Below are positions 1 to 64,000 of a stretch of DNA of 64,000 nt, in pieces. The position numbers and the translations under genes were made by a program. The notes under the pieces are model-generated. The model was not told where the DNA came from. It saw only the letters and a program-made list of their open reading frames with translations, and ran no database searches. Positions within the stretch are counted from its first letter, which is position 1. The number at the start of each line of letters is the position of its first letter. The stretch lies in assembly GCA_001899855.1 (NCBI GenBank), contig MKWR01000011.1, forward strand, positions 62,001 to 126,000, given 5' to 3'. The stretch comes from Lysobacterales bacterium 63-13 (lineage in GTDB: Bacteria; Pseudomonadota; Gammaproteobacteria; Xanthomonadales; Rhodanobacteraceae).

Positions 1-201
1 GGCAGCCGGATTGATTGGCGGGATGCGGCTGGGTCGCGGCACGTCATCAGGCACCACGATGTGCGTGTCGGGGGTATCGATGGCCTCGGCGAGCAGGGCA
101 AACGAGCCGATCACGGTGGCCCCGAGCAGGAACAGGATCAGCCACACCTCGGGCACCCGGAACCAGGGCATCGAGGGACTGTCGGGTGCGGAGGGGCTCA
201 T
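1..201 (-). CDS. FixH/CcoH-like small membrane protein (partial, runs off window start)
   Basis: Read from the minus strand: MSPSAPDSPSMPWFRVPEVWLILFLLGATVIGSFALLAEAIDTPDTH...; start overlaps ccoG stop by 4 nt (ATGA, 198-201); position downstream of ccoG. Confidence 0.55.
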   Translation of the reverse strand, partial: MSPSAPDSPSMPWFRVPEVWLILFLLGATVIGSFALLAEAIDTPDTHIVVPDDVPRPSRIPPINPAA

Positions 202-1670
202 GGCTTTTCCGGTGCGAAGAAGTGGGTCTTGCCGCGCGCGACGACGGCACCGTTGGCATCGAGGACCAGCACGGTAATCGGCTGGCGACCGCTGCTGGCG
301 CCGGCATCGGCGCGCAGGGTCAGTGGCAGCGAGAACACCTCGTTCGGTGCCAGGGTCACCGCCGGCTTGCCGATCATGCGCAAGGGCAGCTCGGTTTCCG
401 TGCGCAGGGAGAGGAGCATGTCGGCATCGGTCTTGTTGGCCAGCTTGACGTTGTAGCTGTTCTCGATCGAGCCCTGGCCCAGCGTGCGGAACAAGGCGTT
501 GCGATCATGCAGTACCTCGATGATGACGGCATCACGCGAACCCACCAGCCAGAGGAAGGCGGTGATGAACCCGGCGAGAACCGCGGCATAGATCAAGGTG
601 CGTGGACGCAGCAGGTGCTGCGGCTTGCCGACCAGGGCATTTTCCGTGGTGTAGCGGATCAGCCCGCGCGGATAGTGCATCTTGTCCATGACTTCGTCGC
701 AGGCATCGATGCAGGCGGCGCAGGCAATGCACTCGATCTGCAGGCCATCACGGATGTCGATGCCGGTCGGGCAGACCTGCACGCAGGCGAGGCAATCGAT
801 GCAATCGCCGAGGGGCCGGGAATCGCTGGCGGCGGACGCATCTGCCGTGGCCAGGGCCACGCTGGCGGCGAGGCCGGTTTGGCCATTGCCACTTCCGGCG
901 TCGGCCTTCACTCGTCGCCGATGCCCGCGCGGTTCGCCGCGCGCCACGTCGTAGCTGATGACCAAGGTGTCGCGATCGAACATCGCGCTCTGGAAGCGCG
1001 CATACGGGCACATGTATTTGCATACCTGCTCGCGCAGGTAGCCGGCATTGCCGTAGGTGGCGAAGCCATAGAAAAGGATCCAGAATCCCTCCCAGCCGCC
1101 GACCGAGCCCTGCATGAGGTTGCCACCAAGCTCGCGGATTGGCGTGAAGAAGCCGACGAAAGTGAAGCCGGTCCACAGCGAGAAGCTGACCCATGCCAGC
1201 TGCTTGGCCGACTTGCGCCAGAGCTTGTCGAACGACCACGGCATCTTGTCCAGGCGCATGCGCGCATTGCGCCCGCCTTCGATCTTGCGCTCCATCCACA
1301 GGAACACTTCGGTCCACACCGTCTGCGGACAGGCATAGCCGCACCACAGGCGGCCAGCCACGGCGGTGAAGAAGAACAGGCTCAGCGCGGCGATGATCAG
1401 GAGCAGGGTCAGCAGGTAGAAATCCTGCGGCCAGAAGGTCAGTCCGAAGACATGGAAGCGCCGCGCCGGCAGGTCGAACAAGACCAGCTGCTGGCCGCCG
1501 ATGTTGATCCACGGGAAAGCGTAGAACATGCCGAGCAACCAGAACACGGCCAGTGTGCGCCAACGCTGGAAGCGGCCGTCGATCTCGCGCGGGTAGACCT
1601 TCGGCTCCCTCGCGTAGAGGGAGTCGTTGCTGTCAACGACGGCAATGTCGATTTTCCTGCGCGGAGTCAT
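198..1670 (-). CDS. ccoG: Cytochrome c oxidase accessory protein CcoG (FixG/RdxA family, 4Fe-4S ferredoxin)
   Basis: ORF 198..1802; start MTPRRKIDIAVVD assigned; WCGYACPQTVWTEVFLWMER, CIDCLACVQVCPTGIDIRDGLQIECIACAACIDACDEVM motifs. Confidence 0.93.
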   Translation of the reverse strand: MTPRRKIDIAVVDSNDSLYAREPKVYPREIDGRFQRWRTLAVFWLLGMFYAFPWINIGGQQLVLFDLPARRFHVFGLTFWPQDFYLLTLLLIIAALSLFFFTAVAGRLWCGYACPQTVWTEVFLWMERKIEGGRNARMRLDKMPWSFDKLWRKSAKQLAWVSFSLWTGFTFVGFFTPIRELGGNLMQGSVGGWEGFWILFYGFATYGNAGYLREQVCKYMCPYARFQSAMFDRDTLVISYDVARGEPRGHRRRVKADAGSGNGQTGLAASVALATADASAASDSRPLGDCIDCLACVQVCPTGIDIRDGLQIECIACAACIDACDEVMDKMHYPRGLIRYTTENALVGKPQHLLRPRTLIYAAVLAGFITAFLWLVGSRDAVIIEVLHDRNALFRTLGQGSIENSYNVKLANKTDADMLLSLRTETELPLRMIGKPAVTLAPNEVFSLPLTLRADAGASSGRQPITVLVLDANGAVVARGKTHFFAPEKP

Positions 1671-1856
1671 TGGCTGGAGTGATGGACTGAAAGGTTTGCC
1701 ATGGATGTCGCTGTCGACGCGGGCGTATTCAAGTGCCGGTTCAGCAACTGCGACCCGTGGTCGCGGCCGGCGCACCGACTGCCCCGGCGGGCTGCCGTGC
1801 AATGCGGATCGCTCAGGCGATCCGCAGGAGCAACGGCCGATACGCGTGCCGCGCAG

Positions 1857-2174
1857 TCATCCACGTCCGTCTCGATGCGCCAGCGGCTGTCGCGGCGGTG
1901 CGATCAGCATGGCCGTGAACAGGCAGGCCGACAGCGTGCACAACCAGAACATGAAGAAGCCGATGGAATAGCCGGCCAGGCGGGTGATTTCGACATCGGG
2001 CCAGGTGATCGTCGCCAGCTCGACGGGATCGACGATGGCGAAGAACACGATCGTGGCCACGCCTGCGGCAAAGAACGACGGCCAGATCACCGCACCGAAA
2101 CGCCGGGCCATCGAGTCGCGCGGCGTTTCCCGGCTGGCATCCCCGACGCTGGCAGGCGACCGCGAGGTGCTCAT
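1857..2174 (-). CDS. Small membrane protein in the cbb3 oxidase operon
   Basis: 105-aa ORF with two hydrophobic segments, start overlaps ccoP stop by 4 nt, same orientation as the operon. Confidence 0.6.
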   Translation of the reverse strand: MSTSRSPASVGDASRETPRDSMARRFGAVIWPSFFAAGVATIVFFAIVDPVELATITWPDVEITRLAGYSIGFFMFWLCTLSACLFTAMLIAPPRQPLAHRDGRG

Positions 2175-3112
2175 CGAGCGCCTCCCGAACGTGCCGCGTC
2201 ATCGCGCTCGGATTCGGCCGAACTCTTGCCCTGGGCGAGGATCCACGCGGCGGCAAGGCGCGCACGATCCTCGCTGATCAGCGCGCCCCAGGCCGGCATG
2301 ACGCCGCTGGCACCATAGGTGATGGTGTTCTTGATGCCGGCGAGGTTGCCATTGCCGTGCAGCCAGATGTCGTCGGTCAGGTTGGGTGCGCCAAGGGCAT
2401 GATTGCCCTTGCCGTCGACGCCGTGGCAGGCGGCGCAGATGGCCTCGAATTTCGGCTTGCCGACGCTGGCCAGGCGCGCGTCGTGGGCAAGGCCGGACAG
2501 GCTCAAGGCATAGTTCGCCACTTCCTCGACGCCGTTGCCGGGCAAGGTCGCGACCATGGGCGGCATCAAGCCGTGGCGGCCGTTCATGATGCTGGCAAGC
2601 ACGGTTTCCGGCTCGCCGCCGTACAGCCAGTCGCCATCGACAAGGTTCGGGTAGCCGATGGCCCCGCGCGCATCCGAGCCGTGGCAGGCGGCGCAATTGT
2701 TGGCAAACACATTGCGGCCAACCTTGGTCGCGGCCGGGTTGTCGATCAAGTCGGCCAGCGGCTGGTTGCGGAAACCCGCAAACAGCGTTTCCAGCTTGGC
2801 GTTGGTCGCATCGAGCTCGGCCTGCACTTCCGCGCCGGAACTCCAGCCCAGGCTGCCCTTGAAGGTGCCGAGGCCCGGATACAGGGCCAGGTAGGCAAAG
2901 CCGAAAATGAAGGTGAGGATGAACAGGACGAACCACCAGCGCGGCAGCGGATTGTTCAACTCCTCGATGTCGCCGTCCCAGACATGGCCCATGGTTTCGG
3001 TGGCCGGTTTGTCGTTTTTCGGCTTGGCTGCGGTTGCCAGCAGCAGCCAGATCAGGCCGATCAGGTTGATCGCGGTGAGGGCGACGATATAGAAGTTCCA
3101 TCCGGCGCTCAT
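2171..3112 (-). CDS. ccoP: cbb3-type cytochrome c oxidase subunit III (di-heme CcoP)
   Basis: Two CXXCH sites (CAACHGSDARG, CAACHGVDGKG), N-terminal TM, operon context. Confidence 0.95.
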   Translation of the reverse strand: MSAGWNFYIVALTAINLIGLIWLLLATAAKPKNDKPATETMGHVWDGDIEELNNPLPRWWFVLFILTFIFGFAYLALYPGLGTFKGSLGWSSGAEVQAELDATNAKLETLFAGFRNQPLADLIDNPAATKVGRNVFANNCAACHGSDARGAIGYPNLVDGDWLYGGEPETVLASIMNGRHGLMPPMVATLPGNGVEEVANYALSLSGLAHDARLASVGKPKFEAICAACHGVDGKGNHALGAPNLTDDIWLHGNGNLAGIKNTITYGASGVMPAWGALISEDRARLAAAWILAQGKSSAESERDDAARSGGAR

Positions 3113-3261
3113 GGCTTGTCCTCCGCATATGGGCGGCTGTCGTCTTCAAGCGGGATATGCGCCGCTTCGCTGAAATCGGCGCGGCGGTGATTGCTCCAGG
3201 CCCAGGCCCAGAGGCCGAGGAAGGTCAGCATGAGGATGCTGGTGAGGGTGCCGGAAATCAT
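3109..3261 (-). CDS. ccoQ: cbb3-type cytochrome oxidase subunit CcoQ
   Basis: [41 protein letters not shown]...; short TM protein between ccoO and ccoP, overlapping both. Confidence 0.85.
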
Positions 3262-3881
3262 GGCTGCGCCTCCGTGGTCGCATCGGGCGATTTCACGCCC
3301 AGCCCCTGCAGGTAGGCAATCAGCGCATCGAGTTCGGTCTGTCCGGTCAGGGCATCCTTGACCCCGGCAAAATCCGCATCGGTGTAGGGATGCCCCATCC
3401 AGGCCAGCGTGCGCATTTTCCTCTCGATCAGTTTCGGATCGAGCAGCGATGCGGTCAGCCACGGATAACCCGGCATGTTCGATTCCGGCACGACATCGCG
3501 CGGGTTCTTGAGGTGCACGCGGTGCCAGTCATCCGAATAGCGGCCACCGACCCGCGCCAGATCCGGCCCGGTGCGCTTGGAACCCCACAGGAACGGACGG
3601 TCATACACCGATTCGCCGGCCACCGAATAAGGCCCGTAGCGCTGGGTTTCGGAAGCCAGTGTGCGGATCATCTGCGAGTGGCAGCCGACGCAGCCTTCGC
3701 GGATGAAGATGTCGCGCCCGGCCAGTTGCAGCGGCGGATAGGGTTTCACGCCGGGTGCGGCGGTGATCGTCTGCGCCTGGAACATCAGCGGCACGATCTC
3801 GACCAGGCCGCCGACCGCGATCACCAGCACGATCAAGACCACCATCAGGCCGATGTTCTTCTCGATGATTTCATGTTTCAT
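3258..3881 (-). CDS. ccoO: cbb3-type cytochrome c oxidase subunit II (CcoO)
   Basis: [35 protein letters not shown]...[16 protein letters not shown]; mono-heme. Confidence 0.95.
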
Positions 3882-3892
3882 CGGTCATCTCC

Positions 3893-5317
3893 TCAGGCGT
3901 GGGCCGGTACGGGAACGCGAACCAGGGGTGCCCCGGCACCCATCTGGCAGGTCTTGCGCACATTCCACGCCATGATCAGCATGCCGCTGAAGAAGAGGAT
4001 GCCGCCGACAAAACGGGTGACGTAATACGGGTAGGTCTGGCGCACCGATTCGATGAAGGTGTAGGTGAGCGTTCCATCGGGATTTGTCGCGCGCCACATC
4101 AGGCCCTGCATGACGCCGGCGATCCACATCGCCGTGATGTAGAGGACGATGCCGATGGTGGCGATCCAGAAGTGCGCATCGATGGCCTTGATCGAGTACA
4201 TGCGTTCGGCACCATAGAGCCTGGGCAGCATGCTGTAGATCGCGCCGATGGTGATGAAGGCGACCCAGCCCAGCGCGCCGGCGTGGACATGGCCGATGGT
4301 CCAGTCGGTGTAGTGCGAGAGGGCGTTGACGGTCTTGATCGACATCATCGGGCCTTCGAAGGTCGACATGCCGTAGAACGACAGCGAGACGATCATGAAC
4401 TTGAGGATCGGGTCGGTGCGCAATTTGTGCCAGGCGCCGGAGAGGGTCATCATGCCGTTGATCATGCCGCCCCAGCTTGGCGCGAGCAGGATCAGCGAAA
4501 ACACCATGCCGATCGATTGCGCCCAGTCCGGCAGCGCCGTGTAGTGCAGGTGATGCGGGCCGGCCCACATGTAGATCGAGATCAGCGCCCAGAAATGCAC
4601 GACCGACAGGCGATACGAATAAACCGGTCGCTGCGCCTGCTTGGGCACGTAGTAATACATGATGCCGAGGAAGCCTGCGGTGAGGAAGAAACCGACCGCG
4701 TTGTGCCCATACCACCACTGCACCATGGCATCGACGGCCCCTGAATAGACCGGATACGACTCGGTCCACGACACCGGTATCTGCAGGTTGTTGAAGATGT
4801 GCAGCACGGCGATGGTCAGGATGTAGGCACCAAAGAACCAGTTGGCGACGTAGATATGGCGGATGCGGCGGCGGGCGATGGTCATGAAGAAGACCACTGC
4901 ATAGGTCACCCAGACGGCCGTGATCAGCAGGTCGATCGGCCAGATCAGTTCGGCGTATTCATGGGATTGGCTCAGCCCCAGCGGCAGGGTAATCACGGCG
5001 GCGACGATGACCGCCTGCCAACCCCAGAAGGTGAATGCGGCCAGACGGTCGGAAAACAGCCGCACATGGCAGGTGCGCTGCACCACGTAATACGAGGTCG
5101 CGAACAGGCCGCTGCCGCCGAAGGCGAAGATCACTGCATTGGTGTGCAGTGGCCGCAAGCGCCCGTAACTGAGCCAGGCGATATCGAAATTCAGCGCCGG
5201 CCAGGCCAGCTGCGCGGCAATGACCAGCCCGACCAGCATGCCGATCACGCCCCAGAAGATCGTGGCCATGGTGAATTGGCGCACGACCTTGTCGTTGTAG
5301 GTTTCCACGGATTGCAT
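3893..5317 (-). CDS. ccoN: cbb3-type cytochrome c oxidase subunit I (CcoN)
   Basis: [31 protein letters not shown]... heme-copper oxidase subunit I motifs ([37 protein letters not shown]). Confidence 0.95.
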
Positions 5318-5344
5318 CGCCCTTCCTCGTTTTCGAGCCACTGG

Positions 5345-5350
5345 ATTCTC
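5345..5350 (-). promoter_or_regulatory. Possible -10 hexamer (GAGAAT) for ccoN, 22 nt from the FNR-like box
   Basis: Spacing fits class II FNR-dependent promoter geometry; sequence match is only partial. Confidence 0.35.
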
Positions 5351-5372
5351 GGCAGCCGCCAGGCCACAACGG

Positions 5373-5386
5373 TTGACATCGATCAA
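5373..5386. promoter_or_regulatory. FNR/Anr-type binding site (ccoN-proximal)
   Basis: TTGACATCGATCAA, close match to TTGAT-N4-ATCAA; 55 nt upstream of ccoN start. Confidence 0.7.
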
Positions 5387-5444
5387 ATTGTCGGCATTCT
5401 GCGACAGCTTGCCACGCCGCAGTGGCAACCGGTTTGAATCTGGC

Positions 5445-5458
5445 TTGACCGGCATCAA
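5445..5458. promoter_or_regulatory. FNR/Anr-type binding site (nirK-proximal)
   Basis: TTGACCGGCATCAA, close match to TTGAT-N4-ATCAA; about 67 nt upstream of nirK ATG. Confidence 0.65.
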
Positions 5459-5525
5459 GCGCGCATTGCATGCGCTCGCCCATCCTCCCGCCCCGTCATT
5501 ACAGTCATATAGACAAGAGGTTCAA

Positions 5526-7037
5526 ATGAGATTCGGAATTACCGGCATCGTGCTGTCCACCCTGCTGCTTGCGGCCTGCGCACCCGACAATACGGCCTCG
5601 GCGCCCAAGGGTTTGCAGGCAGCCGTCAACAACGATACCGGTGGCTCGGCCAAGGGCGATCTCGGTCCGCCGCAAGGCGAGCCCGTGCATGCCATCCTGA
5701 CCAGCCCGCCGGAAGTGCCGCCGGCAACCGGGCGCAGCGTACCGGCCAAGGTCATCGTCGAGCTCGAGGTACAGGAGAAGGAGCTGGAGATTTCCGAAGG
5801 CGCGCGCTACACCTTCTGGACCTTTGGCGGCACCGTGCCGGGCAGCTTCATCCGCGTGCGCCAGGGCGATACCGTCGAGTTCCACCTGAAGAACCATCCC
5901 GATTCGAAGATGCCGCACAACATCGACCTGCACGGCGTGACCGGGCCGGGTGGTGGTGCCGCTTCGAGCTTTACCGCGCCGGGCCACGAGTCGCAGTTCA
6001 CCTTCAAGGCGCTCAACCACGGCTTGTTCGTCTACCACTGCGCCACGGCGCCGGTCGGCATGCACATCGCCAACGGCATGTACGGATTGATCCTCGTCGA
6101 GCCGCCGGAAGGCCTGCCGCCGGTCGATCACGAGTTCTACGTCATGCAGGGTGATTTCTACACGGTCGGCAAGTACCGGCAGAAGGGCTTGCAGGCTTTC
6201 GACATGCAGAAGGCCATCGACGAGAACCCGACCTACGTGCTGTTCAACGGCTCCGAAGGCGCCCTGATCAACGAAAAGGCCTTGAAGGCGAAGACCGGCC
6301 AGACCATCCGCATGTACGTCGGCAATGGTGGCCCGAACCTCGTTTCCAGCTTCCACGTGATTGGCGAGATCTTTGATCGGGTCTGGTACGAAGGCGGCAC
6401 GCATTACCAGGAAAACGTGCAGACCACGCTGATTCCATCCGGTGGCGCGATGATGGCCGACTTCCGCGTCGAGGTGCCGGGCAGCTATGTGCTGGTCGAC
6501 CATTCGATCTTCCGCGCCTTCAACAAGGGTGCGCTGGCCATCCTCAAGGTCGATGGCGAAGAGAACAAGGCGATCTATTCGGGCAAGGAAGTCGATTCGG
6601 TCTATCTCGGCGACAAGGCCGCCAATCTCGCATCGGTCGGCGAAGCGCGCAGTGCCGAGGTCAGCGGCAACCTGACCCTCGAACAGCAGATCGCCGCCGG
6701 CAAGGCGCACTTCAACGGCACCTGTTCGGTCTGCCACCAGGACAATGGTGCCGGCATCCCCGGCATCTTCCCGCCGCTGGCGAAGTCCGACTTCATCGCC
6801 AAGGATCCGGAGCAGGCGATCCATATCGTCCTCAATGGCCTGGCCGGCAAGATCACCGTCAACGGCAAGGAATACGATTCGGTGATGCCGCCGATGAGCC
6901 AGCTCAACAACGACGAGGTCGCCAACATCCTGACCTATGTCTTCAACAGCTGGGGCAACAAGGATGGCCGTGTCAGCGCCGATCAGGTGGCCAAGATCCG
7001 CGCCGAAACCCCGCGTGCCGAAGGCGCGGCGCACTGA
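5526..7037 (+). CDS. nirK: Copper-containing nitrite reductase NirK with C-terminal cytochrome c domain, predicted lipoprotein
   Basis: Cupredoxin motifs [43 protein letters not shown]-terminal CSVCH heme site; lipobox LLAAC near N-terminus. Confidence 0.94.
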
Positions 7038-7042
7038 CGCCG

Positions 7043-7831
7043 ATGACCCGCCGCCTGTCCATCCGGCTTGGCATCACCCTGGCACTGGCCGGGGTGATGC
7101 CGCTGCACGCCGCCGACTACGTCGACATCCCTGCCGGTGCGTTCCAGTCGGTGCTGCCTGGTGGCGAGGACAAGTTGCGCGCTGTCGACGTCGCCGCCAT
7201 GCGCATGCGCAGCGAACCGGTGAGCAATGCGGAATTCCTCGCCTTCGCCAAGGCAAACCCCGAATGGCGGCGCGACAAGGTCGCCTCGGTGTTCGCCGAG
7301 GCGCGCTACCTCGACCACTGGCCGGCCGCGGATGCAATCACGGCCGAACAGGCACGCCAGGCCGTGGTCAAGGTCAGCTGGTTTGCCGCGCAGGCGTATT
7401 GCGAGAGCGAGAACGCGCGCCTGCCAAGCTGGTACGAATGGGAATACGTCGCCGCCGCCGACGCCACGCGGCGTGATGCCCGCGCCGATCCGGAGTGGCG
7501 CAACCGCATTCTTTCCTGGTACTCGCAGGCTTCCGGCGGTACGCCGGGAACGATCGGCGGCGAGGCCAATGCCTATGGCGTGCGCGACCTGCACGGACTG
7601 GTCTGGGAGTGGGTCGATGATTTCAATGCGCTGATGGTCAGTGCCGACAATCGCGAACAGGGCGATCCCGAGCGCCTCAAGTTCTGCGGTGCCGGCGCGC
7701 TGTCCATGCAGGATCGCGACAACTACGCCATCCTCATGCGCATCGCCATGCTGTCATCGCTGCAAGGTGCCGATGTCACCGGCAACGTCGGTTTCCGTTG
7801 CGTGCGCCCGATTGCCGGAGCAGGCCCATGA
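7043..7831 (+). CDS. nirV: Formylglycine-generating enzyme-family protein (NirV-like)
   Basis: FGE-sulfatase fold signatures: PVSNAEFLAF, VSWFAAQAYCESENARLPSWYEWEYVAA, LHGLVWEWVDD, VGFRCVR; directly downstream of nirK. Confidence 0.8.
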   Translation: MTRRLSIRLGITLALAGVMPLHAADYVDIPAGAFQSVLPGGEDKLRAVDVAAMRMRSEPVSNAEFLAFAKANPEWRRDKVASVFAEARYLDHWPAADAITAEQARQAVVKVSWFAAQAYCESENARLPSWYEWEYVAAADATRRDARADPEWRNRILSWYSQASGGTPGTIGGEANAYGVRDLHGLVWEWVDDFNALMVSADNREQGDPERLKFCGAGALSMQDRDNYAILMRIAMLSSLQGADVTGNVGFRCVRPIAGAGP

Positions 7832-8412
7832 ATCACTGCATCCGCCTCGTGCTGTTTCTCTCCGGCCTGTTTTGCCTGGCGCTGTGCGCGCAGGCGGCGC
7901 GCGCGGATGAGCTGCCGGGCGATTCCGTCTACCACCTGCATGTGCCCCTGCTTGACCAGGATGCCCAATCGGTGGATTTCGCCAGCCTGCGCGGAAAGCC
8001 GCGCCTGGTGACGATGTTCTACGCATCGTGTCCGTACATGTGCCCGCTGATCATCGACACCGCGCGCATGAGCGAACGCGCACTCGATGCCGGGGAACGT
8101 GCGAAGTTGTCCGTGCTGATGGTCAGCTTCGATGCCAGGCGCGATGATCCGGCCGCGCTCAAGGCGCTTGCCGCAAAGCGCAGCATCGATACCGGGCGCT
8201 GGCGCCTGACCGGCACCGATGCCGCCAATGTGCGCAAGATTGCCGCGGTTCTCGGCATCCAGTACCGGCCGCTGGACGATGGCGAGTTCAGCCATACCAG
8301 CGTGCTGATCCTGCTCGATGCAGAAGGCCGCATTGCCGCGCGCAGTGAAATCATGGGCAAGGTGGACCCCGATTTCATCGCCGCCATCAAGCGGGTGCTC
8401 GACAAGCCCTGA
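7828..8412 (+). CDS. SCO1/SenC family copper chaperone/thioredoxin-like protein
   Basis: LRGKPRLVTMFYASCPYMCPLIIDTARM (CXXXC); TFSHTS-like histidine region (FSHTSVLILLDAEG); overlaps upstream stop (ATGA). Confidence 0.88.
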   Translation: MNHCIRLVLFLSGLFCLALCAQAARADELPGDSVYHLHVPLLDQDAQSVDFASLRGKPRLVTMFYASCPYMCPLIIDTARMSERALDAGERAKLSVLMVSFDARRDDPAALKALAAKRSIDTGRWRLTGTDAANVRKIAAVLGIQYRPLDDGEFSHTSVLILLDAEGRIAARSEIMGKVDPDFIAAIKRVLDKP

Positions 8413-8579
8413 AGCAAGGCAGCGCCTGAGTTCTGCCACCTGCTGCGCGCACATGCCACGGCACATTGCGGACATGCGGGTTCGCAGGAATCCGCCATCC
8501 TGCGTATCATTCACCCCCGGTGCGCGAGGTCATGGGATCTCGCGACAAAGCTGAAACGCGCCGCTATGGCGTGATCCCG

Positions 8580-9347
8580 ATGGTGGCAATGAGCAGCAGC
8601 AAACGCATAGGTCGATTCGCGTTGCAGGATCCGGGCGAAGGCGATGGCGATGCCGTGCATTTCTGCTCGACCTGCGCCTTCGGCGAAATCTGCCTGCCCG
8701 GCGGCTACGACAAGCAGACCCTGCAGGAACTGCATTTCCTGGTCGAGCATGTCGGTCCGTTCCACGCCGGCGACCACATTTTCCGCACCGGCGAGAAATT
8801 CGAATCGATCTTCGCGGTTCGTGCCGGCACGGTGAAGACTTCGCTGATCGACGAGGAAGGCCGTGAGCAAGTCCTCGGCTTCCACCTGCCGGGCGAGATG
8901 GTCGGCCTCAACGCGATCCATCCGGCCCGCTATCCCTGCGATGCGATCGCCCTCGACACCGTGTACTTGTGCCGCTTCTCGTTCCCGGCGCTGGCCGTGC
9001 TGGCCACGCGCATATCCGGCATCCAGCAGCAGTTGTTCCGACTGCTCAGCGCCGACATCGGCAAGGCGGCGTTGCTGGCCGGCGACTACAACGCCAACGA
9101 GCGCATGGCCGCGTTCCTCATCGTGCTTGCCGATCGCTATGCGGCGCGCGGATTCTCGGCGACCAGTTTCCGCTTGAGCATGCCGCGTGGCGATATCGCC
9201 AACCACCTGCGCCTGGCTGCGGAAACGGTCAGTCGCGTGCTGCGGCGCTTCCAGGACCAGGGCCTGATCCGCGTCGAGGAACGCGACATCGAGCTGCTCC
9301 AGCCCGGCCAGCTACGCCAGCTCGCGCGCTGCATCCTGCATGGTTGA
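8580..9347 (+). CDS. Crp/Fnr family transcriptional regulator, FNR/Anr type with [4Fe-4S] cysteine motif
   Basis: FCSTCAFGEICLPGG (C-X2-C-X5-C as in FNR), later Cys in YPCDAIAL, HTH FRLSMPRGDIANHLRLAAETVSRVLRRFQDQGLI. Confidence 0.92.
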   Translation: MVAMSSSKRIGRFALQDPGEGDGDAVHFCSTCAFGEICLPGGYDKQTLQELHFLVEHVGPFHAGDHIFRTGEKFESIFAVRAGTVKTSLIDEEGREQVLGFHLPGEMVGLNAIHPARYPCDAIALDTVYLCRFSFPALAVLATRISGIQQQLFRLLSADIGKAALLAGDYNANERMAAFLIVLADRYAARGFSATSFRLSMPRGDIANHLRLAAETVSRVLRRFQDQGLIRVEERDIELLQPGQLRQLARCILHG

Positions 9348-9352
9348 AGTGC

Positions 9353-9485
9353 CGGGAATGGGGAATGGGGAATAGGGAATCGGCCAAGCGGTGAGCGGGA
9401 AGCCGCGGTCGCGAGGCGGGATCCACCGTCCTGCGCGAACTGCTTTTACCTATTCCCGATTCCCGATTCCCCATTCCCGATTCCC
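9353..9485. repeat. Inverted arrays of GGGAAT-type hexa/heptamer repeats between convergent genes
   Basis: Left arm gggaatggggaatggggaatagggaatcgg (9353-9383); right arm tattcccgattcccgattccccattcccgattccc (9450-9485), approximately reverse complementary. Confidence 0.85.
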
Positions 9486-9491
9486 AGCACC

Positions 9492-10700
9492 TCACACCCG
9501 CGCAAACACCAGGCTGGCATTGGTGCCGCCGAAGCCGAAGCTGTTGGACATCACCGTGGCGAGTTTCGCATCGCGGCTTTCGCGCACGATGGGGAAGCCT
9601 TCGGCGCGCGGATCGAGGTTGTCGATGTGCGCCGAGCCGGCGATGAAGCCTTCCTTGAGCATGATCAGGCTGTAGATCGCCTCGTGCACGCTGGCTGCGC
9701 CCAGCGAGTGGCCGCTCAACGCCTTGGTCGAGGACAGCGGTGGCACATCGGCCGCAAACACTTCGCGCAAGGCTTCCAGTTCGACGATGTCGCCGAGCGG
9801 CGTTGCCGTGCCATGGGTGTTGACGTAATCGACCGGCCGCGTGATGCCGGCCATCGCCATGTGCATGCAGCGCACCGCACCTTCACCGGTTGGCGCGACC
9901 ATGTCGGCGCCATCGGAAGTTACCCCGTAGCCGACCAGTTCGGCGTGGATCTGCGCACCGCGGGCCTTGGCGTGTTCGTATTCCTCGAGCACGAGCATGC
10001 CGCCGCCACCGGCGATGACGAAACCATCGCGATCGACATCATATGGACGCGAGGCGCGGGCCGGGTGATCGTTGTGGCTGGTTGAAAGCGCGCCCATGGC
10101 ATCGAACATCGAGGTCATGCCCCAGTGCAATTCCTCGCCGCCGCCGACGAACATCACGTCCTGGGCGCCGTGGCGGATCAGGTCCGCGCCGGCACCGATG
10201 CAATGCGCCGAGGTCGCGCAGGCGGCCGAGATCGAATAGCTCAAGCCGAGGATGCCGAAGGCGGTGGCCAGGGTTGCCGAGACGGTCGAGCACATCGTCC
10301 GCGGCACCATGTACGGGCCGATGCGGCGCACGCCTTTCTTGTGCAGCAGTTCGGCCGCCTCGATCTGCCATTGCGGCGAGCCGCCGCCGGAGCCGGCAAT
10401 GACGCCGCTGCGCACGTTGCGGATATGTTCCTCGGCGAGGCCGGCATGGGCGATTGCCGAACGCATGGCGACATAGGCGTAAGCCGCCGCATCGCCCATG
10501 AAGCGCTTCAGCTTGCGGTCGATCGAGGCTTCCAGGTCGTACTGCGGCACGCCGGCGACGCGACTGCGCAAACCGAGCGTGGCGTATTCCGGAACATGGC
10601 AAATGCCGCTGATGGCCTCGCGCAGGGATGTCGAAACCGATTCGAGGGTATTGCCAAGGCAGGACACCAGGCCCATGCCGGTCACTACGACACGACGCAT
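9492..10700 (-). CDS. fabB: 3-oxoacyl-[ACP] synthase I (FabB)
   Basis: [18 protein letters not shown]...[18 protein letters not shown]...[12 protein letters not shown]...[14 protein letters not shown]. Confidence 0.93.
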
Positions 10701-10701
10701 C

Positions 10702-11217
10702 TCAGAATCCGTCCGTTGACTGGAAGAGGCCGACGCGCAAGTCGTCGGCGGCATAGATTTCACGATCATCGACGTAGGTGCGGCCATCGGCAATGATCAG
10801 GGCCAGCTTGCCGCGCATGATCCGCCGCACATCGACTTCATAGCGCACCCGCTTGGCCGTCGGCAACACCTGGCCGCTGAAGCGCACCTTGCCGACGCCG
10901 AGCGCGCGGCCGCGACCCGGTTCGCCGAGCCAGGGCAGATAGAAACCGGCCAGTTGCCACATCGCATCGACGCCAAGGCAGCCCGGCATGACCGGATCAC
11001 CCTCGAAATGACAGGCAAAGAACCACAGGTCCGGGTGGATATCGAGCTCGGCATGCACGGTGCCCTTGCCATGGACGCCGCCGGTTTCGTCGATCCGCGT
11101 GATGCGGTCGAACATCAACATCGGTGGAGCGGGAAGTTTCGCGTTGCCGGGGCCAAACATCTCGCCTCGGGCACAGGCGAGGAGTTGCTCGTAATCGAGC
11201 GCAGCAGGTCGAGGCAT
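10702..11217 (-). CDS. fabA: 3-hydroxydecanoyl-[ACP] dehydratase/isomerase (FabA)
   Basis: 171 aa; [54 protein letters not shown]. Confidence 0.94.
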
Positions 11218-11556
11218 GTAATACGGACCATTTAGAAAACGTCGAATCGCCTATTCTACGTGGCAATCGCCCCCAATCGGGCCAATCGAGCCAATTCGTC
11301 GCGACCTGCGGCGGCGGGAGCCTCCATGCGCACGAGTACTGTGCGATCCGGGCGGCCAGGCAGGCGCACACGAGCGTCGCCATGCCGTGCTGCAGGGCAG
11401 GCGGACTGGCGGGCCGGAGGCCGGTCCAGGGACAGCCCCGCCTCGCCTCGCCGCCATTCCCCGTTGCGAGTGGCCGCGACCGGGCGCGCAAGCCAGCGCT
11501 CCCCGTTGTCATTCAATGATTGGCTCGGTTCGGGCCATTGCCCGGCGCAACATCGC

Positions 11557-12153
11557 TCAGCCGACGCTGCGGTTCTTTCCCCGCCACGGCGCGTAGAAAT
11601 CGCGCAGGAGTTGCAGATCCGCAACCATGTCATCGCCTGGCTGGAACAGCGGGCCAATGCCGATCGTGCGCTCGGGATAATGGAAATAAACCGGCAGGAT
11701 CGGCACCTTGGCCGCGTGCGCGATATGCCAGAAACCCGTGCGCCATTTCTTCACCGGCTTGCGCGTGCCTTCCGGGGCGATGCCGAGCCACAGCTTCGGC
11801 TGGCGCGCAAAGCGCTCGCTCATCTGCTCGACCACGCCGTGCGTGCTGCTGCGCTCTACCGGGATGCCGCCAAGCGTGCGCACCAGCCAGCCCAGTGGCC
11901 CGACGAACAACTCGCGCTTGCCCATGAAGGAAATGTCGATGCCGAGCGCCACCTTGACCAGCATTCCCCAGACGCCATCCCACCAGGACGAGTGCGGCGC
12001 GGCGATCAGCACGAGCTGGCTGACATCGGGGAATTCGCCAACCAGCTTCCAGCCGCAGATGCGGAGGATCCAGCGCGCCAGGCGTCGCCCGACATGCGAT
12101 TGCAATTGCGGTACCGAGGCCGGCAACTGTCGCGGCAAGGATTCGGCGCTCAA
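11557..12153 (-). CDS. 1-acyl-sn-glycerol-3-phosphate acyltransferase family protein
   Basis: 198 aa; APHSSWWDG (HX4D-like), GIAPEGTRKPVKKWRTGFWHIAHAAKVPILPVYF. Confidence 0.8.
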   Translation of the reverse strand: MSAESLPRQLPASVPQLQSHVGRRLARWILRICGWKLVGEFPDVSQLVLIAAPHSSWWDGVWGMLVKVALGIDISFMGKRELFVGPLGWLVRTLGGIPVERSSTHGVVEQMSERFARQPKLWLGIAPEGTRKPVKKWRTGFWHIAHAAKVPILPVYFHYPERTIGIGPLFQPGDDMVADLQLLRDFYAPWRGKNRSVG

Positions 12154-12575
12154 TCACCACTCCAGTTCTGCGTGCCACGGCCGGACTTGATCGTCGCACG
12201 CTTTTTCTTTTCCGTGATGCGGCGCTCCTTGGATGCGCGCGTCGGCCGCGTCGCCACGCGCTTCTTCGCCACAAACTGGCCGGCACGGATGATCTCGGCC
12301 AGGCGCGCGCGCGCATCATCGCGATTCTTCACCTGATCACGGAAGCGATTGGCCTGGATCACCAGCACGCCCTCCGCCGTCAGGCGTCGATCGCGACGCG
12401 CCAGCAGGCGCGCACGCAAGGCATCCGGCAGCGACGGCGAATTCGCCACATCGAAACGCAACTCCACCGCGCTGGCGACCTTGTTCACATTTTGCCCACC
12501 AGGCCCCGACGAACGCACGAACCGTTCGACCAGTTCGTCATCGGCAATCCGCAGGTTGTCATCGATCTCAAACAT
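12150..12575 (-). CDS. arfB: Alternative ribosome-rescue factor ArfB (YaeJ family, GGQ motif)
   Basis: FVRSSGPGGQNVNKVASAVELRFDV; basic C-terminal tail KKRVATRPTRASKERRITEKKKRATIKSGR. Confidence 0.93.
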   Translation of the reverse strand: MFEIDDNLRIADDELVERFVRSSGPGGQNVNKVASAVELRFDVANSPSLPDALRARLLARRDRRLTAEGVLVIQANRFRDQVKNRDDARARLAEIIRAGQFVAKKRVATRPTRASKERRITEKKKRATIKSGRGTQNWSGD

Positions 12576-12918
12576 CCCGGCATTCTAGCCCGGACTGACC
12601 CGGACATCCGCCGAGGTAGCAGAAGCCAGCCAGATCAAGCCCACCCCAACGCAATCACTCGGCAACTCCCCCAGATGCTGGTCCCCGGGCGCACGCCCCG
12701 GGCGGAGGGAACGGAAACCATCGCTCGCCCCCGGATCGAGTCCGGCGCATGCTCCGAGCGAGCGCCGCAGGCGCGAAGTCGAAAGGTCGCCAAGAGCGCC
12801 TGGTGCATCGAAGCGCCCGGAAATACCCCAGAATCCGACCAACGAATACGACCGCACCATGATCGAACAACCACGACACGCGCCGGAAACGCCACGCAGC
12901 TTTTGCGCAATAAGCCAT

Positions 12919-12925
12919 GTTAGGC
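12919..12925 (+). other. attC/attI-type R' core (GTTAGGC), 5' boundary of cassette 1
   Basis: GTTAGGC upstream of the lipoprotein ORF; nearly complementary to R'' GCCTGAC of attC1. Confidence 0.6.
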
Positions 12926-12985
12926 TGATGGAACAGATCCCATTTTAGGATCGGGTGGAAGTAAAGCCTTACTGGGAGTTTATTG

Positions 12986-13342
12986 ATGCTGAAGAAAATC
13001 ATGGTTGCAGCCTTTCTCGCAGTGCTTGTGGCAGGCTGTGCCACCCACGGATCCAGCCCCGCCGTCGCGCGCATTGATGCTTCCACCGCAGCAACTGCGG
13101 ACGCTTCCTACAATGCGATGTTCGACAGGTTGCCGCAGGCCAAGAAGAAGCAACTTGCTTTGGCGGTCCTGACCATCAACATGATTGGCGTCAACAGCGC
13201 CAGAGAGGTTGTTGAGAATCCGGAGCTTCAATCTCCGACAATTGGTCGCATCAAGGATCGTGTCGCAGGCATGTCTGCGGACGAGATCATTGCCTACGCC
13301 GAAAAGAACTCAACTGTACGGATTGAGGTTCACGATCGGTAA
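12986..13342 (+). CDS. Cassette 1: small predicted lipoprotein
   Basis: MLKKIMVAAFLAVLVAGCATHGSSPAVA (lipobox VAGC); stop codon abuts attC1. Confidence 0.75.
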   Translation: MLKKIMVAAFLAVLVAGCATHGSSPAVARIDASTAATADASYNAMFDRLPQAKKKQLALAVLTINMIGVNSAREVVENPELQSPTIGRIKDRVAGMSADEIIAYAEKNSTVRIEVHDR

Positions 13343-13343
13343 G

Positions 13344-13398
13344 GCCTGACAAGTCAGCCGAAGCCGCTTCGCGGCTCGGCTTAATTCAGGCGTTAGCG
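13344..13398 (+). other. attC1 site
   Basis: GCCTGAC-aagtcagccgaagccgcttcgcggctcggcttaattcaggc-GTTAGCG; internal stem gccgaagccgc/gcggctcggc. Confidence 0.85.
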
Positions 13399-13436
13399 CG
13401 CAGAAGCACTTCATCACATTTCTAGGGGAAGAACTG

Positions 13437-14234
13437 ATGATCAAGATTCCGAAGAAAGTTGCAGATCGCTGGCCGAATTCCGTCCGCGCACTCACGACCG
13501 TGGCTATTTCCCACAAGACCAAAGATGTCTCTGAAGCGGATACCGTCACGCTCGTCAAAGACATGCTCGCGGACATTTTTGGCTATGAGAAGTACAACGA
13601 GCTCACAAGCGAGCAACAGATTCGGGGAACGTTCTGTGATCTGGCTGTACGCATTGACGGCAAGATCCGCGTGCTCATTGAAGTCAAAGCTGCGGCTCTG
13701 AGCTTGAGCGAGAACCACCTTCGCCAGGCCATTAATTACGGAGCACATGAGGGAATCGAGTGGGTTGTCCTGACCAATGCGCTTGAATGGCGTCTCTATC
13801 GGATCAAGTTCGGACAACCCGTTGACTGGGAGTTGGTCTCGGCATTCTGCATTGCTGATGTAAATCTCAAGAATGAAGAAGATCAGCGCAAGTTGTTCTT
13901 GCTATGCCGCGAGGGAATCACATCAGATGCAATGGGCATTTACCACCAGCACATTTCTCTGCTCAACAAATTCACAGTCGCACAGGTTCTTTTGTCCGAG
14001 CCAGTTGTATCGTGCGTCAGGCGTGAAATGCGCCGCTACTTCCCAGAACTGAAAATTGAACCAGAGAGTATTTCTGATCTACTCACAAACGAAATTCTCA
14101 AGCGTGAGGTCATTGACGGGGAAAAGGTCAAAGACGCGCAACAGCGCATAAAGAAAGCCGCTGCAAAGAATGCGCGTGCGCAGTCAAAGGCAGCACCAAA
14201 GCCTGTTGCTGCAACGAGCGACACGAATGAATAG
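13437..14234 (+). CDS. Cassette 2: type I restriction HsdR N-terminal-like (PD-(D/E)XK) stand-alone protein
   Basis: GTFCDLAVRIDGKIRVLIEVKAAALSLSENHLRQAINYGAHEGIEWVVLTNALEWRLYRIKF resembles HSDR_N; stop abuts attC2. Confidence 0.75.
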   Translation: MIKIPKKVADRWPNSVRALTTVAISHKTKDVSEADTVTLVKDMLADIFGYEKYNELTSEQQIRGTFCDLAVRIDGKIRVLIEVKAAALSLSENHLRQAINYGAHEGIEWVVLTNALEWRLYRIKFGQPVDWELVSAFCIADVNLKNEEDQRKLFLLCREGITSDAMGIYHQHISLLNKFTVAQVLLSEPVVSCVRREMRRYFPELKIEPESISDLLTNEILKREVIDGEKVKDAQQRIKKAAAKNARAQSKAAPKPVAATSDTNE

Positions 14235-14238
14235 AAGC

Positions 14239-14299
14239 GCGCTAACAAGTCGGTAAGAGACTTCCTGCCTACGGCAGCCGCTGAACTCAAACGTTAGGT
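14239..14299 (+). other. attC2 site
   Basis: GCGCTAAC...CGTTAGGT; R'' GCGCGCTAAC (14237-14246) is the exact reverse complement of GTTAGCGCGC at 13392-13401. Confidence 0.88.
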
Positions 14300-14334
14300 G
14301 CCGCGAGGAGGTAGCCGCAACGTGAGCGATTCCA

Positions 14335-14694
14335 ATGCATATGCCGCACCCGTCTGACGAGCAGCAGTCCGTTCCCCTTGAGTGGCGGCCAGCACTCGAA
14401 AGGGCGGCAAGTGCCTTCGCGGCAGGCGACTTCAAGCTGCAGGGCCTGAGCGGCGTCGAGCCCACGTCTGCTTCCACTGCCTCGCAAGTGCGCGAGTATC
14501 TGACGGACTACGGCGCTACTCTTGTGCCGGTGCCGAATGAAACCTGGGACTCATCAGTGTGTATTTGGTCCGGGCATCACTGGGATGTGCTCGTAGACCT
14601 CTGGACCCAGGAGGAAGGTTGCAGTGATCTGGTCATGCACGCTCACGTGGCCCCATCGGGCGTTGTCAGCATCCACGCCGTGTATGTGCCCTAA
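14335..14694 (+). CDS. Cassette 3: DUF7668-like small protein
   Basis: 119 aa; YLTDYGATLVPVPNETWDSSVCIWSGHHWDVLVDLWTQEEGCSDLVMHAHV; stop abuts attC3. Confidence 0.65.
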   Translation: MHMPHPSDEQQSVPLEWRPALERAASAFAAGDFKLQGLSGVEPTSASTASQVREYLTDYGATLVPVPNETWDSSVCIWSGHHWDVLVDLWTQEEGCSDLVMHAHVAPSGVVSIHAVYVP

Positions 14695-14698
14695 CGGG

Positions 14699-14815
14699 GC
14701 GGCACCTAACAATTCTCAAGAGACCTCCCGTCAACCCCGGGGCGAGTGATGCCGTTGCCCTGAGCTTTCAGGCCTTTGCTGGTCATTAAATTGATCCTTT
14801 GTTTCTTGCTGCGTT
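14699..14815 (+). repeat. attC3 left half (R'' GCGGCACCTAAC) plus shared module, copy A
   Basis: GCGGCACCTAAC is exact reverse complement of GTTAGGTGCCGC at 14293-14304; downstream ~105 bp resembles 15997-16104. Confidence 0.75.
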
Positions 14816-15017
14816 GCCAGTTCGCATCGTGACGGTACGGTTGTCAGACTGCATTTCCTTCCCACAAAAGGGGACTTCCATCGGTCGCTACGGTCTTGTT
14901 GAGTCGCTGCTGCTGACGCGGACTTGGGGCTGACCGCACCCGGAGACCCCGTTCATTCATCGGGTTCGTCGGTGCTCGAGGATCAGTAGAAACACATTGA
15001 GACGGCCGGATGGATGG

Positions 15018-15371
15018 TCAGGTTCTGACGAAGTCCGCGATTGTCGTGAAGTGCGGCTTGGCATCGCCGCTGATCGCGATGAACAGGACATTGTCCCGAC
15101 ACGCCGTTTCGATACGTCGTGAACTGATCAGGCCTTGGGAGTAGGCGAGCAGAACCACCTTCAGCAAATTGGCCGGCGAATGCGCTGGGGCGCCGTTGTC
15201 ATCGTTGCGGTAATGCATATCGAACGCCGAGAGATCCAGATCGTCCACCCGATGATGCACCGCATTGGCAAACGTGCCAGGAACCAACTGCGACTCCAGA
15301 TCCACCGGCAATAGCAGTGGACTCAGGTCAACATGCCGATAACAAGCCATCCACAAATACCCCTTGTCCAC
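15018..15371 (-). pseudogene. IS1182-like transposase N-terminal remnant
   Basis: DLESQLVPGTFANAVHHRVDDLDLSAFDMHYRNDDNGAPAHSPANLLKVVLLAYSQGLISSRRIETACRDNVLFIAISGDAKPHFTTIADFVRT then stop; far shorter than a full transposase. Confidence 0.75.
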
Positions 15372-15415
15372 GTACGGCTATTGCAGCAAGATCGGCAGAG
15401 TTTTTCTGCAGCCTC

Positions 15416-15422
15416 GTTAGGC
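15416..15422 (+). other. attC-type R' core (GTTAGGC), 5' boundary of the last cassette
   Basis: GTTAGGCGTC vs GAAGCCTAAC at the other end (one mismatch to reverse complement). Confidence 0.65.
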
Positions 15423-15453
15423 GTCGTGAAATCACCTTGTTGGCAAACGATCC

Positions 15454-15999
15454 ATGGATGAGAAGCTACTCAAAAGGTATCGTCAATACGCAAGTACGGA
15501 AGAAGCATTTGCGGTTCTTCTGGTGAAAAAGCATCTTGCCCAGTCGAAAGGATACTGGGTCGACGTCGTCAACAGCCGCCGCTTCGAGATGTCGTCCGAC
15601 AGCATGCACTTCCGCTTCGTGGTAGGCAGCTTGTTCAAAAGGAAGATTCATCCGAAGTATCCCCCACGTTCGGATTTCACAATCAACGGAAGATTCGACG
15701 AGCGTGCCTACTACCTAATGACGCGTGCCCTAACGTGGGAAGCGGCACACACTGACATCGAGCAGCAGAAGGCCAAACAAGTCTCGCCGCTAAGGTTCGA
15801 GATTAAAGGCGTACGCTATGACAAGAATGAAGGCAGTAAAGGGTATTTCAGGAATGATGCACCACCAGAGATCAAGTCGTTGGAGAAGAATCTGCTTGAT
15901 CGGACGAACCCACTATGGGATGTTGCTGACCAATTTCTTAATGGGCCCGAGTTCGTTTATGAAGTTCGCCAAGCCCGAATCATTCCGCACGAAGCCTAA
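15454..15999 (+). CDS. Cassette 5: hypothetical protein, no family recognised
   Basis: 181 aa ORF whose TAA stop lies inside the attC R'' (GCCTAAC, 15994-16000). Confidence 0.7.
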   Translation: MDEKLLKRYRQYASTEEAFAVLLVKKHLAQSKGYWVDVVNSRRFEMSSDSMHFRFVVGSLFKRKIHPKYPPRSDFTINGRFDERAYYLMTRALTWEAAHTDIEQQKAKQVSPLRFEIKGVRYDKNEGSKGYFRNDAPPEIKSLEKNLLDRTNPLWDVADQFLNGPEFVYEVRQARIIPHEA

Positions 16000-16104
16000 C
16001 GATTCGCAAGTGACTTCCCGTCAACTCAGGTCGTGTAGTGCCTTTGCCTTGAGCATTCGGGCGATTGCTGGCCATCGGTTTGTTCCTTAGTTTCTCGCTG
16101 CTGC
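15994..16104 (+). repeat. Terminal attC (R'' GCCTAAC, degenerate right side) plus shared module, copy B
   Basis: taacgattcgcaagtgacttcccgtcaactcagg... aligned without gaps to copy A at 14707-14815. Confidence 0.7.
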
Positions 16105-16324
16105 GAATGCCTCAATACCAATGAGGCATTGGGAATCGATATACGCTACGAAATCTGTTTCTATCCAAATGGCACAAACTGGCGGTCAGTTCCCCAGCCG
16201 GAACCAGCGTGCACGGATAATGCGAATGATTGAACTTCGCGGCTGCAAAGCACCGGGAACCAGGATCACCTAAAGCGTCAAGGCTCTTGATTACGTTCCA
16301 TCTCGAAACTCATCTGAGGAAGCA

Positions 16325-16522
16325 ATGAACTCATTCAACACCTTGCACTGGCTGATCGTACTTCTCTGGCTGGCGGTCTTCATCATCCCCGCCTGGCGAA
16401 TCGCCGCAAAGGCCGGCTTTCCCGGAGCGGTGTCCCTGCTCTTGCTGATTCCGGTCGTCAACATCGTCTTCATCTGGGTCTTTGCGTTCATCAAATGGCC
16501 AGTCGAGAAGCCGAACGCCTGA
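16325..16522 (+). CDS. Small two-TM hypothetical membrane protein
   Basis: 65 aa MNSFNTLHWLIVLLWLAVFIIPAWRIAAKAGFPGAVSLLLLIPVVNIVFIWVFAFIKWPVEKPNA. Confidence 0.6.
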   Translation: MNSFNTLHWLIVLLWLAVFIIPAWRIAAKAGFPGAVSLLLLIPVVNIVFIWVFAFIKWPVEKPNA

Positions 16523-16639
16523 TGCTTGAGTCGAGGGGACGCCGTCCGGCACGCCGATCACCGGCGCTCATGTTGTTTGTTCGACCTCGTGAAATGGGGC
16601 CGCGGCGGACACCCAAGCCAAAGCCTTGAAGCGCCAGCC

Positions 16640-17332
16640 TCAGGCGCTCGCAATCGTCCAGCCAAAGCGTTCCAGCAATCCGCCGAATTCGGCGTCGAGC
16701 GGTGCCTCGATGTGCATACGCTTGGCCTCGACCGGGTGATCGAATTGCAGGCGCCAGGCGTGCAGCAGCAGGCGGTGCACGTTGTAGTGTTGCTTGAACA
16801 GGCGATTGTGTTCGGTGCGACCGTGGCTGGTGTCGCCGATCAGTGGATGGCGCAAGTGGGCGAAGTGACGGCGGATCTGCCGGTAGCGACCGGTTTCGGG
16901 CGAGACTTCGACCAGGGCGTAGCGTTGTTGCGGATAGCGATTGATGGCGATCGGCACTTCGATCGTGGCCAGGCGTTTCCAGCGCGTCAGCGCCGGTTTG
17001 CGATCGCTGTTCTCGCGCACGCCGGGCAGCGGGTAATCGATTTCGCCCACTTCCTCCGGCCAGCCGCGACAGACTGCGAGATAGGTCTTTTCGACTTCGC
17101 GCTGCATGAACTGGCGGCCGAGCGTGCCGGCCACTTCGGCATTGCGTCCGATCAGCAGCACGCCGCTGGTGGCGCGATCAAGCCGATGGATCAGGTGCAG
17201 GGGGCCATCGACAAGTGCCCGCACCTGGTCGATCAGGTAGACGTCGCCGTCGTTGACCAGGCGACTGCGATGCACGGGGATGCCGGCGGGCTTGTCGACG
17301 ACGACAATGTGTTCGTCGCTGTAGAGGATCAT
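16640..17332 (-). CDS. truC: tRNA pseudouridine synthase C (RluA/TruC family)
   Basis: MILYSDEHIVVVDKPAGIPVHRS...LIHRLDRATSGVLLIGRN...TGRYRQIRRHFAHLRHPLIGD. Confidence 0.9.
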   Translation of the reverse strand: MILYSDEHIVVVDKPAGIPVHRSRLVNDGDVYLIDQVRALVDGPLHLIHRLDRATSGVLLIGRNAEVAGTLGRQFMQREVEKTYLAVCRGWPEEVGEIDYPLPGVRENSDRKPALTRWKRLATIEVPIAINRYPQQRYALVEVSPETGRYRQIRRHFAHLRHPLIGDTSHGRTEHNRLFKQHYNVHRLLLHAWRLQFDHPVEAKRMHIEAPLDAEFGGLLERFGWTIASA

Positions 17333-17349
17333 CGGCCTGGCCTGTCGAA

Positions 17350-19014
17350 TCAGCGCGAACGCAGCGCGCTGACGAAGGCGATCGCCGAGATCGCTGCCGC
17401 GCCGATCGCCCACACGCAGATTCCGCCGACGCGCTGGGTTTGCGTATCGAACACCTGCAAGCCGACTGCACACAGCGCGAAGGTCGCGCCAAGGGTCAGG
17501 CGCACGGCCAGCGGTGAACCGCGCCGCGAATTTGCTTCGAGGCGGCGCAGGTCTTCCGAGGCAATGCGCAACTGCAGGGTGCCGGTGGTGACCTGTTCGA
17601 GGTAGCTGTGCGCGAGTTGCGGCATGTCGGGCGCGGCGGCCAGCCATTCCGGCACGCGCTGGCGCAGGCGCTTGAGCATGGCGCGCGGGCCGCGCCGCTT
17701 CCACCAGATCCTTTCCAGCACCGGTTTCGCCGTCGCCCAGATGTCGATCTGCGGATGCAGCAGGCGGCCCACGCCCTCGATGTTCAGAAGTGTTTTTTGC
17801 AGCAGGATCAGTTGCGGCTGCAGGGTCAGCTCGTAGCGGCGCGCGGTCTGGAACAGCTTGATGATGACCGCGGCCAGCGAGATCTCGCTCAAGGGTCGCG
17901 TGAAGTACGGCTCGCAGACGGCACGGATCGCCGACTCGAGTTCGTCCATGCGCACCGTCGCCGGCATCCAGCCGGCACGCAGGTGCAGCTCGGCGATGCG
18001 TCGGTAATCCTGCTTGAACAGGGCGAGGAAATTCTCGGCAAGCCAGAACTGATCCTGCTCCGAGAGCGTGCCCATGATGCCGAAATCGAGCGCGATGAAA
18101 CGCGGATTGTCGCGCCGCGAAGCATCCACCCAGATGTTTCCGGCATGCGCATCGGCATGGAAGAAATTGTCGCGGAACACCTGCGTATAGAAAAGCTGCA
18201 CGCCTTTCTCGGCCAGGCGCAGGCGATCGATGCCGGCCGCATCCAGCGCGGCCAGGTCATCGACCGGGATGCCGCGCACGCGTTCGAGGGTGAGCACGCC
18301 GACGCTGGTGTGCGACCAGAACACCTCGGGTACATACAGATCATCGGAATCGAGGAAATTGCGTCGCAGCAAACTGGCGTTGGCGCCTTCGCGCTGCAGG
18401 TCGAGTTCGTTGAGCAGGGTCGATTCGATCTCGGCGACGACATCGAGCGGGCGGATCTTGTCGGCATTCGGATGCACGCGGTTGGCCAGTTCGCCGAGCG
18501 CGCGCAACAAATCGATGTCGCGGTCGATGCGCTCGCGGATATCCGGACGCAGCACCTTGACCACGACCTCGCGACCACCGGGCAATTGCGCGGCATGCAC
18601 CTGGGCAATCGAGGCGGAAGCCAGCGGCGTTTCATCGAAGGCGGCGTAGCGTGCTCCAATCGGTGCGCCAAGCGCCTGCTCGATGGCGGCGCGGGCAAGA
18701 TGGCCGGGGAATGGCGTGACCTTGTCCTGCAAGGCGGTCAAGGCATCGGCAATGTCCGCAGGCAGCAGGTCGCGACGCGTCGACAGGATCTGCCCGAACT
18801 TGACGAAGATCGGGCCAAGTTCGGTCAGGGCGAGGACCAGGCGTTCTCCGCGCGGCAGCGAGGCGATGGCGGTGGGCGCGCGCGGCACCACCAGGCGTGC
18901 CCAGCGCAGCAGGCGAAAGCGATGGGCATCGTCGATGACGTCATCGAGGCGGTAACGCACCAGCAGGGCGGCGATGCGCAGCACGCGCGGCAACATGCGC
19001 AAGGATGTGCTCAC
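17350..19014 (-). CDS. ubiB: Ubiquinone biosynthesis regulatory protein kinase UbiB (ABC1 family)
   Basis: [58 protein letters not shown]-terminal TM pair. Confidence 0.94.
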
Positions 19015-19670
19015 GCCTTGTGCGCCGCGATCAGGCGCTGCATGCGCGCATCGAGGCGATCGCCGCGTTCGCGCAGCGCGTCGACGTCATCGAGGAATTC
19101 TTCCATCTCCGCCTTGGCGATCAGGTCGCGGCTTTCCTCGACCAGGTAATCGGCGGTGTCGCGCGCCAGTGCCGAGGCCGATTCCCGTGCGAAGGCGAAG
19201 GCGCGACGGAAGCCGCGCGCGACCTGGAAGCCGAGCACGTCACCGAAGACGCGCGCAAACGCCTCATCGATGTCCGGTTCAAAGCGGGTGGCGAGGCGTT
19301 CGAGTCGGCGCGCCAGTTCGGCATCGCCGGCAATCTCGACCGAGCCCGGCGGCAAGCCGCCATCCTTGTCGCCGCGCAGGCGTGCCGCAGCCATGCCGAG
19401 CAGGCTGCCGGGTGTCGCCGCCACGCGCAAATCGCTGTCGCCCTCGAACGCGGGGCCGACGGCGAGCCGATGACCGTTGACGGCAATGCGCATGGCCAAG
19501 CCGGTGCCGCGAAAATCCACGCGCACGGCGCGCGCATCCAGCGAGGCCAGCGCAGCGCGGCTGTCCGCATCGAGGCTCAAGGCGTGATTGAGCGCGGTTT
19601 CAAGTCCGCGCCCGAGCAGCTTGAGCAGCGGATTCGGCGCGCGCGTGGTGGCGATGCTGGCTTTTGTCAT
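19011..19670 (-). CDS. ubiJ: Ubiquinone biosynthesis accessory factor UbiJ (SCP2 domain)
   Basis: SCP2-like N-terminal half, coiled C-terminus [22 protein letters not shown]; overlaps ubiB start. Confidence 0.82.
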
Positions 19671-19835
19671 CGACGCATTCTAGCCAGTTTGGACGTTCCA
19701 GTGCCGCGCCTGCAGCGCAGGAAATGCGCCGCAAGGTTTCGATATCTGCGTGAATCCTTCACAATCTTGCGGATTCATTCCCTTTGCCGCAGTGAAGCAC
19801 GCCCGCTTCCTGCACCTGATTCCCGGGAGACGCGA

Positions 19836-20447
19836 ATGTTGACGGCGAACGAAGCCCTGCAACGATTGAAGGATGGCAACCAGCGATTCGTCGCCGAACT
19901 TGGCGGCAGCGGCGAAACCAGCAGTCAGCGCCGTCGCGACCTGGCCACCGGGCAGGAGCCCTTTGCCATCATCCTCGGTTGTTCGGATTCGCGCGTGCCC
20001 GCTGAGATCATCTTCGACCAGGGCCTCGGCGACCTTTTCGTGATCCGCGTCGCCGGCAACATCGTCGCTCCTTCGCAAGTCGACAGCATCGAGTTCTCGG
20101 CGGCGAGACACGGCAACCGCCTGGTCGTCGTGCTTGGCCATACCCAATGCGGAGCGATCCTGGCGACCATCGACGAACTCAGCCTGCCGCTGGCAGAACA
20201 GTCGAACAACCTGCGTTCGATCGTCAGCCGCGTGCGCCCGTCGGTCGAGGTGCTGATGGAAACCGGAATCGCCAACAATCCCGCCGAGCTGGTGCGCCGC
20301 GCGGTGCACAACAACATCCGCATGTCGGTGAACCAGTTGCGGCGGGGTTCGGCAATCCTTGAGAACCTGGTCGAGAACGAGGGCTTGCGCATCGTCGGTG
20401 CCGAGTATTCCCTGGAAACCGGCGTGGTGGAGTTCCTCGATTACTGA
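19836..20447 (+). CDS. Beta-class carbonic anhydrase
   Basis: ILGCSDSRVPAEIIFDQGLGDLFVIRVAGNIV, VVLGHTQCGAI, GAEYSLETGVVEFL. Confidence 0.94.
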   Translation: MLTANEALQRLKDGNQRFVAELGGSGETSSQRRRDLATGQEPFAIILGCSDSRVPAEIIFDQGLGDLFVIRVAGNIVAPSQVDSIEFSAARHGNRLVVVLGHTQCGAILATIDELSLPLAEQSNNLRSIVSRVRPSVEVLMETGIANNPAELVRRAVHNNIRMSVNQLRRGSAILENLVENEGLRIVGAEYSLETGVVEFLDY

Positions 20448-20572
20448 GCGCGACTGAAGGTTTGCCACGCGTACGCGGGCATCTTCATTGCGGGTTCGAC
20501 TTGCCTGTGCAGAATGCAGGGTGAGGGCGCAAGTGCATCAATGCTGCCGCCCATCGAAGTGGAGCCATCGCC

Positions 20573-21829
20573 ATGCAGCAGATTGATCGAGCATGCGCCA
20601 GCCCGGGCCGGATTGACGAAGCCTGGCGGCAGGTGCGCGCGGCGACCCTGCGTCTGGTTGCCGATCTGGCGGCCGAGGACAGCGTGGCGCAATCGATGCC
20701 GGAGACCAGCCCGGCCAAGTGGCATCTCGCCCACACCACCTGGTTCTTCGAGCAGTTCGTGCTCGCCCGCGATGCCCGCTACCGGTTCTTCAACGAGGAC
20801 TGGTTGTTCCTCTTCAACTCCTATTATCAGTCGGTCGGGCCGATGCATGCGCGCCCGCAGCGCGGACTGCTGACCCGGCCAACCCTTGCCGAAGTGCTGG
20901 CCTATCGCGCCTGCATCGACGAGCGCATGGACGATCTGCTGGCGCAGGGCATCGATGCCGAACTCCATGCCCTGGTGACGCTCGGTCTCAATCACGAGCA
21001 ACAGCATCAGGAATTGCTGCTGACCGACATCAAGCACCTGTTCTCGCTGAATCCGCTGCGCCCGGTCTACCGTCATCTGCCGCTGCCGAGTGCAACAGCC
21101 GCCACGCCGCTCGAATTCATCAACGGTGCCGAGGGCATCATCGAGATCGGCCATGCCGGTGCAGGTTTTGCCTTTGATTGCGAGACGCCGCGCCATCGCA
21201 CCCTGCTGCACGCGCATGCGCTCGCCAACCGGCCGGTCAGCAATGCCGAGTTTGCCGAGTTCATCCGCGATGGCGGCTATCGCACGCCGACGCTGTGGCT
21301 GAGCGAAGGCTGGAATACCGTCTGCCAGCGCGGCTGGGCGCACCCCCTGTACTGGAACGACACGCTGGATGCCGAGTTCAGCCTTGGCGGCCTGCGCGCC
21401 ATCGATGCACATGCGCCGGTCAGCCATGTCAGCTTTTTCGAGGCCGACGCGTTTGCGCGCTGGGCCGGCGCACGCTTGCCGATCGAAGCCGAATGGGAAT
21501 CGGCGGCGAGTGCTTTCGATGCAACGCAAGGCAACTATGTGGAATCCGGTCTTTTGCATCCGCACGCGGCTGTGCCGGCGAAGGGCTTGCGGCAGATGTT
21601 CGGCGATGTCTGGGAATGGACCGCCAGCCCGTACGTGAGTTATCCCGGCTATCGGGTGCCGCCCGGCGCGCTCGGCGAATACAATGGCAAGTTCATGTGT
21701 GGCCAATATGTGTTGCGTGGCGGCTCCTGCGCGACGCCAGCCACGCACATGCGGGCGAGCTACCGCAATTTCTTTGCCCCGGCCGATCGCTGGCAGTTCA
21801 TGGGGCTGCGCCTGGGGAAAGACCAATGA
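20573..21829 (+). CDS. egtB: Ergothioneine biosynthesis protein EgtB (iron-dependent sulfoxide synthase)
   Basis: DinB-like N-terminus (PETSPAKWHLAHTTWFFEQFVL), NHEQQHQELLLTDIKH, FGE-type C-terminus FGDVWEWTASPYVSYPGY, NFFAPADRWQFMGLRL. Confidence 0.93.
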   Translation: MQQIDRACASPGRIDEAWRQVRAATLRLVADLAAEDSVAQSMPETSPAKWHLAHTTWFFEQFVLARDARYRFFNEDWLFLFNSYYQSVGPMHARPQRGLLTRPTLAEVLAYRACIDERMDDLLAQGIDAELHALVTLGLNHEQQHQELLLTDIKHLFSLNPLRPVYRHLPLPSATAATPLEFINGAEGIIEIGHAGAGFAFDCETPRHRTLLHAHALANRPVSNAEFAEFIRDGGYRTPTLWLSEGWNTVCQRGWAHPLYWNDTLDAEFSLGGLRAIDAHAPVSHVSFFEADAFARWAGARLPIEAEWESAASAFDATQGNYVESGLLHPHAAVPAKGLRQMFGDVWEWTASPYVSYPGYRVPPGALGEYNGKFMCGQYVLRGGSCATPATHMRASYRNFFAPADRWQFMGLRLGKDQ

Positions 21830-22800
21830 CTCCCGATGCCGCAGGGGAAAATCCAGCCGGTGCTGCCGCGCAGGCGATCGCTGAATTTCGTGCCGACGTG
21901 TTGCACGGGCTGGCGCAGACGCCAAAACGCATTCCCTCGAAGTACTTCTACGATGCGCGCGGTTCGCAATTGTTCGAAGAGATCTGCGCGCAACCGGAGT
22001 ATTACCTGACCCGCACCGAGCTGGCGATTCTCGAAGAGCATGCACCCGCCATCGCCAAGGCCATCGGGCCGCGCGCCCTGCTTGTCGAGTACGGCAGCGG
22101 TGCCGGCATCAAGACGCGCCTGCTGCTCGATGCGCTCGAGCAGCCGGTCGGCTATGTGCCGGTGGAAATTTCCCGGAGTGCACTCGATGCCAGCGTGGAA
22201 AACCTCAGCGAGGAATTTCCCGAGGTCGACATGTTGCCGGTCAGCGCCGATTTCACCCAGCCGGTCGATCTGCCGGCGCCGGATCAGGCCGCGCGGCGCA
22301 CCGTGGTGTTCTTTCCGGGATCGACGCTGGGCAACTTCGAGCAGCGCGAGGCGATCGCCCTGCTGCGCACCATGGCCATCGAGATGGGTCGGCAGGGCGC
22401 GGCACTGGTCGGCATCGACCTGAAAAAGGACGCGGCCATCCTCGAAGCCGCCTACAACGATGCCGCCGGGGTAACCCGTGAATTCACCCTCAACCTGCTG
22501 ACGCGGATCAACCGCGAGCTGCAGGCCGATTTCAACCTCGACGAGTTCGACCATCGCGCCCGCTACAACGCGCAGGCCGGGCGCATCGAGACGCATGTCG
22601 TCAGCCGCATCGACCAGGTCGTGGCCATTGGCACGCATCGTTTTGCCTTTGCCGCGGGCGAGGCGATGCTGGTCGAATACAGTTGCAAGTACGCCGTGGA
22701 GGAATTCGCCGCGATGGCGGCCAAGGCCGGCCTGCGCGTGGTGCGGAGCTGGAGCGATTCCCGCCAGTGGTTTGCCATGCAGATGCTTGAACGCGCCTGA
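21826..22800 (+). CDS. egtD: L-histidine N(alpha)-methyltransferase EgtD
   Basis: IPSKYFYDARGSQLFEEICAQPEYYLTRTE, EYGSGAGIKTRLLL, FFPGSTLGNF, GIDLKKD; overlaps egtB stop (ATGA). Confidence 0.94.
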   Translation: MTPDAAGENPAGAAAQAIAEFRADVLHGLAQTPKRIPSKYFYDARGSQLFEEICAQPEYYLTRTELAILEEHAPAIAKAIGPRALLVEYGSGAGIKTRLLLDALEQPVGYVPVEISRSALDASVENLSEEFPEVDMLPVSADFTQPVDLPAPDQAARRTVVFFPGSTLGNFEQREAIALLRTMAIEMGRQGAALVGIDLKKDAAILEAAYNDAAGVTREFTLNLLTRINRELQADFNLDEFDHRARYNAQAGRIETHVVSRIDQVVAIGTHRFAFAAGEAMLVEYSCKYAVEEFAAMAAKAGLRVVRSWSDSRQWFAMQMLERA

Positions 22801-23346
22801 TTACGCCGAACCGTCCGCCAATCCATGCGGCATGTCGGCCATCGTGCTCGCCCCTGGCGGTGCCGACGCGAAATCGGGGTTCGACGTGCGCAGCGCCCAA
22901 TTCGACAATGCGCGACCCTTTTTGTGCTGCTGGTGGCCATGATCGCGGCCAGCCTGGCCAAGGTTCCGGTTCTTGCCGGTCATCTGCCCGATCTGGAAAA
23001 CATTGTTTTCCTTGATTTGCCCGTCCTGGCCGGCTGCGTCGCCGTGATAACCCGAAACGATCGTTACCATTGGACCATTGCCCTCCTGGCGACCCTCCTG
23101 ATCGGCACCGGTGCGTTTGTGTGGTGCAACCGGATTGGCTGATCGGGTGCCGGCAGCGGGATTCTGCCGGTGTTGGCAGGGGATGTGGTGCAAGACTGGT
23201 GGATGTTGGCGCGATTCCTGCAACAATTCGCGGGTGCAAGGTCGCGCCGACGCCGGAGGGCGGGCTTGACGGCGGGAATGCCGTGACCAGCACGGGTGAA
23301 TCCGGCGATATTGTCGCGCCGGGATCGAATGAAGGGGGAACAGCTT

Positions 23347-23856
23347 ATGCGCGACACCGACGTACCCAACAAGACCATGGCCGGACGGGCGGAAATCACC
23401 GCGCGCAAGCTGCACCTGAATCCGCGCCAGCGCACGGTCCTGATCGCCATCAACGGGCATCAGTCCATGCAGGAGCTGCGGAAGCAGTTTCGGGTGCTCG
23501 GTGATGTCGACGCCATCATCGGCGACCTGAGCGCCTCCGGCCTGCTCGAGGTTTCCGGCATGGCGGGCGCGACGCTGGTGCCCCGCGCCACGCCGACACC
23601 TGCTGCAGCCAATGCATCTTCCGATGAGTCGCAGCTGCCGCCGATCAGCCTGGTTCGCCAGTTCATGAACGAATCCAGCGTGGCCGCACTGGGCCTGCGT
23701 TCCTTCATGTTCACGCTCAAACTGGAAAAATGCTACAGCAAGGAAGAGCTGCTTGGCTTGCTGCCTGAATACGAGCGCGTCCTCGGCAAGGCCAAGGATC
23801 CGGACTACGCCATGGCCATGACCCGCCAGGCAAGAGCCATGCTCGACGCGCTGTGA
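23347..23856 (+). CDS. Hypothetical protein
   Basis: MRDTDVPNKTMAGRAEITARKLHLNPRQRTVLIAINGHQSMQELRKQFR...; plausible small N-terminal helical domain. Confidence 0.65.
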   Translation: MRDTDVPNKTMAGRAEITARKLHLNPRQRTVLIAINGHQSMQELRKQFRVLGDVDAIIGDLSASGLLEVSGMAGATLVPRATPTPAAANASSDESQLPPISLVRQFMNESSVAALGLRSFMFTLKLEKCYSKEELLGLLPEYERVLGKAKDPDYAMAMTRQARAMLDAL

Positions 23857-23967
23857 TGCGCGGGGCGGCAGTCGATCGGCCTGTCCGGCGAGACAGGACG
23901 CGGATTCGCCGCTCGCCGTGAAGGCAACGTAAAGTAGCTGGCCACGTCCCGTCCGAATGGCGATGCC

Positions 23968-24666
23968 ATGAGCAATCCGCTGCCTCGCCTGTTGATTGTC
24001 GAAGATGATCCGACCATCGCCGACAACCTGTTTGCGTTCTTCGAGACGCGCGGCTTCGCCGTCGATGCCGCCTATGACGGGCGCACCGCGCTGCAGCGCC
24101 TGGCCAGTGCAAGCTTCGAAGCGGTGATTCTCGATGTCGGCTTGCCGGCGCTCGACGGCTTGAGCGTGCTGCAGCGCCTGCGCAACGAGCTGGGCCTGGC
24201 CGTGCCCGTGCTTTTGCTGACCGCGCGCGACGAGATGGGCGACAAGCTGGCCGGTTTTGCGCATGGTGCCGACGACTACGTGACCAAGCCGTTCGCCCTG
24301 GTCGAGATCGAGGCGCGGGTACGTGCGCTGCTCGCCCGCGCCAGCGGCCGCGTGGCAACGCCTACGCGACAGTTCGACACGCTGCGCCTGGATTCGCGAC
24401 GCCACCAGTTGCACGTCGGCACGGTTGCAGTGCGACTGACGCCAAAAGGCTGGAACCTCATCGAACTTCTGCTGCGCGACCCCGGTCGCGTGGTACCACG
24501 GGTCGAGCTCGAACACGCCTTGTGGGGTGATGATCCGCCGGAAACCGACGCCCTGCGCAGCCAGATCCATCTGCTGCGCAAGGCGCTCGCCGAGGCCGGA
24601 TTCCACGGCCTGGAAACCGTGCACGGCGTCGGCTTGCGCCTGGTCGCGAACAGCCATCGCGCATGA
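23968..24666 (+). CDS. OmpR/PhoB-family response regulator
   Basis: LLIVEDDPTIADNL, AVILDVGLPALDGL, VTKPFALVEIEARV, winged-helix C-terminus. Confidence 0.94.
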   Translation: MSNPLPRLLIVEDDPTIADNLFAFFETRGFAVDAAYDGRTALQRLASASFEAVILDVGLPALDGLSVLQRLRNELGLAVPVLLLTARDEMGDKLAGFAHGADDYVTKPFALVEIEARVRALLARASGRVATPTRQFDTLRLDSRRHQLHVGTVAVRLTPKGWNLIELLLRDPGRVVPRVELEHALWGDDPPETDALRSQIHLLRKALAEAGFHGLETVHGVGLRLVANSHRA

Positions 24667-25976
24667 GCAACACGCTGCTTTCGCGGGTCACCTGGGCGAT
24701 GACCGCAACCGTCGCCTTGTTCGTCGGCCTGATGGCCGTGCTCGCCTTTTCCATCATGTACGAGCAGGAAGACGAGCTCGCCGACCAGCTGGTGCAGATC
24801 GAGATGCATCGACTCATCGAGCGCATCGAAGCCGGCGAGTTCGACACCACGCGGCAACCGCTCGAGATCGGGCCGCGCATCGAGGCATGGCTGGCGGGCA
24901 GCGCTGCCGATGCCGCGATGCCTGCGCCGCTGCGCGGCTTGGCGGCCGGGCCGCACGAGATCGAGATCGGCGATCGCGTGCTGCACGCGATTGTCGCCAA
25001 CTCCAGCGCCGGCCAGCTGACCCTGGTGTTCGATGCCACCGACAACGAGGAGCGGGTCAGGCGTTTCGGCTTGATCATGTTGCTGCTGTGGATCGTCTGC
25101 CTGGCGGCTGGTTACTGGCTGGCGCGCGCCACTGCCGGCATCGTCGTCGGCCGCCTGCATGCGATTGCCGAGCGCATTGCCGAGTGGGATCCCGATGCGA
25201 GCATCCCGACCCTGCAACGCGCCGCGCACAAGGACGAAGCCGGGCGCCTGCTCGAAGCCTTCAACCGCATGCAGGATCGGGTCGATCGATCCATTGCCCG
25301 CGAGCGTGAATTCGCCGCCAACCTGAGCCACGAGATCCGCACGCCATTGGCCGCCCTGCGCACGGATATCGAGATGATCAGCCTCGATGAGCGCCTTGCA
25401 CCGGAGCAGCAACGGCGCTTCGAACGCATGGCCCAGGCGCTCGACGAGGTCAGCGCGACCATTGCCGCTGCGCGCGCGCTGAGCCGTCCGCGCGCGGCAC
25501 TGAAGCGCGAAGCCTTTGATCTCGGTGCGCTGATCGAGGAAGTCTGCGCGACCCTCGCCGCGCGCGCCGCCGCCGCCGGCCTGCATATCGTCAACGCGGT
25601 GGCGGCCGGCCACTTCCTGCACGCCGATCGCTACGCCCTGCAGATTGTCCTGCGCAATCTCATCGGCAATGCCATCGATCATGCCGCGCCGGCCCGGCTC
25701 GGGATTCGCCTTGAAGGCGAGGCGCTCATCCTTGCCGACGACGGACCTGGCATCGCCGCGGCGGAATTGCCCTTCGTCTTCGAACGCTTCCACCATGGCC
25801 GCCTGGTCGACCAGGCCGGCACGGCGGAGGTGACGGACGCCGACCACGGCCTTGGCCTGGCCATTGCGCGCCGTGTCTGCGAACAGCAAGGCTGGCTGAT
25901 CCGCGTCACCTCGGCGACATCCGCTGCACAGCACGGCACGCGCTTCGAACTCCTCTTCGACGAAAATTCGACATGA
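24663..25976 (+). CDS. Sensor histidine kinase (HAMP, HisKA, HATPase)
   Basis: NLSHEIRTPLAALRTDIEMI, NLIGNAIDHA, DDGPGIAAAELPFVFERFH, HGLGLAIARRVCEQ; overlaps upstream RR. Confidence 0.94.
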   Translation: MSNTLLSRVTWAMTATVALFVGLMAVLAFSIMYEQEDELADQLVQIEMHRLIERIEAGEFDTTRQPLEIGPRIEAWLAGSAADAAMPAPLRGLAAGPHEIEIGDRVLHAIVANSSAGQLTLVFDATDNEERVRRFGLIMLLLWIVCLAAGYWLARATAGIVVGRLHAIAERIAEWDPDASIPTLQRAAHKDEAGRLLEAFNRMQDRVDRSIAREREFAANLSHEIRTPLAALRTDIEMISLDERLAPEQQRRFERMAQALDEVSATIAAARALSRPRAALKREAFDLGALIEEVCATLAARAAAAGLHIVNAVAAGHFLHADRYALQIVLRNLIGNAIDHAAPARLGIRLEGEALILADDGPGIAAAELPFVFERFHHGRLVDQAGTAEVTDADHGLGLAIARRVCEQQGWLIRVTSATSAAQHGTRFELLFDENST

Positions 25977-26047
25977 TCGAAACGCGACTTCGACGCCGCC
26001 TTGCCTAGTCTGGCGCGCTTCAATGCCAGGCGGGAGTCGCACTGCGG

Positions 26048-28009
26048 ATGTCGGAAATGCACGTTTCGGATTGGCGTCCGGCACCGCCGCGTTCGCCCTG
26101 GGGCCAATATCGGCACTTGATCCTGCTCTGGCTGCTGTTTCTCGCCACCTCGCTGGTCACGCGCATCGTGCTGGCGGCGCTCAGCCTGCAGGCCGGGCTC
26201 ATCACGCCGGCCAACCTGCCGCGTGCATTCGGTGCCGGGTTCCTGCTCGATGCGCTGGCCGGACTGTACCTGTGCCTGCCGATGGCCTTGTGGATCTGGT
26301 TGATGCCGGCGCGCTGGTATTGCTCGCGTATTGGCCGCGCCATCCTCTACTTCGGCTTTGCCGCGACCGCTTTCGGCCTGCTCTACCTGATTGCCGCCGA
26401 GTACTTCTTTTTCGATGAATTCAACGCGCGCTTCAACTACACGGCGGTCGAATACCTGATCTATCCGACCGAGGTGATCGGCAACATCCGCGATTCCTAC
26501 CCGGTCGATCAGGTGCTCACGCTGTGCGCGATTGGCGGCCTGCTCATTGCCTGGCTGCTGCGCCGGCGCATTGGTGTGGGCTTCGGCGATCCGTTGCGCT
26601 TCAGCCGCCGCAGCCTGGTCACCCTCGTCCTTGTCCTCATCGCCGTGCTTTCGACGCGCGCAATCAGCCTGGAATCGATGCAGAGCGCACAGGAAAACCG
26701 CATTGCCGATGAAGTGGCGGCGAACGGCGTCTATTCGTTCTTCAGTGCCTTGCGCAATGCGCGCATCGACTACGCGCGCTACTACGCGACCTTGCCCGAG
26801 GCCGAGGCGGTGGCGCGCGTGCGCCGGCTGCTGCAGCAATCCAACACGCGCTGGCTGGCCACGCCTGCCAATACGGGCAACCCGCTGGCGCGCGCGGTCG
26901 ACAATTCCGACCTTGGCGCGCCGCGCAAGCGCCACGTCATCATCCTGTTCCAGGAGTCGATGGGCGCCGAATTCGTTGGCAGCCTCGGCGGCAAGGGCTG
27001 GACGCCGAACATCGATCGCATTGCCGCGAGCAGCCTCAGCTTCACGCACATGTATGCAAGTGGCACGCGGACCGTGCGCGGCATGGAGGCGTTGACGACC
27101 TCGCTGGCACCGGTGCCACCGGAATCCGTGGTCAAGCGCAGCGGCAACGAGAATCTCTTCAACCTGGCGACGATCGTCCGCCAGCAAGGCTATTCGCCCA
27201 CCTTCATCTACGGCGGCTACGGCACCTTCGATGACATGAACTCCTACTATCGCGCGAATGGCTGGGGCGTGATCGATCGCACCGACATGCCGAAGCCGAA
27301 GTTCGCCACCATCTGGGGCATCGCCGACGAGGAGCTATTCGACAACGCGCTGGCGGAGTTCGACCAGCAGGTCGCCCGCGGTGAGCGCGTCTTCTCGCTG
27401 GTCATGAGCACTTCCAACCACAAACCCTACCTGTTTCCCGAAGGCATCCCGGGAATCAAGGCCAAGGGCGGCGGGCGCGAGGCCGGGGTGCGCTATTCCG
27501 ATTACGCGATTGGCCGGTTTTTTGACAAGTTGCAGGAGAAGCCCTGGTACAAGGACAGTCTGCTGGTCATAGCCGGCGACCACGGCGCGCGCGTCTACGG
27601 CCGTGCGCAGATCCCGGTATCCAACTACACCATTCCCTTCATCGTGCACGCGCCGGGGATGATCCCGGCACAGCGCATCGATATCCTCGCCAGCCAGGTC
27701 GACATTGGCCCGACCGTGCTCGGCCTGCTGCACCTGACCTATGAATCCTGGCTGCCGGGCCGCGACATCCTGCGCATGCAGCCGGGCGATGGTTACGCGA
27801 TCTTCAACCACAACCGCAACGTGGCCATGTTGCGCGATGGCGAGTTGGCCGTGCTGGGCTTCCGCAAGACCCTCGGCACCGAACGCTATGACGCGGCCAG
27901 TGACGAGTTGACCACCACGGCCAGCAACGGCGAACTGGAACGCGACACCCAGGCCTTGTTCCAGTTGTCCTGGCAACTGTTTGCCGACGGTCGCCAGCGC
28001 GCAAAATGA
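26048..28009 (+). CDS. LTA synthase/alkaline phosphatase-superfamily sulfatase-like membrane protein
   Basis: N-terminal TMs; VIILFQESMGAEFVGSLGGKGWTPNIDRIA, YASGTRTVRGMEALTTSL, VMSTSNHKPY, VIAGDHGARVYG. Confidence 0.9.
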   Translation: MSEMHVSDWRPAPPRSPWGQYRHLILLWLLFLATSLVTRIVLAALSLQAGLITPANLPRAFGAGFLLDALAGLYLCLPMALWIWLMPARWYCSRIGRAILYFGFAATAFGLLYLIAAEYFFFDEFNARFNYTAVEYLIYPTEVIGNIRDSYPVDQVLTLCAIGGLLIAWLLRRRIGVGFGDPLRFSRRSLVTLVLVLIAVLSTRAISLESMQSAQENRIADEVAANGVYSFFSALRNARIDYARYYATLPEAEAVARVRRLLQQSNTRWLATPANTGNPLARAVDNSDLGAPRKRHVIILFQESMGAEFVGSLGGKGWTPNIDRIAASSLSFTHMYASGTRTVRGMEALTTSLAPVPPESVVKRSGNENLFNLATIVRQQGYSPTFIYGGYGTFDDMNSYYRANGWGVIDRTDMPKPKFATIWGIADEELFDNALAEFDQQVARGERVFSLVMSTSNHKPYLFPEGIPGIKAKGGGREAGVRYSDYAIGRFFDKLQEKPWYKDSLLVIAGDHGARVYGRAQIPVSNYTIPFIVHAPGMIPAQRIDILASQVDIGPTVLGLLHLTYESWLPGRDILRMQPGDGYAIFNHNRNVAMLRDGELAVLGFRKTLGTERYDAASDELTTTASNGELERDTQALFQLSWQLFADGRQRAK

Positions 28010-28761
28010 GCGTCGCCGTGCCCGCGCCCGTGCAGCGGGCCGGACTGGCGCGTTACCTGCTGGTCGAGGTCATTGCGATCAGCGCCTTGTTTGCCGCCGC
28101 CGCGCTGTTCCTGCGCGCTTCCGGGTGGGACCTGCGCATCGAGGATCTGTTCTACGATCCGCGCCTGCAGGATTTCCGCCTGCGGCATTCGCCCTGGCTG
28201 GAATTGCTCGGCCACCAGTTGTTGCTGGTCGTGCCCATCGGCATTGGTTTCCTCGCTGGCATTGCCGCGCTTGCCGCTCCGCGCTTCGAGATCTTGCGTC
28301 CATGGCGCGGCGTGTTGTGGGCCGTGCTGGCGTCGATCTGCATCGGCCCCTTGCTGATCGGCATCCTCAAGCAGGTCACCGCCGCGCATTGTCCGTGGGA
28401 CATCGTGCGCTACGGCGGCTATGCCGACTACGTGCAGGACTGGTTCGCGCGTTCACGCGCCGACGCCGGTCGCTGCCTGCCCAACAGCCATGCCGGTGCC
28501 GGCTTCTCGCTGCTGGCCTTGTACTTTGCCGGCTGGGCCGCCGGTCACCGTGGCTGGCGCTGGTCGGGGCTTGCCATTGGTCTCCTTGCCGGCGTGCTTT
28601 TCGGCCTCGTGCGTACCGTGCAGGGCGCGCACTTCGCCAGTCATTCGCTGTGGTCGGCGGCCATCGACTGGCTGGTCGCCAGCCTCGTCTTCATGCCGCT
28701 GATCTGCACCGCGACGCGCAAGGAGCCACCCATTCCCCAGGCGACGGGCGCGGCGCGATGA
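28006..28761 (+). CDS. PAP2-family phosphatase (membrane)
   Basis: KQVTAAHCPWDI, CLPNSHAGAGFSLLALYF, RTVQGAHFASHSLWSAAIDW; overlaps upstream stop by 4 nt. Confidence 0.88.
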   Translation: MSVAVPAPVQRAGLARYLLVEVIAISALFAAAALFLRASGWDLRIEDLFYDPRLQDFRLRHSPWLELLGHQLLLVVPIGIGFLAGIAALAAPRFEILRPWRGVLWAVLASICIGPLLIGILKQVTAAHCPWDIVRYGGYADYVQDWFARSRADAGRCLPNSHAGAGFSLLALYFAGWAAGHRGWRWSGLAIGLLAGVLFGLVRTVQGAHFASHSLWSAAIDWLVASLVFMPLICTATRKEPPIPQATGAAR

Positions 28762-28782
28762 GGGCCGCGGCGACGACCGTGC

Positions 28783-29712
28783 TCAGGCCTGCGGCGGATG
28801 CGCCAGGCCGAAATCGATGGCCGCGCAGACGGCAGCGGCTTGTGCCGCGTTGCATTGCCAGGGCGTCGCGCGCGGGCTGTCGGGGTAGACTTCGGTGGTT
28901 GTCGTGTACGCCGCGTTGGTGACGCCCGCGCACAGGCCGAGAGGCTTGAATGCGTAGCGAATGACGCCGGGCGAGTACACGGTCGAACCGATGACCTCGC
29001 CCTTGGCGTCGGCCGGCGCAATATGCGTGATCTTCGCCACCGCATCGATGATCGCCTGCTGGAATGCCGGCTGCGGCTTGTCTTCGTCATCGACCAGATA
29101 GAAGCCGTCGGGAATCTCGCCAGGCTCGAAGGCGACGCCGTCGCGCGCGGCCAGTGCCGGGCGGAATTCGGATTCGTCGCTGTCGGTGGTCTCGTGCAGG
29201 TCGATATGCACGAGGACGCGATCGACCCAGGGCGCCACCAGCTCCATCAGCGCGGCGGATTCCTGCGCCGGACTGTCGGCGCGGAACGAGCGGTTCGGAT
29301 CGATCGCCTCGCGGTTCCAGCGATGGATCATCTCGTAGGCCCAGGGACTCACGCAGGGCGCGACCAGCAGGTTGACCTTGCCGGCATAGTCGGCGGCGTG
29401 CTGGTCGAGGAACTGCAGGGCGCCATGCACGCCACTGGTTTCATAACCGTGCACGCCACCGCTGACGAGGATGATCGGCAGCGCGTCGTCCCAGGCATGG
29501 CTGCGCAGCGCCAGCAGCGGGTAGCGCTCGGGGTGATGATCGAGCTGCCCGTACTGCTCGACGTCAAAACGCGTGTGCAAGGCATCGATCACCGCCAGGA
29601 CCTCGTCGGCGTAACTGCGCTTGAGCGACTGCCGCGCCAGCCAGGCGGCTTTCTCGTTCGCGCCCCACGGCGTGCCGGGTGTGCCGATTGGATAAGGTGC
29701 CGGATGGGTCAT
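28783..29712 (-). CDS. M14-family metallocarboxypeptidase/AstE-like deacylase
   Basis: SGGVHGYETSGVHGALQFL, NREAIDPNRSF, LVHIDLHETTDSDESEFRP. Confidence 0.85.
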   Translation of the reverse strand: MTHPAPYPIGTPGTPWGANEKAAWLARQSLKRSYADEVLAVIDALHTRFDVEQYGQLDHHPERYPLLALRSHAWDDALPIILVSGGVHGYETSGVHGALQFLDQHAADYAGKVNLLVAPCVSPWAYEMIHRWNREAIDPNRSFRADSPAQESAALMELVAPWVDRVLVHIDLHETTDSDESEFRPALAARDGVAFEPGEIPDGFYLVDDEDKPQPAFQQAIIDAVAKITHIAPADAKGEVIGSTVYSPGVIRYAFKPLGLCAGVTNAAYTTTTEVYPDSPRATPWQCNAAQAAAVCAAIDFGLAHPPQA

Positions 29713-29898
29713 GGCGTCATGCACTCCGAGGGTCAGCGGAATCGAGCAGCGCACTTTATCATCCTGCGCACGATGCCCTGGCGCGCGCGCCGTCCTCTCC
29801 GGCAAACGGCGTGACCGGGTTCCCAATGCTCACTGCATGGGGCAAGGTAGCGGGCCTGGCCCGCACTGCGCGGGTCGCATGCACGCGGAGATTCCGAC

Positions 29899-30525
29899 AT
29901 GACAATGCCTGGCTTGCCCACGGCCGCACTGCTGGCACTGGCGACACTTCTTGGCGCATGTGCGCAGCCGGCTGCGACAGCGGACACCGCCGCGCCGATG
30001 ACTGCAGCGGATGCGCACGACGTGCAGCAGCAGTTCTTCAATGCCATCGCCCGTCGCTGCGGCGAGGCGTTCGGCGGACGCCTGGTTTCCACCGATGCCG
30101 CCGACGCGGACATGGCCGGCCAGGCCATGGTCATGCACATCAGCAAATGCACGGCTGACGAAATCCGCATCCCCTTCCATGTCGGCGACAACCGTTCACG
30201 TACCTGGGTGTTGAGTCGCACCGCGCAGGACCTGCGGCTGAAACATGATCATCGCCATGCAGATGGCAGCGAGGATGCGATCACCCAGTATGGCGGCGAC
30301 ACCGTCAACCCGGGCAGCGCGACGCGCCAGGAGTTTCCCGCCGACGCGCAGTCCATCGCCTTGTTCACCGCCAATGCCATGCAGGTGTCCAACGGCAATG
30401 TCTGGGCCGTGGAAGTGGACGACAAACGCTTTGCCTATGAACTTCGTCGCCAGGGCCGCTGGTTCCGCGTCGAATTCAACCTGACCCATGCGCTTGCGCC
30501 GCCGCCTGCGGCCTGGGGCGCGTGA
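29899..30525 (+). CDS. Predicted lipoprotein, hypothetical
   Basis: Signal with lipobox LLGAC; no family recognised. Confidence 0.7.
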   Translation: MTMPGLPTAALLALATLLGACAQPAATADTAAPMTAADAHDVQQQFFNAIARRCGEAFGGRLVSTDAADADMAGQAMVMHISKCTADEIRIPFHVGDNRSRTWVLSRTAQDLRLKHDHRHADGSEDAITQYGGDTVNPGSATRQEFPADAQSIALFTANAMQVSNGNVWAVEVDDKRFAYELRRQGRWFRVEFNLTHALAPPPAAWGA

Positions 30526-30532
30526 AGCCTGC

Positions 30533-30952
30533 CTACAGCGAAAACGCCTCGGCGGGAACGCCCGGCACGCTGGCCGTGGATCTTTCCCGGCGCACGACAA
30601 AGGTGTTGGCAACCCGAGAGGATTTATTGATGGCCTTGCTGGCAATGCGCCGGTAGATGCTGCGCTTGCCCTGCACGTTGATCTGCATGTCACTGAGCAG
30701 GTAGTAGCTGCCGCCGGAAATCCGCCCCAGCATTTTTTCATCGATGCTGCCGCGTTCGACCGGCACCACCCAATCCGGCGCAGGTACGCGGCGAACCTCG
30801 TCGACGTCCGCCAGCGCCGGCGTCAGCGCCAGAAGCAGGAGCCAGGCAGCCAGATGCGAGAGGATTCGCCGTCGCTTGCCGCTGGAACGTTCCTGTTCAA
30901 CTGTCACGTTGGCTCCTTGCTCGGCTGCAAAGTCGATGTCGCACGTTTCCAT
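30533..30952 (-). pseudogene. Possible N-terminal remnant of a DUF3857/transglutaminase-type secreted protein
   Basis: DEVRRVPAPDWVVPVE...GGSYYLLSDMQINVQGKRSIYRRIASKAINKSS then rapid stop; resembles start of DUF3857 proteins. Confidence 0.4.
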
Positions 30953-31100
30953 TGGCGATGGTCACCGATCGGCGTCGACAGTTCCAGTGCGCAACGCGGA
31001 GGCCGCCGCGCAATGTGCGGGCGTCCAGTCCCGCCTTGCAGGGCAGGCCGGCGTGGCAGCGCCGGCGAGGCGTGCGCTGCCGATTGCGGTTTCGCGTGGT

Positions 31101-32573
31101 TCAGTCGTCGAAGCCGCTGCCGAAAATGCGATCGGGATTCACTTCGACGGCGCCAATGTCGCAGAGCGTCGCCAGGCCGCCATTGACCGGGCGCGGCAAG
31201 CCGCGTGCATCGACTGAAGGACAGCCGGAATTGATGCCGTTGTCGATCAGCACGCTGCCGACGGGGGGGTGCACGGTGGGTATCTTTCCGTAGGTCTGCG
31301 TTGCCGCGACGAGGCCAAAGGTATTGCCGGGGAACTGCAAGGTCAGCAGTTCGGTGCCGCCGTTGGCAAAGAAAAAGCAGCTGTCATCGCTGGTGAAGAC
31401 CTGGCCGCCGAGTTGCACATCGGCGCTGGCCGGGACGCAGCCCGGGCCCGCCAGCGGTTGCGCGAACACGGTATTGCGTACCTCGCTGATCGTCGCGCCA
31501 TTCTGCAGTTGCAGATGCGCTGCCGACCCGCCGAATGAACTCGAATTGCGCGCAAAGGTGCTGTTGCGCAACTGGATCGTCGTCGGCGGCGCACTGGTGC
31601 GCGTCAGCATGTAGATGGCACCGACAAAAAAACCGGTGTTTTCGAAAAATGTCGCATTGGTTGCCACCAGGCGCACGCTGTAGCCGGCAATGGCGCCGCC
31701 CTCGAAGGCCTCGTTCTGGCCAAAGTACACGCGATCGAGATTGACCAGGCTGGTCGTGCCCTGGCCAAAGACAGACAGCGCGCCGCCATCGCCGGCCTGT
31801 TGTGAGCCGGTCGACGGGCAGGTTGTCGCATTGTTGACAAACTGCACATCGGTCAGCGACGCACTGCCACCGACGGGCACATTGAGGGCAAGGGCACCGC
31901 CACTGCCGCCGCGACAGTTCGTGGCGCTGCTCGGGCTGGCGTCGGTGCGGTTGCCGATGAAGCGCGTCGACTCGATCAACACCGAGGCGCCGGATGAATT
32001 CACGGCACCGCCGGCATTGACCAGACCGACGATGCCACCGTCCGAAGAGGCATTGCCGGTGAAGCGGGTGCGGGTCAGGCGCAGGTTGCCATTGGTCCTG
32101 ATCGCGCCGCCGCCGGAGCCGGAGGCGCTGGGCCCCCAGCTGAAGCAGCTGTCAAACGTCGAATCGAAAACCTGCAGGCTGCCCGTGGTCTTGACATCGA
32201 CGCAGCCGCCGCCGTCGCCGTTGGAGCCGTTGCGCAAGTTCATGTGATCGAAGCGGATGCTCTGCGCGCTGCCGCCGGTGGCGAACTTCAGTATTGGCCA
32301 GCCCGCGCCATTGATGCGCAAATCGGGACTGGCGCTGCCATCGAGGACGATCGATTGGCCCACCAGGGCGGGCAACGGCGAGGTGATGACGATGTCGACG
32401 CTGCCGGGGATCTCGAAGCGGATCGTCTGCACGCCATTGCTCGGCTGCATCTGGGTGATGGCCGCGCGCAAGGTGCCGGCGCCGCCGTCTCCCAGGGTGT
32501 TGACGATGAAGGTGTTGTCGGCGGGGCACGGCAGCGCCGCAAGCAGTCCGGTCAGCAGCAGGAAACGACGCAT
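31101..32573 (-). CDS. Secreted right-handed beta-helix repeat protein
   Basis: MRRFLLLTGLLAALPCPADNTFIVNTLGDGGAGTLRAAITQMQ...; repeated (N)xFxxNxAxxGGA motifs; C-terminus DRIFGSGFDD. Confidence 0.85.
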   Translation of the reverse strand: MRRFLLLTGLLAALPCPADNTFIVNTLGDGGAGTLRAAITQMQPSNGVQTIRFEIPGSVDIVITSPLPALVGQSIVLDGSASPDLRINGAGWPILKFATGGSAQSIRFDHMNLRNGSNGDGGGCVDVKTTGSLQVFDSTFDSCFSWGPSASGSGGGAIRTNGNLRLTRTRFTGNASSDGGIVGLVNAGGAVNSSGASVLIESTRFIGNRTDASPSSATNCRGGSGGALALNVPVGGSASLTDVQFVNNATTCPSTGSQQAGDGGALSVFGQGTTSLVNLDRVYFGQNEAFEGGAIAGYSVRLVATNATFFENTGFFVGAIYMLTRTSAPPTTIQLRNSTFARNSSSFGGSAAHLQLQNGATISEVRNTVFAQPLAGPGCVPASADVQLGGQVFTSDDSCFFFANGGTELLTLQFPGNTFGLVAATQTYGKIPTVHPPVGSVLIDNGINSGCPSVDARGLPRPVNGGLATLCDIGAVEVNPDRIFGSGFDD

Positions 32574-32844
32574 GGCTAAACCCCGCGGATTGAAGTTGCC
32601 ACTTCTACGCAAGTCGGCAGACGATACCCCAAAGGCGGCCCGGAAGCGCGTGGTTGCGGGCATGTTGCAGCGCGTCTTGCTGATCCATACGCCGGCGTAC
32701 AGACTTCGCGCCGATCCGCTCATCGAGGGAGGACTGCGCGACCGCTGGGGAGAAGCGGCACGCGGTGCGATGGCGGCATCAGCTCGGCCTTCCTGAGCAA
32801 GGCCAAACCCGCTTGTCCACCATGCTTTCCTGGGAGGGAATGCT

Positions 32845-34788
32845 GTGAATCGAACCCAACTTGCGTCATCCCTGATTGCGCTGCTTGTTTCCCTGCCACT
32901 GCTGGCTGCGGAAGAGCAGGCCGACGTGGCCGCCTTCGCCAAGCAACTGTCCGGCCCTGCCGCCGAGATCGCGAGCATGCGCGCGCCCTCGCCAATCGAT
33001 GCCACGATCCATTCGCGCAGCGCCCTGTTGCCCGTGCATTTCAGCGACAACGGTTCCGCCGAGCTGAGTTGGCAAGGCACCTTGCCGGTGGAGAACGGCA
33101 CGCTGCGCTTTGTCGTCTTCGAGCCGGCCGACAGCAACTGGCAGGTGGAACTGGTCAACGCCAGTGGGCGCGCCGTCTCGGCGGCATCCCGGGCCAGCCG
33201 CGTCATCGATACCGATTTCGGCATCGAACAGGCCCGCGTTCCGGCCATGCGCTACGACTTCGACACGCTCGACGGCGACAACTGGACGCTGCGCTTGCGC
33301 GCGCCGGCCAACGCCAAGGACGGCTTTGTCCTCATCGAGGGCGACGAAGCCACCGAGCTGGCCTCGTGGCAGACCCACGCGCGGCAACTGGTCGGCCAGC
33401 GCCTTGGCCTCACCGCGCTGCTGACCACTTCCCTTGATGACAACGTGCACGTCGGCAAGCGTGCCGGCCGCATCAGCCAGGCGAGCATCCGCGTCACCGC
33501 GCCGGATCATTCCGTTGCCAGCTATCCAATGTTCGATGATGGACGCCACAACGACGGCGTGGCCGGCGATGGCCTGTTTGCCGGTGATTTCCCGGCCAGC
33601 ATGAGCGGCAATTACGTGGCCCAGGTCGAGGCGCGCGGCGTCAATGAGCGCGGCAAGGCCTTCGTGCGCACCGCCGAGCATCTGCTGCCGGTGGTCGATG
33701 CCAGCCTTGCCCTGGGCGCAACGCGCGCGGTCGCCGTCGCTGGCGACACGGATCGCCTGTCCATCCGCGTGCCGGTCAGCGCACGCAATCCGGGCCAGCA
33801 CTATCGCGCGATCGGCGAGGTGTGGGGCGCTAATGCGCAGGGCAAGCCGACCGCGGTCGCCTGGCTTGGCGGCATGGTCACGCCGGTCGACGGCGTGCTG
33901 TCTCTGGGCTTCGATGAGCGCTGGTTCGTGCTGGCAGGCACCAAGGGCCCGTACGAGCTGCGCAACCTGCGCATCGAGGATGCCGACAACTTCATCACCG
34001 TGGCCTCGGCGGGACGCATGGCGCTCGATGTTCCCGCACTGCGCACGCGTGCCCGGGCATCCGAGATCGTCATCGACGAACGCATGACCATGGGGCCGCG
34101 TCCGGCCGAGGGGCACAGCACGCAAGGCGTCGGCACGCGTCTGCTGCTCGTCCATGGCTATTGCTCGGGCGGGGTCTGGCCGGCTTCGCAGTTCGCCACC
34201 TCATCGACCTTTCTGGACGTCAACCAGAACCGCAGCAACGACCAGTTCGCCCAGCGCATCCGCACCTTCGGTTCCACCTGGAACTCGTTCGGCACGGTCG
34301 CGCACAGCCAGGGCGGCATGGCCTCGCTGCACCTCTACGCCTACTACTGGAGCGGCCTCGACAACGCCACCGGCAATCGCCTGATGCAATCGGTCGGCAC
34401 GCCGTACAAGGGCACCAACCTGGCCGGCATCCTCGCCACCCTCGGCAACTGGTTCGGCGTGGCTTGCGGCTCCAACAGCAACCTGACCTACAGCGGCGCA
34501 TCGGCATGGCTGGCCGGCATCCCGACCGCATCGCGCGGCAAAGTAAATTACTACACGACCTCGTTCAAGCTGACCAACTGGTACACCAACGACTACTGCC
34601 AGTTCGCCACCGATCTCGTCCTCAGTGATCCGGAAGACGGCACCACCGAGCAGGTCAACGGCCAGCTTTCCGGCGGCATCAATCGCGGCCATGTCACCGG
34701 CCAATGCCACACCAGCGGCATGCGTGATCCGGCGCAATACCTCAACACCACCCGCAACTCGACGATGAACAGCAACGCCGCACGTTGA
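32845..34788 (+). CDS. Secreted alpha/beta-hydrolase, conditioned medium factor-like
   Basis: Signal peptide; FDDGRHNDGVAGDGLFAGDFPA (choice-of-anchor-X-like); LLLVHGYCSGGVWP and GTVAHSQGGMASLHLYAYYW lipase-like nucleophile elbow. Confidence 0.75.
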   Translation: MNRTQLASSLIALLVSLPLLAAEEQADVAAFAKQLSGPAAEIASMRAPSPIDATIHSRSALLPVHFSDNGSAELSWQGTLPVENGTLRFVVFEPADSNWQVELVNASGRAVSAASRASRVIDTDFGIEQARVPAMRYDFDTLDGDNWTLRLRAPANAKDGFVLIEGDEATELASWQTHARQLVGQRLGLTALLTTSLDDNVHVGKRAGRISQASIRVTAPDHSVASYPMFDDGRHNDGVAGDGLFAGDFPASMSGNYVAQVEARGVNERGKAFVRTAEHLLPVVDASLALGATRAVAVAGDTDRLSIRVPVSARNPGQHYRAIGEVWGANAQGKPTAVAWLGGMVTPVDGVLSLGFDERWFVLAGTKGPYELRNLRIEDADNFITVASAGRMALDVPALRTRARASEIVIDERMTMGPRPAEGHSTQGVGTRLLLVHGYCSGGVWPASQFATSSTFLDVNQNRSNDQFAQRIRTFGSTWNSFGTVAHSQGGMASLHLYAYYWSGLDNATGNRLMQSVGTPYKGTNLAGILATLGNWFGVACGSNSNLTYSGASAWLAGIPTASRGKVNYYTTSFKLTNWYTNDYCQFATDLVLSDPEDGTTEQVNGQLSGGINRGHVTGQCHTSGMRDPAQYLNTTRNSTMNSNAAR

Positions 34789-34985
34789 GTTCGAACCTTC
34801 GAGGCGCGACGCCTGTCGCGCCTCGAACTTCGCCAAGTTCCGAGCTGCGGGATGCCGGCGATGCCCGGCACTTGCCGAAATCTGCAATCTGCCCTCGATT
34901 GGAATGGACGCCAGTCCCCGTTTCGCGATAATGCGGAGCGACCCCGCGCGCAATGCTGCGGTGCTGCAAATTCCGGGGAAGGGAA

Positions 34986-37900
34986 ATGTCAGACGCCAAG
35001 ACCAGATTGCCGCGCGTGGCCTACGCTGCGTTGTGGACCGTGCTCTCACTATTGATTGCGTCGCCGTCGTTCGCGGAATCAACAGCTGCGTTCCAGTTGC
35101 TCGAATACAATGCGCCCGAGGCAGCGGCGGAACGCGCTGGCAGCCTTGCCGGGGGCAGCGCCATGCCGAACGCGATTGCCGGCGGCACGGATCTGCCGAT
35201 CGAAGTGGAACCGAACGGCACCGCGGCGAGTGCCACGCCACTTTCCGGCACCAGCCTGCGCATCAAGGGAACGGTGTTCCCTGCCGCTGATGCCGATTTC
35301 TATTCATTCACGGCTGCCGCTGGCGACCGCATCTATGCGGCGACACAGACGCAGTCCGACGCATCCGCTTCCGGTGACACGACCCTGCAACTGGTTGCCA
35401 GCGACGGCTCCACCGTAATCGAGACCGACAACAACGACGGCACCTTCAACGCCAGCAGTTCATCGCTGGCCGGCATGCTGATCCCATCTGCCGGAACCTA
35501 CTACCTGCGTGTCGCGCACAACCTCACGACCGGCACGGTGCGGCCATATTTCCTCTATTTCCGCCAGCAAAGCGCGCCGCCGACCGCCGAGGCCGAGCCG
35601 AACAACACGCCGGCAACGGCAACGCCGATACCGGCCTCGGGACATGTCTCGGGCACGATCAGCGCAGTCTCGCCAGGTGAATCGGATTTCTACAGCATCA
35701 CCCTGGCTGCCGGCGATACGGTTTACCTCAGCCTCGACATGAATCCGGAGCGCGATGCGGCGGTCTGGAACGGACGCCTCGGTTTCGCCCTGTTCGGCAA
35801 CCCGCCGGCCAACCAGATCCTGCTGGCCAATGATGCCAACCTGGGTGTTACGCCAGCCGACCCCAATTCGGAAGCCTTCTTCTTCACGGTCAAGGATGCC
35901 GGCACCTATTACGTCTACGTTGATTCGACCGCTGCCGCCGGCCTTGGTGCCAACGCAACCTACAACCTCAGTGTCTCGGTGCTGCCGCCGCCAACGCCTG
36001 CCGGCATGTGCACGACCTACACCTCGACCGACGTGCCGCAAACGATCCCGACCGTGACCGGGTCCGTGAGCTCGACATTGACCATCCCCGGCAACCCGCG
36101 CATTGCCGATCTCGATGTCTCGATCAATCTCAACCATACCTTCATGCAGGACATCGATGCACATCTGATCTCGCCGGCCGGCAACGACAATGGCCTGTTC
36201 ACGGACATCGGTGCGAGCACCGTCGGCGGTGCGCAGACCCTGATGGACATCGTCCTCGATGACGAAGCCGCCGTGCCGTTCGCGTTTGCCTTGACCGCCG
36301 CATACCGTGTGCAACCCGAGTTGAACTACCGCCTGGCCTGGTTCGATGGCGAGGACGCGGGCGGCACCTGGACCCTGCAATTGCGTGACGATGCGACTGG
36401 AGACGGCGGCACGCTGAACGCCTGGAGCATCACCGTCTGCGAACCGCCGCCACCCCCGGCCTGCCCGGCCGGCACTGTGCAGACGACGGTCTACAGCACC
36501 GACTTCGAAGCCGGGGCCACGGGCTTCACCCATTCCGGCACGGGCGATGAATGGGAGCTCGGCCTGCCGACGTTTGCGCCAATCACCACCTGCAACAGCG
36601 GCAGCAACTGCTGGAAAACCGATCTCGACAATACCTACAACGCCAGCTCCAGCCAGGATCTGCTGTCACCGAACATCAATCTCGGCGGCCTGCAAGCACC
36701 GGTACTGATCCGCTGGGCGCAGCGCTATCAAATGGAATCGGCGTCCTTCGACCACTATTCGGTGACCGCGCAGGAAGTCGGCGGCGCCAATCCGCTCAAG
36801 CTGTTTGAATGGCTCGATGCCACGATGACCAATGCCGTGGGCAATCCCACGGTTACCGTGGCGGAAAGTGCCGGCTGGGCGGAGTTCACGCGCCGCGCCG
36901 ATTCTCTGGCCGGAACCAATGCCGAATTGCTGTTCCACCTCGACGGTGACACCACTGTGAACCTGGCCGGTGCGGCGATCGACGATGTCTCGGTCACTGC
37001 CTGCCGGGCGTCCAGCGCCGACCTCGCCATCACCAAGACCGATGGCGTGACCACGGCCGTGCCGGGCGGGTCGGTGACCTACACGATAACCGCGAGCAAC
37101 GCGGGCCCGGATGCGGCCGCACCAGCCACGGTGGCCGATACTTTCCCGGCAGCGCTTACCTGCACCTGGGCCTGCGTCGGTGCCGGTGGCGGCACCTGCG
37201 CCGCAGCCGGAGCCGGCAACATCAATGATGCGGCGGTGCTGCCTGCTGGCGGTTCCGTCACCTATACGGCGAGCTGCGCCATCGCCGCCTCGGCAACCGG
37301 TACGCTGTCGAACACGGCGACCGTCAGCAGCAGCGTCACCGATCCGACCCCCGGCAACAACTCGGCAACGGATACCGACACGCTGACGCCGCAGGCCGAT
37401 CTCTCGATCACCAAGACCGATGGCGTTACCTCGGTGGTGGCCGGTGGCTCGGTGAGTTACACGATCGTCGCCAGCAATGCCGGGCCAAGCAACGCGCCGG
37501 GAACGAGCGTTGTCGATACCTTCCCGGCCTCGCTGACCTGCACCTGGACCTGCACCGGGGACAGTGGCGGCACCTGCACGGCAGGCGGATCCGGCAACAT
37601 CAGCGACCTGGTCAACCTGCCGGCCGGTGCTTCGGCAATCTATATGGCCAATTGCGGCGTGTCCGCAGCCGCCTCTGGCAGCCTCTCCAATACTGCAACC
37701 GTGAGCGCACCGGGCGGTGTCACCGATCCGACGCCCGCCAACAATTCGGCAACGGATACCGACACGCTGACGTCGCAGGCCGATCTCTCGATCACCAAGA
37801 CCGATGGCGTCACCTCGGTGGTGGCCGGTGGCTCGGTGATCTACACGATCGTCGCCAGCAATGCCGGGCCAAGCAACGCGCCAGGAACGACCGTTGTCGA

Positions 37901-38903
37901 TACCTTCCCGGCCTCGCTGACCTGCAACTGGACCTGCAGCGGGGCCGGTGGCGGCACCTGCACGGCAGGCGGATCCGGCAACATCAGCGACCTGGCCAAC
38001 CTGCCGGCTGGTGCTTCGGCAACCTATACGGCCAATTGCGGTGTGTCCGCAGCCGCCTCCGGCAGCCTCTCCAACACTGCAACCGTGAGCGCACCGGGCG
38101 GTGTCACCGATCCGACGCCTGCCAACAATTCGGCGACCGACACCGATAGCGTGCTGCAGCCGGGTGTTCTCGGCGTCGCTCCGGCGAACCTCGATTTCGG
38201 CACGATCACCGTGGGCAGCAGCAGTGCCAGCCAGTCCATCACCCTGAGCAACAGCGGCGGCAGTCCGCTGCAGGTCACCGCCATCAGCGCCGCCGTCGCA
38301 CCGTTTGCGGCGATCGGCGGTAGTTGCGGCGCGGTGCCGTTCTCGATCGGCACCGGCCTTTCCTGCACGCTCAACTACAACTTCAGCCCGACCGCGGGCG
38401 GTCCCGCCTCGCAAAACCTGAGCGTGACGTCCGATGTCGGCAATGGCGCCTTCAGCCTCAGCGGCATCGGTGGCGTGGGCGTGGTCGGCGTGCTCTCGGC
38501 GACGGTAGACTTTGGATCGCAGCCGCTGGGCTCGACCAGCCAGCTTGCCCTGACCATCATCAATACCGGCACAGGCCCCTTGCAGGTGACGAGCATTTCG
38601 CCGGTCGCGGCACCGTTTGCCGAGGTCGCAGGAGGAATGTGCGGAGCGGTGCCGTTCAACCTCGTGGCGGGGGCCGGTTGCACGGTCTTGTACAGTTTTT
38701 CGCCAACGCTTGAAGGCCCCTACAGCCAGCTGGTCACCGTTACCGCCAATGTCGGCACGGCCACGGCGACGCTGATCGGAACCGGCTTGCCGGCCGGCCT
38801 CGTCGGTCCGGTGCAGATCGACACGCTGTCGACCTGGAGCAGCCTGCTCATGCTCGTCCTCCTCAGCCTCGGCGGACTCATGGCAATCCGCCGCCACAAC
38901 TGA
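34986..38903 (+). CDS. Large secreted protein: PPC domains, P/Homo B-like domain, three DUF11 repeats, choice-of-anchor D-type repeats, IPTL-CTERM-like C-terminus
   Basis: EVEPNGTAASATPL and AEPNNTPATATPI PPC starts; FMQDIDAHLISPAGN...LAWFDGEDAGGTWTLQLRDDATGDGGTLNAWSI; DLSITKTDGVTSVVAGGSV repeats; IDTLSTWSSLLMLVLLSLGGLMAIRRHN. Confidence 0.9.
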   Translation: MSDAKTRLPRVAYAALWTVLSLLIASPSFAESTAAFQLLEYNAPEAAAERAGSLAGGSAMPNAIAGGTDLPIEVEPNGTAASATPLSGTSLRIKGTVFPAADADFYSFTAAAGDRIYAATQTQSDASASGDTTLQLVASDGSTVIETDNNDGTFNASSSSLAGMLIPSAGTYYLRVAHNLTTGTVRPYFLYFRQQSAPPTAEAEPNNTPATATPIPASGHVSGTISAVSPGESDFYSITLAAGDTVYLSLDMNPERDAAVWNGRLGFALFGNPPANQILLANDANLGVTPADPNSEAFFFTVKDAGTYYVYVDSTAAAGLGANATYNLSVSVLPPPTPAGMCTTYTSTDVPQTIPTVTGSVSSTLTIPGNPRIADLDVSINLNHTFMQDIDAHLISPAGNDNGLFTDIGASTVGGAQTLMDIVLDDEAAVPFAFALTAAYRVQPELNYRLAWFDGEDAGGTWTLQLRDDATGDGGTLNAWSITVCEPPPPPACPAGTVQTTVYSTDFEAGATGFTHSGTGDEWELGLPTFAPITTCNSGSNCWKTDLDNTYNASSSQDLLSPNINLGGLQAPVLIRWAQRYQMESASFDHYSVTAQEVGGANPLKLFEWLDATMTNAVGNPTVTVAESAGWAEFTRRADSLAGTNAELLFHLDGDTTVNLAGAAIDDVSVTACRASSADLAITKTDGVTTAVPGGSVTYTITASNAGPDAAAPATVADTFPAALTCTWACVGAGGGTCAAAGAGNINDAAVLPAGGSVTYTASCAIAASATGTLSNTATVSSSVTDPTPGNNSATDTDTLTPQADLSITKTDGVTSVVAGGSVSYTIVASNAGPSNAPGTSVVDTFPASLTCTWTCTGDSGGTCTAGGSGNISDLVNLPAGASAIYMANCGVSAAASGSLSNTATVSAPGGVTDPTPANNSATDTDTLTSQADLSITKTDGVTSVVAGGSVIYTIVASNAGPSNAPGTTVVDTFPASLTCNWTCSGAGGGTCTAGGSGNISDLANLPAGASATYTANCGVSAAASGSLSNTATVSAPGGVTDPTPANNSATDTDSVLQPGVLGVAPANLDFGTITVGSSSASQSITLSNSGGSPLQVTAISAAVAPFAAIGGSCGAVPFSIGTGLSCTLNYNFSPTAGGPASQNLSVTSDVGNGAFSLSGIGGVGVVGVLSATVDFGSQPLGSTSQLALTIINTGTGPLQVTSISPVAAPFAEVAGGMCGAVPFNLVAGAGCTVLYSFSPTLEGPYSQLVTVTANVGTATATLIGTGLPAGLVGPVQIDTLSTWSSLLMLVLLSLGGLMAIRRHN
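37018..38150 (+). repeat. Three tandem DUF11-encoding DNA repeats (units 2 and 3 at 384-bp period)
   Basis: gcaggccgatctctcgatcaccaagaccgatggcgt recurs at 37391 and 37775 with near-identical sequence following; unit 1 more diverged. Confidence 0.9.
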
Positions 38904-38923
38904 CACAGTCAGCACGTGAATCA

Positions 38924-38956
38924 CAAAACCCCGGGGTGCAAATCCCGGGGGTTTTC
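38924..38956 (+). terminator. Rho-independent terminator
   Basis: aaaaccccggg gtgcaaat cccgggggtttt stem-loop ending in a T run, just after the ORF stop. Confidence 0.8.
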
Positions 38957-39098
38957 ATTGGCAGAGGTCAATCCGGCATCCACATTGAACGGAAACCGCC
39001 ACGCCCGGGTTGCTGTGCGCATGCTTCGTGTCGCTCGATAGGAACGCTGGGCGCAGGTATCCTGGGATGCTCTGCATGGAGCAAGCCAGGTGCGCCGG

Positions 39099-42000
39099 AT
39101 GTCGAGCAAGCTGCCAGCAGGATTCCATGACCTTCTGCTTACTGATCGTGCCAGCGAGGCGCTCGACTTGGCCTCCAGCAGGACCCGCTTGCTGGATATC
39201 GCGGAAAGCGCAAGACTTGCCGAAGTGTTGCAGAGACAGCTGGCTGGAGTCCTCAATGATCTCGCCGATGGCGAATCGATCCAGCCACAACTGGCGCTGG
39301 TCAACGGCCTCCTGACCGAGCTTCGACGACAACTTTCACCGGAGGCGGGGGCGGCGCTGGAGCTGGTGGCCGATCCGCCCACCGTCCTGACCTCCGTGCT
39401 GCGAAACGGATTTCACCATGAGTCGCCACAGACCGGATTGACTGCTCCGTGGTTGTTCACCGCCGGAAAGGGAACGCCATCGCTTCTGAGCGAACTCCGG
39501 CGCGAACTGGGGCTGCCGAGCAGGTCGATATCCTGGTCAGCTTCATCACGGTTTCCGGGTTGCGGAAGTTGCGTGATGTGCTCACTCGCATCAGCGCCAT
39601 TGGTGCAGACGGAAGGCCGCCGATTCGCATCCGGGTCCTGACCACGACCTACATCGGCGCAACCGAGGTTGCCGCGGTCGATGAACTGGCCCGCTTGCCA
39701 GGCTGCGAAGTGCGGGTGTCGCTGGATGGTCGACGCACACGCCTGCATGCCAAGGCCTGGATCTTCCACCGTGACACGGGCTTCGGTTCGGCATATGTGG
39801 GCAGCGCCAACTTGACTGGTGCGGCATTGGCCGGGGGTCTCGAATGGACGGTGAAATTTACGGAGCGCACGCAGGGCGAGCTGTACGCGCGTGCAATCGC
39901 ACATTTCGACACCCTTTGGGAGGATCCGGAGTTTCAACCCTACGATGCAAGCAACGACGACCATCGCCTGGCGTTGACGCGTGCGCTTGGACGCGAAGCA
40001 GGTGGCACCCAGAGCACCCTGGTTTCGTTCTTTGAACTGCAGCCGAAGACTTATCAGCAGGACATGCTGGAGCAACTTGCAAATGAGCGCGCACATGGAC
40101 GCACGCGCAATCTGCTGGTCGCCGCCACGGGCACCGGCAAGACCGTGGTCGCCGCATTCGATTACCGGCGCACGTGCGAGCAGATGCACAACCGACCGCG
40201 CCTGTTGTTCGTCGCGCATCGCATTGAAATCCTGCAGCAGGCGCTGCGTACGTATCGGGAGATTCTGCGTGATGGCAGTTTTGGGCAACTGCTCAGCGGT
40301 GCGTTCACGCCCGACAACTACGACCATTTGTTTGCCACGATCGACAGCCTGACTTCAAGGCAATTGCTTGAAACGCTAGGCCCCGATTACTGGCATACAG
40401 TGATAATCGACGAATGCCACCGCATGGCCAGCAACCGTTTCGACGCGCTGGCATCATGCATCACGCCAAAGATCCTGCTCGGACTGACTGCTACCCCGGA
40501 ACGCACCGACGGCAGACCGATCAGCCCCTATTTTCATCCACGACCCGACGGCAGCCCGGCTGTCGAATTGCGCCTGTGGGATGCGCTGGACCTGCAACTG
40601 CTCGCGCCATTCGAATATTACGCGTGCGACGACGAAACCAATTTCTCGCAGGTGCCATGGAATCGTGTCGGCGAGCAGCAGGCAATTTCAGCGCTGGTCA
40701 GCAACAACGACCTTCGCGCAAGACTGGTCCTGCGGGAATGGCAGCGTTTGAGCGCCAGTCCACGCGATGGTCGAGCACTGCTCTTCTGTGTGTCGGTCGA
40801 GCATGCATTGTTCATGACTGGCGTGTTGAACCGCGCCGGGCTGCCGGCCCTGTGCGTGCATGGGGAAACGTCCGCTGATCAGCGCGACCGTGCGCGTATC
40901 CAGCTGGAAAAAGGTGAAGTGTGCGCCCTGATTACGGTTGATCTTTACAACGAAGGTGTTGATTTGCCAGCGGTGGACACCTTGCTGTTGTTGCGTCCAA
41001 CGCAGAGTGCACTCTTGTTTCAACAACAACTGGGTCGCGGTCTTCGTCTGCATCCGGGCAAGGAAAGTTGCCTGGTCCTGGATTTCGTTGGCCAGCACAA
41101 CACCGAGTTCCGCTATGACCGATTGCTGTCGACGATCACCGGCCAATCACGTCGCGAATTGATCGGAAGCCTGGAGAGCGAATTTTCCGCGCTACCCGCG
41201 GGCTGTCATATCCAGTTGCAGCACCAGGTGCGTGAACGCGTGCTGGCCAACCTGCGCAGCCAGTTGCAGCAACACTGGCGCTATCTCAGATCGGAGCTGC
41301 AGACACTGACGGCACTGCGTGGCAAGCCACCGACCTTGGGTGAGTTCATGCATGAGCAAGGGATCCCGCTCTCGGACATTTATCGTGACGCTGCACGTGC
41401 AGGTTGGTCTTCACTCAAGCGTGATGCGGGATTGCTGATCGCCGAGCCAGGGCCGGAAGAAGAGTACTTCTCGAGACGCTTTGCCAGCTTGTGTCATCGC
41501 GATGCCCCCAACCAGATCGAGGCGCTGCGCATGGCAGCCGACCTTGCGGCCGCCGCAGAGGAACCAATTGACCGCATTCAGACAACACTGCTGCAGATGC
41601 TGGCGTATCAGGTCGATGGTGCCAGCAACCGGGTCGGTGGTCCGCAACAATTCCTTGCACGGCTTGCCGACAATCATGCCTCGGTCGGCGAACTACGCGA
41701 GTTGGCGGACGTACTGGAAGTGCAAAGCTCGCTGCCATCCATTCCATTGCCGGGATTGACCGATACGCCACTGGTCCTGCATGGGCGCTACGAAAGGCGG
41801 GAAATCCTGAGCGCAGTTGGCTGGCTGACAGCGACCGCGCGACCCGCATCACGCGAGGGAGTGCTGCGGCTGAAGGAACGAAAAACCGAATTGTTGTTCG
41901 TCACCCTGGACAAGAGCAGTGGCTTCCACGAAACAATCAATTTTCGAGATTATGCAATCAGCCCCAGCCGATTTCACTGGCAAACGCAGAACAGCGCCGG

Positions 42001-42220
42001 CCCGACCACTCCCATTGGCAAGCAATACCTGGAAAGCCCAGGAAATGGCTGGACATTCCAATTGTTTGTCCGCAGCAACCGCGGGTCGCCATTCATCGCA
42101 TGTGGTCCGGTGACCTTGCTTGCTGCGTCTGGCTCAAGCCCGATGGACATCATCTGGCAACTCGGTACGCCATTGCCGGCACGTCTGTTTAGCGAATTCA
42201 ATGTGCTGCGCGGGGGTTGA
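39099..42220 (+). pseudogene. PLD-like + SF2 DEAD/DEAH helicase + DUF3427-like protein, interrupted by an apparent frameshift near 39509-39512
   Basis: N-terminus in frame of ORF 39090..39641 (LPAGFHDLLLTDR...PWLFTAGKGTPSLLSELRREL), continuation in frame of ORF 39449..42220 (GAAEQVDILVSFITVSGL...AATGTGKTVVAAFDY...IIDECHRM...GLTATPERTDG...QQLGRGLRLHPGK). Confidence 0.8.
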
Positions 42221-42251
42221 ATTGGTTCGAGCTGCATGGTGTTGACCCGCC

Positions 42252-43103
42252 TCAATCGCGTTGCTGCGAACGGATGGCTGCGGAGAAGTCGGCGTGGTCG
42301 GCGTGTTCGCGGGCGAGGCCGTTGATGCGGAAGGCGGCGCGGAATTGTTCGCGCGGCAGCTTGGTGTCGATCAGGCCGAGATCGAAGGCGAGGTCGTCCG
42401 AATAGGCAGGCAGCAGGGTCTTGTAGCTGAAGGGGATTGGCTCAGGCAGGATCAGGTTGACGTGGTCGACGATGTTGCTGGTGCAGGTGTTGCTGAGCGT
42501 GTTGTAGAACTCAGGGTTCGCCGCCAGTGTGTTGGCGCGCTCCAGCATCGAGACGAACAGTTGGCGCGCCGCGTCGCGGGTCGCATGGACGGGATAGAGG
42601 TGCACGTCGTCGTGGCGGTGATTGGTGCGCAGGCCGATCAGGTCGCGTTCGTCGCCGACGATGTAGGTCAGTTCGTACTGGCGCAGCAAGCCGCGCAGTG
42701 GCGAGAACGACTCACCGCGCTCCTTGCGGATCTCGGCCGAGATGGCGACGTACTCGTCATTGCCAAATCCAAAGCTGAGGAAGGTGTGCGCCGGACCGCG
42801 CCAGTCGGCAAAGGGCTCGACGACGAACCAGACCGATTCAATCCGGCGCAGATCGTAGCTGCGCTCCTGCCAGCGCACATCGTAGTCCGTGGTCGAGCGG
42901 TAGATCGCGCTGCGCACGTTGTGCACGCGCACGCTGTCGCCGGAAAACTCCGCGGTCGCCAGGCGCTCCTGGTCGGGCGACCAGTCGCGTGCGTTCGATG
43001 GATGCACGAACAATGCAAGCGCGAGGTAACCCGCAATCGCCACGACGACGAGGCCGAGCAGGGTGCGGTGAAACACGTGGCGCAGGGGCAGGAAAATGGT
43101 CAT
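42252..43103 (-). CDS. DUF4105 domain-containing membrane protein
   Basis: VRNVRSAIYRSTTDYDVRWQERSYDLRRIESVWFVVEPFADWRGPAHTFLSFGF; NTLSNTCTSNIVDHVN. Confidence 0.85.
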   Translation of the reverse strand: MTIFLPLRHVFHRTLLGLVVVAIAGYLALALFVHPSNARDWSPDQERLATAEFSGDSVRVHNVRSAIYRSTTDYDVRWQERSYDLRRIESVWFVVEPFADWRGPAHTFLSFGFGNDEYVAISAEIRKERGESFSPLRGLLRQYELTYIVGDERDLIGLRTNHRHDDVHLYPVHATRDAARQLFVSMLERANTLAANPEFYNTLSNTCTSNIVDHVNLILPEPIPFSYKTLLPAYSDDLAFDLGLIDTKLPREQFRAAFRINGLAREHADHADFSAAIRSQQRD

Positions 43104-43282
43104 GGTGTCGCCAAGGTACGCGGAAAGGGCAGGGTCGAGAAGCGCGTCAAGCGGGAGATGCGGGCAATGGACTTCGACAACCGCATCAGGTGTCCGCCAG
43201 GGCGGTGCCGGGCATGACGCGAGTTGGCAACTTCCAGAATCGCGCGAATTGATCTATTGTCGGCTCGGCAGGCAATCGGGGC

Positions 43283-43903
43283 ATGGCGCTGATGATGGGC
43301 GATGAATTTCGAGTGGAAGCGGGTGGTGAATCGCATGTGGATTTTTCCCATCCCTTGAGCATCTCCACTCGGCAGCCGCTGCGGCAGTGCCGGGCCGCCC
43401 GTGGCGCGAACGGATCCAGCGCGGGCTTCACCTTCATTGAATTGCTGATCGTGGTTGCCATGATCAGCATGCTCACCGCCATTGCCATTCCTGCATATCG
43501 GGATTATCTCCTGCGCAGCAAAGTGAGCGAGAGCCTGCTCTTCCTCGGTGACGCAAAGAGTGCGATCAATGAGTTCCATTCGCGCTGGGGTCGCATGCCC
43601 GCGGACAACCGCGAGGCCGGCCTGCGCGAGCCGGAAGCGGTGCGCGGCAACTATGTGCGCAGCCTCAGCGTCCATGATGGCGTGATGGTCGCCTTGATGG
43701 ACCTGGGCAAGGATTCCGACCAGCAGCCGATCATGCGCACGCTGACGTTTCGGCCGTGGTTGAACAAGAGTGTTTCAGGCAGCCCGATCATCTGGTCGTG
43801 CGCCGAGCAGGATCCCGCTGCGGGTGCTGCTTATCAGGCCCAGGGAAGCATTGCCGCCAACCCGGTCGAGGCGAAGTGGTTGCCGTCGATCTGTCGCGGC
43901 TGA
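43283..43903 (+). CDS. Type IV pilin-like protein
   Basis: GFTFIELLIVVAMISMLTAIAIPAYRDYLLRSKVSE prepilin motif with long leader (start uncertain). Confidence 0.85.
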   Translation: MALMMGDEFRVEAGGESHVDFSHPLSISTRQPLRQCRAARGANGSSAGFTFIELLIVVAMISMLTAIAIPAYRDYLLRSKVSESLLFLGDAKSAINEFHSRWGRMPADNREAGLREPEAVRGNYVRSLSVHDGVMVALMDLGKDSDQQPIMRTLTFRPWLNKSVSGSPIIWSCAEQDPAAGAAYQAQGSIAANPVEAKWLPSICRG

Positions 43904-43920
43904 GCCGCTAGCCACAGCGA

Positions 43921-44949
43921 ATGAAAGCAGGAGCATCGATGGCCAGTGCATCCGGGAATCACCGCCAGGTCGCCGCCGTCGCGCGGCGTCTGCACGCCTT
44001 GCTTGAGGAATCGATTGTGCCCGCAAGAGCCGTGCAGATCCTGGTGGCTGAATCAATTCTCCCCACGCAGTCGAACGCGGATTCCAGCCGTCCCCTGTCT
44101 TCGGCAATTGCCAGCATGCTTGTGCCGCCTGCAGGCAGCCCTGGCTCGGTGCCAAGTGTCGTCGCGCATGTGGCTGGCTGCGAAGCGCGAGGTCGCGGCG
44201 AAATGGCCTTGCGCCTGCTCGCGCGACAAGGGATCCCGCGCGCGCAAGGGCGAACCTCGCTCGGCGTCATCACGGTGGAACTCGTTGTGCTGATGATCGT
44301 GCTGGCGATCCATGCGATTTTCGTGCTGCCGCAGTTCCAGTCGATGTTCGACGCGGCGGGTACGGAGTTGCCGGCATTCACACGCCTGGTGCTTGCCTTG
44401 ATCGGGCCATCCAGTCCGTTCATCTGGATCGCCGCCCTGGCGCTCCTGATCCTGCTCATGTGGCGAATTGTGCCGTTCGTGTTCGGCCCGTTGCTGCGGC
44501 CTCTCGATCGACTGCTGCTGGCGCTGCCGCTGATCGGGGCGAAGATACGCCAAGGCAACAGCGACAGGATTTCCGGCTGGCTTGGTTCTGCCGCGGTCGA
44601 TGCAACCTCCCAACTGACCGCGATCGAAGCGGCACAGGCATGGCATCGGGGCGGTGCGCTTTCGCGTGCGTGCGCGGAAGTCCTGCGTGCCGCAGCCACG
44701 GGCAAGGAGATTCTTGCCAGCCTGAAAGAGGCGCGAGGATTCGACAGCGAGTTTCACGCGGCCCTGGCAATCTCCGATCGCGAGGATGCGCTGGCGACAT
44801 TGCGCGCGCGTTGGCGCAGCGTCGGGGCATTGCCCGAATTCCAGTCCTCGTTGACACCGGCGCTTGTGCAGACGGGCATCGGCATTGTCGTTGCCGCCGC
44901 CGTGATCGCGATGTATCTGCCCATCTTCAAGCTGGCCTCGCTGTTGTAA
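43921..44949 (+). CDS. PilC/GspF-like inner-membrane platform protein (divergent)
   Basis: VLPQFQSMFDAAGTELPAFTRLVLAL and C-terminal VQTGIGIVVAAAVIAMYLPIFKLASLL typical of T2SSF/PilC. Confidence 0.75.
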   Translation: MKAGASMASASGNHRQVAAVARRLHALLEESIVPARAVQILVAESILPTQSNADSSRPLSSAIASMLVPPAGSPGSVPSVVAHVAGCEARGRGEMALRLLARQGIPRAQGRTSLGVITVELVVLMIVLAIHAIFVLPQFQSMFDAAGTELPAFTRLVLALIGPSSPFIWIAALALLILLMWRIVPFVFGPLLRPLDRLLLALPLIGAKIRQGNSDRISGWLGSAAVDATSQLTAIEAAQAWHRGGALSRACAEVLRAAATGKEILASLKEARGFDSEFHAALAISDREDALATLRARWRSVGALPEFQSSLTPALVQTGIGIVVAAAVIAMYLPIFKLASLL

Positions 44950-44987
44950 TGCAGCGATCGCGGCACGAACCGAACGAGGAATTTCCA

Positions 44988-45470
44988 ATGCGCAAGGCAG
45001 GCTCCGGATTCACCCTGATCGAACTGATGATCGTGATCGCGATCATCGGCATCATGGCGGCGTTGGCCCTGCCCAATTACCAGGACCGCATCATCCGCAC
45101 GCAGGTGCAGGAGTCGGTGGCCTTTGTCGAGTTCGCACGCGATGCCGTCGAGGCCTTCCATGCGAAGACCCGGCGCATGCCCGTGGACAACGCCGAAGCG
45201 GGGTTGCCGGCAGCGCAGCAGATCATCGGCAACTACATCGCCCAGGTCGAGATCGAGAATGGCACCATCAACGTGCAGTTTGGCAATCGCGCGAACCAGG
45301 CGATCATCAGTAAGTGGATCACGCTGCGTCCCGGGGTCGTCGCGGCGGCGAAACAGGTACCCGTTTCCTGGTTGTGTGGCGTGGCGCTTCCGGTCGAGGG
45401 CCTGACCTACAGCGGCAGCAATCGTACCGATCTGGAGCCGCAGGTCTTGCCGATCGATTGTCGACTCTGA
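44988..45470 (+). CDS. Type IV pilin
   Basis: MRKAGSGFTLIELMIVIAIIGIMAALALPNYQDRIIRTQVQE. Confidence 0.93.
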   Translation: MRKAGSGFTLIELMIVIAIIGIMAALALPNYQDRIIRTQVQESVAFVEFARDAVEAFHAKTRRMPVDNAEAGLPAAQQIIGNYIAQVEIENGTINVQFGNRANQAIISKWITLRPGVVAAAKQVPVSWLCGVALPVEGLTYSGSNRTDLEPQVLPIDCRL

Positions 45471-45731
45471 TGTCCCGCCTCGTGGCCTTGCGGCAAGGGC
45501 CATGCCTGCAGGGTCACCGCTCCAGCCCGATGCGGACAGTGGGAGCGCGATGCGCGGGCTGGCGGGTGCGGGGCGGCCACGGTGAGCGGCGGCGGTCCAG
45601 CGCGCCGCCCATGACGACGGCGATCAGGGCCACGCTGTGCGCCGGCCCGACCAAGAGTCCATCGACATTCCGATCGGAGTCCTTTCAGCCGCCGGATTTG
45701 CCCCCATGTCACGGGCTTCGATCAATTCGCC

Positions 45732-47594
45732 GTGTCGCCATTCAACATGATCGCGCATAAATCCGCCGCCACGTCCGCCAAGCCCGAAATCGCGCGCGGC
45801 TTTCTCGGTGCGTTTCGTTTCAGTCGACGCGCGATCGAGCTGGTCTGGAGCACCAGTCATGCCCTGACCTTCGCCCTGGCGGCGTTGACCCTGATCGCCG
45901 GCCTGCTGCCGGCCGCGATCGCCTGGGTAGGTGCGCATATCGTCGATGCCGTGGTGACGGCGGCGCAGATGGTGCGTGCGGGCGAGCATGCGCAACTGGC
46001 ACCGGTGTTCTGGCTGGTCGCCCTCGAAGGACTGCTGGTCACCGCCATGGCGGCGGCGCAGCGCGGCATCTCGTTCTGCCAATCGCTGTTGCGTGCCCAG
46101 CTCGGCCAACGCGTCAATGAAATGATTCTCGAAAAGGCGCTGACCCTTGATCTCGTCCACTTCGAGGATTCGGAGTTTTACGACAAACTCACTCGTGCGC
46201 GTCGCGAGGCATCGAGCCGCCCACTGTCGCTGGTCAATCGAACGTTTGGCCTGGCGCAGAACCTGATTGCCCTGGCCAGCTATGCGGCCTTGCTCATCAG
46301 TTTCTCGCCGTGGGCCATGCTCATCCTGCTGCTGGCGGGCCTGCCGGCCTTCATCGCCGAGGCAAAGTTCTCCGGTGACGCATTCACCCTGTTCCGCTGG
46401 CGTTCGCCGGAAACGCGCATGCAGCTTTACCTGGAGACCGTGCTTGCCCGCGAGGACAGTGCCAAGGAAGTGCGCCTGTTCGGGCTCGGCCCGCTGCTGC
46501 TCGACCGTTATCGAAGCATTTTCCATAAATTATACAAGGCGGATCGCGCGTTGACCCTGCGCCGTGACAGCTGGGGCCTCGGCCTTGGCCTGATTGGTAC
46601 GCTGACCCTGTACGCCGCCTATGCCTGGATTGCCTTCACCACGGTGATGGGGCGCATCACGCTCGGCCAGATGACGATGTATTTCATGGTCTTCCGCCAG
46701 GGACAATCGGCGGTCTCGGCGATCCTCTCTTCGGTTGGCGGCATGTATGAGGACAACCTTTATCTTTCCACGTTGTACGAATACCTGGAAACGCCGACGC
46801 GCCTGCCCTCCGGTACCGCCACCAAGGGCACCGACGCCACCGACGGCATCCGTTTCGAGCACGTGACCTTCACCTATCCGGGTGCGAACGAGCCCGCCTT
46901 GCACGACATCAACCTGCATATCCGTCCCGGCGAATCGCTGGCCCTGGTTGGTCAGAACGGCTCGGGAAAGACCACCCTGATCAAGCTGCTCACGCGCCTC
47001 TACGCGCCCGACAGCGGCCGCATCCTGCTCGATGGCGTCGATCTGGTGGAATGGGACGAGACCACCTTGCGTCGACGCATCGGCGTGATCTTCCAGGATT
47101 TCGCGCGCTACCAGATGCGGGTTGGCGAAAACATCGGTGCCGGTGATGTCAGTCATTTCGAGGACGAGGCGCGCTGGCGCGAAGCCGGCGCGAAAGGCAT
47201 GGCCAACGAGTTCATCGAAAGCCTGCCGGCCGCCTACAACACCCAGCTCGGCAAATGGTTCAACGACGGCCGCGAGCTCTCCGGCGGGCAGTGGCAGAAG
47301 ATTGCCCTGGCGCGTGCCTTCATGCGCACCGGTGCCGACATCCTCGTTCTCGACGAGCCAACCGCGGCGATGGATGCAGAAGCCGAAGCGACCATCTTCG
47401 AGCACTTTCGCGCGCTGTCGAAGAACCGCATCGTGATCCTCATCTCGCACCGTTTCTCGACCGTGCGCATGGCCGACCAGATCATCGTCATCCAGGATGG
47501 TCGCATCATCGAGCATGGCAACCACGCGCAACTGGTCGGGCAGCAAGGTCACTACGCGCACCTGTTCGCGTTGCAGGCAAAAGGCTATCAATGA
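45732..47594 (+). CDS. ABC transporter, fused permease/ATP-binding protein
   Basis: LVGQNGSGKTTLIKLL (Walker A), LSGGQWQKIALARAFMR signature, ILVLDEPTAAMDAEAE; N-terminal TM segments. Confidence 0.93.
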   Translation: MSPFNMIAHKSAATSAKPEIARGFLGAFRFSRRAIELVWSTSHALTFALAALTLIAGLLPAAIAWVGAHIVDAVVTAAQMVRAGEHAQLAPVFWLVALEGLLVTAMAAAQRGISFCQSLLRAQLGQRVNEMILEKALTLDLVHFEDSEFYDKLTRARREASSRPLSLVNRTFGLAQNLIALASYAALLISFSPWAMLILLLAGLPAFIAEAKFSGDAFTLFRWRSPETRMQLYLETVLAREDSAKEVRLFGLGPLLLDRYRSIFHKLYKADRALTLRRDSWGLGLGLIGTLTLYAAYAWIAFTTVMGRITLGQMTMYFMVFRQGQSAVSAILSSVGGMYEDNLYLSTLYEYLETPTRLPSGTATKGTDATDGIRFEHVTFTYPGANEPALHDINLHIRPGESLALVGQNGSGKTTLIKLLTRLYAPDSGRILLDGVDLVEWDETTLRRRIGVIFQDFARYQMRVGENIGAGDVSHFEDEARWREAGAKGMANEFIESLPAAYNTQLGKWFNDGRELSGGQWQKIALARAFMRTGADILVLDEPTAAMDAEAEATIFEHFRALSKNRIVILISHRFSTVRMADQIIVIQDGRIIEHGNHAQLVGQQGHYAHLFALQAKGYQ

Positions 47595-47691
47595 GTTCGC
47601 TGTCTATCCGGCGCTTCCCTTGTCCCGGGACAACTCGCGTGGTGTTGCCATAGACTGGCGCGCGTTTTGTTGACCAACCAGGGGGATAGTG

Positions 47692-48063
47692 ATGAAGAAG
47701 ATGATTTGGATGGCCGTTTTGCTGATGCTGGTTTCGACCAGTGCCATGGCGCAATCGCGTGGCGATTGGGTGCTTGGCAACTGGCGCGGCGGCGGCTACT
47801 GGTTTCCCGGCGTGGTGCAGGGCAACGAGGGTGGCCGCATCACCATTGCCTATGACGATGGCACCAGGGAAACGGTCTCCGCGAGGGATGTCCGGCCCTA
47901 TACGTGGGCATTGGGCACGCGCGTGGAGTGTCGCTGGTCGGGTGGCACGGAGTGGTACGCCGGCCGCATCACCGGCATGAGCAAGGATGGCACGAAGATC
48001 GATGTCCACTATGACGATGGTGACAACGAGCGCTTAGGCACGGGTGGCTGCCGCTCGCGGTAG
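47692..48063 (+). CDS. Secreted small protein with Tudor/agenet-like repeats
   Basis: Signal peptide MKKMIWMAVLLMLVSTSAMAQ; two repeats (GGYWFPGVVQG...ITIAYDDGTRE and GTEWYAGRITGM...IDVHYDDGDNE). Confidence 0.75.
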   Translation: MKKMIWMAVLLMLVSTSAMAQSRGDWVLGNWRGGGYWFPGVVQGNEGGRITIAYDDGTRETVSARDVRPYTWALGTRVECRWSGGTEWYAGRITGMSKDGTKIDVHYDDGDNERLGTGGCRSR

Positions 48064-48121
48064 GCGGCCCTGTGGATGGGGCCGCGCATCCGCGCGCGGC
48101 CCATCCCTTTCACTCTGGGGA

Positions 48122-50089
48122 TCAGGGTGCCTTGGCCGGGCCATCACCCTTGAGATGGGTGTCGAGGAAGGCGAGGATCTTGCCGTAGCCCTCGATCTGG
48201 TTCTTCTTCTTGCCAAAGCCGTGTCCTTCATCGTCGAAGACGACGTATTCGACCGGCACGTTGTTCTTGCGCACCGCGGCGACGATGTCATCGGATTCGG
48301 CAAGGATCACGCGCGGATCGTTCTTGCCCTGCAACACCATCAACGGCTTGGTGATCTTGTCGGCGTGGAACAGCGGCGAGATGGCAACGAGCATGTCGCG
48401 CTGGCTTTCCGGATTGCCGATTTCCTGATAGAGCGCCTCGCGGAAACTTTCCCAGTACGGCGGAATGCTTTCCAGGGTGCGCAGCCAGTTGCTGACGCCG
48501 AACAAGTCGACGCCAACCTTGAACTCGTCGGGCTGGAAAGCCAGCGCGGCCAGCGTCATGTACCCGCCGTAGCTGCCACCCATGATGCCGATGCGCTCGC
48601 CATCGACGTAATCGAGCGATTGCAGGTATTTCTTCGCCTCTACGCAATCCTGCAGCGGCTCGTGGCCGTGCTTCTGGTCATCGGCGGCAAAGAAGGTCTT
48701 GCCGTAACCCGAGCTGCCGCGATTGTTGATGCCGAGCACGACATAACCGTTGTTGGCGAGGAACTGGGCAACCGTGTTGTAGCCGCGCGTGGTCTGTCCG
48801 CCAGGACCGCCATGCACCAGCAGCAATGCCGGCACCTTGTTTGCGGCCGTTGCCTGATGCGGTTTCCAGAGGATGTTCGGAATCTCCATGCCGTCGAAGC
48901 TCTTGAAGCGCACGACGCTGGAATCGACCAGTTCGCCGGCCTCGATCCTCGGACTCAGTGACGTGGTCAGGCGCTTGGCCTCGGCATCACCGAAGGTCAG
49001 CGTGTACAGCTCGCTGGGCTGGCGATCGCCGTTGACATAGAACGCCATGCGGTTTTCCGAACGTGCGATCGAGACGCCACGGATTTCACCGGCGGGAAGT
49101 TCCGGCAAGACCAGCGCCTTGCCGGTGGCGGCTTCGCTGATCGCGACTTGCGTGCTGCCATCGACATTGGTGGCGACGACAAGATATTTGCCGGCCTGCG
49201 AGTAGCGCGCATAGACAATGTCCCAGGCCGCCGATTGCACATCCTCATGCTTGTCGCTGCCGAGCACATAGCGGCGCAGGCGCTGGAATTCGCTGCCTTC
49301 ATCGCTGGTGTAGAGCAGGCTGGCCGAATCGGGCGAAAAGGTCTCGGCCGAATAACGCGCATTGCCCGTGTGCGGGGTCAGGTCGATCGTCTTGTTGTTC
49401 CGGCGATCGTGGAGGAACAGGTTGTTGTCGACCGTCGTGCGCGACTTCGACAGTGCCAGCCAGCGCTCGTCGGGCGAGATCGCGGCAATGTCGTAACCTC
49501 CCTTGTTCTCGAAGAGGCGCTCGCGCTTGTAGGATTCTGCATCGTAGCGGTAGAGGTCGAAGAACTTCTCGTCACGCTCGTTGGTGACGACATAAAACGC
49601 CGTGCCGTCCGTGCTGAAATCGATGAAGGTGGCCTTCAGCTTTTCGCCCGGGGTCAAATCCCTTTCGCTGCCATCGGCTTCGATCACATACAGGTGGTCA
49701 AGCTCGTTGCCGCCCTGGTCGCGCGAGACCAGCTTGCGCTCGTCGGCCGGAAACCAGGCTTCCGAATAGGTGTTGTCGGTGGTCGACGCGGTCACCGGCA
49801 CCCATTCGCCGCCGCTGGCCGGCATCGTGTAGGCGTTCCAGATGCCGGATTTGTTCGAGGAGAACAGGATCCGGCTTTCATCCGGCGAGAACGACGCGCC
49901 GGCGACGCCGGTGGTGTCGATGAAATCCTCGATCGGGTGCGCCTTGACGGCTGGCACGGCTGCAGCCGGCGTCGCCGCAGCGGAGGTTTCTGCCGGCGGC
50001 GCGGGTGGCACCGGCTTCGGCGCGCATGCGGCCAGGGCCAGCAAGGGCAGGAGGATCAGGCTTCGGTAGTGCGCAGACGGGCGTTGCAT
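48122..50089 (-). CDS. S9-family prolyl oligopeptidase-like lipoprotein
   Basis: Lipobox LLALAAC; WD-like propeller; LLVHGGPGGQTTRGYN, GIMGGSYGGYMTLAALAF, DDEGHGFGKKKNQIEGY. Confidence 0.92.
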   Translation of the reverse strand: MQRPSAHYRSLILLPLLALAACAPKPVPPAPPAETSAAATPAAAVPAVKAHPIEDFIDTTGVAGASFSPDESRILFSSNKSGIWNAYTMPASGGEWVPVTASTTDNTYSEAWFPADERKLVSRDQGGNELDHLYVIEADGSERDLTPGEKLKATFIDFSTDGTAFYVVTNERDEKFFDLYRYDAESYKRERLFENKGGYDIAAISPDERWLALSKSRTTVDNNLFLHDRRNNKTIDLTPHTGNARYSAETFSPDSASLLYTSDEGSEFQRLRRYVLGSDKHEDVQSAAWDIVYARYSQAGKYLVVATNVDGSTQVAISEAATGKALVLPELPAGEIRGVSIARSENRMAFYVNGDRQPSELYTLTFGDAEAKRLTTSLSPRIEAGELVDSSVVRFKSFDGMEIPNILWKPHQATAANKVPALLLVHGGPGGQTTRGYNTVAQFLANNGYVVLGINNRGSSGYGKTFFAADDQKHGHEPLQDCVEAKKYLQSLDYVDGERIGIMGGSYGGYMTLAALAFQPDEFKVGVDLFGVSNWLRTLESIPPYWESFREALYQEIGNPESQRDMLVAISPLFHADKITKPLMVLQGKNDPRVILAESDDIVAAVRKNNVPVEYVVFDDEGHGFGKKKNQIEGYGKILAFLDTHLKGDGPAKAP

Positions 50090-50515
50090 CGATGGCTCCC
50101 CATTCCGGTTCAGGATCCCGGACGCTAGCACAGGGGCGTTGCCGTGCAAGGCATGGAGGTCATGTCCGCTGCGCCGGGTGGCTGCATGGACAGCTACAGC
50201 CGCATACGCCGAGCGGGGCCCGCATGGAAACCTGCGCCTGGCTGAATGGCCGATTCGACGTGAATGGCCGGTTCGTGTAAAATCGCGCGCCGATCCGGGC
50301 CTTGCCCGGATGCCCAGGCGGACTCCGGTCTGCATTGAAACTGAAGCAATCGGGCAGTTTCCACGACATCCACGCGACAGCAGCGCTATTCCGCGCGCCA
50401 ATGCTGCCGGGTTCGGTGTCGCGTTTTTCGTGGTCGGAAGGCACGGTCGAAGGCGATCGGGGTTCTGTTCGGCCAATCATCTTCCAGTTATCAGTCCAGT
50501 TATCAGAGAAAAATC

Positions 50516-52645
<2,130 letters not shown>

Positions 52646-52693
52646 TCGTCCAGCGACTCGGCGGCGAACCCGCCCAGTCCGCCAGCTTCAAGG

Positions 52694-52732
52694 CAACGCC
52701 CGCGTGCGAACCACGCGGGCGTTGTCGTTTTT
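52694..52732 (+). terminator. Rho-independent terminator after EF-G
   Basis: caacgcccgcgtg cgaac cacgcgggcgttg tcgttttt: 13-bp perfect stem and T run. Confidence 0.92.
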
Positions 52733-52917
52733 GCGCCCGGCACTGCAACCAGCGCGTGCCCGTGGCTGCACGACTTGCAGGCTGTTGAAGTTCCACTCGG
52801 TCGGCACGATCCGGCGGCGAAACGTGCCTCAAGATGCTCATTAAGCGCATGTAAACTGCGCTTTTTCGGCCCGTTTCGCCTTGTCTCGCACTCGCCCGAG
52901 CGAATTCAAACAGCCAG

Positions 52918-54702
52918 CTAGGGCGCGCTGGCGGCTGCGTCCTGCTCGGCGGCGGCCTTGCGGTCGGCGATGAAGCGCTGGATCTGCGCATCGAGAACCG
53001 GCAGCGGCACCGAGCCCTGGGCGAGCACGGCATCGTTGAAGGCGCGAATGTCAAAGCGCGTGCCAAGTTCCCTCTCGGCCTCCTTGCGCAGGGCGACGAT
53101 GCGGATCTCGCCGAGCTTGTAGCTCAGCGCCTGTCCGGGCCAGGAGATGTAGCGATCGACTTCCGTGGTGACCTCGTGCTCGCTGAGCGCGGTGTGATCG
53201 CGCAGGTAGGCCAGCGCCTTGTCGCGGCTCCAGCCCTTGTGGTGCACGCCGGTGTCGATGACCAGGCGGCAGGCACGCCACATCTCGTAGGTGAGGCGGC
53301 CGAAATTCTCGTAGGGCGTGGTGTAGATGCCCATTTCCACGCCCAGCTTCTCCGCATACAGACCCCAGCCTTCGCCATACGCCGAGATGTAGCCGTTGCG
53401 GCGAAACGGCGGCAAAACGGTTTGCTCTTCGGCCAGCGACAACTGGAATGAATGCCCGGGCGCGGATTCGTGCAAGGTCAGCGCCGGCAGGTTGTACAGC
53501 GGTCGCGAGGGCAGGTCATGGGTATTCAGCCAATAGGTCGAGGCACCACCGCGCCCGGCCGTCCAGAACGGGGCAATGTCGGCCGGCACCGGTTCGATGC
53601 CGAAGCGCCCGCGCGGCAGCAGGTTGAAGAAGCGCGACAACTTCGCATCGACGCGCTTGGCAATCCAGGCGGCACGCATGAGCAATTCTTCCGGCGTCTT
53701 CGCATAGAACTGCGGGTCGTTGCGCAGGAAGGCGAGGAATTCGGCGAAGCTTCCGCTGAAACCGGCTTCCTGCATGCTTGTCAGCATTTCCGCCTGGATG
53801 CGTGCGACCTCGTCAAGACCGATCTTGTGGATGTCCTCGGCGCTCAGATCCAGTGTCGTGTATTCGCGGATCTGCTGGCGATACCAGGCCTTGCCGTTCG
53901 GCATCGATTCCGCCGCCAGGGATTTGCGCGCCCTGGTGAGGTATTCGGTGCGGAAGAAATCGAGCAGCTTCGCGTATGCCGGGATCACCGCCGTGCGGAT
54001 TGCGGCAAGCCCTGCGCCGCGCAACTGCTCCTGGCGCTCCGGCGGCATGCTCGCCGGCAGTTCCTTGAGCGGCTTGAAGAACTCGCTGTCCGCCGCTTCC
54101 GCCAATTCGGCAACCATGGCAATCGAGGCATCGCGCCCGGGCAACACCGCCCGCGGCACGCTGAAGCCGCGCTTGAGTCCGGCGCGCATGTTGACGATCT
54201 GCTCATCGAAATAGCGCGGGACATCGTTCAATCGCGCAATGTAGTCCTCGGCGTCCTCGACCGTGCGCAACGGCCTGCGCGTCATGAAGCCGAGATCCGA
54301 CCAGAACGAGGAGTCCGAATTGAACGGCATCTCGTAGCCGCCAAAACGGATGTCGGCGACGAAGTTGCCGATCTGCGGCCGGTAGACGGCAAAGTTGATC
54401 TGTTCGGCCGCCGAAAGTTCGTCAACCGGCAACGCATCCAGTTGCTTGAGCACATTGCTCCAGACCTGCAGCCGCTGCTTCTGCGTCTCGGCATCGACGT
54501 GCGGCAGGTGATTGACGCGGGCGGCATCCTCCCTGTCGTCGTCGGTGCCGGGAAACTGCTGCTGGCGCCAGCTCCATTCCTCCTCGTAAATGGCCTTGAA
54601 CTGCTGGTCGGCCGATGAGCCCGAAGCGGTTTCGGCACGCGTCGGCACGGGCACGGCCAGGAAAACACCCAGACAGCAAGCGCCCAGCATCGGCAATTTC
54701 AT
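52918..54702 (-). CDS. DUF885 family secreted protein
   Basis: Signal peptide; LTLHESAPGHSFQLSLAEEQ, GYISAYGEGWGLYAEKLGVEMG, SYKLGEIRIVALRKEAE, FNDAVLAQGSVPLPVLD. Confidence 0.9.
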   Translation of the reverse strand: MKLPMLGACCLGVFLAVPVPTRAETASGSSADQQFKAIYEEEWSWRQQQFPGTDDDREDAARVNHLPHVDAETQKQRLQVWSNVLKQLDALPVDELSAAEQINFAVYRPQIGNFVADIRFGGYEMPFNSDSSFWSDLGFMTRRPLRTVEDAEDYIARLNDVPRYFDEQIVNMRAGLKRGFSVPRAVLPGRDASIAMVAELAEAADSEFFKPLKELPASMPPERQEQLRGAGLAAIRTAVIPAYAKLLDFFRTEYLTRARKSLAAESMPNGKAWYRQQIREYTTLDLSAEDIHKIGLDEVARIQAEMLTSMQEAGFSGSFAEFLAFLRNDPQFYAKTPEELLMRAAWIAKRVDAKLSRFFNLLPRGRFGIEPVPADIAPFWTAGRGGASTYWLNTHDLPSRPLYNLPALTLHESAPGHSFQLSLAEEQTVLPPFRRNGYISAYGEGWGLYAEKLGVEMGIYTTPYENFGRLTYEMWRACRLVIDTGVHHKGWSRDKALAYLRDHTALSEHEVTTEVDRYISWPGQALSYKLGEIRIVALRKEAERELGTRFDIRAFNDAVLAQGSVPLPVLDAQIQRFIADRKAAAEQDAAASAP

Positions 54703-54946
54703 CACGCAGCTCCGCATCAGCATCAAGCTGCATGATCGCATCCCTTTGCCTGTCGTCAAATCCGCGCGGGCCTCGGCAATTGTGCCGGTGCCGCCATTGC
54801 GCAATTCCCGGCACGGGCGACAATGCCGGCTTGACCCGCCCTGTCCAGCCATCGATGCCTGATCCATTCCCAAGCCAGCGCCGCAGCGCCGGTTTTCCCC
54901 GCCGCCGATTCGACCGTGCCGCGCGCAGGCAGCGTTGCGCGTACGT

Positions 54947-55540
54947 ATGAAGCGGTCATCCGCCACAAGCCAGGCAGCAGTCACCCGCCTCGCCCGCGCC
55001 GTGTCGATCCTTGGCCATCCCATGCTGGTCATGCCGCTGGCGGCATGGTTGGCGACGAGGAACCGACACGCCGACGCCGCCACAGCGTCGCCCGTGCTGG
55101 CTGCCATCGCCGCGCTTGGCCTGCTGGTGCTTGCCTACAGCGCAAGCCGGGTGCGCGGCGGTCATTGGCAGCATGTCGATGCCAGCGCGCCGGGCGAGCG
55201 ACGCGGACTGAATGTCTTCCTGCTGGGATTGTTTGTCCTCGCCGCGGCATTGGCGGCCTGGCTTTCCGGCCATTCGCCGATCACCATCGCCTTGCTGCTG
55301 GCCGCCGCCGTCATCCTGCTTGCCCTGCTCACGGCGGCATGGTGCAAACTGTCCCTGCACGTTGCCTTTGCCTGCTTCGCGATCTTCGTGCCCGGCAACC
55401 TGGCCGTCGCTGCCGGAATGGCGATCCTGGCCATTGCCGTTGCCTGGTCGCGGCGGGTACTGGGCCGCCACGATCGTCGCGATATTCTCGTCGGCGCGCT
55501 GGCGGGGATTGTCGCCGGCATCCTTTTCCAGACCCTTTGA
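54947..55540 (+). CDS. Multi-pass membrane protein, PAP2-like
   Basis: 198 aa, ~6 hydrophobic segments; KLSLHVAFACFA; otherwise uncharacterised. Confidence 0.65.
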   Translation: MKRSSATSQAAVTRLARAVSILGHPMLVMPLAAWLATRNRHADAATASPVLAAIAALGLLVLAYSASRVRGGHWQHVDASAPGERRGLNVFLLGLFVLAAALAAWLSGHSPITIALLLAAAVILLALLTAAWCKLSLHVAFACFAIFVPGNLAVAAGMAILAIAVAWSRRVLGRHDRRDILVGALAGIVAGILFQTL

Positions 55541-55565
55541 ATCCCGCAGGAGCGGAGCACAGCGC

Positions 55566-56285
55566 ATGAATGACGATTTCATCGAAGTCCAGGAGCATGC
55601 ACTTTCCGTGCAGGACTGCCGGGCGATGATCCAGCAGTTCGAGACTTCCGGGCAGGCGGTGCGCGGGCGCACCGGCGGTGGTGTCAACACCGAGCTCAAG
55701 GACAGCTGGGATATCTGCATCAGCGACTACGCCGAATGGTCGATCGCATCCAACCTGCTGAACACGGCGATAATGACGGCGCTGCTGCGCTACGTGCGCA
55801 AGTATCCGCATGTCGTGCTGGCGCCGCTGTCCTTGCAGATGCCCGATCCGCACAGCGGCAAGATGCGCGCACTCGATGCGCAGGCAATCAAGGACATGCC
55901 CGACGCGCGCCTGCAAAGCCTGCTGGTCAAGGTGCTCAGGCCCGGCACCATCAACATCCAGAAATACATTGCGGATCAGGGCGGTTATCCGTACTGGCAT
56001 TGCGAGCTGTATCCGAAGGCCGGAGACGGCAATGGCGAAACCCTGCATCGCGTGTTGCTGTGGACGGCGTACCTCAACGACGGCTTCGCCGACGGCGAAA
56101 CCGAGTTCCTTTACCAGCAACGCAAGATCGTGCCGCAGACTGGCGCCATGCTGATCGCGCCGGCGGGATTCACGCACACCCATCGTGGCAATCGGCCGCG
56201 CGGTGGCGACAAGTACATCGCCACCTCGTGGGTCCTGTTCCAGCGCGCCGAGACGCTGTTCGCCGCGGTTCCGGGAAAGTCCTGA
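55566..56285 (+). CDS. 2OG-Fe(II) oxygenase family protein
   Basis: YPYWHCELYPKAGDGNGETLHRVLLWTAYLNDGFADGETEFLYQQRKIVPQTGAMLIAPAGFTHTHRGNRPRGGDKYIATSW (HxE/H..R). Confidence 0.85.
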   Translation: MNDDFIEVQEHALSVQDCRAMIQQFETSGQAVRGRTGGGVNTELKDSWDICISDYAEWSIASNLLNTAIMTALLRYVRKYPHVVLAPLSLQMPDPHSGKMRALDAQAIKDMPDARLQSLLVKVLRPGTINIQKYIADQGGYPYWHCELYPKAGDGNGETLHRVLLWTAYLNDGFADGETEFLYQQRKIVPQTGAMLIAPAGFTHTHRGNRPRGGDKYIATSWVLFQRAETLFAAVPGKS

Positions 56286-56290
56286 CGCGC

Positions 56291-57841
56291 TCAGCCTGAC
56301 TGGCGGCGGCTTGCGTCGAGCTCCTCGCGCACGCTGCGCAGCAAGCCGCGCACCGACACCGGCTTGTCGAGGAAACGCATGCGTTCGATCGGCGGCAGGC
56401 CATCGCGATCGATCAATTCACCATTGCGCACCAGCAGGATCAGGGGCCCGCGATAGCCATGATCGAGCAGGGCGGCGATGGTGCGCACGCTGCTCATCAG
56501 GCGCAGGTCGGCATCCATGACCACGATGTCCGGCATGCCCAGAGTCTCGATCTTGTGCAGCGCGTGCGAGCCGCTGTCGGCGGTGGCAACCGTGTAGCCA
56601 TTCAGTTCGAGCGTGTCGCCGAGCATGGTCTGCTTGCCGAGCTTTTCGACCACGACCAGCACGTGCTCACCCTGGCCGGCATCGATGGGCGCATCGTCGT
56701 CCTCGGACTCGGCACCGCGCAGCGGCAGGTAGACCTCGAAGGTCGTGCCCTTGTGCAACTCGCTGAGCACGCGCAGGTAGCCACGATGATTGCTGACGAT
56801 GCGCTTGCAGGAAACCAGACCGAGGCCGGTACCGGTTTCCTTGGTCGTGAAGAACGGGCGGAACAGGTTGCCGCGCACGTGCTCGGGCATGCCGACGCCG
56901 GTATCGGAGACCTGCAATTTCAGGTAGGCACCCGGAGCCTGCAGCTCATCGTCGGCGAAAAAGTCCGCATCGATCGCGGCCGGCTCGGCGGACAGGCGCA
57001 AGCGGCCACCGTCGGGCATGGCCTGCAGCGCGTTCAGGCACAGGTTCAGCAAGCATTGCTGCAACTCGGTGTGATTGCCTTCAATGACCAGATCGTCGGC
57101 CGGCTTGTCGATGGTCATCTCGATGTTTCGCGGCACGCTGCCGCGCAGCAGCAAGAGCAAGGCATCAAACAAGGTGGCGAGCCTGACGCGTTCGGTTTCC
57201 AGCCTGGCACCGCGGGCGAAGGAAAGCATCGATGCCACCATCTCCAGGCCACGCTTGGCGCAATCGCCGACCAGCGCGCCGTGCTTGCGCAACTGCTCGT
57301 CCGCATGCTCCTGCATCGCATCGGCGGCAAGCAGCAGGGGTTGCAGGATGTTGCGCAGGTCGTGGCTGAGGCCGCCGGCGAGCATGGCCAGGCTCTCGAA
57401 GCGCTGTGCCCGCATCAATTCCTTCTCGGATCGCTCGCGCGCCTGTGCGGCGCGTGCCTCCTGGACTGCCCGGGTGACCGCCGATGGCAGGCGCGCAAGG
57501 CGTTCCTTCAACAGATAGTCGATGGCACCGGCACGCAGCGCCATGACGGCGGCGTCTTCGCCCATCGTGCCGGAAACAAAAATGAACGGAACCAGGTGTG
57601 CACGTTCGCGCAGGATCTCCAGCGCGCGGTAGCCGCTGAACATCGGCATGCTCAAATCGGAAATGACGATGTCCGGCTCGAACTGGGCGAGTGCCTCGCG
57701 GAAATCATCCTCCGTATCGACTTGTCGCGCCTCGATGGCAAGGCCGTCCTCACGCAGTCTCTCGAGCAACAGTTCGGCATCGTTGGCGTCGTCTTCGACC
57801 AGAAGCACGCGCAGCGCAGCATCCGTGGCCAGGCTGTTCAT
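56291..57841 (-). CDS. Response regulator-histidine kinase hybrid with degenerate C-terminal receiver
   Basis: N-terminal receiver VLLVEDDANDAELL...IVISDLSMPMFSG; LAGGLSHDLRNILQPLLLAADAM; HATPase; C-terminal receiver-like segment IVVMDADLRLMSS. Confidence 0.88.
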   Translation of the reverse strand: MNSLATDAALRVLLVEDDANDAELLLERLREDGLAIEARQVDTEDDFREALAQFEPDIVISDLSMPMFSGYRALEILRERAHLVPFIFVSGTMGEDAAVMALRAGAIDYLLKERLARLPSAVTRAVQEARAAQARERSEKELMRAQRFESLAMLAGGLSHDLRNILQPLLLAADAMQEHADEQLRKHGALVGDCAKRGLEMVASMLSFARGARLETERVRLATLFDALLLLLRGSVPRNIEMTIDKPADDLVIEGNHTELQQCLLNLCLNALQAMPDGGRLRLSAEPAAIDADFFADDELQAPGAYLKLQVSDTGVGMPEHVRGNLFRPFFTTKETGTGLGLVSCKRIVSNHRGYLRVLSELHKGTTFEVYLPLRGAESEDDDAPIDAGQGEHVLVVVEKLGKQTMLGDTLELNGYTVATADSGSHALHKIETLGMPDIVVMDADLRLMSSVRTIAALLDHGYRGPLILLVRNGELIDRDGLPPIERMRFLDKPVSVRGLLRSVREELDASRRQSG

Positions 57842-57846
57842 TGCGC

Positions 57847-58287
57847 TTATTCCTGCGGGAACTCGTTGAGCAGGGCCCAGAACTGGCCCAGCGTCTGCAC
57901 GGCACTGAAGAACTGACTGACATCGACCGGCTTGACCACGTAGGCGTTGACGCCGAGATTCCAGCTGTGCACGAGGTCGCTCTCCTCCCGTGAGGAAGAC
58001 AGGATCACCACCGGCACGCGCTTGAGGTGTTCGTTGGCACGCATGTTCTGCAGCACTTCCAGGCCATCCATGCGCGGCATCTTGATATCGAGCAGGACCA
58101 CGGCAGGGTTGCCCCTGGCGCGTCCGGAGAACGAATTGCGGCAGAACAGGTAGTCGAGCGCCTCGACGCCATCCTCGACATGCACGACCGGATTGACGAG
58201 CTTGGCTTCGCGCAGCGCGTCGAGCGCCATCTCGGCATCCGCCGAGCTGTCTTCGGCAAGCAGGATGGTGCGGATTTCACGATTCAT
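57847..58287 (-). CDS. Single-domain response regulator (Rcp1-like CheY family)
   Basis: TILLAEDSSADAEMALDALREA, VVLLDIKMPRMDGLEVLQNMR, VPVVILSSSREESDL, VNAYVVKPVD. Confidence 0.92.
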   Translation of the reverse strand: MNREIRTILLAEDSSADAEMALDALREAKLVNPVVHVEDGVEALDYLFCRNSFSGRARGNPAVVLLDIKMPRMDGLEVLQNMRANEHLKRVPVVILSSSREESDLVHSWNLGVNAYVVKPVDVSQFFSAVQTLGQFWALLNEFPQE

Positions 58288-60103
58288 TTTTTGCCTCGTC
58301 TGCAACGATGGTACCGACCACGGCCGGCAGTGAGAAGAAGAACGTCGCGCCCTTGTCCGCCTCGGCCTCTGCCCAGGTACGGCCGCCATGGCGGGCGATG
58401 ATGCGGCGCACGTTGGCCAGGCCGATGCCGGTGCCGGGGAACTCGCTGGCCTTGTGCAGGCGCTGGAAAACACCGAACAACTTGCCGGCATAGGCCATGT
58501 TGAAACCGGTGCCGTTGTCGCGCACGTGGAAAATGGATTCACCGTCGGCTTCCGTCCTGCCGATCTCGATGACGGCATGTTCGCGCCGCGAGGTGTACTT
58601 GACTGCATTCGACATGAGGTTCTGCCAGGCGCGACGCAGCATCGAGGCATCGCCCATGACGATCGGCAGCTCCTCGATTCGCCATTCGATGGAGCGTTCC
58701 TCGTGGGCGCTGTGCAACATGGCCACCAGTTCGGCAACCACGGCGTTGAAATTGACCGGCTCGACACGGAACGCGCTGCGCCCGAGCCGCGAGTACTCCA
58801 GCAGATCCTCGATCAGGCTCGACATGCGCCGCGCCGACTCGGCGATCACCTCGAGGTAATGATGGGATTTTTCATCGGCCGAGGCACCCATGTGCATGCC
58901 GAGCTTGTCGGCGAAGCCGGCAATGTGCCGCAGCGGCGCACGCAGGTCGTGGGACACCGAATAACTGAATGACTCGAGTTCGCGATTGACTTCGGAAACC
59001 TGCGCCACCTGTCGTTCCAGATCCTCGTTGAGTTCGCCAATGCGCTGTTCATAGCGCTTGCGTGCAGTGACATCGCTGACCGTGAGCAGTATTCCCGCAT
59101 TGTCTTCGCGCCCGGCGTCCTCGGAGAGCTCCATGCGTCGCGCATTCACCAGGACGATGCGGTCGATGCCATCGATGCAGGTCTGCGCGCATTCGTAATC
59201 CCAGATCTCGCGGCCGCGCGCACCAACATCCAGCAGGCGCTGTTGCAGCTCCGCATCCTGCCAGCAACCGTTGCCCACCTCTTGCAGCTTGACATCGCCG
59301 TGCTGAACCGTTGCGTTGCCGTAGAACTCGGCAAAGGCCTCGTTGTTCATCAGCAGGCGCAGTTCCGGATCGAGCACGGCGATGGGTTCGCGCAGGCTTT
59401 GCACGATGATGCGCGAGCGTTCGACCGCCAGGCGCGCGCGCGATTCGGCCTTGCGACGCTGGATGGCCTGGCGTTCGGAAATGAACATGACCGAGGCGAG
59501 CAGCAGCAACTGGGCGATCAAGGCGCTGCTCATCGCCCAGCGACTGTTGCGCTCCAGTCGGGACAGCCGCGTGGTGCGCTGCACGTAGAGCTCATTCTCG
59601 AAGGCGACGATCTGCGCCCAGTATCCGCCCGTGTCGAACAATTCGGCAGCCTGGCGGATCCTGTCCGCCGCCGCGTCGAAATTGTTCGCCTGGATGTACC
59701 GCATGGCCTCGTCATACAGCTTCAGGCGACCGCCGATCAGTGCGCCCAGCGCGCCAATGCGGTTTTGCTGATCGATGTTGTCCCGCGTGGCCTCGGACAA
59801 TTCGGCCAGCAGCGGATCGATCTCCTCGCGCACGCTGTCGTAGTCCGGTCGTCCGCTGGCGCGCGGCATCTGGGAAAACTCGCCGAGGATGATGTTTTCG
59901 ATTTCGGCCAGGGTCAGGCGCAGGCGGTTGAATTTCTCCTTGACCTCGGCACTGTGCACGACCCAGCCCGAGGCCTCCATCATGGCTTCGGCATTGCTGC
60001 GGATCACCGCATACGGCAGGGCGACGCAGGCGAGCACGGCGATCGCGAGCAGGACAATCCTGATGCGATACTCGAATTCCGGCGTCCAGGTGGGCCAGCG
60101 CAT
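58277..60103 (-). CDS. Membrane sensor histidine kinase with PAS domain (phytochrome-like kinase core)
   Basis: Two TMs around a periplasmic helical domain; ELESFSYSVSHDLRAPLRHIAGFADKL; RLHKASEFPGTGIGLANVRRIIARHGG; overlaps downstream RR. Confidence 0.92.
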   Translation of the reverse strand: MRWPTWTPEFEYRIRIVLLAIAVLACVALPYAVIRSNAEAMMEASGWVVHSAEVKEKFNRLRLTLAEIENIILGEFSQMPRASGRPDYDSVREEIDPLLAELSEATRDNIDQQNRIGALGALIGGRLKLYDEAMRYIQANNFDAAADRIRQAAELFDTGGYWAQIVAFENELYVQRTTRLSRLERNSRWAMSSALIAQLLLLASVMFISERQAIQRRKAESRARLAVERSRIIVQSLREPIAVLDPELRLLMNNEAFAEFYGNATVQHGDVKLQEVGNGCWQDAELQQRLLDVGARGREIWDYECAQTCIDGIDRIVLVNARRMELSEDAGREDNAGILLTVSDVTARKRYEQRIGELNEDLERQVAQVSEVNRELESFSYSVSHDLRAPLRHIAGFADKLGMHMGASADEKSHHYLEVIAESARRMSSLIEDLLEYSRLGRSAFRVEPVNFNAVVAELVAMLHSAHEERSIEWRIEELPIVMGDASMLRRAWQNLMSNAVKYTSRREHAVIEIGRTEADGESIFHVRDNGTGFNMAYAGKLFGVFQRLHKASEFPGTGIGLANVRRIIARHGGRTWAEAEADKGATFFFSLPAVVGTIVADEAKNES

Positions 60104-60217
60104 CGCTTCTCCGGTTAGGATGGCAGTCGACTGGGCGCTCGCGCGCCGCAACGCCTGGCGGCAGTTCCCAGCCGCTTGCGCACCAAGCATACGTGAACCG
60201 GCAAACAGGGTGCAGCT

Positions 60218-61024
60218 ATGGAATCCTCACGACGCGTGCTGATCACCGGGGCTGGCAGCGGTCTCGGTCGTGCCCTCGCCTTTCGCTATGCCGAGGCCGG
60301 ATGGCGCGTGGCCTGCGCCGACATCCGCCTGGATCGCGCCGAGGAGACGGTTTCCTTGATCACCGGCTTCGGCATCGGTGCCATGGCCTTGCAGGTCGAT
60401 GTCGGCGACGACGATTCATTCGAAGGCTTGCGCGACATGGTGCTGGCCGCCTGGGAAGGCGTCGACCTGGTCATCAACAATGCCGGCGTCAGTGCCGGCG
60501 GCTCGGTGCTGAATGCGTCGATGGCGGATTGGCAATGGGTGCTCAACATCAACCTGCTTGGCGTGGTCCGCGGTTGCCGCCTGTTCGGCCCGGTGCTGAT
60601 CGAGCAGGGCGGTGGCCACATCGTCAACATCGCCTCGTTTGCCGCACTTGCCGGCGGCCCCGGCATGGCTGCCTATGCGACGGCAAAAGCCGGCGTGGTC
60701 ACCGTCTCGGAAGGACTGCGCGCCGACCTGGATGGCAGCCCGGTGAAAGTCTCGGTGGTTTGCCCGAGTTTCTTCCAGACCAACCTGCTCGAAGGATTCC
60801 GCGCGCCTGACGGCGAATCCCTGAAGGTGGCCACGGCATTGATGCGCGACGCCAAGGAAAGTGCTGCGGATATCGCCGAAGCAATCTACAAGGGCGTCGA
60901 GCGTGGCGAGTTCCTGATCCTGCCGAGTGCGCTGGTGCGCGCGAGCTGGCGACTGAAACGCTGGTTTCCTGATCTCTATTTCCGCAAACTGATGCAAAAG
61001 GTACGCGAACGCGGGGGGCGCTGA
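60218..61024 (+). CDS. SDR family oxidoreductase
   Basis: VLITGAGSGLGRALAFRYAEAGWRV, LVINNAGVSAGG, YATAKAGVVTVSEGL. Confidence 0.93.
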   Translation: MESSRRVLITGAGSGLGRALAFRYAEAGWRVACADIRLDRAEETVSLITGFGIGAMALQVDVGDDDSFEGLRDMVLAAWEGVDLVINNAGVSAGGSVLNASMADWQWVLNINLLGVVRGCRLFGPVLIEQGGGHIVNIASFAALAGGPGMAAYATAKAGVVTVSEGLRADLDGSPVKVSVVCPSFFQTNLLEGFRAPDGESLKVATALMRDAKESAADIAEAIYKGVERGEFLILPSALVRASWRLKRWFPDLYFRKLMQKVRERGGR

Positions 61025-62070
61025 TGCAGGCACTGATGATTTACGGGGCGAACGGCTATACCGGCCGTCTCATTGCCGCCGAAGCGGCGCACCGCGGGCT
61101 CAAGCCGATCCTCGCCGGGCGCAACCGCGATGCCCTCGACGAACTGGCCGCACCGCTCAAGCTGACGCGACGCGTGTTCGAGCTGAATGATGCCAACGAG
61201 ATCGATCGCAACCTTGAAGGCGTGCGCATCCTGCTCAACTGCGCGGGGCCGTTTTCACGCACCTGCGAGCCCTTGCTGGCCGCCTGCCTGCGCCGGCACG
61301 TCCACTATCTGGACATCACCGGCGAGATCGACGTTTTCGCGCATTGCCATCGCCTGCACAAGCAAGCCCGGCATGCCGGCATCGTCATCGCGCCGGGCAC
61401 CGGCTTCGATGTCGTGCCCACCGACTGCCTGGCGGCGATGCTGAAGCAGCGCCTGGATGATGCCAGTCACCTGGTGCTGGCCTTCGAGGCCAGCGGCGGC
61501 CCCAGCCCGGGTACCGCACGAACCAGCGTCGAAGGCATGGCCAAGGGTGGGCGGGCGCGCATCGATGGCGAACTGGTCGAGGTGCCGCTGGCCTGGAAGT
61601 CGCGCGAGTTCACGCGCCAGGATGGCAGTCATCGAATGGCCATGACGATTCCCTGGGGGGATGTCTACACGGCATTTGTCTCCACCGGCATCGCCAACAT
61701 CGAAACCTACATGGCGGTGCCGGCGAAAACGATCGCGCGCATGCGCTGGCTGCTTGCACTGGCGCCGCTGCAACGATACCTGCAGGACAAGGCCGGCCGC
61801 ACCGCCGGACCGGACCGGCAGCGCCGTGAAAACAGTGCCTGCGAAATCTGGGCCGAAGCGCGCAATGCCAACGGCAAGCAGGTGGCGGCCTCGTTGCGCA
61901 CGCCGAACGGCTACGAGCTGACGGTCAGTGCCAGTCTCGGCATTGTCGAACATCTGCTGGCCAGTACCCCGCCCGGCGGCTACTACACGCCATCCATGCT
62001 GATGGGTGCCGATTACGTGCTCGACCTGCCGGGTGTCGCCTTGCTTGATTCACGCACGCGCACGCCATGA
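61024..62070 (+). CDS. Saccharopine dehydrogenase-like / trans-acting enoyl reductase family protein
   Basis: MIYGANGYTGRLIAAEAAHRGLKPILAGRN, LLNCAGPFSRTCEPLLAACLRRHVHYLDITGEIDVF. Confidence 0.88.
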   Translation: MQALMIYGANGYTGRLIAAEAAHRGLKPILAGRNRDALDELAAPLKLTRRVFELNDANEIDRNLEGVRILLNCAGPFSRTCEPLLAACLRRHVHYLDITGEIDVFAHCHRLHKQARHAGIVIAPGTGFDVVPTDCLAAMLKQRLDDASHLVLAFEASGGPSPGTARTSVEGMAKGGRARIDGELVEVPLAWKSREFTRQDGSHRMAMTIPWGDVYTAFVSTGIANIETYMAVPAKTIARMRWLLALAPLQRYLQDKAGRTAGPDRQRRENSACEIWAEARNANGKQVAASLRTPNGYELTVSASLGIVEHLLASTPPGGYYTPSMLMGADYVLDLPGVALLDSRTRTP

Positions 62071-62133
62071 CGATCGTGCCACTTGGCCGGCCTTGCCCTA
62101 GAATCCGCCCTCTTTTTCCCTGAGCGAACCCGC

Positions 62134-62757
62134 ATGTCGGCAGTCAAACCACCCCTGAGCATCTTTCCGGCGCTGATCTTCTCATCGCGCTGGTTGCAGT
62201 TGCCCTTGTACCTCGGCCTGATCGTCGCCCAGGGCGTGTATGTCGTCCTCTTCGTCAAGGAGTTGCTGCACCTGATCCTGCATGCGACCTCGTTCGGCGA
62301 GCAGCAGATCATGCTCATCGTGCTCGGCTTGATCGACGTGGTGATGATCTCGAACCTGCTCATCATGGTCATCGTCGGCGGTTATGAGACCTTTGTCTCG
62401 CGACTTGGCCTGCAAGGTCATCCGGACCAGCCGGAATGGCTCAGCCACGTCAATGCCTCGGTGCTCAAGGTCAAGCTGGCGATGGCCATCATCGGCATCT
62501 CCTCGATCCACCTGCTGAAGACCTTCATCGCCGCCGGCACGCTCGAAGGCCTGCCGTTCTGCCAGGGCGAGGCCCTGGTCAGCGCCGCCCAGGCCGCAAT
62601 CAACGGCACCGTGCAGACTTGTTCGACGCTGACCAGCCAGGGCGTCATGTGGCAGACCCTGATCCACTGCGTGTTCATCCTCTCCGCGATCGGCATCGCC
62701 TACACCGACCACCTGATGCACGCCATCCCGCGCGGCAAAACGGGCAACGGTCATTGA
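62134..62757 (+). CDS. YqhA/UPF0114 (TIGR00645) family membrane protein
   Basis: SSRWLQLPLYLGLIVAQGVYVVLFVKELLHL, LIMVIVGGYETFVSRLGLQGHPDQPEWLSHVNASVLKVKLAMAIIGISSIHLLKTF. Confidence 0.88.
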   Translation: MSAVKPPLSIFPALIFSSRWLQLPLYLGLIVAQGVYVVLFVKELLHLILHATSFGEQQIMLIVLGLIDVVMISNLLIMVIVGGYETFVSRLGLQGHPDQPEWLSHVNASVLKVKLAMAIIGISSIHLLKTFIAAGTLEGLPFCQGEALVSAAQAAINGTVQTCSTLTSQGVMWQTLIHCVFILSAIGIAYTDHLMHAIPRGKTGNGH

Positions 62758-62855
62758 CCTGAACGCGATCCGCTACCTGCACGAGCGGTTTGGCCTTCAT
62801 GCAGGTTGGCCTTGCCATGCTCGGTGCTCGATTGATCTGCCAAGGGGAGACAAGC

Positions 62856-63074
62856 ATGCGCGCGGGTTTGATCATTGCGGGAATCCTGTTGATTGCCATC
62901 GGTGCCGCGGCCTTCACCGGCAACCTGAACTTCACCAAGGACAAGGAAGTGCTCAAGATCGGCGAGTTCTCCGCCAGCGTGAAGCAGGAGAAGAGCGTGC
63001 CGCAGTGGCTGGGCGGCATCGGTGCCCTGGTCGGTCTCGGCCTGGTTGCCGCCGGCGCCATGCGCAAGGGCTGA
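62856..63074 (+). CDS. Small membrane protein, hypothetical
   Basis: MRAGLIIAGILLIAIGAAAFTGNLNFTKDKEVLKIGEFSASVKQEKSVPQWLGGIGALVGLGLVAAGAMRKG. Confidence 0.7.
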   Translation: MRAGLIIAGILLIAIGAAAFTGNLNFTKDKEVLKIGEFSASVKQEKSVPQWLGGIGALVGLGLVAAGAMRKG

Positions 63075-63160
63075 TCCAGCACCTGGCGCAAGGCGCGTTC
63101 GCAAACCGCATGCGATCGCGCCTTGCTTGCCAGCGTCGCGCCATCGGGTAATCTGGCGCG

Positions 63161-64000
63161 ATGGATGTTTCCCACCTGCTGGATGATCTCAATCCGGCGC
63201 AACGCGAAGCCGTCAGCGCACCCCGCGGACATTACCTCGTGCTGGCCGGCGCCGGATCGGGCAAGACGCGTGTCCTGACCCATCGCATTGCCTGGCTGCT
63301 CGAAGTCGAACGCGTTTCGCCGTGGTCAATCCTCGCCGTGACCTTCACCAACAAGGCCGCCGGAGAGATGCGTGCGCGCACGCAGAACCTCGTCGGCGAG
63401 GGCACGCGCGGCTTGAGCATCGGCACCTTCCACGGCATTGCGCATCGCCTGCTGCGCCGGCACTGGCGCGAGGCGCGGCTGCCGGAAACCTTCCAGATCC
63501 TCGATTCCGACGACCAGCAGCGCCTGGTCAAGCGCACCATCCAGGGGCTGGGCATCGACGAGGCGCGCTTCCCGCCACGCCAGGCCACCTGGTTCATCAA
63601 CTCGGCGAAGGATGAGGGCAAGCGCCCGCAAGCCATCGATGCCGCCGGCAATCCGCTGGCCAGCACCCTGCTCGATATCTATGTCGCCTATGAACGCGCC
63701 TGCCAGCGCGCCGGCCTTGTCGATTTCGCGGAACTGCTGTTGCGCGCACACGAGTTGTGGCTGCACGACGACGCCTTGCTCGCCCATTATCGCGAGCGTT
63801 ACCAGCATCTGCTGATCGACGAATTCCAGGATACCAACACCCTCCAGTACGCGTGGATACGCGTGCTCGCCGGACATGGAGGTCCAGGTGCCGCGGGTGC
63901 AGGACGCACAGGAGCGGCGGCCAGCGACAGCGGCCAGGTCTTCGTGGTCGGTGACGATGACCAGGCGATCTACGGCTGGCGCGGCGCATGCGTCGAGAAC
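63161..64000 (+). CDS. uvrD: UvrD/PcrA-family ATP-dependent DNA helicase (partial, runs off window end)
   Basis: LNPAQREAVSAPRGHYLVLAGAGSGKTRVLTHRIAWLL, AVTFTNKAAGEMRAR, LLIDEFQDTNTLQYAW, VVGDDDQAIYGWRGA. Confidence 0.93.
   Translation, partial: MDVSHLLDDLNPAQREAVSAPRGHYLVLAGAGSGKTRVLTHRIAWLLEVERVSPWSILAVTFTNKAAGEMRARTQNLVGEGTRGLSIGTFHGIAHRLLRRHWREARLPETFQILDSDDQQRLVKRTIQGLGIDEARFPPRQATWFINSAKDEGKRPQAIDAAGNPLASTLLDIYVAYERACQRAGLVDFAELLLRAHELWLHDDALLAHYRERYQHLLIDEFQDTNTLQYAWIRVLAGHGGPGAAGAGRTGAAASDSGQVFVVGDDDQAIYGWRGACVEN

Follow-up and report, generated by a model that had tools for sequence, protein, structure and literature searches.

Orphan attI heads at several loci per genome in Lysobacterales bacterium 63-13 and related genomes, and cassette turnover at three loci shared between relatives

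Copies of the integron head, consisting of the intI promoter and attI, occur without intI at several loci per genome, and at three such loci shared between species the cassettes have turned over with the breakpoint at the attI crossover. These orphan attI platforms, and the turnover at their crossover, are what is new here. In the window, by which we mean the whole 64-kb stretch analysed (C11:62001-126000 of a 3.75-Mb draft genome), one such head precedes four cassettes, and we are very confident in reading this locus as an integron array that has kept a relict attI. As judged from sequence comparison, former platforms without intI have probably remained sites at which a single IntI can place cassettes in trans.

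Results

The cassette array in the window

A first-pass annotation had proposed an integron cassette array beside arfB, with short ORFs on one strand and cassette starts complementary to the R'' of their own attC, and such an array is supported here. The ORFs are indeed short and all on the same strand, and the three complementarities, the mark of a gene cassette, are as described: GTTAGCGCGC (13392-13401) against GCGCGCTAAC (14237-14246) at 10/10 positions, GTTAGGTGCCGC (14293-14304) against GCGGCACCTAAC (14699-14710) at 12/12, and GTTAGGCGTC (15416) against GAAGCCTAAC (15991) with one mismatch (9/10). Taken alone they are moderately rare and not compelling, since a Markov null yields about 1.15 pairs of at least 10 bp, and 0.125 of at least 12 bp, per 64-kb strand. 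The decisive support comes from an independent attC covariance model and from the attC1 hairpin. This model (R2) describes 60-bp attCs with 20 base pairs and was trained on 16 sites from other genomes only; its training alignment covaries strongly, with both-side changes in 37 cells versus 14 when shuffled. It recovered the first of the two attCs that the annotation had placed here with high significance and the second weakly (Table 1; for attC2, E=0.22 over 64 kb and 0.015 over 4.5 kb without filters). Bottom-strand folding, which the annotation had suggested as a check, bore out attC1, which folds far better than shuffled sequences, and did not bear out attC2. Given the low score of attC2 and a hairpin that does not surpass shuffled sequences, we hold it to be a probable but not proven attC. 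It also contains, at 14254-14265, the IS110-family terminal motif TAAGAGACTTCC, perhaps the scar of a lost insertion.

Table 1. Features of the array and its head in the window
Feature	Position	Strand	Evidence and remarks
Orphan head: decayed intI promoter region and attI, without intI	12802-12967	+	nhmmer E=3.6e-11, 40 bits
Putative extended -10 of cassette promoter Pc, CATGTTAGGCT	12916-12926	+	alignment of 15 heads
attI inner palindrome GATCCCATTTTAGGATC (GATCCCATTGTGGGATC in intact copies)	12936-12952	+	head alignment
attI crossover position	12961-12968	+	reads GTAAAGCC, not GTTRRRY; decayed
Cassette 1	12962-13392	+	ORF 12986-13342, 118 aa, lipoprotein-like; DUF6694 PF20404 E=4e-6
attC1	13344-13398	+	model R2, 39.2 bits, E=4.2e-8; bottom-strand hairpin z=-3.9
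Cassette 2	13393-14293	+	ORF 13437-14234, 265 aa; HsdR-N-like domain PF13588 E=9e-7
attC2 (weak)	14240-14299	+	model R2, 14.7 bits; hairpin z=-0.7; R''/start 10/10
Cassette 3, to R'' of own attC	14294-14710	+	ORF 14335-14694, 119 aa, DUF7668 PF24705 E=2e-26; R''/start 12/12
IS110-family (IS1111-attC-like) non-coding end remnant, in attC3	14711-15024		82% to L016:11864-12159
IS1182-like fragment	15025-15415	-	truncated transposase ORF 15018-15371, DUF772 PF05598 E=1e-12; 76% to L227
Cassette 4	15416-16000	+	ORF 15454-15999, 181 aa, no family; ends in R'' 15991-16000
Second IS110-family end remnant, in cassette 4 attC	15995-16101 (C11:77995-78101)		79% to L016 copy

The array has one strong and one weak attC and two interrupted ones (attC3 and attC4), the definition of a CALIN being at least two attCs with no integrase nearby. 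No Rfam family matched the array, a strict attC regular expression gave zero matches in the window, and padloc found nothing convincing among the window's four cassette proteins.

Behind cassettes 3 and 4 lie remnants of insertion sequences that sit within attC sites; these segments are not themselves attCs. The first remnant is also related to complete IS110-family elements, and the minus-strand fragment behind it belongs to what we take to be the IS1182 family. Fragments of the latter kind end at GTT, followed by variable sequence, at six loci (including window 15360-15425, L227, L232, L233 and L089), as if the IS end supplied the R' half of an attC. A long VCR-like attC behind R'' was considered and rejected: no R' lies at a fitting distance, the copies are alike over hundreds of bases, and one complete copy, with an IS110 transposase, is inserted within an attC. 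This complete copy (L222, in G014; PF02371/PF01548) lies between the R'' spacer and L''. Insertion within attC is the habit of the IS1111-attC group according to literature cited in PMC12444791, and L222 agrees with that group in its IS110-family transposase and in its position, whereas the window keeps non-coding remnants only. Contigs C11 and C36 both terminate in the IS110 repeat, a possible cause of these assembly breaks.

A relict attI head before the array

The annotation had let the array start at 12919, a position that lies within a head which it missed (Table 1). A cassette start at the GTTAGGC found there was rejected because the intI-linked copy has its crossover, with a matching R'', 45 bp further on, and 12919 falls in a promoter-like motif. 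This motif, CATGTTAGGCT, is conserved in many heads; we infer for it a promoter role, as a putative Pc driving the cassettes. A motif common to all promoters is excluded by its distribution, CATGWTAGGCT being present in 334 kb of own sequence at four heads only.

A search of the own genome with the array start first revealed the intI locus and a pair of heads on C36. An nhmmer profile of intI-linked heads from three other species, run against 390 kb of the own genome, gave convincing matches only at the intI head, the two on C36 and the window copy. Model R1, whose training includes the window head, scored it at 85 bits (C11:74818-74967) in a whole-genome search. The four heads share about 155 bp, corresponding to the intI promoter and attI, and one of them carries intI. 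The window site is homologous to the attI of the resident integron, with a decayed crossover triplet (GTT to GTA). The window attI is probably now inactive; with its crossover triplet and attC2 both degraded it gives no sign of an active copy, and current activity there is unlikely.

The absence of intI from the whole 64-kb window, noted in the annotation, is correct, and none adjoins the window attI; a remnant of intI was looked for beside arfB and not found. The own genome nevertheless has an intact intI at C11:149453-150394 (minus strand, 479 bits to TIGR02249), about 75 kb from the array on the same contig and the only TIGR02249 match above cut-off in that genome. The annotation had left two options, a CALIN or a larger integron deprived of its integrase. 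The array without adjacent intI stands; the lost integrase does not, and the locus is a separate array with its own relict attI and intI-promoter copy. By itself it is probably a modest, decaying CALIN, yet not a bare one, since it is attI-headed.

The closest named relative of IntI is in a Dokdonella MAG, a Rhodanobacteraceae MAG also being close, and on this ground we assign the organism to Rhodanobacteraceae. The intI-linked attI has the crossover GTTAGGGC (L016:10614), which pairs with R'' GCCCTAAC of its own first cassette. The product of that cassette (L016:10642-11868, equal to C11:150642-151868) is a protein of 408 aa that matches HATPase and DUF4325 and, in padloc, DrmA (E=3e-19). A near-perfect palindrome in the intI promoter, TGTAGGAAATTTCCTACA, is found at L016:10533-10550 and in the intI-linked heads of G003, G006 and G008; intI-linked heads preserve it, whereas most orphans have it in decayed form, and it is a possible regulator site. 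G006 has two intI genes (L215 and L216, on C87 and C124), 80% and 65% identical to that of the own genome, and the less similar one shares the own genome's flank.

Among the relatives, arfB and rluA, which flank the array (window 12575-16640; L252-L256), are adjacent in G001, G002 and G007 and separated by other, differing material in the sister genomes G003-G006. The window array thus appears particular to its own lineage among the genomes compared. The possibility, raised in the annotation, that the same ORFs and spacers are syntenic and fixed in all relatives fails in this comparison, the interval being variable.

Orphan heads across genomes

Model R1, with stricter filters, was applied to about 40-41 genomes, most of the relatives being drafts, and returned 39 heads in 11 of 41, eight linked to intI and 31 without it. 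There are seven each in G003 and G008, five each in G005 and G038 and four in the own genome (G000), generally with a single intI, G006 having two. Model attCs follow 18 of the 31 orphan heads on the same strand, mostly at 270-970 bp; the opposite strand at orphan heads gave none, and neither did six control stretches taken from the own contig. The other 13 have no downstream model attC, and some of these run off contigs or into insertion sequences.

Truncated 5' ends of intI persist at several orphans; G005_C47 retains about 45 core codons and G038_C31 about 40, with shorter remnants at G038_C2, G038_C6 and the left head of C36 (C36L), and the same flank carries a head with intI in G014 and a head only in G004. 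The crossover GTT, read off the sequences by eye, is kept in 27 of the 31 orphans. In orphans the attI half is more alike than the intI-promoter half (62 versus 45% mean pairwise identity), the corresponding values in intI-linked heads being 66 and 60%.

C36L lies directly behind the gcvP stop with its short piece of intI, and a head sought at gcvP in four relatives was absent. The right head of C36 lies behind an amidohydrolase gene, like heads in G003 and G006. Two other species of the genus of G038 gave no head with a G038 query. In a tree of the short heads, of limited support, C36L groups with the intI head of its own genome and G003_C55 likewise with its own. At L247 (G008:C14, 5000-8430) two orphan heads form a tandem at a distance of 3.4 kb, and the cassettes of the first precede the second.

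Seven orphan loci are common to more than one species. Between G003_C77 and G008_C14a homology extends over 3 kb of flank and the head and stops 3-4 bp past the crossover; the stop lies 5-7 bp past it in G003_C55/G008_C6 and G004_C2/G005_C97. Beyond this point all three pairs carry unrelated cassettes, and in two of these three clean pairs one member has no model attC nearby. The intI truncation point is identical in G003_C55 and G008_C6. At G004_C8/G005_C52 conserved flanks on both sides enclose a stretch that is different in the two genomes. Turnover at an orphan attI, apparently later than the species split, is seen in three pairs of relatives, the window copy having no orthologue for comparison.

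Discussion

The simplest reading of the orthologous pairs is that heads without intI were present before the species diverged and exchanged cassettes later. The shared head-flank junctions suggest that intI was already gone in the common ancestor, and a later exchange would then need IntI from elsewhere. Turnover of the proximal cassettes could instead have preceded an independent loss of intI in both lineages; this is disfavoured by the same shared junctions.

We propose that the window locus is a former integron platform whose intI is gone and whose head and four cassettes are left, decaying under insertion-sequence hits. Platforms would multiply, and redundant copies of intI would be lost by truncation from the outer side. 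Since IntI is diffusible, the leftover attIs would stay usable, with cassettes inserted and excised in trans, and one integrase would serve several loci with separate promoters. That enzyme-less docking sites have changed their cassettes at three loci suggests that one IntI elsewhere serves them all, and we infer that the turnover was done by it in trans. Such use of orphan attIs in the group is, on the comparative evidence, fairly likely. With somewhat less assurance we incline towards a distributed integron, in which one IntI maintains scattered attI/promoter platforms, each with its own cassettes, and in which, to the same degree of belief, an array lacking an integrase can be a live outpost and not a dead fragment.

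Complete integrons may alternatively have been acquired repeatedly, each losing intI and leaving an inert array, the cassette differences being older. The truncated intI ends, the decayed crossover and IS-hit attCs of the window and the published view of CALINs as degraded integrons (PMC9024848) agree with such fossils. We nevertheless consider this account unlikely, since orthologous heads share their junction with the flank, yet differ in cassettes from the crossover onward, and since attI halves are better conserved than promoter halves. A different origin of the heads, compatible with use in trans, is that a piece with the intI promoter and attI moved together with cassettes, for example as a circle that formed at a secondary site before being inserted again. 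The start of most orphan heads is close to that of intI, with no intI body upstream, and the position of C36L after the gcvP stop, empty in four relatives, is in line with this. It is doubtful all the same, for the graded intI remnants and the locus at which G014 has intI but G004 lacks it fit deletion better, and no core site is seen at the left junction of C36L. An assembly error that displaced the arrays from the intI locus is very improbable: C11 and C36 do end in a repeated IS end, but the window array is internal to the 152-kb contig C11 with unique flanks, and orphan heads occupy orthologous places in independent genomes. Negligible, finally, is an ordinary CALIN whose cassettes entered at an attG, a site other than attI, with attI likeness by chance. 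The reaction at attG is established (Loot et al. 2024, as cited in PMC12444791), but the homology of the head extends over about 165 bp, the intI promoter included, with only four matches in 390 kb, and this refutes the idea for the head.

CALINs are commonly regarded as degraded remnants. Should many of them turn out to have an attI of their own, they may be working capture sites, and several cassettes at once would then hold the first, best-expressed position. IntegronFinder looks for attI in class 1 only (PMC9024848), and attI-headed arrays would have been missed because attI is not searched outside that class. The orthologous orphan heads make trans-activity directly testable.

Within the open-access literature we found no description of one intI serving several arrays that each begin with an attI. 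CALINs and complete integrons occur in roughly equal numbers (PMC9024848), and CALINs are found at conserved loci (PMC12444791); CALINs and single attCs are described in Shewanella (PMC9229058) and intI loss in Treponema (PMC3607928). The window array resembles CALINs in having attC cassettes without an adjacent integrase, as those at conserved positions away from intI in Xanthomonas (PMC12444791), and differs in being headed by a recognisable attI and a copy of the intI promoter. With the sedentary chromosomal integron of the Xanthomonas ilvD locus, whose intI is inactivated, it shares attI and cassettes by a damaged or missing intI, whereas here several heads per genome lie at different loci and one intact intI lies elsewhere. 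The Delta-attI cassettes of class 1 and 2 integrons (PMC12901181) likewise have attI away from its usual place; there, however, a partial attI replaces the attC downstream of an ORF within one array, whereas here a whole head precedes separate chromosomal arrays.
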